54,938 bases of DNA. Origin: Gracilaria vermiculophylla (Eukaryota > Rhodophyta > Florideophyceae > Gracilariales > Gracilariaceae). The stretch is taken from contig JAHNZQ020000092.1 of assembly GCA_019155205.2 (NCBI GenBank), forward strand, positions 1,050,110-1,105,047, in the 5' to 3' direction. This document shows, one piece after another, positions 1 through 54,938 of this stretch. Position 1 is the stretch's first letter. The number at the start of each line of letters is the position of its first letter. Position numbers and translations under genes: made by a program. Under the pieces are notes generated by a model. That model had not been told where the DNA came from. It made no database searches and saw only the letters and a program-made list of their open reading frames with translations.

Positions 1-69
1 TTTATGTTAGTTTAAAAAAGATAAACCTTTTTATAGCGTTTTAACCGGCCCCCGCGGGGGCGCGTTTCC

Positions 70-865
70 CCCCCCCCCCCCCCCCCCCATGCCGTTGCGC
101 ACCCTCCTCCTTCCACCAGCGTGTACACCAGCAGGAACCCCATGGATCCAAAAATCAGTAGCCCCTTGGCGCCCTCCAGCAGGATCATGAGCTGCCACGG
201 CTCAAACATATTTCCCGTCTGCGGGTGGATCGCGTACTGGTCGCACCGCCCGTGCACCAGGTCCGAAAACATCCACCCCGACATGTACAGGATGAAGCAC
301 AGGTATATCGCCAGCAGGTGAGGCAGCACGTTCGCTATCTCAAACACCACCGCCACTTTCATGGGGATCATGTCCGCGTTGCGCAACACCCCCCCCCTCC
401 CCGCGCCCCCCCTCCTCCACCACCTGCTGCCGCGGGTTCATAATGCCCCACACAATCGAAAACATCACGAACACCACCGCCATTTTCATGGGGAACATGT
501 CCGCGTTGTGCAACGCTTCCCCCCCCCAGCGCCCCCCTCCTCCACCCCCTGCTGCCACGGGTTCATAATGCCCCACACAATCGAAAACGCCAGCACCACC
601 GCCATCACCATGTTGAACCAGATGCGCTTTAGGTTCTTCCGGATGCCGCGTCACCGCTCCGCCCGCTCCTCCCTCATGCGCCCTCGCACCGCCTTCTTGT
701 AGCTGCGCCCGTAGTCGTCCACCGACACACAACAAATGTCGTACTGCCAAATGCCGAACCTGTGGATGGTGCAACAGTAGTGCTGCCTGCCGCTTGGGTG
801 TTGCCCAAGGAATTTGCAGTAGGTGGCAGTTGTGCTGCCACTTGGCACGCTGTGAGCGCCTCATG
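70..865 (-). pseudogene. Broken gene for a multi-pass membrane protein of unknown family
   Basis: Read on the minus strand, two stretches in the same frame belong together: about 848-651 (a basic region ending near KKAVRGRMREE) and 389-80. The second has clear hydrophobic segments, for example around LPHLLAIYLCFILYMSGWMF and LLEGAKGLLIFGSMGFLLVY. Between them the frame is closed by a TGA at 651-653 and by a tandem duplication that shifts the frame, so no single protein is made. A third hydrophobic segment (MVMAVVLAFSIVWGIMNP) follows the first stop. I do not recognise the family. The 3' end runs into a C-homopolymer at about 67-89, and the window edge is close, so the true end is unclear. It could also be a gene with introns that I have misread, but the frame-breaking duplication argues for a pseudogene. 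Confidence 0.45.
362..615. repeat. Tandem duplication of a ~125-bp unit inside the broken membrane-protein gene
   Basis: The words GGGTTCATAATGCCCCACAC and CATGGGGA(T/A)CATGTCCGCG each occur twice, 125-127 bp apart. The two copies differ by a few substitutions and by the length of their C-runs. The unit is not a multiple of three, so the duplication breaks the membrane-protein frame. Confidence 0.75.
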
Positions 866-1397
866 TGGCATTCTTTGAAAGAGACGGGGCTGCTCGGCTC
901 TCAAAAAAATTTTGCCAATGCTTTGTGAAGTTAACTGGGCAAAGATCAGTTTTTTCGTGTATATAGGAAGGTATTCTTTTTCAAATAATGCAATTCTGCC
1001 ATTATTCCCGACCAGAAAACCTTCCCTTTTTACTTTAAATTTAATGGTTTGCCAATATTATTCATAAAACACCCAAAAACAGGGTTTTCGTGAAGACCCT
1101 GCCAGATTTTCTCAAAAATAAGAGTATTGTAGAGCTTATTTTTAGTGTCTTTCTATTACACGTAGGGGATCCCGCACAGAAATAACGGAATTTTAATTAT
1201 TAGTTTATCTCTGTGAGTACCCGTTTCAACAACATTGGGTAGCCATATGATAGCCGAAAGTCTGTGATTCTTTGAAACATTTGAAAATGGCCTCAGTGCA
1301 ACGTTTGATGTAATAAGGTTTTCGAAATCTCGGAAAACATTGGATATCAATAACAGAGAGCTGTTAGTATCTTGAGCAAGAACGTCTATCTTTAGGC
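866..1397. other. AT-rich spacer with no gene seen
   Basis: Low-GC DNA with short T-runs and no ORF of note on either strand. It separates the GC-rich left edge from the orphan ORF at 1398. Confidence 0.6.
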
Positions 1398-2285
1398 ATG
1401 GAGCGTACAGGTCATCAGAGAGTCATCCAAGGTGGAGGAACCGGGTGTGGATTTCGCCTTCCTCGTCAGGTTGCGGGGACGGAGTCCACAAAATGGCGTG
1501 ATATTTGTAAAGCTCTGGATCAAAATTCGAGTTCTCATCAAAAGTTGCACAAAGGAATATCATCAGCGGTTTCACAAAAAAATGCCGATAAGGAACATGA
1601 AATGAACAAGTTGAAAGTTTGGAGACACGAACTTCTCAATCGTCTTTTCATATTACAGCAAAGACGAAAAATTATGCCGAACTGCAACTGGCGTATTGGT
1701 GCAAATATGAATCACGCTCCAATGCGACATGAATGTTTGCACAATTCTGATGTACAAGAAAACAGCTCTGAGGACCCTAATAACAATTTGAAGCAGCCGC
1801 AAGCGTATTCTTCAAATACGGTTCCTACCGAAGTTTTTCACAAACTCATTCCGGATCTTCCCAAGTCGTTGTGGGAGATCGTTTCACTCTGGAGAGACGG
1901 TTGCGAGAAAAGAAAACTTGTACCTATTCGTCTCCTTGGAAAAGTGGAAAATCCACGAAGATTGATCAATAGATACACGAATAAGATCTGGAATCGTAGT
2001 GGGCAAAAGTCCGCATTCTATCGATTCAAGTATGCTATAGATTTTATTGCGGGGCATAACAAGAATATAAGAAACCGAAACGCTAGAGAAGATCATAATG
2101 CATGGATTTATGCTGTGCGCAGCGCAAATGAAGCAATGAAAGATGCGCGTGGTTCTGGTTTTCGTTTGTCACTCAGTGCTGCCGTGAAAAAGTCGAAGAA
2201 GTCTACTCAATACACCCATAAGTTAAATCTAGAGTTGTGTATCTCAAGAGCGGTGTTCCTCGGCCATCCATGCGTGTACCAGTAA
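1398..2285 (+). CDS. Orphan protein with a GCR1_C-like domain, probably mobile-element derived
   Basis: An uninterrupted 295-residue ORF from ATG 1398 to TAA. Residues about 150-220 look like the GCR1_C domain (named after yeast Gcr1): a Leu/Trp-rich segment (SLWEIVSLWRDG), a spacer, then an aromatic/basic helix (SAFYRFKYAIDFI). Domains of this type often sit in transposon-borne proteins such as those of Crypton-like elements. The N-terminal half is basic and polar, with no motif I recognise. No recombinase or transposase domain is visible nearby, so it may be a surviving accessory protein or a domesticated gene. Its frame is intact although everything around it is decayed. The family call is from memory of the domain pattern and is tentative. 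Confidence 0.45.
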   Translation: MERTGHQRVIQGGGTGCGFRLPRQVAGTESTKWRDICKALDQNSSSHQKLHKGISSAVSQKNADKEHEMNKLKVWRHELLNRLFILQQRRKIMPNCNWRIGANMNHAPMRHECLHNSDVQENSSEDPNNNLKQPQAYSSNTVPTEVFHKLIPDLPKSLWEIVSLWRDGCEKRKLVPIRLLGKVENPRRLINRYTNKIWNRSGQKSAFYRFKYAIDFIAGHNKNIRNRNAREDHNAWIYAVRSANEAMKDARGSGFRLSLSAAVKKSKKSTQYTHKLNLELCISRAVFLGHPCVYQ

Positions 2286-2334
2286 CGAATGCGACTACAC
2301 AACGGTAGGATGGTGTAGACTGGACGTGCTCAGG

Positions 2335-2530
2335 AACAAAGCTCGCCACGACAACGCCACGGTGTCTGCAGGCATCTCAGAACCAAGACCAGGCGAACAT
2401 AGGCGGCGCTAACAACGGTTATATCTGCCAGCAAGTTGACGCTCTCAAGTAATAGGGCTTGCGTGGTTGCCTGATCATAAGCAACGTCTGCATCACGCAA
2501 GGAGGTGAAGTGAGAAGCGGCACGTGCCAT
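2335..2530 (-). pseudogene. Truncated copy of the 5' end of the MBOAT acyltransferase gene
   Basis: Reading from the ATG at 2530 downwards, the translation opens MARAASHFTSLRDADVAYDQ. The intact MBOAT protein at 36590 opens MARVASIFAALRDAAVAYDQ, and the similarity continues for about 60 residues (LLADIT..SAAYVRL against VLADVA..SAAEIRL). The nucleotide match is also clear by eye. It starts exactly at the ATG and stops within the first transmembrane stretch, so only the 5' end was copied. It lies on the same strand as the helicase scrap just upstream. This is a gene fragment, not a working acyltransferase: the catalytic His and Asn are absent. Confidence 0.8.
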
Positions 2531-2819
2531 CGTAAGACACAGGCATCTTTCGAAGCGGGGACGACGTTGCAGCCTGGGAGGGATGATGAGGATCACGAAA
2601 TGTTTGACAGATACGTACAAATGTGTATCGGCTTTGAACATGCAACGTGCAAACGCGCGTTCGTGGCGTCAACCATGGTCTAAGAGTGGTTCTTGGGAGC
2701 ACTGCGATGCATCGCGTACTTGATAAAGCTGCGAAACTTCCCAAATTACCACAGGTGCCGCACGGAGAGGACGAGAAGCGCTGCACAAGCACGCCCAAGT
2801 TGCGAACGGGTTCGAAAGC
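2531..2819 (-). other. Unassigned block between two host-gene scraps
   Basis: Open on the minus strand but not similar to anything I recognise, including the region upstream of the MBOAT gene. It may be a third captured fragment or leftover spacer. Confidence 0.3.
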
Positions 2820-2875
2820 GCCATCTAGACCTTGATCTATTTTTCTAGCCATCTAGACCTTGATCTATTTTTCTG
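2820..2875. repeat. 28-bp perfect tandem duplication at a fragment junction
   Basis: The unit GCCATCTAGACCTTGATCTA plus TTTTTCT and one variable base occurs twice head to tail (2820-2847 and 2848-2875). It marks the exact junction between the AT-neutral scrap and the GC-rich helicase scrap. Confidence 0.9.
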
Positions 2876-4277
2876 ATGCGCTCAAGCCTTCCAGCTCGCC
2901 GCGCCACTGCGTGAGCAGCGCGGGCGGGACGACGATAAGGGTGGCGCTGGACCTGGGGAGGCGGTCTTCGCGCACATCGGCAGCGCACAGGGAGTGCAGG
3001 TGCGCCACGCACGCGGGGCACACGTAGTGCGCCTTGGGCAGGGCGCGGAACTGACCGAGGGCGCACAGGTGATGGGCGCGGCGGGCGCAGTCGACGCAGC
3101 GCACAACGGCGAGGGCGGCATGATGATGATGAGCGTTCGGCGGGTGCGGCGCGGGGCACGGGCGGTGGCATACGGGTCAGGCGGCGGCAGGCGACGGGGC
3201 GGGGCGCTGGTGGACGCTGACGAGCGAGGGATGCGGCGGATTGCACAGGACGAGGTGCAGCAGCTCGAGGGTCTTGCCGAGCCCCATATCGTTGCATAGC
3301 ATGCCACCGGACGGGGCGGCGGGCGGCGGGCGGCGGCGCGGGTCGACGGAGGAGCCTAGGAAGACGGCGCCGTCGAAGAGGTCAAGCACGACGTGCGGCT
3401 CGATGCGCAAGCCGGCGGCGGCGGCGCGGGCGGGGAAGAAGGGGTCGCGCGTGAGGAGCTCGGTGGCGGGCCAGCGCTCGAAGCGCAGCGCGGCGGGCGG
3501 GCGCAGCTCGCGCGGGAGCATCCAGGCGACGGCGCACTACTGGTACGGGCGGAGGGCGACGTTGACGGCGGGGGTGGTGGCGCGTACGCGCGGCAGGAAG
3601 GGGGCGTAGACGTGACGGTCGGGGTCGTGGGCGGTGCGGCGCACGGCGTCGAAGACCCAGCGCTTGGGATAAGCCGGGGCGGGGACGGGGAGGGTGCTGG
3701 AGCCGGCGGGGGCGTGGACGAGCCAGCGTGCGAGGCGCAGGTGAAGGGCGGCGGCGGCGGCGGCGGGCGGCAGGGCGTCGGCGGGCGGCAGGGCGTCGGC
3801 GTGCGGCAGGGCGTCGGCGGGCGGCGGGGCGGCGGCGGCGGGCGGCAGGGCGTGGGCGGGCGGCAGGGCGGAGGCGGCGGGCGGGGGGTGGAGCTACAGC
3901 TGCAGGGCGTGGGCGCTGGGGACGTAGTGCAGCGAGACGTGGGTGGTGCACACGAGCGAGACGAGGGCGAGGGGGGCGGAGTGGGCGCCCATGTTGAGCG
4001 CGTGCAGCACGACGCGGTTGCGCGGGGCGGCAGGCAGCACGACGGCGACAGTGAGGCGCGCGTCGTCGGGCGGGGCGTCGGGCAGCGGCGGGGCGGCTGC
4101 GGCGCGCGCGCGCGGCGGCACGCGCGCGCGCAGCGCGCCGGACGCGGCGACGACGCGGAACGGCTCGTGGTGGCACGCCAGCACGGGGGCGGCGAGCAGT
4201 GAGGGACTGATCCTGTAGTATGACTTCGGGGAATACTTCGACGTACATGCGGAAACACTTTCTGTACTCACAAACAT
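2876..4277 (-). pseudogene. SHPRH/Rad5-like SNF2 helicase fragment with in-frame stops
   Basis: One minus-strand frame runs from ATG 4277 to about 2880 with no frameshift but with three stops (TAG at 3894, TAG near 3537, TGA at 3177). It shows LRPYQ-stop-CAVAWML (the start of an SNF2 domain), GGMLCNDMGLGKTLELLHLV (Walker A, motif I), a PHD-like finger with CVDC, H and CPAC cysteines, then SATLIVVPPALLTQW (motif Ia). A zinc finger inside the SNF2 N-lobe is typical of SHPRH-type E3/helicases. The C-lobe and RING are missing, because the match ends at the 28-bp duplication. GC content is far above the flanks, suggesting a piece copied from a GC-rich gene. It cannot make a functional remodeler. 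Confidence 0.7.
3765..3875. repeat. 18-bp GC-rich tandem repeat, six units
   Basis: Six copies of a GGGCGGCAGGGCGTCGGC-type unit, with a 3-nt insertion between units 4 and 5. On the minus strand they encode an (Ala-Asp-Ala-Leu-Pro-Pro)-like repeat in the helicase scrap, so the array keeps that frame. Confidence 0.85.
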
Positions 4278-4326
4278 GGCCCGAGTTGCGAATTCGATTT
4301 TAAAATTTTTTTATTGTATTGCAAGT

Positions 4327-4401
4327 CAGAAAAATTGAAACTGACGTTGCTGAGAAAAAATGAAACTGACGTTGTTGAGAAAAATTGAAACTGACGTTGC
4401 T
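4327..4401. repeat. 25-bp tandem repeat, three units
   Basis: Three consecutive copies of GAGAAAAATTGAAACTGACG plus TTGCT with one or two substitutions each. It lies in the AT-rich spacer between the helicase scrap and the piggyBac relic. Confidence 0.9.
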
Positions 4402-4539
4402 GAAAACCCGGATGTCACGCGCCGGCAGGGTTCGCAACTCACAATAATCCACCATTATAACGCGTTGGATAGAAAGCCCGAAAATGGCCTTGTAATGAAA
4501 GCTGTTTGTTGCGCATGAAGTCGTATAATGCTGAATATC

Positions 4540-5546
4540 GAATTAAATATGGGTGCTAATAATCTGGAACAGGATTTTGATTCCGATAATGCTCATGAAA
4601 CGCCGATTCTACTCCGTTAAGTATAACCGTGGTTTGGATCAGATCGTTTGGTATGCGCTGATTCTTTTTTTGCATCCGTCAACACCGCTAAAGCACTCAT
4701 GGAAAAAGGGTTGAGATTTACTGGAGTAATCAAAAATGCATCGCGAGAGTTTCCTATGAAGCACTTATCTGAAGTCACTTTAAGGAACAGAGGCGACTTT
4801 ATATCTATGATTTCAAAAGGAAGCGTCCCTAATAGTGACGTGATGGTCATAATGTGGATGGATCGAGATAGAAATTACTTTTTTCAACCTCGGGCACACT
4901 TAATCCTGGTACTCTTATTGTTAGGGAGAGATGGAGGCGGGAGGGAACTATTTCTAAGAAAATAGAATTTGATGTTGCAATTCCTGAGATTTGTGAAGAA
5001 TATTACAAAACATGTTCAATGATCGATCGCCATAACAGATGCCGACAGGATGATTTAAATCTGGAAAAGAAAACAGAAGTGAAAGATTAGTCATTTCGAG
5101 TCAATTGCTCTCTTTTAGCAATTTGCATTGTGGATGCATGGAAACTGTATAAGGCAGCAAAAGGAGGAAAAAGCGTTAAAAGTTCACATCACTTTTATTG
5201 TGAGCTGGCGGATGAATTAATAGACAATTCTTGGGAGACAACTGGTTTAATGAAAAGGAATGAACCGGAAAATGAAAATAATATTGAACAGCCAATGTTT
5301 GCTGGCACGGGCTTGCATTTAATGCAAACAAACAGGAGAAGAAAAACAAAAAATGGAATGATTACAAAAGATTTATATCAAGGAAGATGCAATTATTGCA
5401 GAGGTAATACAAAATCGAAGTTTTTATGTTCTGGGTGCTATTCAAGGAAAGAAAAGGAAGTGTTTTTATGTCACACTGGAACGAACAGAGATTGTTTTAT
5501 GAAACAAATTGAGGAGTGTCAAGGTATAGAGAGGCATAGTATCTAA
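4540..5546 (+). pseudogene. piggyBac-like transposase (DDE_Tnp_1_7) relic
   Basis: The reading matches the C-terminal half of piggyBac-type transposases: PWFGSDRLVCADSFFASVNT, then VIKNASREFPMKHL, RGDFISM, WMDRDRNYF, and after a frameshift near 4890 IPEICEEYY..MIDRHNRCRQDDLNLEKK, VDAWKLYKAAKG and HFYCELADELIDNSW. A cysteine-rich tail follows (CNYCRGN..FLCSGCYS..CH..CF), as in the C-terminal zinc-binding domain of the family. It is broken by two stops just before PWFGSD, one frameshift and a stop near 5088. The N-terminal half is not visible. It is an inactive fragment, and I found no terminal repeats. Confidence 0.75.
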
Positions 5547-5780
5547 AAGAAATGTCAACAACGTGGACAACATTCGTTTTTTAAAGTAAAATTCAACATT
5601 TCAATGCAATTATTGAGCAAAAGTTCTTTTAGCTTAGGCCCCCTACTAATTCAATCCGCGTTATTTTGATTTGCTAGATTATTTAAACTCTATTACGAAA
5701 CTGCCTCTTTTTTTAACAGATGTCACCTTATTCTGTCTGCTGTTCAAGTGGGTGTTGAAAACGTTCTTAGAGTTTCAATA
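5547..5780. other. Spacer with no gene seen
   Basis: AT-rich DNA between the piggyBac relic and the tRNA-related repeat, with no coding signal. Confidence 0.5.
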
Positions 5781-5781
5781 T

Positions 5782-5912
5782 TTTTAGAATTAGTCGAGCT
5801 CCCGAAGGAGTTTCTGAGTTTTTAGAAACTCAGGGAGGTTCGAACTCAAAATTAGTTGTTCCCATGTAGTCTGATGACCACCGAGCTGCTGTGCTAGGTC
5901 AGGGGAAGGTCT
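5782..5912 (-). repeat. tRNA-related (SINE-like) sequence with pol III box look-alikes
   Basis: On the minus strand there is an A-box-like word (TAGCACAGCAGCTCGG, plus-strand 5881-5896) followed about 40-60 nt later by a B-box-like T-arm (GAGGTTCGAACTC in plus orientation, 5835-5847). The T-arm is self-complementary around TTCGAA. The spacing fits a tRNA-derived promoter. A second B-box-like word lies near 6090-6105 on the same strand. A full cloverleaf is not evident, so a decayed SINE is more likely than a tRNA gene. Confidence 0.35.
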
Positions 5913-6025
5913 ACGACTATTTATTGTTCACAAGTAATCCTGGATTACAGGATTTTAAATGTAAAATTTCCAGAACATTGGCCTACTGGTCAAATTCCAA
6001 TTTTTTATTTTTAATTTTGCGTGAT

Positions 6026-6078
6026 GGTGCGCTGACCTCTTATGAGGTCAATTTGACCTCATATGAGGTCAGCGCACC
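6026..6078. repeat. 53-bp near-perfect palindrome
   Basis: The left arm (GGTGCGCTGACCTC, then TTATGAGGTCAA) and the right arm are reverse complements around a single T at 6052, with one mismatch. Each arm itself contains opposed TGACCTC/GAGGTCA words. It would form a strong hairpin or cruciform. Confidence 0.9.
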
Positions 6079-6119
6079 GGTCGGATAGACACTAGAGGTC
6101 GAACCTCTGATCCCCGGAG

Positions 6120-6720
6120 CTCTTCCAGGTAGAAAGCCCTTTCTTCTGTCTGCCTCCTCCTACGCTCAAGGAGAACGTTCGTCGCTCTTTACAAGACTTC
6201 CAGAGAACGGTTAACGACCAAAGACATTTCTTCATCAAGATAGACCTCTCTGGTTTCTTGTAAGAACTTGGGCAACCTCAAACTGAAGTTACTTTGATCC
6301 CAAGGTACGCTGCAGACGAGCACCAATAAAGGTAACTCGCGGCTTCACAGGAGGTACGCCTGTGCCACGTCGCCTCCCCGGAAGACCTGAGTCCCTGGAT
6401 CAAAAGCTCGTTATGGGTATCGTTCGCAACGGTCCCAGCACCCGACCCAATGTCAGGTTCACACACAGATGAACAACAACCAAAAGCAGTATGCCACGAC
6501 ACCCCGTCCACAGGTGATCCCGCGGTACTCGCCAGGTCTTCCGACCTACACCATATCAGCCCTCCAAAATTAGAACCGGTGGGGAGCCCGCTTGACAGAA
6601 ACACCTGCTTTGGATCAAGTCGCCAGGCTAACGTCCCCGCACTACCACCAATCACCCAAAATACCACGGATCAACCGCTCGTCACACTGGTCACCAAGTG
6701 ATGAAACAAAAACACACAAA
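6120..6720 (+). repeat. Dispersed repeat R1, copy 1 (3' half)
   Basis: This block aligns by eye with 10130-10720: shared words include CCAGAG(A/G)A(C/T)GGTTAA, CCAATAAAGGT, CACCTCCCCG-type and GGAGCCCGCTTGA. No ORF of meaning lies inside. R1 is probably the LTR of a Gypsy-type family, since copies lie beside Gypsy coding debris and carry an AATAAA word on this strand. Confidence 0.6.
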
Positions 6721-7144
6721 CTGGGAATCACAAATCCCAGATTTCACACAAACTGCTGAGACACAACACGATAGTGCCCAGACTTCAACAAAAATACGGT
6801 CCTCAACCTCTCGGATCAGAACCCGGAAACACGACGCGGGGATCCCGACAACAAGAACAGAGGGAGACCAAACGAAAGGAGTAGCGATCGGTAAACACGG
6901 GCGACAACGATAACCCGAACAAGATGACCAGGGAGAACCAACGTCGAACCACTACCAACAAACGCCCTCAGGGAGGAATGCGAGACCGAAAGAAAAATAA
7001 AAACACCGACCAACGATACGGTCAACACACCCGACGCAACGGAACGACGGAGAGAACGGGGGAGCAAAGCGGGTGAATGGCGGTGAGGAAGAGCGGCCAT
7101 ACGCAAGGGATAGCGGCAGAGGTCAGCGGGGCTGGGCTCATTAC
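6721..7144. other. A- and C-rich spacer after R1 copy 1
   Basis: Non-coding tail of the R1 block leading to the Harbinger inverted repeat. The matching stretch after R1 copy 2 (10721-10870) is similarly rich in ACAAA words, so part of this may belong to R1. Confidence 0.4.
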
Positions 7145-9440
7145 CTATTGGAGGTCAGTGGAGCAAAAGAAGGTTGGAGGGATGTTACAAATGTTCGCCA
7201 GTTCCGGCTTGGATTTACTTGGAGATGCCTCGACCACGATTTATACAGTGGCCCAGTCGCACCGACTCGGTTGTATCAGAAATTACACTACAAAGACGAG
7301 ACACTTAATACTGCCAACCATATTGTAACATGACATAAATGTACGAGCCACAATTCAATAATGCTTACAACAGCAAGGCACAACAAGGCATGACAGTTCC
7401 GTACACTCACGAGACCATGACAGTGCACAAATTCACTCAACCACTTTACACTCTCTGTATTCCGCCACAACTTGTGTCCCCACAGGAATGTGTGTGTATA
7501 GTTACCATGACGAGGCACGTTACACTAAACCATATCTGGTGTAGAGTAAGCTGAGTTTGCAATGGGTACACCTGGAAACCATATGGTAGTGAACAACGTG
7601 CCAAATAGCACAGCTGCACAAGTGTAGCACACAGAGTCAACATTTAACACAGGCCATGGTCCCCGGAACATTTGGTTGTCAGTGACAGCACAGGCACTAC
7701 ATCCAACAGCTAAAAAGCTATGGTTCTTGATTCTCTGAGATTCTGTTCACGACGTAATGAAGAAAAGCATGACGTTTTCGGTTTCCAACATTTGTGTCTG
7801 ACGTAATCTCGTTAGACTTCCAAGTTTCATCTTGGGGTAAAAAACAATATTCGATGGCGCTACTACCAAAACTCATATTGTGCTGTTAAAAACATGCCAA
7901 GCAAATTGTACTTATGTCGTCGTCGTGTGCCAATCGGACACCTTCTTTGACGGTCATGAATCGGTGCTTTAGTATGTAGAATGCGCACTCAACCGGCTTA
8001 CGCGTTTGGATTGCTACCAAATTCCAGAAGTTTTATACGGGGCGGGCCTGTTGCTCACGGATAGTGGAGGTATTCAATATTTTCCGAGAAAGCGAGAATG
8101 CACAGTTACCGATAGGAGATGGTCTTTTGTGAACACCAGAAACGACCAAATCAGAAATGTCATCGCCAAGCCAAGTTCGGTTTTCCATGTTCCGCTTTAG
8201 CATAGGCCGGTCATATATTGCGGCATCCCCCAGCACCCCAGGCCGTCTTACGTCAGCGTACAGGAACCTTCGATTTGCATCCACTACTGCAAAGACGACC
8301 AAGCTTGGGTACTCCTGATAGCAGCGGTACTCATAGGACTGAGAATCAGGACAAGACATCCACCTGATATGGGTGCCATCGACAGCCCCACGCAGTACAG
8401 CAAGCGTCCAATGCTCTCAAACCCGTTCACTATTATGGCAATCTGTGCCTCTTCTGTGAAGAATTGTATTTCAGAACGCAAGTGTTTGATGATAGTTCGT
8501 GATACTTCCCGAATGGCAGGCGAAACATTACTGCATCCAATACCGAGCTGAAATGCAGTGTGCTCGCATGTTCATCCTCCTGCGTAGAGTAGAAAGGCAA
8601 CCAGTTTTAACTCAGCTTTCAATGACGGACTGCAGTTCGTCATTTTGCGTTCCACAAAAGGTCGTATGACCTCACAAACTGTGCAGAATAATTCATACGT
8701 TATGCGAATCATCCTAGTCCGGGAAAGTGATTACAAAAATGCGGCATTAAGGGCGTATTTGTTTAACCACTGTTGAGTGTTTCGCTGTCGTACTCATGTT
8801 CTGCGTGATGAGACTTTACGGTTGTTTTGGCGCCAGCCAAGAAACGAGAGAACATTGATTGATGTACTTTGAATAGTAGCCGCAAGCGTAGGGGTGTCAT
8901 GCTCATCGCACGCTATAATGGCAGCCAAAGCTGTAATGAGGTGTTTGCGGCGTTGCATTATCAACGATGGAAAGAGAACGCCTGTTTAGCGTGGATCGAG
9001 GTTTGGTGGTCTGTCCCAAAGTGTGGGGCTGCTCATTGGGCTACCCCATAGTTGTGAAAGTTTTGATTCAAAAAAGAAAACTTGAATTGCGTCATCGAAA
9101 ATGGAAAATACCCTTTTTGAAGTGAATTTGAGACAGATTTTGCTCTGTCTTGCCTGGTGTAGAAAAGGCCTTTTTGTGCATAACTTCTGTCTGTTTTTGA
9201 TTTGTTGTTGTAAGCATTATTGAATTGAGGCCAGCACACTTATGTCCTATTAGAATATGATTGGGAGTGTCGAGTGTATCTGCTTTGTTGGGGTGCTTCT
9301 ACTCTGAATATGTTGATGCGACAAAGCTACTACATAAGTTGTGATCGAGGCACCTCCAAGTAAATGAAAGGCCGAGCTGGCGAACTTGCTTTGCATCCCC
9401 CCAACTTTTCTTCATGCCCCGCTGACCTCCAGTATCGTTG
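7145..9440 (-). mobile_element. PIF/Harbinger relic with long terminal inverted repeats
   Basis: The left end (about 7145-7375) and the right end (about 9190-9440, reversed) match over some 230-250 bp. Shared words include ATTCAATAATGCTTACAAC, CTTGGAG(A/G)TGCCTCGA, TTCGCCAG and TGGAGGTCAG. Between them lies a minus-strand DDE transposase pseudogene, so the unit is a single decayed element of about 2.3 kb. Exact ends and the 3-bp target duplication expected for this superfamily could not be fixed by eye. Confidence 0.7.
7860..8600 (-). pseudogene. PIF/Harbinger DDE transposase relic 1
   Basis: The minus-strand translation shows LGIGCSNVSPAIREVS, then FESIGRLLYCVG, a frameshift, AVDGTHIRW (first catalytic Asp), EYPSLVVFAVVDANRRF (second Asp), RRPGVLGDAAIYD and KPVECAFYILKHRF (third acidic residue, Glu), ending near LACF-stop-QHNM. 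That order is the DDE_Tnp_4 pattern of Harbinger/HARBI1-like nucleases. At least one frameshift (near 8375) and stops near 8033 and 7882 make it inactive. It is centred between the long inverted repeats. Confidence 0.8.
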
Positions 9441-9479
9441 ACCCTCAGTGTAGTACAGTGTCTCCTAAGGGAAAAACGG

Positions 9480-10720
9480 TGGTGTGGCCTTATGGTATAG
9501 TATTCCTAAGGAGGGCTCGTATTTTATTAGCTGGGCCACGTGGTGCATAATTCCGCCCGCGTGCGCTATAGTATCCTTAAGGGACGGTAGAATTATTTTT
9601 TATTTAAGTTAATTTATGCAGGTAATTACTACAGGAGGGAGACCTGCCGAGGCGGGCTCCCGGCTTGATACTTAATCTGTCGGTTGAGGTCCACCTCTGG
9701 GGAAGGAAAGACAAGCACCCTTGAGTCTTCATCTACTTTTCCGGCTGGACCCTCTCGTCGATCAACTCAGGTTTCTAAGCCACCGATCCCCAGGTCGCAT
9801 CAAAGCAGTGCCTGTCGGAGGATTGTCCGCCCAGTGAACCGGATTGTCCGCCCAGTGAACCGGATTGTCCGCCCAGTGAACCGGATTGTCCGCCCAGTGA
9901 ACCGGATTGTCCGCCCAGTGAACCGGATTGTCCGCCCAGTGAACCGGATTGTCCGCCCAGTGAACTTCCCCCTTCGGTGGGTGTTTGCGGATCTCCTTTA
10001 AGAATTCCCCCGGCTCGCGACAGCGGATACCGGAGACCACATTTAGGAACACGCACCTCTGGAGTCAACAAAAACTCCTAACGGACGTTAAGCTTTATTA
10101 CCTCGACAAGAGGTTTTACAGTACCACACTCAGAGCTCTTCTGGGGAGAAAGCACTTTTTTCTGTTTATCTCTTGTTACACTCAACTAGAAGGTGCGCCC
10201 CTCTTTACGAAACTTCCAGAGGATGGTTAATAACCAAGTGTATTCCTTCACCAAGTTCGCTTTCTCTGGTCCATGGCAAGAACTCGTGCGACCTCGAAAC
10301 TGAACTTTCTTCGACACTAACGTAAGCTGCATACGAGCAGCCAATAAAGGTCACTCGCAGCTTGACTGGAGGGAGGCGTGTGTCACGTCACCTCCCCGAC
10401 AGACTCAAGCTCCAGATCTAAAAAATTTTAAGGGTATCGATCACAAGATCCCAAGTACCCGACTCGAAGTCAGGCTCACAAAAGCGCACAATAAGACAAA
10501 AAGTTCAATACCAGGTGAGTGCAGTTTCTGGACGACATTCCACTAGCAAATGATTCCGTGGTACTCGCCATGTCTTTCAACCAACCCCGTTATCTACGCT
10601 AGAGAAGTAGAACCGGTACGGAGCCCGCTTGAAAGGAAGACCTGCTTTTGATCAAGTTGCAAGGCTATCATCCCCGAGTTTTGCAGATCAACCGCTCGTC
10701 GCACCCGCGCAAAAGAAATA
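9480..10720 (+). repeat. Dispersed repeat R1, copy 2 (longest copy, probable solo LTR)
   Basis: The left part matches 11300-11745 (AGTATCCTTA, CAGGTAATTACTACAG, CCGAGGCGGGCTCCCGGC, CTTGAGTCTTCATC) and, inverted, 16880-17185. The right part matches 6120-6720. Together the copies define a unit of about 1.2 kb with no protein coding. An LTR of a Gypsy-type family is the simplest reading. Confidence 0.6.
9820..9966. repeat. 21-bp tandem repeat, seven units, inside R1 copy 2
   Basis: Seven near-identical copies of GGATTGTCCGCCCAGTGAAC plus C. The other R1 copies have a single unit at the same place (ATTGTCCACCCAGTTAAC near 11600, and a reversed single unit near 16980), so the array expanded only in this copy. 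Confidence 0.95.
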
Positions 10721-11299
10721 TCAAACAGCAACAAATGCTTAGCACAAAAAGAAGCCCAGACTTTCCAAAACCAAGAGTTAAGTACACAGAATCACACACA
10801 AAATCGACAAATGGGTCCGAATGCTAACAACAAAGGTCAAATCTGTAATCCAAAACAAACAGCACCGTCACCCAAAGAGCATAAATATTTGAAAAGTCGA
10901 CTCTTTTGACCAGTAGAAAATCTCAAGCTACCGTGCGAGACTTTTACTGAACTTTCAGCTCATCAGACGGTAATGCATCATAATTTTGAACCTATAAACA
11001 TTTGAAAGAAATCCCATTGCAGTCTGCTGGCTTTGATACGAGGTCACTCGTTTTCGTTTCAATCAGAGAGTCATAAGCACTCTGCATTGCCTTCTTGCAT
11101 ATTTTGGAATGAAGACGTGGCTCTACCTCCAAATTCTATACTAAAGTGGATGCTTAGGTGATATTGTCATGTGGCTCTACGACGGGATATTCCGTGTTGA
11201 TAGTTGAAATAGTGAACTGTGCGCCCTGTATCACAAGAGAGTATAGCGCAAATATCTCATCTGCTTTTCTAACATTCCGAAGAGGGGTTCGTAATTTTT
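10721..11299. other. Spacer between R1 copies, no gene seen
   Basis: AT-rich DNA with no ORF of note, between the end of R1 copy 2 and the start of copy 3. Confidence 0.5.
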
Positions 11300-11745
11300 T
11301 AAATGAGCCCTGCCGTACATAATTCGGCCCACGTGCGCTACAGTATCCTTAGGGAACGGTAGAATTTAGATTATTTTTTGTCAATTTGTGCAGGTAATTA
11401 CTACAGTAGTGAAAACTGCCGAGGCGGGCTCCCGGCGTGCTACGTAATCCGCCTATCGCGCTACGCCTCTGGGATAGTAAGCCAAGCACGCTTGAGTCTT
11501 CATCTTTTGTTTAGGTTGAATGCTCTCTTTGAATATCCATAGGTTTGTACGCCGCAGATTCTCAGGTGGCCTCGTAGCAGCGCCTGTAGGAGCATTGTCC
11601 ACCCAGTTAACTCCATCTTCGCTTAGTGTTTACGGACCCCCTTTCAGGGTTTTCCCGGCTCGTGGTCGCGACTACTGCAGACCACCCTAAGGAACTTGCG
11701 CTCTTGGAGTCATCAAAACTCCTAATGGCCGTTGTGCGCTATAGG
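11300..11745 (+). repeat. Dispersed repeat R1, copy 3 (left part only)
   Basis: This matches the left part of copy 2 from the word CGTGCGCTA(C/T)AGTATCCTTA to AAAACTCCTAA(T/C)GG. It then switches abruptly to Gypsy RNase H coding sequence on the opposite strand. It is inverted relative to copy 4 at 16880-17185, so the pair brackets the Gypsy coding block. Confidence 0.7.
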
Positions 11746-12700
11746 TTGTAGTCCACCTTCAGGTTGTTCCTGTTGGAGGGCACAGCCGACCTGGTTTTGG
11801 CAGAGGTCTGTGTTTAGCACCACTTGGCCGTACTGCTTCGTGAGAATTAAGATCGGTGGCTCTATCGGTCTCCTCTTCAAGCTGTGAAAGGCTTCGAACT
11901 CTCCGTTTGTCAAGGGAGCCAGTTGCATCGGTTGGGCTTTCTCCAAGAGGCAGTTTAACGAGGCCGCAATGCGGAAAGAATTCGGAATGAACCTCCGAAA
12001 GACAATACACAACCGCAGGAAGGAGCGGAGCTCCGTCTGGTTTGTGGGAGAGTGAGCTTCTTTAATGGCGTCTTGAGTGGTTGTGGAAACCTGTAGGCGA
12101 TAAGGAAGCACAACGCGCCCCAGCTAATCCACAGAGGACTTGAAAACAAAACACGTACCCAGCTTCAAGGTGGGTCCAGAATCCTTCAGGAGTTGTAGCA
12201 CGTGCTTGAAATGCATGAAGTGCTCCTCCACGCTGCGAAAGTATATGAAGACATCGCCAATTTACACCAGAGCGTCCTGCCACTTCTCCTTTGACAGGAT
12301 TATGTTAACCTCTAGTTCGAACGTAGCGGGTGCATTCTTTAATCCAAATTGCATCCTTAGGAATCTGAAAATTCTACACTGCGAGGTGAACGTTATCTTG
12401 TCCTCATCGGTGTTATCAATCTCATTTTTCCAGTATCCACTGCAGGCATCCAGGCTGGAGGAAACGGGTGCACCACCTAAGGAGTCAATTCATTCATCCA
12501 TACGGGGTACCGGGTACGAATCGCGTACCGTCCCTTCGTTGAGGCGTCTTTATACAATGGAGAACACCCAGGAGCTTCTCTTTTGCAAACACGACTGGAG
12601 AGGCTTATTCGGAATTTGATGGCTTTATAACGCTCTTATCCAGCATCCGGTGGACCCCTTTTGAATTCGAAATCACGCGCATAAGGCCTGATCCTCCTCT
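11722..12700 (-). pseudogene. Gypsy-type reverse transcriptase/RNase H relic
   Basis: Minus-strand reading: MQFGLKNAPATFE, a degenerate active site (V-stop-IGDVF where YIDD is expected), RSVEEHFMHF, then after a stop LPYRLQVSTTTQDAIKEA, TELRSFLRLC..FRRFIPN, PPILILTKQYGQVVLNTDL and NQVGCALQQEQPEG. This is the RT thumb and RNase H of Ty3/Gypsy pol. It is cut off at the R1 junction, so the integrase is missing here. Several stops and a mutated catalytic motif show that it is dead. Confidence 0.8.
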
Positions 12701-13290
12701 GGAGTTCGTGAACCTGTTTTGCATCAGGTGTGAGCTGGATCCGGTGCTTGGCCAGGCTCACTTGACCCAGGTGACCAGATCACATTTCCTCGAAGGCGGA
12801 TAGCATCTCCATTATCCTATGGAGATTCTTTTCATAATCTTCTCCAATTTGAAGCTTCTCCTGCCAAGTGCCATGCTTCTTATCCTCTGGAGTCGTCTAT
12901 TTCGCTTCGGGTTCTGTAGTGGCGACGACATCGTTTTCATCTCGAACTTCCACACGAAGAAGATGAGCTAGTCCTGCAGGGGCGTGTAATGCCAATCTGA
13001 CGACAGATTCTTTCTGGAGCCGTAGAGGCGACACCTTCGGGTTGGCAAGCACGACCCTGAAGGGAATGTTCGGCACTATTTTCATAACGCCGTTCGCCAT
13101 CATAGAGTGCTGCTTCGTCGTCAGATGTAGACTCTCCTGTAGGAATGAAAGGCCAGATGCAGAGGTCCGCACCCAAGCTTTGACCTGACTCCTCGCGGGA
13201 ATTTCGATACTCTTTACCACCCTGAGCTTTTTCGACTGCGTCGTCTTTAGAAGATTGCCGAACTGGCGCGCGTTGGCGTCCAGTCCTTGA
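12701..13290 (-). pseudogene. Gypsy pol linker and N-terminal RT debris
   Basis: Minus-strand ORF pieces (for example 13421-12897) continue the pol polyprotein between protease and RT, but no catalytic motif is preserved. I assign it by position only. Confidence 0.4.
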
Positions 13291-13971
13291 GATGCGGACA
13301 CGATACCTTTCGGGTGGATGTCGTGAAACCTCACCTTCCGCAGGCGTGTGTATATTGCACGTGCATACCGATCCACAGAAGAAGTGCCGAATATACATTG
13401 TCCCGCCAAGTTGGTCGCCACTAGGAATCACATCTTTACCTTCAAGGAGCCCAGCAGGAGATACAAGGGCAATGCTGCGAGGATTCGTAATGCTCGACGC
13501 GACGCGTCACGCACCAAAGGGAGCTTTCCAGTCCTCAAGGAGCCGAGAACAGCCCGCAGGAGCACTTCAGCGTGAACTGTTGGGGCCAGCTCCAATGTCG
13601 ATGATAGCGAACACCATTCTGAAGGCGAGTGGGAAACATCCTTTAGCAGCAAACCCCTTGTAATTCCCATGGCGGAGCATGTAAACAGATTCCTCAAAGA
13701 TGGCCAATGGGCCCAAATGGATTGGGGGGCCTGCCCATTCTGCGTCAACCGTGCATATGGCTTCTCCCCTTTTCCTAAAGGCGACCTCCGTGGGGCCAAG
13801 GCTCGACGGTAAGGAGCCACGTGCAGTGTCTACGCGTGACCCTGACGGTTTTTCTGGTTGGAAGGATCTATGTTCTGGTATGGGACGGCCGCTGCGGTTG
13901 CGCATCGAGATGTGACGTGTTCCTCCGAGGTGCAACCGGTTTGGGTACTGGCCTAGGTACTGGTTGCGCAC
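13291..13971 (-). pseudogene. Gypsy-type aspartic protease relic
   Basis: The minus-strand translation contains AFRMVFAIIDIGAGPN, which fits the D-(T/S)-G-A-G core of retroelement proteases with Ile at the second position. A hydrophobic run ending PLYLLLGSLKVKM resembles the second flap-proximal strand (the LLG-(T/C)-D-F type). Frames shift at least once after the active site. Its position between gag and RT is as expected. Confidence 0.6.
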
Positions 13972-14204
13972 GTGCGACTGGAACAGGCCGCACTACAACT
14001 GGAACGCAGTAACCGAAGTTCCCTTGAGGGGAGTGGATATCGTGGTACACGCTTTGCTAACTTCCGCTTTCCGTTGGTGTTTCTTTAAGGCCCTGGAAGT
14101 TCTTTTCCCGTTCCCGCAGAATGACGGCCCTCATTGCCGGTAATGAGAGTAGTAAAGGTAATGGCTCTCGAGAGAAGCAAACTCTGCAAGGCGGTGATGG
14201 ACAA

Positions 14205-14735
14205 CAGATGAGCTATATGCGCTATGCACTTTTGTGACGCAGGGTGTTCAGTTCACATTTTGTACTATCAACACGCCCCCTTGCCCTGTGCTTCCTGACA
14301 GTACGAGACCTTTAACCTAGAGTAACCAATTTTGAATACTGTTGTACACCTGTACATCTTCTCAGGCCCTAATCACTTCTGGGAGTCGAACCCAGAATCC
14401 TAGCGATTAGCCGGGCCCATAACCTGATGGAAACAGATAAAATATATGCGCTGTACTCTATTGTAACACAGGGCGCACAGTTCAAAATATGAACTATCAA
14501 CACGCCCCCTCGCCCTGTTTTTCCTTAGAGAACGAGACCACGAACTTACAGTAGCCATTTTTCACTACTGCTGTACACCTGTACAATTTCTTAGGCTCAG
14601 GTCACTTCTGGGAGTCGAAACCAGCGTCTTAGCGTTTACCTAAGCCCAAAAACTGTTCGAAAGCAGATGAGCTGTTTGCGCTATACTCTTTTGTGACGCA
14701 GGGGGTTCAGTTCACGATTTGAACTATCAACTGGC
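14205..14735. repeat. 229/230-bp tandem repeat, two full units plus a partial third
   Basis: The word ACTATCAACACGCCCCC starts at 14264 and 14493, and its first half at 14723. Other shared words are TGTACACCTGTACA, CACTTCTGGGAGTCGAA and the GATGAGCT(A/G)T..GCGCTAT.CACTTTTGTGACGCAGGG stretch. Each unit carries one tRNA-like hairpin on the minus strand. It sits between gag and protease of the Gypsy relic, where no such array is expected. Confidence 0.85.
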
Positions 14736-14848
14736 GGTGGGTAGTCCCGAGGGTTTACGAATCGTACACTTTTGTACGATCCTGCCGATGCGACCGAAGT
14801 ACGAGACGAGGGTGTCGTTGTCCTAGACGGTGCTACCTGATATGAGGC

Positions 14849-15517
14849 CTATGTGAGAGCAAGGGCCTCTTGCTCTCCCTCGAGAGTGAGCTCGTCGACC
14901 TCCCCTGAGGTGCTGGAATCCATCGACAGGGCGAATGCCCAATGGTTTTTTAAGGCCGTTGTTTTGCCCGAAACTGGAGCGTATCTACGAAGAGCGGCAC
15001 GGTGAGTACTTCCATAGGACTCCGCAAAGCGGGGTACCTCCGTATAGATGGTCTTCGGGTGCGTTGTCAAGTGATTACACACCCAGGCGCGGATGGAGAG
15101 GAGTCTCTCGACAAACAATGGCTTTAACCGCTGTTCGAAGAACACGTACCCAAACCGTAAAGCCTTCGTATAGAGCGTCTGTGAGAACTCCGTTTCGGAC
15201 ATTCCCGTAATCTGCCATTAGGAGATGATGTTAGTAGCAGCATTGGCTATCACCACATCCGTTGCGTTCCTTGTGAGGAGGAAGTTCACCACCGCCGAGT
15301 ACGTCGTCAAGATCTCCGTTCCAGAATAATCCACAATGGTTCTCTCTCCCATTTGGCGTGGCTGCACCAGCGAGTGCGCCCGATCTGTGAGGTAGAACTG
15401 AAAGCACCGGACAGCGACACCTTCATGTACACCATTGGTATTACACACCGAACGAAAGCGCGTTAAAACATTCAACACCGAGATGGGGTCTTCAACTGAG
15501 ATGTAGTGCTTTTTCAT
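14849..15517 (-). pseudogene. Gypsy gag relic, main part
   Basis: Minus-strand pieces 15517-15218 and 15202-14849 read as a capsid-like gag: KKHYISVEDPISVLNVLTRF, EGVAVRCFQFYLT, then after a break FSQTLYTKALRFGYVFFEQ. This alpha-helical pattern is seen in gag proteins of Gypsy-like elements. The two parts are in different frames. The identification rests on helical pattern and position rather than on a named motif. Confidence 0.5.
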
Positions 15518-15611
15518 TTGAATATCGATGCAGCACTGGATATTCGTGAGTCTTGTAGCGACCTACGAGTCGTAAATAGTGCAGCGATCACTCCACCGGT
15601 ATATGTCATAG

Positions 15612-15938
15612 TCATAATCCAACCCTTTCGGCGAAGAGGTCGTTAATCCGGACAACCTTCTTGACCCTGCTTCTTTTCTCTTTAGGAAGTATACTGTCCT
15701 CCGAGCTGGAGCTGTTCACGGATGAAGAGTCTGTGCTTCTCTCCGAATCAGTGTCTCGTTTTCCGCTTTTCTCACTCTGTTTCATTCGGCGTCTTTCCTG
15801 TAGGTTGTCTAACTGCCTGACGATACCCCTGCTAGCGCGATCCACTCGTGGAGTGTCCTGTTTTTCTCTCTTTGGGTGAAGTACTTCGCGACCGGCACCC
15901 TGTTCTCCTAGGTGAGGCGACAGGTCCAGACGACTCAT
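15612..15938 (-). pseudogene. Gypsy gag relic, charged N-terminal part
   Basis: An acidic/serine-rich and basic stretch (TDSSSVNSSSSEDSILPKEK, RSRVKKVVRIND) directly upstream of the capsid-like part on the minus strand. Such charged linkers are common before the gag core. There is no specific motif. Confidence 0.35.
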
Positions 15939-16879
15939 ATCATTATTTATGATGTGTTCCCGTTCCCCTTCGGCAATATCCTTTCCTCCTCTGGCGTAGA
16001 GGGCGGCAGTATCCTATCTCTCTCTGCCCGGGGTCACCTTAGATGTTGATAGATGGAAGCTCTCCTGTATGGAAGAATGAATTTGAAACGCTTCCATGGG
16101 GAGCAGCTGCGCGGTTTGGGAACGAACTTTCGCACGGATAATATCTGAGATAACGTTAAGGAAGGGATCCGAATCCAGCAGGGCATTCAGAGCACGGTCG
16201 GCACGCTCCATTGCAGTTTCTTCCACAAGGGCGTTGCGGCGCGCTCCTAAATGTGCCTAACACCTGCAAGAATTCTTCCGACCAGCTCATATGATAGCCA
16301 ATCCGTAAGGCGCGGGACCAGTGACTCCAGGAGGCAGTTAGCTTCCGGGTGTTCTCGTCCCTGCTGCTCCATAGATCGCAGCTTCGATGCCGTGTGCGGT
16401 TCTTCAACCTCCACGTCAGTGTTCTTTTGAGGTGTCGCGGGGGATACCACCTGCGTCCAATCATGCACTCTCCTAAGGCGATTTCGGAAACGCTCCACAG
16501 AGAAGGGAGGATTCCTAAGGAGACTTTAAGGGTCCTGCAGTCGGATGAACATCTCCTGGGAAGCGCTGCGCGTGCTGCGCCCACCAACGGAGCCAGGTGC
16601 TTGAGGGTCCGCTAAAGGGGTTTCCATTGCGGGTTCTGAGGGGTCCGTATGGGAGTAGGTCGAGGGTTATTTCCTTCAACTTCTTGACCCTCTTAAGGAA
16701 GAATTGTACAGTTGTGTTCCGATTGTTGCAAACTAGAAACGCTGTTCTGTCGCGACTCTTGCGATTCCTTTAGGAAACTGACCTTCTAAGTCGGGAGACC
16801 AGTTGTGGTATCGGCAGTTCTCCTTTCGAGGTGGTAGCTCAAAACCTCCGTTGGGGATTTTGGTTGAATCCAAGGAAAC
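15939..16879 (-). other. 5' region of the Gypsy relic, coding status unclear
   Basis: Minus-strand ORFs at 16226-16014 and 16587-16156 might be further gag sequence, but I see no recognisable motif. It ends at R1 copy 4. Confidence 0.3.
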
Positions 16880-17185
16880 GAGTTCCTCCGGGCGGTCCCC
16901 AGTTGTCGCTTCCACGAGCTGGGGGATTCCTGAGAGAGGGTGTGTAAACACCAAGTGGAGAAGGGGGTTCACTGGCCTGACAATTCTCCTACAGGCACTG
17001 CAACGAGGCGACCTGGGAATCGGCGGCTTAGAAACCTAAGGATATTCGACAAGAGTATCCTACCGGAAAAATAGTTGGAGACTCAAGGGTGCTTGGTTTA
17101 CCTCCCCAGAGGTGGAGCTCGACCGGCAGATTAAGCTCTACGCCAGGAGTCCGCCTCGGCCCAACTAACTACTGTACTAAGCTCC
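16880..17185 (-). repeat. Dispersed repeat R1, copy 4 (inverted)
   Basis: The reverse complement of the left part of copies 2 and 3: GACTCAAGGGTGCTTG, CCCCAGAGGTGGA, CGGCAGATTAAG, GAGTCCGCCTCGG and GCGACCTGGG(A/G)ATCGG(C/T)GGCTTAGAAACCT all match once reversed. It lies 5' of the Gypsy coding block on the minus strand and is in the same orientation as that coding strand. Confidence 0.75.
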
Positions 17186-18432
17186 CTTCTAAATACCCAC
17201 CAGGGGCTCTTTTGAGGTTTTTCTACAGTCAGCGACTCATATTCTACTGTGTGACCATATTTAGCAAGGCTTTCGAGGCGTGAAACAGAAATGAACAAAG
17301 TAAAGTCCTTAACAAATTTCGCTGCGCGAAATAAGATACTAAGGCTCTTTGTACTAAAACCTCTCTTTAGCTGACTGAATTCGAATCTTCTTGCTGTAAT
17401 ACAACGGTTCATCACACAAGTATTTTAAGGCTGTGAGATAAAATAAATTGCCATGTATAGAGAGCAGAAAATATTAATGAATTAGAATTGCAACACTCAC
17501 AATTTTTGGTCCATAAGAGCATCTCCACCGGCACCTTTACTATTGGAGCAAATACACAAGCAACCGGGAAAATGTAAAGTTGGCATTGGTGGCTTTAAAA
17601 ATGATTTTTTATTCATTTGATCGAGATCGTCGGATCGTCAACGGTGTTGAGAGTTGTTTTGCTTTCAACGTCGCTGCCCCAAGATTCTTGAACGCTGTGG
17701 CGCGCTTCTGCTTCTTTTGATCCTAAGTGGCTCAAAAACACCGCTGCTCCACTCTTCTCAGGGTCCACTGCAACATCGCCTTCCATAACCTGCGGCAACT
17801 GGCGCCACACTCGCAGAGCCCACAAAGCCCTGGCTTCTATCCCAATTCAATCCCAACCGGACGCACTCTCGTTCGACACTCTTATCAACAAACCCACAAT
17901 AACTTCCCGATGCGACACAAGTCGCACGACCAAAAGGCCACACTTCGAACAGTAGATATCCCCGCAAGCTGCAGCACACTCGCACCACTATATTATACGG
18001 TCTAGACCCCTGCTTTCAAACCCAGTACACAACAACCAAACCCAAGCCACGCACAATCTCCTTGCGTGTTTTCCCGCACGCCGCGGCACTGCACGCGATA
18101 CCCGCCCCAAAGCCCATCCCTACCAATATCCTATCTGTCATTGCCCCATATTCACATTGTTGCGCCCGTTGCCGTACACCTGCAGCTCTGAAGCCCCACC
18201 CCAGCACATTACTCCACTGCTCACATCAAAGCTGAAATCCACCCCAGCGACACAGAACCCAGAACTTCTGCATCATTATCTACACACCTGGCACACCCTT
18301 TTCAACCCCGTTACCCTCACTGCCTTTTTCTGCACTCCATCATGCTTTTCTCCTATACCTTCCACGCACATCCCAAATCTTCTCGCTCCCACTGGTGCCG
18401 TACTCAACGGCTTCGCTCAGTATTCGGGAACA
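17186..18432. other. Spacer, no gene recognised
   Basis: An AT-rich part (17186-17620) followed by a C-rich part (17750-18420). A long plus-strand frame runs into the Harbinger transposase but has no motif before 18433. Part of this is probably the left untranslated end of that element. I found no convincing terminal inverted repeat. Confidence 0.4.
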
Positions 18433-19749
18433 ATGGACAATATCTTTTGTGATGAACTTCACAAAACCTCTGCGCACAAGGTGACCATGAATTTGCTGGA
18501 GAGCAGCAGTGAGAACGAAGAAACAGATGTAGAATGGGGTGGCTTTGCACCTCGTAGAGCACCCAATCGAGAGCAATACAGAGAGCGCGTGGTACAGCGA
18601 TTATATCGGGACTACTTTGCAGTGTCGTTAGTATATAGTGAAGAACAGTTTCTGCACCGTTTTCGTGTGTCACGCGGCCTCTCCGACAATATGCTGCTAG
18701 GAATATGCGAAACTGATATGTTATTTGTTCAAAGGCAATAGGCTGCAAAACGCTGTGGTTTAACAAGTTTAGAGAAGGTAATATGTGCATTTCGAATGCT
18801 GGCGTATGGCACGGCAGCTGATGCAACTGATGAGTATCTCCGCCATGGAGAGTCGACTGCGCACGAATGTTTGAAACGGTTTGCAGGCGCTGTCGTGCGT
18901 GCGTTTGGTTCAAGGTATCTACGGTACCCAACGCCTTCCGATTTGAAGCGTATTCTTTCAGAATCAGAACGAAGGGGGCTTCCAGAGCTTCTGGGGAGTA
19001 TCGACTGTTGCAAGTTGAAGTGGAAAAACTGCCCTTCTGCGCTGCATGTTCAGTATGAGGGAATGGAAAGGGTACCAGCAATGACTTAAAAGGCGCTGGC
19101 AGACTATGACATTTGGATATGGCATGCCTTTATTATAATGCCTGGGAGTTTGAATGGCATAAACGTCTTGGAAGGTTCACCACTTCCCATTAAAATTGCA
19201 CCAGGACGTTACCCGTTACCGTTAGAGTACAGAATTGGTGGATGCAGGCAAAATACACCCTACTGATTTGCAGATGAAATTTACCCACAGTGGCCAATGT
19301 TCGTGCACACTGTCTTGGAACCATCGAATCAAAAGGAAAAACTTCTGGCGCGGTACCAAGAAGGGGGTAGAAAGGTTGTGGAGAGGGCGTTTTAAGTGCT
19401 ACAGGCAAAGTGGCATATGATTGCATGACCAAGTCTTTTCTGGTACAAAGAGACAATGCATGATATAATGCGATGCTTCATTATATTCCTCAACATGATG
19501 GTTGAACAGAGAATCGTTGACGAACACGAAGACAACGAAGCAATGTTGCAAAGCTCGGCGATCGTGAATGACAAGATGCTGCCATTGTGGAGTAATGTCA
19601 CCTCAAGTGGTAACGTTTGTCCTCCCTCCGGGTCAAACGCCGCCCTGTGTGCCGTGCAGAAACTAACCAAAAGTAAAGATGAATACTACAGAACGCGACA
19701 TCTATTTATGAGGCACATATGGGATTCTTTTGGAGACAGTTTTCTCTAG
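18433..19749 (+). pseudogene. PIF/Harbinger transposase relic 2, stops only
   Basis: A single frame from ATG 18433 to TAG 19747-19749 spells a plant-transposon-type Harbinger transposase: YFAVSLVYSEEQFLHRFRVS, LRHGESTAHECLKRF, SIDCCKLKWKNCPSA (first catalytic Asp), KALADYDIWIWHAF..PGSLN (second Asp), FADEIYPQWPMFVHTV, VERAF-stop-VLQAKW (Glu) and DIMRCFIIFLNMMVEQR. Five in-frame stops interrupt it (18739, 19087, and three between 19264 and 19427), yet there is no frameshift over 1.3 kb. It converges with the Myb-like partner gene, 42 bp away. It is related to, but clearly different from, relic 1. Confidence 0.85.
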
Positions 19750-19791
19750 ATACCTGGTAAACACACAACGCGTTTGCGAAACGATTAAAAC

Positions 19792-20808
19792 TCATACTTC
19801 TTCAAGCGCATCATCATTCTCACCAGAGGAGAATACCGGATTAGAACGCATAGCATCATCACTACCATTCTTTGAGTGCAAGGCCTCAGCAGTAAAGACC
19901 TCAGACCGCGGATCATTGTCAAAACACCGTTTCCTACACGAAGCTCTTACCTCCTTTAGAGCACGTGTTCTCATAATCTTAAAGTATTCAACATACTCTA
20001 CTGTGTCGCATCCAACCGGTGCAGACGTAAACAACAATATTTCGTAGTTTCGTTTGAGCAGTCTGTTCCTTTCCTTTTCTGCTTCTACTGATTGAGCAGC
20101 AAGGCGCAATTTGGTCTCGTTATGCATCTCGAATCTGTGTTGTTTCTTCGCTTGCTTTCGTCCTACAGGACGTCTCGTCTGCTTCTGTGGAGAAGTAGAA
20201 TGGCCATCCGAGTCGCTTTCAGTACAGTTTGGAACCGCTTGTTCACAAAACTTGCCAGATCCATGAGCATGCTTGGCGCGTATATACTTGGTATCATTCT
20301 GTACCGAGTCTGCCCCATAGTCATCACGACGATCAGCATTACCATTCCGGAATTCTTCATGATTCTTTAAAACTTCTTATGCGGAAATATATCGTAATGG
20401 TTTGCCACAATCATGCAGAGCCTTCCGTATTTCGATACCGTTGAATAAAGCAGTTGCCATTTGGATGACATTTGTGGCAGAGGTTCGAGATGGTTGCTTT
20501 CGAAGAACTCGTTGATGACACGCGGAAAATGAAGCACACTGTTTTATAATGAGTTTGGTGCGATTCCGAAAAGACTCGGTAGTTCTTGGTTCTCGATTGG
20601 CTGGTTTGAAAGAGTTGTTGTGTAGACGACTTACTTTTTTCATGAATATATCTCCCTTTTGTTCAGCTCCATGTATTGCGTTCTCACTAGCTGACATTAA
20701 AGCTTGAGTTATAGCATTGTCTTCAGCTGGTGTGAAGCTAGCGCCTCTGGGAGTTCTTTTTCTGTTGGGTAGTGAGCTGGTGTTAGATGGAGTTCGTGCT
20801 TTATCCAT
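19792..20808 (-). pseudogene. Harbinger Myb/SANT-like accessory protein with one in-frame stop
   Basis: From ATG 20808 the frame reads FTPAEDNAITQALMSASENA, KGDIFMKKVSRLHN, ESFRNRTKLIIKQCASFSAC and ATALFNGIEIRKALHDCGKP. It meets one TAA (20377-20379), then continues in the same frame through EVLKNHEEFRN, the basic RRPVGRKQAKKQ and a coiled C-terminus (QSVEAEKERNRLLKRNYEIL). This is the trihelix/Myb-like accessory protein of PIF/Harbinger elements, which helps bind the transposon ends. The stop sits where the family usually has Trp in a CW-x-x-LK motif. Apart from it the ORF is intact (338 codons). Confidence 0.75.
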
Positions 20809-21662
20809 TGGAATTTGTGGGATTCATTGTCTATTTCGTTGCTGTACTTGCTTGTTTGCCTGGTTTGGATATGTCTTGGCTATAGTGTGTGCGAATCTGC
20901 AATTACTCACTAGAGTTTCGGTATTTTGGCGCGAACTGTGTTGTTAGGAACCCAATTGGACAACACCACGTGGATGACACTTTGCTCTGGGGGTCTATAT
21001 TTTAACTCCAAATATTCATATTTTGAACCTTCTATTTGATTCGATACACCGTTGTTTGTTCGTTTGCTGCACCGGTTAAGATGTATCGAGCGAATCAGAT
21101 AAGCAAATATTATATTTTGATATATTGATGGCATTCGTGAAAATGCTCTGAATATTTAATATTTTACCTATAAATATGATCCAAAAAAATACTGCTATTT
21201 ATAAAAAGAAAAAGATACAAAAAGTTCTCCATTGCACTTATACATTTTTCTAATAGAGTTATTTCTAATTATATAAAAAATATTCTCTGTGTATTAAAGT
21301 ATATAAGATAGCTACTAATGTTTTTTAAAGAATTTCAAATTCTTTTGGTCAATAAAAAATGTTTCAAGCATATACAAAAAAAGAAAAAGAAAACTTTTCT
21401 ATACTACAGAGTGTGCGAAATGATTATAAGACAGGCACAAAAACTGGTTCTTTTTGGGCTCCAATCACTGCATAAAATTAGTCCTTGCCTCCTTTTTATT
21501 CCATGTTTTAATAGAATCAACGTCTCCCTTTTCTCTGGTCTCAAGCAGGGCGGAAGATGTCAAAACATATTTTTCTTGAAGAGATTTTACTATAATACAG
21601 TGAAATATTATACCGCCACCTACTTGATATTTTTCTAAAACAGGTGTTTAGAAACTCGTTGC
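20809..21662. other. AT-rich spacer, no gene seen
   Basis: It includes the 5' side of the Myb-like gene and a very AT-rich stretch from 21130. An E2F-like word (TTTTGGCGCGAA) lies near 20924 and may be chance. Confidence 0.5.
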
Positions 21663-22150
21663 TTATCGTTTTTGCTCTTTGACCTTGAGAAAGCTGTCAG
21701 TAATAGAATAATACAGTTTGCGAATATATTCTTCCTGGGTATTCGACCAAGCCACCCCTGTAGCTTCAATTGAGTCTTCCTTATTATTAAATTGGGGATT
21801 TATAGCGTAATCAGCCCTTGCTAACATTCCCCAAACATTCTCGATAATGTTTAAATATGGGCTTTTTGAGGGCCAGTCTGAAGCCGTTAGGTGTTTTTCA
21901 TAAAAACATCTTTTAAAGCACTTTGATCTATGTACTGAAGCTCCATCTTGCTGAAAAATCCAATTTTTGCCCAATAATACTGCAGCAAATTGCAATAAAT
22001 CTTCTTCCGGAATAGTATCATACTGATCCAAATTTAAATTCCCTTCTACCAAAGATAGTTGCGGAACGCCATAGTAGGAAATGAGTCCCCAAATAATGAC
22101 TGAAACGCCACCATTTTGACGTTTTGAAAAATAAAAAGGTTCCTTTCAAA
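21663..22150 (-). pseudogene. Tc1/mariner transposase relic (C-terminal part)
   Basis: On the minus strand: QNGGVSVIIWGLISYYG, then KNWIFQQDGASVHRSK (second catalytic Asp), LTASDWPSKSPYLNIIENVW (third acidic residue, here Glu of IENVWG) and a C-terminal helix YIRKLYYSITDSF. This is the DDE_3 catalytic domain of Tc1-like elements. The DNA-binding domain and first catalytic Asp are missing or unreadable upstream of 22150, so it is a 5'-truncated relic, although the last 129 codons are open. Confidence 0.85.
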
Positions 22151-22696
22151 GATCATGGCAGTAGTGATTGAAACTATTTGGGCATTCTAAAATGAACATC
22201 TTTCTATCCCTAAAAACCAGTTTTTTTTTCCATTTCCGAGTGTCCCATTTTAAATGTTTTTTTTAGCAAGGTACATCCTTAAAACTTTATGTTATGACGT
22301 CATTATTGGGCTGGTTCTCATTTTTTTAAGCTTTAAGTATGAAACCTCCTGTAAACTTTCCGGCATCCTTCGGACAGTAACGGGGAGTTTATAGTTCTTT
22401 TGAATTTCTTTTGCGGATTTATTTTGAAGTGTAGCAGCTCTAAAGATTTTTCTTTTGAAAGTTGAAGAAACTTTTTCATGCCTGGGATTAAAAGGCTATT
22501 CCTGAGCGGGATTGGGATGTTTTAAGAAGTTGCAAATAGCACAGCGAGAGCGCTGCAAAGTTCTTACGATCTAAGATATAGAACGAGCTTCACTGTTTAG
22601 AGCAACAATTTACCCTTTCTCAAAAATTTGTGAGAGCTGTTTTACGAGACATCGATAATAAGAATTTGTGAGGCTGTAGCTAGAACAAAAAAAGAG
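22151..22696. other. Spacer before the copia insertion
   Basis: AT-rich DNA with no confident gene. The first part may hold a decayed continuation of the Tc1 relic (a minus-strand run ending in LECPNSFNH). Confidence 0.4.
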
Positions 22697-22701
22697 ATCA
22701 A

Positions 22702-22900
22702 TATGAATCTCGGTATTCATGTTGACTGTTTATAAGTCAACCGTTAATGTTTGTATTTGAATTTATAGCGACCGTTTATTGTATACCCTGTTAGTCTATT
22801 TAAGCCGTGAGTTCTATCTGTTTGTACTGTGATACGAGATGTACTCGCGATTGTTGTTGTGCGATTGATACTAAAACAGATTGTACTGTATTGATTCATA
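22702..22900 (+). repeat. 5' LTR of the copia element
   Basis: Paired with 25654-25852. The only mismatches are one in ATAG(C/A)GACC, three in the GTT(T/G)GTA(C/T)TGTG(A/G)TACG word and one in GTAC(T)(C/T)GCG. The following bases (GTTATGGGCTCAG) include the gag start codon at 22904, so any primer-binding site overlaps the first codons. Confidence 0.95.
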
Positions 22901-22903
22901 GTT

Positions 22904-23503
22904 ATGGGCTCAGCCCCTAATTCAACTAGTTTGGACTTGCTAAGTCGTCCGCGTTTCTCATGGGACTTAAAGCAAGCTCCTTGGACGGACGGAAAAGGCG
23001 ATCAAAGTCAATATGCTTGTTCAGTTAAGTTATGGCAAGCATTCCATGACGAACTCTCCGCCAATAACAGTAACAAAATTGCTGTTAACCTTCGTGGTAT
23101 CATGTTGCTTTCACAATTGTATGGAAGGGCAAAAAGTTTGTGCTTAAGCATTTCTGATGAAGTTCTGAAGAGCGATGATGGTGTAATGACAATTGTGAAT
23201 GCGATCTACAAACGCGATGCTTTGGTAGTTGTGAGTGAAGTCTATTCAGATTTTTTAGATCTTTTGAACACGAAGCGTAACAATTCTGAGTCGTTTCGTG
23301 ACTTCGAGCAAAGGTTTAAAGCTCAGGTGGCTAAGTTCAATGGACATTCCTTCGCAGATTCTATGTTACCTTATTCTTTAGTGGCGTTTATGTTGATGGC
23401 CAATGCAAGCGTCGACGGTAATCAAAGAATTTCTATTCTTGCCGCTGCCACTCCGAAAGATTCTAGTCTTAATTCATCGTCTGCTACCTCTGATTTCTTG
23501 AAA
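22904..23503 (+). CDS. Copia gag, cut by the assembly gap
   Basis: From ATG 22904 the frame is open to the N-run (200 residues). It has the helical copia gag pattern: RFSWDLKQAPWTDGKGDQ, KLWQAFHDELS, YKRDALVVVSEVYSDFLDLL, FRDFEQRFKAQVAKFNGHS. The same motifs recur in the decayed element at 52572. No zinc knuckle is visible before the gap. The protein is presumed to form the virus-like particle shell and bind element RNA. Confidence 0.85.
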
Positions 23504-23603
23504 NNNNNNNNNNNNNNNNNNNNNNNNNNNNNNNNNNNNNNNNNNNNNNNNNNNNNNNNNNNNNNNNNNNNNNNNNNNNNNNNNNNNNNNNNNNNNNNNN
23601 NNN
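23504..23603. other. Assembly gap of exactly 100 N
   Basis: A run of 100 Ns inside the copia element. The round length suggests a placeholder of unknown true size. The missing gag end, protease and integrase (roughly 2 kb in a normal copia element) would fit here. Confidence 0.95.
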
Positions 23604-23605
23604 TT

Positions 23606-25627
23606 GTTGACAATGTACTAGATACTGCAGTTCGATAATCAATTGATATGCTGGATTCTGGGCTGGAACTGGCTATGGATCAATTGAATTTTGGTGAGAC
23701 ACCCTCTGATGAAAGTGTACTACCTTCTTGTCAAGATTTAGAAGATGATACCAACATCAATGATGTTGTCATGCCTAGTGTGGGTGACAAAATTGAAGTT
23801 TTTTGGCCGATTGATGATCAGTTCTATCCAGGAGTGGTTGGAGACTACGATGACCAGGAAGACAAATATCGTGTAGAATACTTGGATGGTGATGTTGAAA
23901 CCTTGCAACTTCAAGATGAGCATTGGAAGTTCTCTGTTAATGAATCACAATTATCAACAAACAAAGTTCAACTACTTCCAGGCACTGAGCTATCTAGTTC
24001 AGAACGAGATGCCCTTCGTCAGTACTTCAATCATTTCAACACAAAGGAATGTCTTCTTCACCAAGCTCGAGGTATGCCTCAATTTGTCACACAGAATGCC
24101 TACAGCACAGAAGAAAACAACTTCAAGAAGATTGTGAAAGAAGTTCATATTTCTCAAGTTCCCAATAATGCCAATATTATTTCGAGCCATGTTCTCTACA
24201 AAGTCAAAGTTCAAGACGACAACAGTTTGATGATATAGGCAAGAATCGCTCCACATGGAAACAAAGATCGAGAAAGAGATACTATGAAAACTGATTCTGC
24301 CGTATGCCCGCCTCTTGGAATACGTGTTTTGTTGTCGATTGCAAATTTGTTCAAGTGGACTTTGGCCAAGATTGACGTAAAGTCTGCATTTTTGCAGACT
24401 GGAAGTACTGAACGTGACATTTATGTGGTACCTCCGCGTGAATGTAAGAGCAGATCTTTTTACTGGCTCCTGTTAACAGCTGCTTATGGCCTTATGAACG
24501 CTGGTGCGAAGTGGCAAGATCACAGTGACTCATTCTTTTATAAGCTAGGATTCCTGCAGTTATCGTATATTCCACAGTTGTTCTACATGAAAGAAGTCAC
24601 CAGCAACAACATACGAGTTCTTGCTATTAAGGTTGTGGATGACATTCTCCTTGCAGGACCGAGTGAAGAAGTAAAGTATACTGTTCAGAAGATTAATGAA
24701 CGTTTTAAACTGGGTACTATAGTTTATGGTCCTGGCCGGTTCATCTACTATGGTTTGACGATTGTACATAATGAAGATTTTTCAGTTCTCCTTAATGCCG
24801 ACGAGAAGCTGAATACACTAGAACCGTATCATTTGCATCGCTTTCGACGCCGTCAAATTGAAGATCCTTTGAACGCAGTAGAGCTTTCTGCATTTCGATC
24901 CCTGAATGGTTCAATTGGATGGCTTGGAATCGTAGCTAGTCCGTTTTGTTCGTTCTACTCGATTTTTCTGCAGCAACGAAGTGGGAACCCTTGTGTCAGT
25001 GATTTGATTTCTCAAAGTAACAGTCTGAAGGTTTTGAAGAAGCTCGGAAGTTCATCGTTGTTTAAACGTCCCACAACTTCCAAGCCTCAAAGAATTTCTA
25101 TTTTGGTCTTCTCAGATGCAAGTCGTTCTAATGAATGTGAACAGATTGGTTTTATTCTTGGATTGCTCATAGGTGAATTTGAGAAAGATTCTATATTTCA
25201 TGCTCTACACTGGAGTTCGAACAAGTCGAGACGTCCTGTTAAGTCAATCGGAGCTGCGGAAATTCTTGCTGCCGGATATGCAATTGATGAAGCCAAAATT
25301 TTGGCTGGAGCGTACTCAACTATTCTTAACATGGAAATTGACGTTTTGGTTGGTGTCGATTCGAAAGACATTTACGATTCTTTATCAACTTGTCACAGTC
25401 CTGCCGACAAAAGCATTCGTGCAGATGTGGCTGTCATCCGTTACGAGTTTGAAACTCACAATGTCAACCGCATGATCTGGATACCAGGCAGAATTAATCC
25501 CGCCGATCCATTAACCAAGAGAGATATTCCGATGAACAAGGCTGTACAACTAATGTTGTACGAAGGTCAACTTTGTGTAGATTTCGCTCAAGCTCAAGTT
25601 CGTTCATCAGAGAAGTTTCTTCGTTAA
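23606..25627 (+). pseudogene. Copia pol: Tudor-like segment, reverse transcriptase and RNase H, two stops
   Basis: One frame, in register with gag, runs from the gap to TAA 25625-25627. It is interrupted only by TAA at 23636 and TAG at 24236. It holds a Tudor-like stretch (VGDKIEVFWPIDDQFYPGVV, then a YDDQ..YRVEYLDGDVETL repeat), the join KVKVQDDNSLMI-stop-ARIAPHGN where copia has a Lys, RT motifs AKIDVKSAFLQTG, LLLTAAYGLMNAGAKWQ and the active-site Asp pair in VVDDILLAG, and RNase H residues in LVFSDAS, GAAEILAAGYA and VGVDSKD. The active sites look intact, so point stops are the main damage. The stops may be assembly errors. Confidence 0.9.
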
Positions 25628-25653
25628 GGTTCTCTCAATGAAAAGAGGGAGAA

Positions 25654-25852
25654 TATGAATCTCGGTATTCATGTTGACTGTTTATAAGTCAACCGTTAAT
25701 GTTTGTATTTGAATTTATAGAGACCGTTTATTGTATACCCTGTTAGTCTATTTAAGCCGTGAGTTCTATCTGTTGGTATTGTGGTACGAGATGTACTTGC
25801 GATTGTTGTTGTGCGATTGATACTAAAACAGATTGTACTGTATTGATTCATA
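25654..25852 (+). repeat. 3' LTR of the copia element
   Basis: 199 bp, 97.5% identical to the 5' LTR. Followed directly by the ATCAA target duplication. Confidence 0.95.
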
Positions 25853-25857
25853 ATCAA

Positions 25858-26877
25858 TAACTTTATTTTAATGGTGTTATAGTATAAAAGGTCTGCAGAA
25901 ATGGCACGCTTTTTTAAATGAAATGTTGCTGCCAGTATAGAATTTCACTGTCTCATGAAAATGTTGCATCTTTTTTATACGTTTATTAGATTCAGTGACT
26001 GTGAGTGACTACTTTGGACGTATCCAGCACTTTCTGAGAGCGCAAGGTGTTGAATACGGTTAACGTGCAAAATAGAAGTTGACGGAAAACCTTTTTTAAT
26101 GGGCTAAGGGTATATATATTTCTTGTAAGAACAAATATCCACAGTAATAGAGGAAATGAAACTTATGTTTATTGCTATTATTATTTTCAAAAACAATGAA
26201 TTACAAAAAAAACACCATTATTAAATACATTTATTTTAAAACTGTGTTTAACAAAGGGTTGCTTTTGTCGTCTAAATCATTTTTTTGTTGATAATGTAAC
26301 TTGGTAGGAGATGATTTTTTATTGTCGAGTTGGCTCAAAACTCCATGGTGTCATGGTTATTCTTTTAGGGAAGCATATGAGGCGACTTGTTATTAAATGA
26401 TTACAGATATATCAGTTGTAATATTTTTTAATTTTGAAGTGCATGTAATTTTTTGATGTCTGGGACGTTTTTGGGCCTTACACAATTGAGTAAAGGCCTA
26501 ATGCGACATCCTAAATTTCTGAAGAGCCATTAATACCGCAAATCTCGTTCCCCAATGCAATCCAGATATTTTGCTGTTGGACGAAATTTGTGCTTTAATC
26601 GGGCAGCCAAATCTCCCATACCGTTTCCTGGAGAAGAATTCCGAGATACAGTATGCGGTAGTGTATGGAAGACGAACGAAGTGACATACAATCATAATCG
26701 TCCTCTTTGGGTTTACGGTTGTCGTCGATATCGAGAGCGAGAACGAGAACTGCCATCACTAATAATTGCATCGCTCGCAACAGTGTCGAAAACCAAAACT
26801 TCAAACTGCGAATATTTGCATTTCCCAACTCTAGGATACACTCTAGATTCGTCCTTTCATTCGTGCCTCATCCCAGA
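25858..26877. other. AT-rich boundary between transposons and gene island
   Basis: About 1 kb with no supported gene. Small ORFs near 26500-26830 overlap the region upstream of the lyase gene and show no family motif. The promoter and 5' UTR of the lyase gene must lie in its last few hundred bases. Confidence 0.5.
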
Positions 26878-28389
26878 ATGGCCTTTGCACCACCGATCCC
26901 ATTTGCAAATATAAATCATGCTCGGTCCATATGCCAACGACCCCCGAGCGAGCTGCGAGCTACTTTAAGATCAGACTCACATCCATGTCTGTACTCAATA
27001 CTTGGCTTGGACCACATCAACCCTTCTACAATAACAAAATCTGAGATTCGGAAAGCCTACTTTAGACTCGCAAAGCAGTCTCATCCTGATGCTACTCAGA
27101 CTTCTTCATCTTTTGCATTTGAACAGATATCAAGAGCTTATACGGTACTCAGCGACCCTGAGCTACGCTCTGCCTATGATGAAACTGGTAACCGAGGACT
27201 AGCAGCAATCCAGAGTATAAAACAGCGCGCCGACCATATTCGAGAGAAGTTCGCTTCAGTGTCTGGAGAGCAGCTAGACTTCCTTAGTGATTCAGGTGAG
27301 CTCGTTGGCGGACTTTTGTCGTCTACTTCCGAAGATGAGGAGTTTGATCCCTCCAGCGTCACTCATGAAGATGCCTGTCCACGTTCTGCCGAGGAAGCCA
27401 TTTGGAACATTCAGTTTCATCCGGATAGAAGTGTTCGGTATTACGGCTTATGGTGGATATACAAATTTAAAGTTTCTGTGGCGGAGGCAGCTCTTGTCAA
27501 TGTATTACAAACATCTGACGACCGGACGAGTCTCGGAGGGTATGGTATTCGTCGTCGAGCTGCTCTAGCACTTGGGGCTGTTGCATCGACACCCACAGAA
27601 ACTAATCAAACTGCGCTAATAGCGCTCTCCGATGCACTTCGGAGCTCTGATTATTTCTTGAGATATCGAGCTGCGGAGGCTATAGCTAATATTGCACAAC
27701 GATGTTCTCTTTCTGGTGTACAATTTTCTTTCCCGCAGATTGTCACGGACCAACTGAAAAGAATGTTAGCGAAGGGGCAAAGAGACTTCGCCATTAAGAA
27801 AGAGTTCAAGTCGGGATTTACTCAACAAGAGAGTCTCTTCAACCTTGAAAAGCTAAATCCAGCTCTTCGTGAGAAGCTCGAAATGATATTCAGAGAAAGA
27901 AGAGAAAATGAGGAGCGGAGCAGACGCACTACGATGACCCCGCAGCTTGGAGTGGAAGCTGTGGGATCAAGCTCGGATGAACCGTACGAATGGCTGCTTA
28001 AAGCAGTGGGTTCAATATATTCCAATCAGCCATTTCATCCGGACGATCAGCTACTTGAGATTCTTGAATCATATGCATCTAATTCGATACCGTTAGTACG
28101 TTATGCGGCTCACAAAGCCCTGTTCGCGATAACCGGAGCCGAGCAGCACGCACAGCAAATTGTGAAAGCACTAGAATACGGAGTGGAGCATCACTATTCT
28201 CAAAGGGTACTTATTCGCGATCTTGGTGATTTGGGATACTCGAAAGGAGCGGAAGCTGTAGCGCTTTGCCCAATGGTTGAGAACAGTTTCAAAATCTTAG
28301 CTTTGAAGAATATGCTCGCCAAACAGAAATTTGACCCACGCTGTCTGGAAGTGAGGAACGTACTCTCTCACATGGATTCCCTTCTATGA
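26878..28389 (+). CDS. cpcE-like: J-domain protein fused to a CpcE-type phycobilin lyase, probably plastid-targeted
   Basis: 503 residues from ATG 26878; the open frame extends upstream but has no other ATG. Residues 1-36 (MAFAPPIPF, then basic and hydroxyl-rich) look like a red-algal plastid leader. Residues 37-104 are a J domain with the HPD tripeptide at 69-71, which would stimulate an Hsp70. From 171 to the end come HEAT-like repeats with CpcE signatures: VRYYGLWWIYKF (187-197), GGYGIRRRAALALG (about 220-233), SSDYFLRYRAAEAIANI, EPYEWLLKAVGSI, PLVRYAAHKALFAITG, IRDLGDLGYSKGAEAVA and VENSFKILALKNML. CpcE, normally with CpcF, attaches phycocyanobilin to the alpha subunit of phycocyanin. A charged ~80-residue insert splits the repeat region. 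The lyase identity is strong from sequence; plastid location and chromophore specificity are inferred, and PecE-like activity is an alternative. Confidence 0.85.
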   Translation: MAFAPPIPFANINHARSICQRPPSELRATLRSDSHPCLYSILGLDHINPSTITKSEIRKAYFRLAKQSHPDATQTSSSFAFEQISRAYTVLSDPELRSAYDETGNRGLAAIQSIKQRADHIREKFASVSGEQLDFLSDSGELVGGLLSSTSEDEEFDPSSVTHEDACPRSAEEAIWNIQFHPDRSVRYYGLWWIYKFKVSVAEAALVNVLQTSDDRTSLGGYGIRRRAALALGAVASTPTETNQTALIALSDALRSSDYFLRYRAAEAIANIAQRCSLSGVQFSFPQIVTDQLKRMLAKGQRDFAIKKEFKSGFTQQESLFNLEKLNPALREKLEMIFRERRENEERSRRTTMTPQLGVEAVGSSSDEPYEWLLKAVGSIYSNQPFHPDDQLLEILESYASNSIPLVRYAAHKALFAITGAEQHAQQIVKALEYGVEHHYSQRVLIRDLGDLGYSKGAEAVALCPMVENSFKILALKNMLAKQKFDPRCLEVRNVLSHMDSLL

Positions 28390-28840
28390 AGACCGGAATA
28401 ATTGGTCGGTAACAAGAAAACAGTTATATGGGTTCCAATAGGATATGACAGAGCTCATTGATCTTCCCTGTTATGTTGATGGTTTACGCTTTGAACACGC
28501 ATGTCCGTGTAAAGTACAGTTATAAATTGCACGGTGATTTTTAAAACGCATAGGAGTATCGATGACCATGGCCAGAAATGCTCCCACAATGCCATTTCCC
28601 GCGGAAAAGGGCTTATTTGCTGAGCTGTCATGCAAACAGCTACTGTTTTTCGCAATCACCGCAGGATACGTGATAACTCAAGTCGCCACAAAGTAAGAAT
28701 AAGCTCTGACTAACTTATGAGGATCAACGAACTTTATAGACATGCCTTGCAGGACAAGGAGGTACCGAGTGTCTTTGGCTTGGGGGTGTGCACAACCAGA
28801 CTCTTCCCATAGTACTGGAAACAAATACATTGGCAATGCA
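28390..28840. other. Convergent 3' spacer between lyase fusion and TBC1D23
   Basis: About 450 bp where the two genes end toward each other. No supported gene; short minus-strand ORFs near 28455-28659 lack motifs. Confidence 0.5.
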
Positions 28841-31800
28841 TCACCTAGAACAACTAGAACTACACTTTGCAGAGGATGTTGATTTCAGTTGGCCAAATTC
28901 TGCATCGTCTTCTTCACCTATCTGGGCAGAACCTGAAGCTAGTGAAGAGACCGTGTTGGGCCCTGCTCTTCTCCGACTGAGCACATTGTCACCCCACGAG
29001 CCATCTGCTGCGGATGGGTTGGTCTTTCCAGGCTCACAAAAGGTTTGTTTTGTTGTTGTAACTGTATTGTTCGGCGTTTTGCACTCCTGGGGAAGCTCCA
29101 TATTCTTTGAACAATTTCGGCTTCCCTCTGAACTACTAGAGTCTGCCATGCTATCGCAACATTCTTCACTGGAATCTGGAGCCTCTTCTCCATCTGATGA
29201 AATACCATCTGAATCGGCTTCCTCGTCACTATACTTCTTAATGAGTGCAACACATTCTGTCAAACCATCCGGCATGAGACATACGATGGACTCGATTGAA
29301 GGTTCTTCATGGGTCCCGCTGGTGATTTCGAATGTCACAACCTCTGGACGATTTCTCTTGAAGGTAATCCGGGTAATATCGTGCAGGTAGCGCATGAGTC
29401 TGACTTCCATCAAATGACTCCTATTGTGATGAGGGCTCAGCAATAAAATGTAATACTTCGATACACCTATGTAGCGTTTCTTGAAGTCATCAGGGCGACA
29501 AGGGGAAGACATGCTTCTATCCGATCTTGCTTTGCAGGGGAAAAGACGCAATCCTTTCATCACGCATTCGTCCATCACATTGACGCTGAAGTTTTTCGGC
29601 AAAGATGATAATGGATAGGTCAAAGTCTGACCATCCAACCAGCCCGGCTTCGCATCTCGTCCCCAGGGAGATTTCAAACTTATGAAAAAGTTTGCACCCA
29701 ATGATATGCTGGTTGGCGTTTTGTTAGAAACCGGGTTGGATCGGATACTACTTCTTGTTCTTGTTACACTATACGACCTTGGTTCGGTGGGCGTATCATT
29801 TGACCGATTTGCGCTAACTCCTTTTCTTGGTAACGTCTCAATAGATGGCCGGTTATGCCCATTTGATAACAAGGTACGTGGTGTATTGTCGGTCGAGTCC
29901 GTACTGTTGACTAAAAGCCTCGAAATGCCAGTGCTATGCTTCTCTGATGAAGAATCCATTTCATTTGTCCCAATTGAACTAGTTAGCGACATCAACATGT
30001 TTGATGAGTCTCGTGCTGCTGCCTTCAGTGGTTGACATGATGAAGCGTTTTGTTCGCCTGGGGACTTTTCATCGTTGGAGTGGGAGGAAGAACTGCTGAG
30101 ACCTATCCCATTCAGAGCTCTTCGGAACGCTTTTCCAACTTCTGCATCCGAGAATGATGAGAAGACGTTCGAACCCGGTAATATGGAAGCAAATGGAGGT
30201 GGATTAGAAGGCGAGGAGGGTTCAGGTTTGGATCCGGTCTCGATCCCTTGGCTCAAAGGGGGTGCACCAAACCTTCGCAATCTTGCTGCATTCCGCTCCT
30301 TGTTTTGCGCTTGACGTTCCCTCCCTTTTTGTAAAGCAAATCGTTCCCGTCGAGCTTCTTGGTGCCTTTTTCTATCGTAGTCGACAAGTTCGATTGCAGA
30401 TAAAGAGCTACTTTCATTCCCAGCCTTTAAGACCTCAATAAAGCCCCCACGAAGGGTTGAAACGTATGGAATTCCAATTCTCGTAAGATATAATGCTAAC
30501 ATATTGATATCCATGTTGTCCTCCTCTTTGACTCCTGAGCCTAAAAGGCATATATGTGAGGAATTCTTAAGGGGTTCGCATAAATCAACAGCTTTTTGCA
30601 GCTCCTGCCTCGCAGCTTCACTTGTTTCCGAAGTTATCTTTCCGTTTGCTTCTCGTAATGCATCAAGGGGTAAATGAGCTGCTTGTGCCAAATGCCCGGC
30701 GTGAAATTCGGCCTCGGTTCGACAGTCCCAGGTGAAGTAATGTGCTCCAGCAGACACTAGATCGTCCGGTGTTGTTTGTAGACACACGGAAGCTTGCATG
30801 GCGCGCGCTGCAGAAAGAGCAACGGGAGTGGATTTGCCATTTGCATTCAGAATTCTATCAGTCATGAGTCTTTGAAATGAGGGAGGCGTATGCTTGACAC
30901 GCATTTCGCTTCCAACCTTCCAAAGTCTTCTGACATCCTCCGGGGATTTGGCAGTTAGCATCATTAAGGTTTCTGGAATGCGACTCTCATCGACTGAAAG
31001 TAACTCTTTTCTTTTTGAACAAAGTAACGCAATGCCAAAAAACGACGTGCCCAGGGGGTCATCTTCGAGAAGCAGAAGGTCCCAGAGCGCCATGATCGAT
31101 TCAACTGTAAAATTGCGGGCGAAAAGGGTGACAAACCATGAAGTTGCATAGAGGTCCGGAGTCATCATGTGTCGTTCCAAGAGCCAATACAGTTCGGGGT
31201 CGTGGTATAATAACAACCGGCCAAAGTACTTGAACAATCTCTTGAGAACATCAAAGACGCGGGACTCGGAAGTTTCCAGCATCCATGGGGCAAACCGTGT
31301 GACGAACTCGGCAAAGAGCGCGTACACTATACGAGGATTACCGCCGGTGTCGGCAAGCAAGACAAAAGGAGCGAGCAGTTCATTAAAACCTTGAACGTAA
31401 GCCACCTGGCGCCGCTCACAAAACAGGCTGAGCAGACGCAGAAGAGCGCCCCGCACGGCGGGCTGCTTGAACCGCGACAGCCCTGGGCGCGTTCTCTGCA
31501 CGTCCTTATCAATTTGTTCGCGGGAATTTTCGTCAGCAACGGCGTCGCGAGCGCTCTTTGCGAATGTGGCGGGATCTTCGGCCAGAAGGTCTTCACTGCG
31601 GAGACGCAGCAGAAGAAGCCAGACGGTGCCGCGAATCTCGTGGGGGATGGATCCATTATACGGAGGAGCGAGCAAAACGGAGCGCAAATTGGCTATATCG
31701 CGGGGGTTAACGGCAGACTTTGCGAGGATGCGCAGCTGTGAGGAGTGCAAGTTGGAATGTTAGCAGAGGTGAAGCTGAGGTTGAGCACCGTGCGGCACGA

Positions 31801-31879
31801 AATTGTGTTACAAGCGTACCTTTCGAAGCTGGATAGGGTCGGTGGAATCCGGCTCCCATTCGTCATCTTTCAGATTCAT
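28841..31879 (-). CDS. TBC1D23: TBC1D23 homologue (TBC, rhodanese and PH-like C-terminal domains), one intron
   Basis: Exon 1 is 31879-31820 (MNLKDDEWEPDSTDPIQLRK), the intron is 31819-31736 (GTACGC...CTCACAG, 84 nt), and exon 2 is 31735-28841, giving 984 residues. Exon 2 has no usable ATG at its 5' end, which supports the intron. The TBC domain has IDKDVQR (I95, D98, R101) and YVQGFNEL (Q135), the Arg and Gln fingers of active Rab GAPs. A rhodanese-like domain follows (FTWDCRTEAEFHAGHL) with CLLGSG where the catalytic loop would be, so it is probably not an enzyme. The C-terminal PH-like domain (GVSKYYILLLSPHHNR) matches the part that in animals binds the WASH complex. The protein tethers endosome-derived vesicles at the trans-Golgi through golgins. 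It is divergently arranged with the Bin3-type gene. Confidence 0.9.
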
Positions 31880-32506
31880 TACGCCAGACGAACAGAAATA
31901 GCAGTTGAACACTCAGGTGCTGTTTGAGTGAGGTGGTTTAGATAGTCGTCGAACGAAAGGAATCAGCCGTCGGTCAGCGTCACGAGCACGGCCCGCAAGG
32001 CACGTTGTGCATGCCGGGTCGGAAAAAAGAGGGAGGATGGTGCAGGATGGGGCAGGATGGTGGTTTGGATGGGTTGCGGGTGGTGCGGGGAACTGAGACT
32101 GGTGGGTGGCCAGGAGAGGTGAGTAGGCGAGTCTAAGCGCGCTTCCTCTTCTCGCTGCACCCACGTCACTGCGATGCAGTGCACGCTGCATGAGTCACCG
32201 CAGTAGCGCGCTATGGGGGGCGCGCATAATTCCAACTTTAACACGCAAAGAGTCCCGGGAAAGGCAGCAGTCCGCAACGCGCCGTGCGCGACAATCAGCT
32301 TCAAAATTTACCGCGCTTCACGTGTCCAGTGTGACGCATCAGTTGCGCATTCTGTTCGCGACCGCGGGAGAGAGTCTGCTGTTGACGAGCCAGCCGCCGA
32401 AGAGCCAGCCGCCGACATCCCAACTCGACGGGCAGTGATGAGAGACTGCAGCTCGCGGTAAGGCCGCGCGAGCAGTGGAAGCGAGCCACCGATCCGACCG
32501 GACAAC
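31880..32506. promoter_or_regulatory. Divergent promoter region of TBC1D23 and the Bin3-type gene
   Basis: About 630 bp between two start codons facing outwards. GC-rich around 32100-32450. I see no TATA box placed convincingly for either gene. Confidence 0.5.
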
Positions 32507-33613
32507 ATGGGAACCACCCCCGCGCCCGATACGGAGTCAAGCAAAGTTGCCAAACACGCGGCTGTGCGCAAGCGCCCGCGACCGCCGTCCGACGCCACGC
32601 ACTCTCCTCGCCCCTCCAAGAAGAAGCCACGTTCCAATGCCACACCGAGCACCCCCGCCGTGCAGCCGAACACGTCTGGTAAACCAACCAAGAACGGTAG
32701 TTATCGCAACTATTACAACCGTCGCCTTTGCGGCAACGATCCTAGCACGGATGATCGACTTCCGCTCATACGAGACCTGTGTGATGCGTACGATCAATTC
32801 AACGTGCTCGACGTCGGATGCAACGACGGGAAGCTCACCATGGAAGTGGCCCGACATCCGCGCTGCATCAAGGCAGTTGGAGTGGACATCGATGCCAAGC
32901 TCATTCGATATGCCCGCGGCTCATTGCGACGCCACGCGCAACAACAGAAGCATGTCAAAAGTACGAAAGTGAAACGCACGTCTGCGAGTTCGGTGTCATT
33001 TCCGTTCAATACCGCCTTTCGTGTGGAGGACTTTTCGACTGAACAGCGCTCGCAGTCGCAATCGCTTCCCGAGCAGTACCACATCGTGCTTTGTCTCAGC
33101 GTCACGAAATGGGTACATATCAATGGCGGTGACGCAGCGCTAGAACGATTATTTCAGCGCATGTACAGTTGCTTGAAGGCCGGTGGCGTGTTCGTACTGG
33201 AGCCTCAACCGGTAAAAAGCTACAAGCTGGCCAGGCAGAAAGGACTAGCTTCTAAGGAAAGTTCTTTCGATAACCTAAAAATGAAGCCCAACATGTTTCC
33301 AAAATACCTATTAGAGCAATGTGGGTTCAGCGCCGTTCGCATCTTGAGGGACATACGCCCATCTGGCAAAGCGTTCAATAGACCTATATTCGCGTTCTTC
33401 AAAGGAAACGATGCGCCGTCATTACAACGCTTTGATGACGCTCGGAGTCCCGAATGCCTTCTTGCTAAACAAAATGGAGCATTAAAGGACACCGACACCC
33501 CCGCAGCAAACGGGCCGAGTCTGGGCAACAGGCGAAGTGAAGCTCATGCACATGGTAGTAGAGCAGTCGCGAGCAGCACCGGTGATATGGAAAACAAGAG
33601 CAAGTTAGGATAG
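32507..33613 (+). CDS. BIN3: Bin3/MEPCE-type RNA methyltransferase
   Basis: 368 residues, single exon. A basic, low-complexity N-terminus (1-64) precedes YRNYYNRR (66-73), the short motif that opens Bin3 catalytic domains. SAM motif I is VLDVGCNDGKL (100-110), followed by KAVGVDIDAKLIRYA (motif II with the ribose-binding Asp). The family-specific LCLSVTKWVHINGGD and a post-motif LKAGGVFVLEPQPVKSY complete the fold. Members add a methyl group to the 5' gamma-phosphate of small RNAs (7SK in animals, U6 in yeast) or, in BCDIN3D, act on tRNA-His. The long YRNYYNRR-containing form is closer to MEPCE/Bin3 than to BCDIN3D. Its RNA target in algae is unknown to me. The C-terminal ~70 residues are hydrophilic and unconserved. 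Confidence 0.85.
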   Translation: MGTTPAPDTESSKVAKHAAVRKRPRPPSDATHSPRPSKKKPRSNATPSTPAVQPNTSGKPTKNGSYRNYYNRRLCGNDPSTDDRLPLIRDLCDAYDQFNVLDVGCNDGKLTMEVARHPRCIKAVGVDIDAKLIRYARGSLRRHAQQQKHVKSTKVKRTSASSVSFPFNTAFRVEDFSTEQRSQSQSLPEQYHIVLCLSVTKWVHINGGDAALERLFQRMYSCLKAGGVFVLEPQPVKSYKLARQKGLASKESSFDNLKMKPNMFPKYLLEQCGFSAVRILRDIRPSGKAFNRPIFAFFKGNDAPSLQRFDDARSPECLLAKQNGALKDTDTPAANGPSLGNRRSEAHAHGSRAVASSTGDMENKSKLG

Positions 33614-33864
33614 GAAAAGAAGTAGCCGAGCCGCAGCACAATAAGTAAATTTATCAGCGGTCAAGACGACCTTGTTCGATGCACTGTTCGACGTCCTCTC
33701 CGCAGTATCAGTCTCCTCGCATAACTCTGCGCCTTGTGACGCCCGGATTGCTGAAGGTCACTGGCAGATTGTTTATGTCCATCAAATACAAGTCAACAGT
33801 AGGACATACGTTTTTTTCCCTTTAAGAATCAAAATGCTTCGGTGTAGATACAAGTTATCATTGT
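33614..33864. other. Convergent spacer between Bin3-type gene and HSP70
   Basis: About 250 bp with no gene. It holds the 3' UTRs of both genes. Confidence 0.5.
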
Positions 33865-35874
33865 TTATGCTCCGCCAGCTTTCTTGTCTTTCTCAGGTTC
33901 TTTGTCCGAATCACTGTCAGATTTGGTATCTTCCTCCGTGGTGGAGGACGACTCGGACGCGGCGTCTTTCTGTGCGTTAGCTTCTTGGGAAGCCTTGTAC
34001 ATTGCTTCTCCTATCGACATGGCGGCCTTCGACAATGCTTCCGTCTTCGCCTTGATATCCGACGCTACCGCACCGTCCTTGTCAAGCTCTGATCGCAAAT
34101 CCGTCATCGCAGCCTCAACTTCAGCAATTTGCTCTGCCTTCAGTTTGTCCTTGTGTTCATTAAAGGACTTTTCAGTACTGTAAAGCAAACTATCAGCGTC
34201 ATTTTTCGCCTCAATGGCTTCACGACGATCCTTGTCAGCAGCAGCAAAGGATTCAGCGTTCTTAACCATTTCGTCAATGTCGGCGTCCGACAAACCGCCA
34301 GAGCTTTGGATTCGAATACTTTGTTCTTTGCCAGTGGCCTTGTCGCGCGCAGAGACGTGAAGAATACCATTCGCATCAATGTCAAAGACGACATCAATCT
34401 GCGGAACACCTCTTGGCGCCGGAGGAATGCCCACCAGATCGAATTGACCCAACATCTTGTTATCCACAGCCATCTCTCGTTCACCTTGCAGAACCTTGAT
34501 GCCCACCTGCGTTTGGTTATCCGCAGCAGTCGAAAACACTTGCGACTTCTTTGTTGGAATGGTAGTGTTCCTGTTAATCAGTCTCGTAAACACTCCACCC
34601 AAGGTTTCCAGACCCAGGGACAATGGGGTCACATCCAGCAATAATATGTCTTTCACATCGCCTCGCAACACGCCACCCTGCACAGCGGCGCCCATCGCGA
34701 CTACTTCATCTGGATTGACGCTCTTCGAAGGGTCTCTGCCAAAGAAGTCCTTCACAACTTCCTGTACGCGGGGCACACGAGTCATCCCTCCGACCATGAG
34801 TACTTCACCGATCTCCTTAGTAGAGACACCAGCATCCTTGAGACAATTCTTCATGGGATCTAGTGTGCGCCTAACGAGCGGATCGACAAGGGACTCGTAC
34901 TTGGCGCGTGTGAGTTTCATGTTCATGTGCTTTGGTCCACTGGCATCAGCCGTAATGAAGGGGAGGTTAATGTCAGTTTGCATGGTGGATGACAACTCAA
35001 TCTTTGCCTTTTCAGCGGCTTCCCGCAGTCGTTGCAGAGCAAGACGGTCCTTCGAAAGATCAATCCCCTGATCCTTCTTAAACTCGGAAACAAGATGGTC
35101 AAGGAGAACGTTGTCAAAATCTTCACCTCCGAGATGAGTATCTCCGTTGGTTGCCTTGACCTCAAACACACCACCGGAAATCTCAAGAATACTGACGTCA
35201 AATGTACCACCTCCAAGGTCATAGACGGCAACGATTTTTCCATCAGCTTTCTCCAAACCATACGCCAACGCAGCCGCAGTCGGCTCATTGATGATACGAG
35301 CCACGTCTAAGCCAGCAATCTTACCAGCGTCTTTGGTAGCCTGTCTCTGGGAATCGTTAAAATAAGCCGGAACGGTAATTACGGCATGATTGACCTTCCG
35401 ACCTAGAAAACTTTCGGCGGTCTCTTTCATTTTTTGCAAAACGAAGGCTCCAACCTGACTCGGAGAATATTTCTGGCCACCTGCTTCAACCCAGGCATCG
35501 CCGTTCGGCCCTGGGATAATCTTGTACGGCATGGCGGCAACGTCTGCCTGTGACTCCTTGTCAGAGTAGCGGCGGCCGATAAGCCTCTTAGTCGCAAATA
35601 AAGTATTGGTTGGATTGGTGACGGCCTGCCGACGTGCAGGGATTCCTACGAGCTTCTCGCCATCCTGGGTGAATGCGACAACTGAGGGGGTTGTTCTGAC
35701 TCCCTCCGCGTTCTCGATAACACGCGGGGTCTTCCCTTCCATGACAGCGACACACGAATTGGTAGTGCCGAGGTCAATGCCGATGACATCACCAGAGATT
35801 GCGGAGGACAAGCCCCTGCGCTGCGACACGGAGGCGTGCCGAAGCGCTACGCCGAAGCGGGTCAAAGCGCGCAT
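33865..35874 (-). CDS. HSP70: Mitochondrial Hsp70 (DnaK type)
   Basis: 669 residues from ATG 35874. The frame stays open 60 codons further upstream, but that part is not Hsp70-like and the true leader [20 protein letters not shown], rich in Arg with no acidic residue, starts here. The nucleotide-binding domain opens [11 protein letters not shown] (31-41) and includes [14 protein letters not shown] and [13 protein letters not shown]. The substrate domain has [14 protein letters not shown] and the basic-to-acidic tail ends near DKKAGGA. The family form with [14 protein letters not shown] and RQAVTNP is bacterial DnaK/mitochondrial rather than cytosolic. It drives import and folding of matrix proteins with a J protein and GrpE. 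It is divergent with the MBOAT gene. Confidence 0.95.
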
Positions 35875-36589
35875 GATGAACGGCAGTAGGTTACCGAGCG
35901 GATGAAGACAAAAGTGGGGAGAACTCGCTCGTATCGGAAGACAACGGCTGCAAGAAATAGCGGCCGGCGGGGGCTTGATATCCACAACGAGACCGATATC
36001 GAGCTGGAGGGCGCCGGGGGGGGGGCGACGACGGCGGATCAGAAACGGGATCACGGTGCAGGTGGCACCATCGGCGTCCTGCTAACGCCCACGTGCCACA
36101 ACGCAGCGGACATGCGAGCCACTAAGCGCTTGGCGCGATGCTTCTAGAGCGCAATACCAACCAACAGATGCGCGCAAAGTGTCGACACTTGAGTGCGCAA
36201 GTGCCGCGTGCGCATAGCTGCGCAACGCGTAGGCACACGCCAAGTGTGGCGCGCAGAGTGGCATTCGACGGCGCGCTGCTGCGACGCATCGCGGTACGTC
36301 CGGGCGGCGCGGCGCCACCTGGCGCGCGGATGGTGCGCAGCGCACACGCGATGGCGACGCGCTCCTCGCCCTCAACCCGTCGCGCCTACGCGTCGCGATC
36401 CCATCAAGAATCACATTCGGGTCGTGGTTGGCATCGCACACGCGCCTTCGCGCGTGGCGAGTACTTTGCCTACACAAATTCGTGTCGCGCTCTTGGTGCT
36501 CACACGCCACCTCACTCTCCTCGGTTGCACTCAGCCAAACGGCCGTCGCACCGCACCCCCGCTGTTGCGCTTGCTGCATCCCTCACCCA
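35875..36589. promoter_or_regulatory. Divergent promoter region of HSP70 and the MBOAT gene
   Basis: 715 bp, strongly enriched in CGCG and GCGC words from 36130 on. Long chance ORFs through it reflect base composition. No convincing heat-shock element (repeats of nGAAn) was seen. Confidence 0.5.
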
Positions 36590-38038
36590 ATGGCGCGCGT
36601 CGCTTCCATCTTCGCTGCCCTGCGCGATGCCGCCGTCGCCTATGATCAGGCTCTCACGCCCGCCCCAGTACTCAAGGGAGTCGACGTGCTGGCCGATGTA
36701 GCCGCTGCTAGCGCCGCCGAGATTCGCCTCTTCTTGTGCCTACTGCTCGCGTATCCCGTCGCGTTATCATGGCGAGCTTTACCCCCAGGCCCTTCCGGTC
36801 TGTACCGACATGTGTTCTCGGTCGTTGTCGGCGGCTGGATGTTGCAATTTGCCAATGGCTATCAGTGCATTCTCAATTTGTCCTCTTGTCTCTTCTGCTA
36901 CTTTCTCATGCATTTGCTTGGCCCTCGCAGTGCCAGGACCGTCTCCGTCGTCGCCATGCTAATTCTTGCTGCCGGCCACCTGTACAGACAGATCACTGAC
37001 TACCTCGGCTGGACGCTCGACTGGACGCTAGTTGCCATGGTCAGCACTCAGAAAATCATGGGGCTGGCGTACAATGTGCAAGATGGAGTCGATGCCAACG
37101 CCACCCCCGAACAGAAGATGCGATCCGTTGGCAAAATCCCATCGCTCATTGAATTTTTGAGCTTCATTCTCTTTCCCGCAAACGTTGTCATCGGTCCTTC
37201 TTTCGAGTACTCGGACTACAATGCGTATGCGACCGGTCTCCTCGCATCGCCGCCGCCGTATTTGCCCGGTCTTTGGAGGCTGTTTCAGGGACTCTTCTAT
37301 TTTGTGTCTCACACTGCCATTGCGCTTAAGTTCCCGTGCGCAGCAATGCTCACGGACAAAAAGTTTTTCGAGACGGGGACCTTCTTATCCCGGTACGCCG
37401 CCATCGAGGTTGGATTGCTCGCCGTGCGATTCAAGTACTACTTTGGATGGAAGATTGCAGAGGGCGCGGCTTGTATGTCCGGCCTGGGCTTCAATGGGTT
37501 TGATAAGACGACTGGAGCCGAAAAATGGGATCGTGTGGAGAACGTACACGTGTGGAAATACGAAACATCTGGTTCGTTGCGAACTTCTTCTCAGAATTGG
37601 AACAAGACTACCAATCTGTGGTTGCGCCGCTACGTATACGACCGTGCTCCGCCGTCTGTCAACCTTTATTTTACCTACCTAGTCTCCGCATTTTGGCACG
37701 GCTTCTACCCCGGCTATTACATGTTCTTTCTCTCAGTGGCGGCCGCAACCGTTGTTCACCGGCAAGTGCGACGTACCATTCGCCCACGTTTTATGATGGC
37801 AGACCGAAAGACTCCGAAACCGCTCATGTCTTTGTACTCTGTGATCTCATTTGTGGCCACGCACGCCACTCTAAACTATTTCATCATATCTTTTGTGTTG
37901 CTCGCGTTCAACCTTTCAGTCGACGCGTTTAGAGGACTTGGCTTTTACGGTCATTTGACTCTACTCTTCTCGCTTATTTTGTTCAACTCCGGATTTATTA
38001 CACCGCCAGCGAAGAAGCCCGCAGCCAAAGGCGAATAA
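36590..38038 (+). CDS. LPLAT: MBOAT lysophospholipid acyltransferase
   Basis: 482 residues. I choose ATG 36590 over the upstream open frame because MARVASIFAALRDAAVAYDQ also begins the truncated copy at 2530 exactly at its ATG. It is a multi-pass membrane protein. Hallmarks are the catalytic region WNKTTNLWLRRYVYDR (Asn338) and FWHGFYPGYYMFF (His370), plus YETSGSLRTSSQNW just before, as in LPCAT/LPLAT and yeast Ale1. These enzymes re-acylate lysophosphatidylcholine and related lipids from acyl-CoA in the ER membrane (Lands cycle). A C-terminal AKKPAAKGE tail is short and basic. Head-group preference cannot be told from sequence. Confidence 0.9.
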   Translation: MARVASIFAALRDAAVAYDQALTPAPVLKGVDVLADVAAASAAEIRLFLCLLLAYPVALSWRALPPGPSGLYRHVFSVVVGGWMLQFANGYQCILNLSSCLFCYFLMHLLGPRSARTVSVVAMLILAAGHLYRQITDYLGWTLDWTLVAMVSTQKIMGLAYNVQDGVDANATPEQKMRSVGKIPSLIEFLSFILFPANVVIGPSFEYSDYNAYATGLLASPPPYLPGLWRLFQGLFYFVSHTAIALKFPCAAMLTDKKFFETGTFLSRYAAIEVGLLAVRFKYYFGWKIAEGAACMSGLGFNGFDKTTGAEKWDRVENVHVWKYETSGSLRTSSQNWNKTTNLWLRRYVYDRAPPSVNLYFTYLVSAFWHGFYPGYYMFFLSVAAATVVHRQVRRTIRPRFMMADRKTPKPLMSLYSVISFVATHATLNYFIISFVLLAFNLSVDAFRGLGFYGHLTLLFSLILFNSGFITPPAKKPAAKGE

Positions 38039-38684
38039 AGAGTGTGCCGTGCACTCGAACAACTTATTTTTTTGTTCGCATTTGACTGGCTGGCACATTT
38101 GCGTAGTGTTTTTAAGACCTGAGGCATCGTGTCCCCAGGTCCAGGACAAGCTTTTCCGCACCACCTTCAGACTGAACGGCCAACGCTTTTGTTGTTGCGT
38201 TCGGGGTTGGTGGTTGCTCGCCCACGAACCGAACGTAAAGGGGTACCGAGGCACAGCAGTACCGGCCACCCCAGCCACGCCATGGCAGGGCCAATGCGAT
38301 TCTCGAACGCAGGCACGGTCGTAGTGGGCTGAGTCTTCTTGCGTTTGCCATATCTATCCAACGTTCTTGCATTTGTCACATGCAAGTCAAACTCCCGCAG
38401 ATGTTTTGCACAAGGTGTGAACTTGGTTGAAAAGGCTCAAAATATTTAAAAGGACTACGGCAGTCATTGCTCACGTCATACTTCATGTTCTGTCTGTGTC
38501 ACTGAGTACTTCCATCTCATTGGTTACAAGACAAAAAGTTGAACACGTGTGTGTGTCCTGCGCCATGGCAAACTGCTACTGCCTTCGCTTTTGTAGGCCC
38601 TCAAAGAAACCACGCGGCATTGCCCAGCCTCTGCCGGACTAGGATTACGCATGTCGCGGCGCGTTCAATGCGTCGTTGATAACA
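38039..38684. other. Spacer between MBOAT and CLPP
   Basis: About 650 bp with no supported gene. It contains the MBOAT 3' UTR and the CLPP promoter. Confidence 0.5.
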
Positions 38685-39431
38685 ATGATGCGGTCGTTGT
38701 TGAACGTTTCCCGATATTCAACAGCATTTGCACGAAATAGAAAAGATGTTCTCAGGGATAGCGGACATTCCTCACCCGTCGCGTCTGAACGTATCAGACG
38801 CTCTGCGCCGCTTTCTACCCTAGTGCCTATGGTGCTGGAACAGACACCTCGGGGGGAACGCGTGTTTGATATATATTCTCGTCTTCTGAAAGAACACATT
38901 ATTTGCCTGAATGGGACCATTAATGATTCCATGGCTTCCTTAGTTGTTGCGCAATTGCTATTTCTCGAGGCCGAAAATCCTTCCCGAACTATATCGATGT
39001 ACATTAACTCACCTGGTGGTGTTGTTACGGCTGGTCTTGCGATCTATGACACCATGCAGTACGTTGCCCCCGATATAGCTACGCTTTGCGTGGGTCAGGC
39101 TTGTTCCATGGCATCACTTCTGCTTGCGGCTGGCACTCCTGGGGAGCGCCGTGCTCTTCCAAATGCTCGTGTCATGATTCATCAGCCTAGCGGCGGGGCA
39201 CAAGGACAGGCAAGTGACATTGCGATACATGCCACTGAAATACTCAACTTGCGGAAACGGCTGAATGGAATATACGTGAAGCACACAGGAAGAGATTTAA
39301 AGGAGATTGAGAGCAGAATGGAAAGGGATCATTTCATGTCTGCAGAAGAAGCCAACCAATTTGGTTTGATTGATGAGGTTGTTCATCCCCGTTCCAAAGA
39401 GGAAACCTCGGCATCAGCACAGTCTGCTTAA
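38685..39431 (+). CDS. CLPP: ClpP proteolytic subunit, mitochondrial type
   Basis: 248 residues from ATG 38685; a second ATG follows immediately. Residues 1-40 form an Arg-rich, non-acidic leader typical of mitochondrial import, then [27 protein letters not shown] begins the mature enzyme. The catalytic triad is visible: Ser141 in [11 protein letters not shown], His166 in MIHQPSGG and Asp215 in [10 protein letters not shown]. All ClpP landmarks are present and the length is normal. It forms the barrel that degrades unfolded matrix proteins with ClpX. A plastid location is possible but less likely, as plastid clpP is usually plastid-encoded or has a different leader. Confidence 0.93.
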
Positions 39432-39719
39432 TTCCGATCTGCGTTTTTACTGGGTCTAGTCCGAGAGCGCTTCGTTGCACCTTTAAGGCGGAGAGCGAAA
39501 GCTTGGTGTCGGTTCTTGTGCAAGCGTGCAAAAATGCCCTGAATGCCCTCGCAATATGCGCAGCCCATTCCGTTCTGGATTTTTCATGGATACCTTAAGC
39601 GGCAAGCTTCGCTTGTTTGTCATACTTAACTCAAGCATGTATTGCTACCTGTGTAAAAAGCACTTTTTGGCTCTGGGTGATTTGACCGCACTCTTCCTCT
39701 TCCAGCTTCTACTTGCTCC
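39432..39719. other. Convergent spacer between CLPP and the dynamin gene
   Basis: Under 300 bp with no gene seen. An ORF crossing it is a shadow. Confidence 0.5.
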
Positions 39720-41912
39720 TCAGTGCACATCCCGAATCTCGTTTACTTCGCTCAAGGCCTGCTCTAGGAGAGATTCGACGGCTTTCATATCTTTGCGCCT
39801 TTGCGTAGTTTCGGGAGACTCCACCATTAGATTTTCAATTGAGTTTGACTTGTACAGCGTTTTCACCAGCACAGACTGCAGTGAGTCCTTTGACTTATTA
39901 ACCAAAAATGTAATGATCGCTTTCGGAACCATGTCTTGTAGCCTCTTTCTCACAATATTAAAGTAGCTCTCCAGTAATGTGCGCAGTATTTCCAACTCTT
40001 GCCTTTCATCATCCGACAAGGCTTCAATCTTGGAATATCGCACTTGGCCAGAGGGAGGGGCGTTCCGAAGCTCTCCGACTACAAAACTGTCCTGCAAGCC
40101 TCTTGCGAAAGTGGGTCCTGTGCGCCCTCTTCTTCGACTTGTGGCAAGATATGGGTCGGGTGCACGACTGCTATCATTTGTAATGCCATTCGAGGTTGCT
40201 CGGCTATGATTTGAATTTGATTGCTGCCCTAACAAATTCTTTTCCACCCAAGCATCTTGATGAACTTCACGATGGCCATATCTGGATCCCGTGTTTACTC
40301 CAAGCAGACCAACATCACTTCCTGAGGCTTCTGATGCAGATGTTTGCCCTCTGGTTGTCATGATCTGCTCTACAATTGCAGCCAATGCTTGTTTCCCTCC
40401 AACAAAATCTGGATGCCATGTGTTTATGTAGCTCATTTCCATTTCCACAAGATTGTGAATCATTTCTAAAGTTGGCGATTTTCGCTCTCTTAACAGTTTT
40501 AAAGTTGTCTCGGATACTTCCATTCGAAGTCGGTGAAATTTCGCTAACTCCGGGCTCTCAATGACTTCCGCAAGGCGAGTGAGTTCGTCATACACCATAT
40601 CGACACAAGCTAACGCTGGCTCCAAGAACATGCGGATTTGTCGCTTCACAAGCATTTCAAAGGCGGCTTCTGGAATAAATAGAGGGGTACGATGTCCAGT
40701 CGCATTTCTTAGAGCAGTTCTAATCTCGTCAGGCCCCAACGAATCGAACGGGTCCATACTAGCTAACTCTCTGCCAAACCTGTCATGGAAAATATAGCTG
40801 ATACGTGCACCACCTGCAAGCTCGGTGGTTGCTATCGGAGCCTTTGGGCGCCCATCTATGGCATCAGAGAAGCTAGACGCGTAGTTTGTCAGAAGATGGA
40901 GCAATGTTCCGCTTGAATCTTCCCCACCATCAAGTTCAGGACCCAAAGAGGCCAGCTGCTCCCTCACATCAGAAAGCTGGGTCGTTATTCTGGTTCGGAT
41001 GGATGGGAGCACATGTCTGATGTGTTCCATCAACATGGTACTCAGCATTTCGGCAAGATATTGCGAGCCCATTTTTGCGGCATACGGGGCGTAGACTGGA
41101 TGGCTCTGAAAGAATGCTTTCTCTGCTGCTCTGGATTGCAATACTGTCGCCTTTGTGTCTAAGTCAGCTTGAGATCTGTTCACCACTCCGACATAGCCCC
41201 TGCGTAGTGGGATTACGCGTCCAAGAAGCATATCAAGTGCATTGGTTCCCGCATCCATGAGGTCAAGCTTGGTGATGACACCAAGAGTTCTGAGACCCTG
41301 AGGATCAACACGTCTCGCCATTTGCAAAGCGTCAGATGTAGCAAGATCCGTGTTGGCCGGATGCACCGCAAGGATAATCGTGTTCGACTTCTCAATGTAC
41401 GAATAAATCATCGCACGCACAAGCTTTTCTATATCAGGAGGCTGATCGCCAACTGGGACTTTTGTGAGGCCCGGCAAGTCAATAAGTGTTAAGTCAACCA
41501 CTTCTGTGGAAAAGACTTTCATTATCAGGGCAGTTGGTGTTAGCTTCTTGTTCTTTCCAGCAACGCGCTCGGTTTCTTTCATGATCTCGTTTTGTATGTC
41601 TTGTTCGGTCTCTAATCTTCTATCAGGAAGATGCAGGAATTCGACCCACCTTTGCGAGCTTCCATCCGGCGTCCTCACTTTGTTTAATTGAATAAGGATT
41701 GGGCTTCTCGTGACCACTCCTGATCCTCTTGGAAGAAAATCGAAACCTACGATAGACTCCAGAACCGAGCTTTTCCCCGAAGACTGGGCTCCGACTACGA
41801 CGATCTGTGGAAGGTCAATTGGGTCAGCGAGTCCGCATCTTTGAAAAATATTATGAAGCTTGTTCACAACAGGGAGTAGTCTGTCCATTGCAGCTGTGTG
41901 CGTCACGGTCAT
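39720..41912 (-). CDS. DRP1: Dynamin-related GTPase of the Dnm1/DRP1 type
   Basis: 730 residues, one exon, from ATG 41912 (a second ATG is at codon 9). The GTPase motifs are complete: GAQSSGKS (41-48, P-loop), the TRSPILIQL switch region, DLPG (145-148) and TKLD (214-217). The middle domain and stalk follow, then a polar, Ser/Asn-rich insert (about 525-600, the B-insert position), and a GED at the C-terminus (YFNIVRKRLQDMVPKAI..VKTLYKS..LLEQAL). There is no PH or proline-rich domain, so it belongs with Dnm1/DRP1, not classical dynamin. Such proteins form rings that divide mitochondria and peroxisomes. The plastid-dividing paralogue (DRP5B/Dnm2 of red algae) is a less likely match, but cannot be excluded by eye. 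Confidence 0.92.
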   Translation of the reverse strand: MTVTHTAAMDRLLPVVNKLHNIFQRCGLADPIDLPQIVVVGAQSSGKSSVLESIVGFDFLPRGSGVVTRSPILIQLNKVRTPDGSSQRWVEFLHLPDRRLETEQDIQNEIMKETERVAGKNKKLTPTALIMKVFSTEVVDLTLIDLPGLTKVPVGDQPPDIEKLVRAMIYSYIEKSNTIILAVHPANTDLATSDALQMARRVDPQGLRTLGVITKLDLMDAGTNALDMLLGRVIPLRRGYVGVVNRSQADLDTKATVLQSRAAEKAFFQSHPVYAPYAAKMGSQYLAEMLSTMLMEHIRHVLPSIRTRITTQLSDVREQLASLGPELDGGEDSSGTLLHLLTNYASSFSDAIDGRPKAPIATTELAGGARISYIFHDRFGRELASMDPFDSLGPDEIRTALRNATGHRTPLFIPEAAFEMLVKRQIRMFLEPALACVDMVYDELTRLAEVIESPELAKFHRLRMEVSETTLKLLRERKSPTLEMIHNLVEMEMSYINTWHPDFVGGKQALAAIVEQIMTTRGQTSASEASGSDVGLLGVNTGSRYGHREVHQDAWVEKNLLGQQSNSNHSRATSNGITNDSSRAPDPYLATSRRRGRTGPTFARGLQDSFVVGELRNAPPSGQVRYSKIEALSDDERQELEILRTLLESYFNIVRKRLQDMVPKAIITFLVNKSKDSLQSVLVKTLYKSNSIENLMVESPETTQRRKDMKAVESLLEQALSEVNEIRDVH

Positions 41913-42457
41913 GTTTTGAAGGCTTTTTCTATTCCTCTTTACGCTTTTCTCCCCTTTTGGGCTATAGAGTTACCTGAAACCAAATTGTTTCGAAGGTGCT
42001 TGCTTGTCCAACATCGGTGCTCCGGGGTCCTGACCAATTACACAGATGCGACGAAAACCTGTGTAAGTATGATATATGTAAGATCAATACAAAGACAAAT
42101 GAAGCGCTTCGTCAGCGATGGAGGGATGCAATGTAGACCAGAGTAGACTTTCGACAGGGCCTTCTGAGGAAATCTTGCCAATGCGAATGAACGGCATGTC
42201 GAAATGAAGAAGGATACGCTGATTTATTTCGATCAAGGACTGCAACTCTTTGAAAATCACCAAAAAAGAAGCAAAAAGAGGATAGATTTTTGGGATCTGT
42301 ATTGGCCGAAATCGAAACGACGGCTCGCTTGGGCCGTCGCGGCGCGATTCTACGGAATAATCATCATATCACACCGACGGTATCACGAGTTGACCACGGG
42401 TTGCTTTGAACTGTCAAACCCATCACCAGTTCCTGAGCTTGGCGCGTGAGAACAGCC
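41913..42457. promoter_or_regulatory. Divergent promoter region of the dynamin gene and SURF2
   Basis: 545 bp between outward-facing start codons. No protein-coding signal and no clear motif. Confidence 0.45.
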
Positions 42458-43384
42458 ATGTTGGCGAAATCCGATGTCGTTGCTTATGCCCAACAGCATC
42501 CGGACACTACATTGCTGCTTTCGAACGGGAAATTGCGCTTCACCCAGACCGGTATGGAATTCCCCCCCCATGCGGACTCAAAAACCTTGGAAACATATGC
42601 CACCGGAAGAGCCTATCGCCGTGGTGTGATTAAAAGAATGAACGAGGGGTATGATTTTGAGCAACACTTGCCTTACATTGTTCCCCATAAATATCGCAAC
42701 GAGAAACATTTTCTGTTCTGCACATTGACGGAGAAGACTTTACCACGTCAAAAGGATGTCATCATAAATCACACAAATGGAAAGAGATTTAAACGAAGGT
42801 ATGAGGAGGCAGAGCGAGATAGATTGGAGAAGAAAGAAAGACAAGCGAATCAGAACAAGAAAGCACAGGCTTTAAAGAAAAACACCCCACAATTGTCCGG
42901 CGGAACAGGTAGTGACGAAGGTGAGGGCGATTTAATAGAAAGCAGGAATGTACAAGGCGTATTGGAGGGTCTCTTGTCAAGTGAAGATGAGAAGGAACCG
43001 GAAGACATACAAATGGAGGATTTAAGTGATGCGGGGTCACCTATGGCTGATGCGTTGGAAGAGGAAAAAAATGAAAAAACCAACAAGCACCAACTCAAAA
43101 GAGCCCCGAAGGTCAGAGCGGGCAATTACGAATCGGATGGGCAGATGTTCGAGAGGTTTGACTCTCGAGAACCCGAAGCCAAGGGATCTCCGAACGGCAT
43201 ACAGCGTACTTCGAGCGGTGTGGGAACGGGAGGCAGCGGTTGTGGGACGCCGTCTTCAATCAAAGCTCGAGAGTTTGCATCTAAGAAGCGACGTCGACCG
43301 AAGACCCCAATCCCGAAAAAGTTGAGGCAAACACGACAAAAAAGGAAATCCGAGGAGATGGGTACCTCAGCGGAGAACGGTTAG
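42458..43384 (+). CDS. SURF2: SURF2 (surfeit locus protein 2) homologue
   Basis: 308 residues from ATG 42458; upstream in-frame codons lack an ATG. The N-terminal ~130 residues match the SURF2 domain: QQHPDTTLLLSNGKLRFTQT, GMEFPPHADSKTLETYATGR, YRR, then LPYIVPHKYRNEKHFLFCTL and HTNGKRFKRRYE. The rest is acidic and lysine-rich (EAERDRLEKKERQ, SSEDEKEPED) and ends in a strongly basic segment (KKRRRPKTPIPKKLRQTRQK) that could be a nucleolar signal. SURF2 has been tied to ribosome biogenesis; the precise role is not visible from sequence. Convergent with the DP gene. Confidence 0.85.
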   Translation: MLAKSDVVAYAQQHPDTTLLLSNGKLRFTQTGMEFPPHADSKTLETYATGRAYRRGVIKRMNEGYDFEQHLPYIVPHKYRNEKHFLFCTLTEKTLPRQKDVIINHTNGKRFKRRYEEAERDRLEKKERQANQNKKAQALKKNTPQLSGGTGSDEGEGDLIESRNVQGVLEGLLSSEDEKEPEDIQMEDLSDAGSPMADALEEEKNEKTNKHQLKRAPKVRAGNYESDGQMFERFDSREPEAKGSPNGIQRTSSGVGTGGSGCGTPSSIKAREFASKKRRRPKTPIPKKLRQTRQKRKSEEMGTSAENG

Positions 43385-44215
43385 AGCTTCGTTTGTCACA
43401 TTTATCGTACACCGTTTTGATTAGGAAGCCTAATAACTAGAATGCGTCCATTGTGATCCCCAAAATTCCAAACAACCTTTTTTTGTTACAGACAAATTTC
43501 CATTCGGTAGATAAAAGTTAACAACCTTGACAAGAATGTGCAATAAGACTTTATACTTACTTGTTACGTATTGGCCATGTAGTCTCGTTTCAAATCCCAC
43601 TTACCATCCCAATGATGGGCAATCGTAGTATTTGCTACAAAATCAGCACGTTTGGTACCAGTCCTTCAATATACAAAAGGCAAATAACGTTTGTGAAGAG
43701 CTACCGTTGAAGTTTTCTGGCGACCTGTTTCTGTCTTCTGTCTTGAGGAGACACATGCTATAGCGTAGGTTACATTACAAAACTTGTGGATGTACAATGT
43801 GGGGCAGGCGCCAGATGGTTGAAAGCTGTCACTGATTTCTGGGGTCCAAATCAGAGCTTCTGCGCGACAATCTAAACCACCTTGACTTGGAATCACGACC
43901 CTTTTACCATGCAATCGTGTGGCCCGAAAGATGCGTTTCAACAAGGGAAATGAATACGTATGTGCATACATGTCCACTTCACCAAATCAGTTCTGCGCCG
44001 AGGTATGTAATTCGTGCGACGAATCAAAGCGTGTACAGAAATAGGGTCGTATGGACAAGGAACAGAAAAATTTCATCCAAAGTCAAAGATGAACTGTCAC
44101 AGCGAGAATCGGTCACTTCAAAAAGCGGCGAATAACTGCGAGAGAGCATCATGAAACTCAATAGCCAAGTCTCGAAAGAAAGAGGCAAAGATCTTTTGCA
44201 GATGACCAGTTATAC
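43385..44215. other. Convergent spacer between SURF2 and DP, no supported gene
   Basis: About 830 bp, longer than other spacers in the island. A minus-strand ORF (43971-43666, 101 codons) has no motif and I do not call it. Confidence 0.45.
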
Positions 44216-45997
44216 CTATGACACGCCGTCCGAAAGACATAAATCAGAGTCCATGTCCATGTCTATGTCCAGGTCCATGAGATCATCATCATCATCAGGA
44301 CGGGTGTGGTAGGGAACAATATCGGGACACTCTGCTTGACGTTGTTCGACAGCAGTGTGGCTCACGGGTTCCACATGCGGTGATGGGATGAACAGAGGCG
44401 GAGGATAGGCCATGACGCGGGCGCGTTGCTGATCAGCGACATCCGGCAAGGACTCGAGGTCAAGCTGCTCATAGCAAAGAAGGTCCAGCTCTTGCTTGGT
44501 AGTAGAATGTTGCTCAGGCTGCGACTGATTATCTGGCTCAGGCTCGTCGACGTGGCCCTCATTAACGTAGTGAACCAGTTGCTCTTCCATGACCTCCATG
44601 TCACTGGCACTGGGGCTTGTGCTGCGCTTCCGACCAGTTCGACAACCGATTTGGGCGCCAGGTCGGAGCGTTTGATGACTTTTACGAATTGCTTTTTGAG
44701 GGGGAGATTTATAGTGCGTGCCGCTGGGTGAGGACGAGAAGCGCGAGTGCTTGCCGGCCACTTCTTCGACGATAGAAGCCCATATGGAATGGCGATCGAC
44801 GCGTGCTCGCGGGTTGGCTCCATGTTTCTCCGCCATTTGGGAAAGGGGCTTGCGTGGGGGCGATGGTTGCGAGTGGCACGCGTGGGGCGAGGCGATATCG
44901 GCTGATTGGGGTTTTGCAGCGGTTTTGATATTTGGGTGTCGGATGCGCAAGATGAGTTTGACAGATGGCAGTGGGGTAGGATGAGTGGCATGCTCGAGCT
45001 GGATGGGTAGGTCTGGAGCGCGGCGGGGCAGGTGTGAGTGCGGCGGGTCGGCAGTAGAGGTAGGCCGTTTGGAGTGTGGTGTGGATGCGGGTGTTTTGGG
45101 GTGAGTTTCGACCTGGACGTGCTGACGATGGCGCATCATGATGAGGGGTGTTTTCGAGGGTTGGGCAGGCAAAGGTGGGGCAGGCGGCGGGCGCGGTGCA
45201 ACAGACGCCAATCGGTGGGCAGCACCAAGAGGGTGACACGCGGGGTGATAAGGATACGCATTGGAGTGAAGCATAGAAACAACATCGGCCTCCGAGAAGA
45301 GCGAGAACGGGTGTCGCATATGAACATTAAGGCTTTTGCGGTCGGGCGAGCAGGACACATCCGGGGCGCGGGCGCTGAGCAACACGAATGGAAAGTAGAA
45401 CCGCTGGCAGTTGCTGGGGCACGGTGAGCGCGAGGAAGACTTCTTGTGCGCCAAAAACCGTCGAAATTGGGATACCGACTGGCGCATGGCGAGCAGAGTG
45501 CGAGACTTTCTCAGCAAGACGGTCTTCTTCGCGCGGATGAGGCGCCTCATGGCAGGGACGTCAGACACCAGGTGGTGGACGCCGAGCCACTTGAGGTTCT
45601 TGGCGAACTTGTGGATGGTGCCGACGGCGGTCATGACCTTGATGGCGTCGTAGAGCCTGCGGCGGGCGTTGCGCTCGACAGCGGCGAGATCCTTGTTGTG
45701 TGGGAAGCGGTGGGCGATGTCGCGCAGGGCGGCGCGGGCGACGTGGTCGGCGGCGTGGGCGCACGGGCGAAGAGGGGGGGCGCGGGAGGTGAGGTAGCGC
45801 ACGAGGGTGACGGTGGTCCATCGGAGGTTCTTAGAGAAGGGAGGGTGGCGCAGGGCGGGGAGCGCGGGCGGAGGCGACGGCGGCGGCGGAAGAGGCGATG
45901 GTGACTGCTGCGTGTGCTTGGAGGAAGGGCGCGAGTGGGCAGGGCGCGAGTGGGCAGGGCGCGGCGCGGTGACGCGATTGTGTCCGGGCAGCGTCAT
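44216..45997 (-). CDS. TFDP: DP transcription factor (E2F dimerisation partner)
   Basis: 593 residues from ATG 45997. Residues 55-140 are an E2F/DP winged helix: LRWTTVTLVRYLT, then NARRRLYDAIKVMTAV (RRRLYD at 112-117 in the DNA-contacting helix) and NLKWLGV. The DAIKVMTA..NLKWLG form is DP-like rather than E2F-like. A dimerisation region follows (a coiled part around KKTVLLRKSRTLLAMRQ, then FYFPFVLLSARA and FSLFSEADVVSML), which matches the DP marked box. The rest is long, Pro/Ser/His-rich and unconserved, with an acidic tail (DDDDDLMDLDIDMDMDSD). It should bind TTTSGCGC sites with E2F to time S-phase genes. It faces the BED-finger gene across a short promoter that has a perfect E2F site. 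Confidence 0.8.
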   Translation of the reverse strand: MTLPGHNRVTAPRPAHSRPAHSRPSSKHTQQSPSPLPPPPSPPPALPALRHPPFSKNLRWTTVTLVRYLTSRAPPLRPCAHAADHVARAALRDIAHRFPHNKDLAAVERNARRRLYDAIKVMTAVGTIHKFAKNLKWLGVHHLVSDVPAMRRLIRAKKTVLLRKSRTLLAMRQSVSQFRRFLAHKKSSSRSPCPSNCQRFYFPFVLLSARAPDVSCSPDRKSLNVHMRHPFSLFSEADVVSMLHSNAYPYHPACHPLGAAHRLASVAPRPPPAPPLPAQPSKTPLIMMRHRQHVQVETHPKTPASTPHSKRPTSTADPPHSHLPRRAPDLPIQLEHATHPTPLPSVKLILRIRHPNIKTAAKPQSADIASPHACHSQPSPPRKPLSQMAEKHGANPRARVDRHSIWASIVEEVAGKHSRFSSSPSGTHYKSPPQKAIRKSHQTLRPGAQIGCRTGRKRSTSPSASDMEVMEEQLVHYVNEGHVDEPEPDNQSQPEQHSTTKQELDLLCYEQLDLESLPDVADQQRARVMAYPPPLFIPSPHVEPVSHTAVEQRQAECPDIVPYHTRPDDDDDLMDLDIDMDMDSDLCLSDGVS

Positions 45998-46316
45998 GGC
46001 GCGGACGGAGGCGGCGTGCGCGAGAGAGAGCGGCAGCTGCGGGCGTGCGCGACGGCACGTGGCGCGCGCGGCGCTTTATGGGGTGGCCTCACGTCCGCTT
46101 CGCACCGCGGACGGCAGCGACGTTGCGGTTGCGTTGTTTTGGCGCCAAAATGCAGCGAAGCATGCCACGTGGCCAGCGCGTCGAAATGCTGCGAAACTTG
46201 ATTACTAGATACGCGTGTCAGTGAGGGGGAGGCTGACGCGACGTGTCCACGTGGTTTCGCAGATCCCATTCGAGAGAGCCTGAGGCGCGGTCTAGCGGTT
46301 GAAACTGGGTGTGAGA
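45998..46316. promoter_or_regulatory. Divergent promoter of DP and the BED-finger gene
   Basis: About 320 bp. It includes the 14-bp palindrome TTTTGGCGCCAAAA, 140 bp upstream of the DP start and about 170 bp upstream of the other gene. Confidence 0.6.
46137..46150. promoter_or_regulatory. Perfect palindromic E2F/DP site
   Basis: TTTTGGCGCCAAAA contains TTTGGCGC on both strands, a canonical E2F/DP binding word. Its place suggests feedback on the DP gene, on its divergent neighbour, or both. Confidence 0.6.
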
Positions 46317-47898
46317 ATGGATCACGCGTCAGTGCGCGCGTCAGGGGCTGGGTCAGCGGTGTGGAGGGTTACGAGGCGAACGGAAATGGCGCACAGAACG
46401 GAACTTGGGGCGGCGGGTGCGCGCGGACGGCGCGGCGGGCGCATGCGCTCCGACACAATGGCGTCATCGTCGATTGGCGCGCCCACACTGCCGCCTGATC
46501 CCGACGACCTGCTCACGCCGCCGCCCGCACTGCGCGTCGGCCATATGCAATCATGCGTGTGGTCCGTCATGCGCCTCACGTCCACCAACGCCGACTTCGC
46601 GTGGTGCACCGTTTGCCACAAATGGCTGCGAGTACGTTGTGATCCCCACCCTGCCTGCAATCGCCTCCTTCCCCCTTACCCCCCATCGTCCAAGCACTCA
46701 CTCACCTGTCCTTGTGTTTCTTCTAAAATTCACACCGCGCGCGTAGTACCGTGTTGATTTCAATGCCGCATATATTAACTCCCTGTACAAGCACTGCCGC
46801 ACTCAGCATCACGTCGGCATAGACGGCAAGCTGCATCCGGCTCGACCACCGCTGCGGCCGTCGTTGCCGATAGCTGCTGCGGCCGTGCCCGGCCCGCTTC
46901 CTCCCCCACAGTCGCGCCCCGTCCCCAACGTCCACAGCTCCGCGTATGCGTTGCACCCCCGTCCGCCAGCAAGGCCGCCCGCGCTCCCTCAGAGACCGCT
47001 GCAGCCGCCGCAGCCGCCGCAGCCGCCGCAGCCGCTGCAGCCGCTGCAGCCGCCGCAGCTGCCGCAGCCGCCGCAGCCGTCGCAACCGCCGCAGCCGCCG
47101 CAGCTCCCGTCTCACGCCCGCCCCGAACAAGCACTAACAGCGCTTAAAGCGCTGTTGTCCTCCACGCCGTCGTCCTCTGTGCGCACGTCTCCACCGGTGC
47201 TGCCGCCGCCGACTAGCCTTCCCGTCAGTACGCACCCCATCGGCAAAAGCAAAAGCAAAAGCACCGCCCCGTCCAAACGCGAGGTGCGCCACTGCCAGAT
47301 CACTGAGCCGGTGCGCAAGGTGGCCGAGCGCACGCAGCGCCTCATCACGGCCGGCTCCGGTCTGTGCTTCATCGATGCACACTTCCGCGTGCCCAACAGC
47401 ATCGACGAGGCATTTGAAATCATGAAGCGCGGCACGCATGACTGCTCCAAGAACGTTGTGGGTAACGAGCCCGACCTGTACTACAAGAGCTGGAGCCACA
47501 CGCAATTCTTCTCCGCGCAGATGGCCGCGCTGGGCTTCGGCTTCCGCTGCTGCAACCTCAAGCGCGCCCCACCCGACATGCGCCCGCCGCCCGTGGAACA
47601 GTGGCTCAAGCTGGAGCGCGTCGTCCTCGTGCCCGGCGGCGCCGCAGAAGAGCCGCACGACAGCGGCGCGGCGCTCGACGACGCTGCCCCTAACGGCGAG
47701 CGCGCCACTGGGCGCAAAAATACCTTCACCGCCCCCACACCCGCCGCATTCGACCGCGCCGCTATCGATCAAGCCGCTGTGCACCGCACCGCTGTTGAGC
47801 GCGCCGATGTCAACCGCGCCGCTGCCACCGCCGCCGCCGCCGACACCGGTGGCACCTCCGCCGCACGCACGACGTCGGAGGTGATCGATCTCACATGA
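46317..47898 (+). CDS. BED-type zinc finger protein with a proline/glutamine-rich middle, one intron
   Basis: Exon 1 is 46317-46631, the intron 46632-46746 (GTACGT...GCGTAG, 115 nt, phase 0), exon 2 46747-47898; total 488 residues. The start is uncertain: ATGs at 46317, 46386, 46443 and 46458 are all in frame. Splicing joins [21 protein letters not shown] to [22 protein letters not shown], giving Cys97, Cys100, His121 and His126/127, the Cys2-His2 order and spacing of a BED finger with its leading Trp. A long P/Q/A-rich stretch follows (repeated PPQ from GCAGCCGCC codons, about 47000-47110). Then comes a basic and hydrophobic domain ([59 protein letters not shown]) that I do not recognise. 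It is likely a nuclear DNA-binding protein; the function of the C-terminal domain is open. Confidence 0.65.
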
Positions 47899-48163
47899 AC
47901 ACAGTGTCCACGTAAAACGGTTTGAGATTTTATCGCATCGCCGCGGAGCCGCTGCGCCGCGCGCCGTATCTGCGCCGGTGGCCCTGCTCTTGCGAGAGGC
48001 GCCTTGGCCGCCCAGCAACGGACGACGCGTCCATTTTGGGGTGCACCGCCGCCCCCCATCGTGGCGCCGCCCACGCGTCACTACTCGCCACCCGCGCCAA
48101 CGCGCCGTCTCCGCCTCCCTCAGCCCGTCAGTGCAGAGTTCGGCGCCCTCTCATCCGCCCTCC
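47899..48163. other. GC-rich spacer between BED-finger and CCT genes
   Basis: 265 bp. The CCT frame is open upstream of its ATG but has no other start codon. No separate gene. Confidence 0.5.
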
Positions 48164-48220
48164 ATGTCGCACGCGCCGCCTCCACCGCCGCCGCCTCCCC
48201 CTCCGCCGCCTCCTCTTTAC

Positions 48221-48275
<55 letters not shown>

Positions 48276-48865
48276 AGCCGTCGTCGTCGCTGCTCTTCGA
48301 CGACCAGCGCGTGCTTGGCGGCGGCTTGCCCTTAGGCGCCGCCAGCGCACTGTCTGCCGCCCCCTCGTTGCTGCCCTCCGGCGCGTCGCCGTACATGCCC
48401 GAGCTGACGTCGTACGCCATGCACCACATGCATCTGCACCTGATGCAGCTGCAGCAGCAGCACCCGCCGCAGCCGCAGCCGCAGCACTCGCAACTACAAC
48501 AACCTTCCGAAGCGCACGCGCCGCACGCGGGGATGCAATCGCCGGCGTCGGACTGTACCACCGTGCCGGACATTCAGATGGAGTCGGCGTACCGCATTGG
48601 GCGCTACACCCCGGCTGAGCGCCGTGTCAGACTACAGCGCTACCGCCAGAAGAGGGCGCAGCGCAACTTCAGCCGGCGCGTCAAGTATGATTGTCGCAAA
48701 CTCATTGCCGACAAGCGCCGGCGCGTGCAGGGCCGCTTCGTCAAGCGCGAGCACGAGCTGGCGCTGGCTCGTGCTCAACAACAACACCTCGGCGCCGCAC
48801 ACCTCGGCGCCGCACACCTCGGCGCCGCACACCTCGGCGCCGCTGACGGCAGTGGCAGTGGCGAT

Positions 48866-48898
<33 letters not shown>

Positions 48899-49168
48899 GA
48901 TAACCGCGGCGGTGATAACCGCGACGGCGAGGGCGGCGGAGATGGCGGCGGAAGTGAAATGGGTGGGGGCGGCGGTGGCGGCGGCGACGGCGTGGCCCAC
49001 GGCTACGGTGTCAGCGCCGTGGGGGATCCGCTCGACCACGGCCTGGGCGAGGTGCACGGTGAGCGCGACGCGCAGCCGCACGGGGTGGCAGCCGTGTTGC
49101 GCGCCCTGACACACAGCGCTGCGTTGTGCGACGCGCCTCCCGAACATGTGCTGCAGCATTTCCGGTAA
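48164..49168 (+). CDS. CCT-domain protein with low-complexity arms
   Basis: 334 residues from ATG 48164. Residues 144-195 are a CCT motif: [20 protein letters not shown], then [20 protein letters not shown]. In plants this DNA- and NF-Y-binding motif marks CONSTANS-like, pseudo-response-regulator and CMF proteins. No B-box or receiver domain is seen, so this is a CMF-like protein. The N-terminus is a long polyproline run from (CCG)n DNA (48176-48275) and a His/Gln-rich patch. After the CCT motif comes a 5-residue repeat HLGAA encoded by four 15-bp units (about 48786-48845) and a Gly/Asp-rich tail. The arms may be length-variable. A role in light or clock control is only an analogy. Confidence 0.8.
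48176..48275. repeat. CCG-type triplet run coding for polyproline
   Basis: Nearly uninterrupted CCG codons in the CCT gene. A known hazard for sequencing and for length stability. Confidence 0.9.
48786..48845. repeat. 15-bp tandem repeat, four units, in the CCT gene
   Basis: Four copies of CACCTCGGCGCCGCA (the last diverging at its end) encode HLGAA repeats. In frame. Confidence 0.9.
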
Positions 49169-49287
49169 CGCTGGAGCCTCCATTTGATTGTTTCTTTTTG
49201 TCCCGTTGTATCGATCCGCCACTGTACATCATCAAAAAACCCTCTTGCTGCCCATCATCGTGCACCTCACCCACCCGTGCCGCCGTC

Positions 49288-50614
49288 ATGTGCGCGGACA
49301 TACGCCCCTTCCCCCCGCGTCGCATCGTCGCCAACAACGTCTACGATGGGCTCATCGACGCCATCGGCAACACCCCGCTCATCAAACTGCAACGCGCCTC
49401 GCGCGAAACCGGCTGCAACATCTACGGAAAGGCTGAGTTTATGAACCCGGTACGTTGCAAACAGCGCGCACCCGTGTCACCACTCCCGCTCCCCACCACG
49501 CGTCTTCGCTAACGCCGCCCTGCCGTACTGCCATCAACGCCTCACACTTGCAGGGCGGTTCTGTCAAGGCGCGCGCCGCCCTGTACCTCATTAAAGACGC
49601 CGAGGAAAAAGGGCTGCTCACACCAGGCAAGCCCGGCGTTATCGTCGAGTCCACCGCCGGCAACACCGGTATTAGCCTCGCCCAAATCGCCTGTGCCCGC
49701 GGCTACCAGTGCGTCATCGTCATCCCTTCCTCGCAGTCGCAAGAAAAGAAGGACGCCCTGCGCTACGCGGGCGCCCAATTGGTTCAGGTGCCGCCCAAGC
49801 CGTACGCCAACCCCAACAACTACGTCAAGTTTGGCGCTCGCCTCGCCAAGAACCTAAACGCCGTGTACACCAACCAGTTTGACAATGTGGCCAACCGTGC
49901 TGCGCACGTGCACACCACCGGCCCAGAGATCTGGGCGCAGCTGGACGGCAAGGTTCACGCTTTCAGCTGCGCCGTAGGTACGGGCGGCACTCTGGCCGGT
50001 ACCGCCCAATTTCTGCGCAGCGTCAGCGACGACGTCAAGATTGGTTTGACCGATCCGTGCGGCGCCAAGCTGGTGCGCCACTATCGAGACGGCGAGCTTA
50101 AGGCCGAGGGCAACTCCATCACGGAGGGCATTGGACAGGGGCGCATCACCGCCAACCTGCAGGACTTCACGCCGGACTACGCATTTGAAATCACGGACGA
50201 AGAGGTACGTTCTATCAAAACTTTCGCAGCGCGAGGCCGGTCCAACACAGCGCTGTATCTAACGTGTTAAGCGCGCGATGGCAGGCGTTGGACGTGGTTT
50301 ACAAGTTGATGCAAGAGGAGGGCCTCTGCCTCGGCACATCGTCTGGCATCAACGTGGCGGGCGCCATGCGCGTGGCTAGAGAGCTGGGACCGGGACACAA
50401 CGTGGTGACCGTTCTTTGCGACCTGGGTACGAGGTACACGGCCAAGATGTTCAACTTAGACTACCTACGCGAAAAGGCACTACCACAACCCGAATGGCTC
50501 GCCAGCGAGCTTTCTCCGCACGTACGCGCTGCAGTGGAGCAAAGCAGGGTCGCGGAGGAGCAGGCGGCGGAAGAGCAGGCGACCAACGCGGCCAAAGCGA
50601 GTAGTGCTCGCTAG
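49288..50614 (+). CDS. cysK: Cysteine synthase (O-acetylserine sulfhydrylase family), two introns
   Basis: Exons 49288-49449, 49554-50204 and 50285-50614 (380 residues). The introns are 104 and 80 nt, both opening GTACGT and ending CTTGCAG or GATGGCAG. Splicing restores [12 protein letters not shown] across intron 1 and TDEE|ALDVVY across intron 2. Key features of fold-type II PLP enzymes are [14 protein letters not shown] Lys59 in [18 protein letters not shown], the phosphate-binding [10 protein letters not shown] and GTSSGIN near the C-terminus. The long [27 protein letters not shown] form is that of fungal/bacterial cysteine synthase 2-like enzymes. Family members usually have Asp after the PLP Lys (VKDR), here Ala. 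There is no obvious plastid leader, so it is probably cytosolic or mitochondrial. It ends 31 bp from the NDUFV2 stop. Confidence 0.92.
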
Positions 50615-50645
50615 AGCAGGCGGCAGGCACGGCGCGAGAAGGTGG

Positions 50646-51398
50646 TCACTTCTGGGCGGGTTGCGCTTGGGTGGCTTTGAGAGCATCGAGGTCGCGGAAG
50701 ACCGGCGCGGTGGGCTGCGAGTTGAGGGATGTGCGGCCCTGCGGCCCCTCGCAGCCATTGCGATCGATCTGTGGGCCGATCTTGGGCTGCTTGCCGGCTT
50801 GAAAGGCGCTGAGCACGTCCTTTATGGACTGCGGGGTGAGATCCTCGTAAAAATGATCGTTAATCTGCACCATGGGCGCGTTAACGCACGCGCCCAGGCA
50901 CTCGACCTCCATTAGATGGAACAGGCCGTCTGGGGTGTCGGCGCCAACGGCGATTCCCAAATGCTGCTTGCAAGCGTCGAGAATATCGTAGCCACCGCGC
51001 AGCATGCACGGTGTGGTCGTGCAGACCTGTACGTTGTACTTGCCGATCTTCTCGCGGTTGAACATGGTGTAGAAGCTGGCCACCTCATAGACACGAATCG
51101 GGGGCATGGCGAGCACGGCGGCGACCTTGTTCATAGCTGAAAGCGGGAGCCACCCGCCGTTCTGGCGCTGGGCGAGGTCCAGCAGTGAGATTACGGCGGA
51201 AGCCGCGTAGTTGCGCGGAAAGCGCTTGAGGATGGTGCGAATCTTCGCATAATTTTCGTCGGTAAACTCGAACGGAGTGTCATGCGTATTATGGGGGGCA
51301 TCGCGATGGACGTTGAGCCCAGCAGCAAACGGGCGCCGGCGGGGGAGGCGATGAGCACGTAACGGCGCGGCAGCGACGATGCGAGCAAGGAGCGACAT
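50646..51398 (-). CDS. NDUFV2: NADH dehydrogenase 24-kDa subunit (complex I, NDUFV2/NuoE)
   Basis: 250 residues from ATG 51398. The frame is open further upstream, but residues [20 protein letters not shown] form a clean mitochondrial leader at this start. An ATG at codon -20 is an alternative. The thioredoxin-like [2Fe-2S] fold has ligands Cys126 and Cys131 (CTTTPC) and Cys167 and Cys171 (CLGAC), the normal Cx4C...Cx3C set. Flanking conserved text is [35 protein letters not shown] and [14 protein letters not shown]. The protein sits in the matrix arm of complex I beside the 51-kDa NADH-binding subunit. The C-terminal ~40 residues are a polar extension. Confidence 0.95.
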
Positions 51399-52571
51399 GG
51401 CGGGCGCAACGCGGGCGATCGCGGCGTGGGGTCCGAGAGGCACGAGCGCTGTGCGCATTGGTAGCTTCGAGCACACATCGGGAGTGTCAGACATGTGTGA
51501 CACGTGGTTGGCGTGGATCTCGTGGCTGTGGGCTCCATGAAATGAAGACGTATATACCTGTTTTCTACCGAGAGCACATAGCCTACAAAACACAGACCTT
51601 CGAACGTTTTGTCGCCACGGCGTAGGCCTTCATGGACTCGCTGTCCACACACTGTCCAATGATGTTGAACAAATTGCCCGAAAATCTTAAAAAGTGAAAT
51701 AAATATGGTTCGATACTTGACGACAAAACTGTTGGATCGGCTGAGAGCTCAAAAGCCATTGGCGGGGCTTTTTTATGTAACGTTCTGATGCAAAATTCTC
51801 TGTCTACATGAAATTCGATTGCTTTCCACAGTATACATTTATATTCCCCAATTTTTACTTGCCTCAATACTTAAAGATTTTTTTTTCCAAATATAACAAA
51901 TAAAGTCAGGGAAATTTTCTAAATAATTATTATTTGATAATATTACAAAACATGATCCTATCAATTATTATACTTAAATTTTCGTTGTTTTTAGTTTTTG
52001 CTTTGACAATCAGCATAAAACATTCTGCTTCTATATCATAAGTCCAATGTCCAATACACTTGTGTTTCGATAAACGACACGTACTAAAACAGAGGTTTAT
52101 CCAACATCACACATATCGTTGTACTGCAATCAACTATTCTAAGATTATATAATATACTCTTTTCGATTCTGTTAATATTATTCGCTCAATTGTCTTTCCC
52201 ACCAACAAATGAAGCTCTTCTAAAGGTATGATCATAACCAAATGTATCTATGAATGCGTGAACGTTGCCGTCTTATTCACTCTTATGAATATGACGAAGG
52301 GTTGTATCTAAGTGTTTGCAGTGTCTCACGTTGCTTGGTCGTTTATGATACGGCCGCCTGCGGTTTTTTTGTATATTTTGGCATCCGCTCATAGTATCGA
52401 GGCTGATGCTCATGTTTTCTCGTCTATGCTTCTGCATTTAAGCACTGTGTTTGCTTCAGTTAACAAAACAACCAAGAGGGGCATCCACCGTCTTGTGTAC
52501 CTTGTTCTACACTGCCTTTAATTGTGTTGTCGACCTGTTCGACTCCAAGCTTTAGCGCAATATACTTAGTT
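51399..52571. other. AT-rich region after the gene island, no gene seen
   Basis: 51.4-51.7 kb is the NDUFV2 promoter side. Beyond it DNA becomes very AT-rich up to 52.3 kb. An ORF at 52312-52521 has no motif. The left LTR of the copia relic, if present, would lie here, but I could not recognise one. Confidence 0.5.
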
Positions 52572-54164
52572 ATGGTTCCAGCATCTCAATTCTGTCTGCC
52601 GAAAAGGCCATAATTCTCTTGGGATGCGAAGTCATCTCCGAGGACAGATGGAAAAGGTGACCAGAAAAAATATGGATACTCAGTTCGGCTACGGCAAATA
52701 TTACATAACCAACTTCCTGACTCTAATAGCCACAAAATTCCCGCCGCTCTTCAAGCTTTCTGTCTGAAGTCCCAATTATATGGTCTTGCAAAAGACCTTT
52801 GTTCTGGCATATCCTATCAGCACTTGACAACAGATGGAGCAGTCGAGTTACTCGTTGGCACCGTGTATCAGAGAGATGCACTCACTGCAGTGAGTGAAGC
52901 GTATCGTTCGTTTAACGATCTTTGGAATACTCGGCGTGGAAGCACAGAGATCATGAAGAACTTTGAATCGAGATTCTCTGCGCGGGTTGCCAAATTCAAC
53001 TATATTTCGACAACCCCAAGGCTTTCAGAATTCATCACCGCTCTCATGCTGTTTTCTAATTCTGCAATTGACGACTCTCAGAGATTTTCAGTGCTAGAAG
53101 CAGCTGCCCCATCCGATGATAACATGAATTCCCAGTCCACTAATGACCAATTTCTGGGCGCTATCACCTATCAATCGGTGGCTTCTGTCATCAAACAGTG
53201 CGACAAGCTTTCGCCCATGTCAGGAACCATCAATGCTCTGAACGCTAGTTCTGCTGGAACAATTAGACGGGGTAGAGATCGCCGTCATAGAAACTATATA
53301 AAAATGAGATAGCCTTGTAACAAGTGTGACAAGTACGGCCACTGGAAGAGATATCACAACTCCGATGGGACACTACCACCACATGTCAAATCATATGACG
53401 CCCCACAGTCAAACAACTCTAGAACAGATCTTGACGATCACTCATCTACTTTGGACAATGCCTCCAACGACGACAGTAAGTCCAAGAAGAAGACTGTTTC
53501 TTTCAACATGGCTACAGTCTCCGGATCTTCCGCATTGTTGCCCACTGCAAACCAACGCCGACCTTTGCTTGATGATGGAGCACCCTATGCAGCGATTGGA
53601 CAGGTCGAGTTCTATCCTCTCTCGGAACACACCAGAATCCAGATAAACAGTATGCTTGACAAAATACCTGAATTTCTGAACGGCCACACACATTGGCAAT
53701 ACGGTACAGGAAAGCATTCCATCACGGCCCGCCGTATACTAGGATTGACAGTCTTGAGAGCTACCTCCGATAGAGGAAACTGCATTAACATTACCCACTT
53801 GGTCCATGAAGGATCATCACAGTGGGTGTTCGGACGTAATGTCACTAAGAATGCGAATATTGAACGTCTGGAAAGGAATGCTCTCACATTTCTCATTGAC
53901 AGAAACACGGACTACATTTCCATGATTGATCATGAATTCCTCAATTTTATACCACTTGATTGCTTCATGGCTTACCGAAACACCGCATCTACCCTTTCTT
54001 GCCTCAATGCCGTTACAACACATGCAAAGCCGTGGAAAGATGTCAAGAAGGTCATCGACAAGGTCCGTAGACATGTCTGTGCTGTGGACATGCAACTCTC
54101 ACTGACTATAAGGTTCTTCTTGAGAGAAACTACCTTTGGAATGACACAGTCGCATCCTACGTAA
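52572..54164 (+). pseudogene. Copia gag-protease relic (element 2)
   Basis: From ATG 52572 one frame runs to TAA 54162-54164 with stops only at 52611 and 53310. It matches the gag of the 22.7-kb element (FSWDAKSS..TDGKGDQKKYGYSV, YQRDALTAVSEAYRSFNDLW, MKNFESRFSARVAKFNY). It goes on with a zinc knuckle PCNKCDKYGHWKRYH, whose last ligand is His, a protease core LLDDGAPYAAIG, where Asp-Asp-Gly-Ala replaces the usual Asp-(Ser/Thr)-Gly-Ala, and a cleavage-domain-like stretch. Long frame conservation shows moderate age. The part missing from element 1 (its gap) is present here. Confidence 0.8.
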
Positions 54165-54640
54165 AACAAACCATGTAGGAATGTTCTGCATGCAGATGCA
54201 CCCTTCCCCCGATGCCCGATAGGAAGATGTCCACAAGCTCCCTGTCAAAGAATTTCAATGAGGTTGTTTGTGCAGACCATCTCTATCTGGACGAAGTCCT
54301 TATGGTACACTACAAGGATCTTGTATCTAGATACTCTGCCGCTTATATAGTGCCCTCTACAAATCTCAAAGATGCTATCCTTGGCTTTGAAGCTGCTTGG
54401 GTTGTGCAGTTCTGGTATCCTCAATCTATTCAGGCCGACAAGGCAGTTTAGGTTGGTGAGTTCAAAAGCCACGCTGATAAACTTGGCATCAAGACCCGTC
54501 CTGTACCACCTGGCCTTCATTCGAAGAATCCAGTTGAGTCCAAGCACATCATTATTCGAAGTATCTATCTACGGATGAAGGAAGATTCTTGCTCGGATAC
54601 AGATCATAGGCTTGCTGCACAACAGTCAGTGTCCAACTCA
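54108..54640 (+). pseudogene. Copia integrase relic (element 2)
   Basis: After a shift into another frame near 54110: LLERNYLWNDTVASYVKQTM-stop-ECSACRCTLP (the Cys pair of the zinc-binding N-domain), VVCADHLYLDE (first catalytic Asp), SRYSAAYIVP, QFWYPQSIQADKAV (second Asp), a stop, and PPGLHSKNPVESKH (catalytic Glu). The integrase triad is present but interrupted by at least two stops. Coding ends near 54640 before RT, so the element is truncated or continues beyond an insertion. Confidence 0.8.
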
Positions 54641-54938
54641 AATGACCTGTACAGCAACGACATTGTGTCACGTTTGCTACGTTACGCAACGTGGAATTTA
54701 TTATTTACCAGTGTAAGTCGATTTGTTTTACAATAGAAATATATTATCTTGATAGTTATATGTGGCTCCGCCGTCGTAGTTTTGAGGCAGCGCTTAACAC
54801 ACGCTTCCAGCCATCGTCAAGGTCAGCCCCTCTGACGTTCGTCGCGAAGAAGACGCGTTCCGCCGTTCATTAAACTGCCAACTCCACCCTTATTCCTAAA
54901 CCTCCTACCTGATCAAGAAATCGTCTGAGTTCAGCTGT
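54641..54938. other. Right edge of the window, no gene seen
   Basis: About 300 bp with no recognisable continuation of copia pol. Another insertion or a deletion may have ended the element here. Confidence 0.45.

Follow-up and report, generated by a model that had tools for sequence, protein, structure and literature searches.

Related lyases and J-domain proteins

CpeZ is a member of the E/F family of lyases. According to the accessible text of the review PMC10254012, the CpcE/F lyase acts on Cys84 of the phycocyanin alpha subunit. The red-algal protein described here resembles cyanobacterial CpcE, the alpha subunit of the CpcE/F phycocyanobilin lyase known from the Nostoc structure 5n3u_A, in its predicted HEAT fold, in a set of conserved positions and in having a CpcF-type partner, whereas it alone has an N-terminal J domain with a leader, a helical insert, an EHH motif and, at the His of GRPHL, mostly Q. 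It also differs from MpeQ (7mch, 7mc4), which by its PDB title is a single-chain E/F-type lyase-isomerase; in the red-algal case F has a gene of its own and E is joined to a J domain instead. The likeness to CpeZ would lie in a chaperone-like aid in bilin attachment, but the accessible text of PMC10254012 mentions no J domain for CpeZ and the red-algal fusion has one.

An HPD-bearing J domain joined to a part that putatively binds one client is a layout that the fusion shares with client-dedicated J-domain proteins, with the difference that the client part of the fusion is an enzyme subunit and its Hsp70 partnership is putative. Hsc20 is an example of such proteins (PMC9596805, accessible text).

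A literature search covering titles and the opening lines of abstracts, mostly of papers outside subscription, returned no description of a J-domain lyase; the earlier note likewise knew of none. Nor does one appear in the accessible parts of PMC10254012, PMC13193486 or PMC8962646, the last of which reports on CmNDB1 and is, in its accessible part, unrelated to the subject. A text search of the main text of PMC13193486 (2026) returned 0 occurrences of "dnaj". The fusion stands in databases under routine names and is apparently undescribed in print rather than unknown to databases.

A J domain and a CpcE-type lyase in one reading frame

The window, the whole 54,938-nucleotide stretch of Gracilaria vermiculophylla DNA that was analysed, carries a frame on its forward strand that runs uninterrupted from ATG to TGA and translates into 503 residues, in which a J domain and a CpcE-type lyase are joined in one protein. 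The mechanical ORF for this gene begins at an upstream TTG at 26707. With the ATG as start, however, HPD falls at residue 69, much as in the four close relatives P0002, P0003, P0004 and P0006, which have it at residue 71. The gene and its parts are as follows.

26878..28389, + strand: J-domain/CpcE-type lyase fusion gene, 503 aa, stop included, no intron required
26878..26982, + strand: residues 1-35, leader of low conservation, probably a plastid transit peptide (putative targeting)
26989..27180, + strand: residues 38-101, J domain (PF00226, 59.5 bits)
27082..27090, + strand: residues 69-71, HPD motif, invariant (44/44)
27190..27369, + strand: residues 105-164, linker, a conserved GEQLDxLSDTGxL-type stretch followed by a low-confidence loop (142-154)
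27388..27711, + strand: residues 171-278, first half of the CpcE-type HEAT domain, with YY..WW and RRRAA
27787..27918, + strand: residues 304-347, core of the red-algal insert, a gap in cyanobacterial CpcE
27982..28386, + strand: residues 369-503, second half of the CpcE-type HEAT domain, with ENSFK and the D..LL end
28186..28194, + strand: residues 437-439, EHH, invariant in the red-algal alignment

Pfam places DnaJ at residues 38-101 (E 3.4e-16, against a cut-off of 27.8 bits) and HEAT_2 at residues 181-270 (E 2e-9), and the top NCBIfam family is CpcE (NF058502; E 2.6e-39), matched in two stretches of which 171-278 is the better. Together with the open frame, these matches confirm what had been read from the letters alone, namely a leader, an HPD-bearing J domain and CpcE signatures in one frame. 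All four CpcE motifs named at that time are present in the translation; their counterparts in cyanobacterial CpcE are RYYAAWW, GGYPLRRNAARALG, PYEAV and ENSFK. When the protein was searched against the PDB, the top match was CpcE of Nostoc (5n3u_A, E 2.9e-24), with J domains next. In the predicted model the HEAT fold matches 5n3u_A over 264 of 266 residues, which rules out an unrelated HEAT family for the lyase part, while the placement of the J domain relative to the lyase domain is uncertain (pTM 0.64).

The fusion protein scores 135.3 bits against the CpcE model and so misses the equivalog cut-off of 330 bits. The proteins of Galdieria sulphuraria, Porphyridium and Pyropia and P0050 likewise fall below it; the cyanobacterial-type P0057 lies above it at 424.9 bits. 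Because the red-algal members score below the cut-off, we file the fusion protein as a divergent red-algal branch and not as an equivalog.

Conservation among red algae

A search for relatives with the lyase part returned 58 proteins, 55 of the red-algal kind and 3 of a short, J-less cyanobacterial CpcE type (P0057-P0059). Among the source organisms named are Agarophyton chilense, Gracilariopsis chorda, Gracilaria domingensis, Porphyridium purpureum, Galdieria sulphuraria, Pyropia vietnamensis and Cyanidiococcus yangmingshanensis. Galdieria partita came in through a profile search built on six lyase domains, which gave 80 proteins. No named cryptophyte or glaucophyte protein was among the matches listed in either search, with about 8000 candidates scored in each.

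From the 55 red-algal relatives and the window protein, 44 proteins were aligned; P0009 has HPD and stands outside this alignment. The architecture recurs in other red algae, since both parts occur in the same order in all 44 proteins (window included), whose entries come from several sources. DnaJ and HEAT_2 of Pfam were each matched in 44/44 (at E 1e-5, the figure for DnaJ), and the CpcE profile matched 44/44 at E 1e-5 or better. We conclude that chance is ruled out for the fusion, because both parts are conserved throughout the alignment. Two other identities were rejected. The NCBIfam CpeY match to the fusion protein is far weaker than that of CpcE, and over the alignment CpeY matches 26/44 at E 1e-5 with a best E of 2.4e-10 versus 7.5e-50 for CpcE; the NblB profile matches only 1/44 at E 1e-5.

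Mean pairwise identity in the alignment is 0.59 and 0.58 for the two lyase halves, 0.47 for the insert region (281-368), 0.42 for the J domain and 0.16 for the leader. Eleven other relatives are without HPD at the J position. By eye, the first residues of 10 of them lie inside the last two J helices and those of P0035 in the linker, so that these entries, the Cyanidiococcus entry among them, look like 5'-cut gene models rather than J-less proteins. In P0006 (Gracilaria domingensis) the deposited model parts from its relatives after ...LGDLG and runs on into unrelated sequence; its 3' end was probably annotated wrongly.

The J domain and the leader

HPD is constant in 44/44 proteins whereas many adjacent positions vary. 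This conservation argues for a working J domain, and we take it as such. In helix II, R58 is R/K in 42/44 and K66 is R/K in 40/44. Residues 62 and 63, where a bacterial DnaJ has KR (AYKRLARQYHPD), are basic in only 7/44 and 8/44, respectively; given so few basic residues there, the J domain may couple less strongly to a generic Hsp70, or only to a specific partner.

An early Phe is typical of red-algal plastid leaders. Of the aligned proteins, 38 begin with M and reach HPD after at least 55 residues; of these 38, only 25 have F within residues 2-9, and 21 have no acidic residue among the first 25. The leader is a probable plastid transit peptide, although these shares speak in part against it.

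Differences from cyanobacterial CpcE

We compared 43 red proteins (P0006 was dropped for its odd C-terminus) with 80 cyanobacterial ones. At 35 positions one common residue is present at 95% or more in both sets, and these include YY..WW, R226, D258 and ENS.K. Residue 356 is the His of GRPHL in 99% of the 80 cyanobacterial proteins and Q in 81% of the 43 red ones, and its replacement suggests that the active site may differ in red algae. Also red-specific are R for N at 227 and L (95%) for R at 230. The insert core (304-347), in which F321, F338, R341 and E345 are invariant, is confined to the red set and in the predicted model spans the end of a helix (287-319) and most of the next (328-351). 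Within EHH, 99% of the cyanobacterial set has a gap at E437 and H438. We infer that the red-specific changes mark a remodelled active site or substrate site.

Origin of the fusion

At none of 80 cyanobacterial CpcE loci (0/80) did the CpcE frame hold a J domain, and none turned up among the frames of at least 60 aa in the flanks covered, up to 3 kb on each side; the same J model recovered the domain at 8/8 control loci of the window's own genome. On these loci, a J-CpcE fusion in cyanobacteria was rejected. Among the matches listed for 386 genomes of the cyanobacterial phylum, as a rule from 3 scored candidates in each genome, none spans both J domain and lyase. Four of these matches, lyase-type frames of 505, 505, 357 and 344 aa and among the longest listed, lack a J domain as well.

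A tree built from 18 red and 14 cyanobacterial lyase domains splits the two sets with support 100/100; it is midpoint-rooted, with one red row untrimmed and Pyropia on a long branch. The J domain is present in Galdieria, Porphyridium, Pyropia, the Gracilaria group and P0050, which adjoins Cyanidiococcus in the tree. Because all of these have it, the simplest reading is a single fusion before the sampled red algae split.

Candidate partner genes in the genome

The assembly to which the window belongs (44.8 Mb in 27 contigs, the window lying on contig C24) matches the whole fusion protein at one place only, the other 11 of 12 matches being confined to residues 5-158 (the J region), and this gene is the only convincing CpcE-type locus found there. 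The CpcF partner that the earlier note had proposed to look for has a candidate on contig C17 (3609139-3609624), a stand-alone CpcF-type gene of 314 aa. Its best family is CpcF, at 119.7 bits for the whole frame against a cut-off of 220, and it matches PDB 5n3u_B with E 4.3e-26. It is apparently nuclear, lying about 430 kb from a plastid-like stretch of C17. Its relatives include red-algal ones, and of its 153 matches the 120 listed carry no DnaJ domain. Going by names, both a J-CpcE and a CpcF-type protein are present in Agarophyton chilense, Gracilaria domingensis, Gracilariopsis chorda, Porphyridium purpureum and Pyropia vietnamensis.

Phycoerythrin is expected in the kin of this alga. A search of the assembly for a CpeY-type lyase gave nothing better than E 0.034 (C18, 1451594-1451875), and the CpeS family was found at two places.

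Phycobiliprotein genes on C17 and C20 adjoin atp-type genes (named by eye) and are plastid-like. Among the C17 genes is one for a DnaK of 626 aa, so a plastid-type Hsp70 would be available as a partner. The two stretches (C17 at about 3.00-3.18 Mb and C20 at about 15-103 kb) are similar but not identical; a plastid genome appears to have been merged into contig C17, and C20 could come from the plastid of another red alga, either a contaminant or an epiphyte.

Proposed role and alternatives

We consider it fairly probable that red-algal CpcE is one half of a CpcE/CpcF lyase with a working N-terminal J domain, serving the phycocyanin alpha subunit in the plastid. The fusion protein would be imported into the plastid and would form a pair there with CpcF, which has its own gene. 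With the bilin and the apo-alpha subunit held by its HEAT domain, it would join CpcF in attaching phycocyanobilin to Cys84 of that subunit. Through the J domain a plastid Hsp70, most likely the plastid DnaK, would be recruited to this client, where the Hsp70 would either maintain the still unpigmented alpha subunit in a folded state ready for attachment or aid release of the product. The earlier note had likewise linked chromophore attachment to folding or assembly through an Hsp70 recruited to this subunit; the fusion, its conservation, the CpcE-type fold of the predicted model and the CpcF-type and DnaK genes bear it out in part, and plastid location, lyase activity, Hsp70 stimulation and client form its conjectural part. 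With HPD intact in each of the 44 aligned red-algal CpcE proteins, attachment of the pigment would be clearly linked to the plastid Hsp70 system, and cyanobacterial CpcE alone may be a poor substitute for the production of red-algal phycobiliproteins in E. coli.

More tentatively, and with the balance somewhat against it, one J-CpcE fusion before the sampled red algae split, together with remodelling of the active site in the same lineage (insert, replaced His, EHH), may have yielded a combined Hsp70 co-chaperone and lyase that red-algal phycobilisomes need. The fusion may also serve the phycoerythrin alpha subunit, because no CpeY-type lyase was found in its own assembly.

The same sequence changes could be taken to mean that the lyase part is non-catalytic and that the protein is a dedicated J-domain chaperone adaptor for phycobiliproteins, comparable to CpeZ, which is reported to be a chaperone-like helper, with a CpcE-type fold that only recognises the alpha subunit. 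PMC10254012 (accessible text) states that CpeZ, a chaperone-like protein, strongly raises CpeT activity, and the loss of the conserved His with the gain of insert and EHH fits such a role. We regard it as unlikely, given that this is the only convincing CpcE-type locus, that a CpcF-type gene is retained and that the 35 common positions persist, YY..WW, R226, D258 and ENS.K among them.

A role in phycobilisome turnover is improbable. Here the protein would function analogously to NblB, with the J domain bringing Hsp70/Clp machinery and the lyase domain detaching the bilin or loosening subunits, and the E/F lyase is also said to have chromophore separation activity (accessible text of PMC10254012). 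Set against this are the single NblB profile match compared with 44/44 for CpcE and the presence of separate NblB-like HEAT proteins in the genome. These lie at L021 1054-1938 (-) and L019 973-2340 (-), show weak NblB/CpcF/CpcE similarity and are possible phycobilisome factors.

There is also little probability that the J domain acts on its own protein only, in folding the imported, insert-bearing HEAT protein or in pairing it with CpcF, with no client role. A nuclear-encoded lyase would presumably need refolding after import, and J domain and insert are found in the same lineage, but the CpcF-type partner, apparently nuclear too, has no DnaJ domain among its 120 listed matches. That a gene-model or assembly artefact caused two adjacent genes to be read as one is hardly credible, as the genomic frame is continuous and the aligned proteins from several sources have both parts in the same order.

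We set aside a functional link between the fusion gene and the DnaK-type Hsp70 encoded in the window about 5.5 kb from it (33865-36054, - strand, 729 aa). This is the best HSP70 match of the assembly, its leader is mitochondrial-looking by eye, and the closeness of the two genes may be chance. About 1.2 kb upstream of the fusion gene lies an RVT_2 reverse transcriptase frame (24284-25627, + strand), probably a remnant of a copia-type retroelement, and a ClpP-type protease gene is found at 38676-39431 (+ strand).
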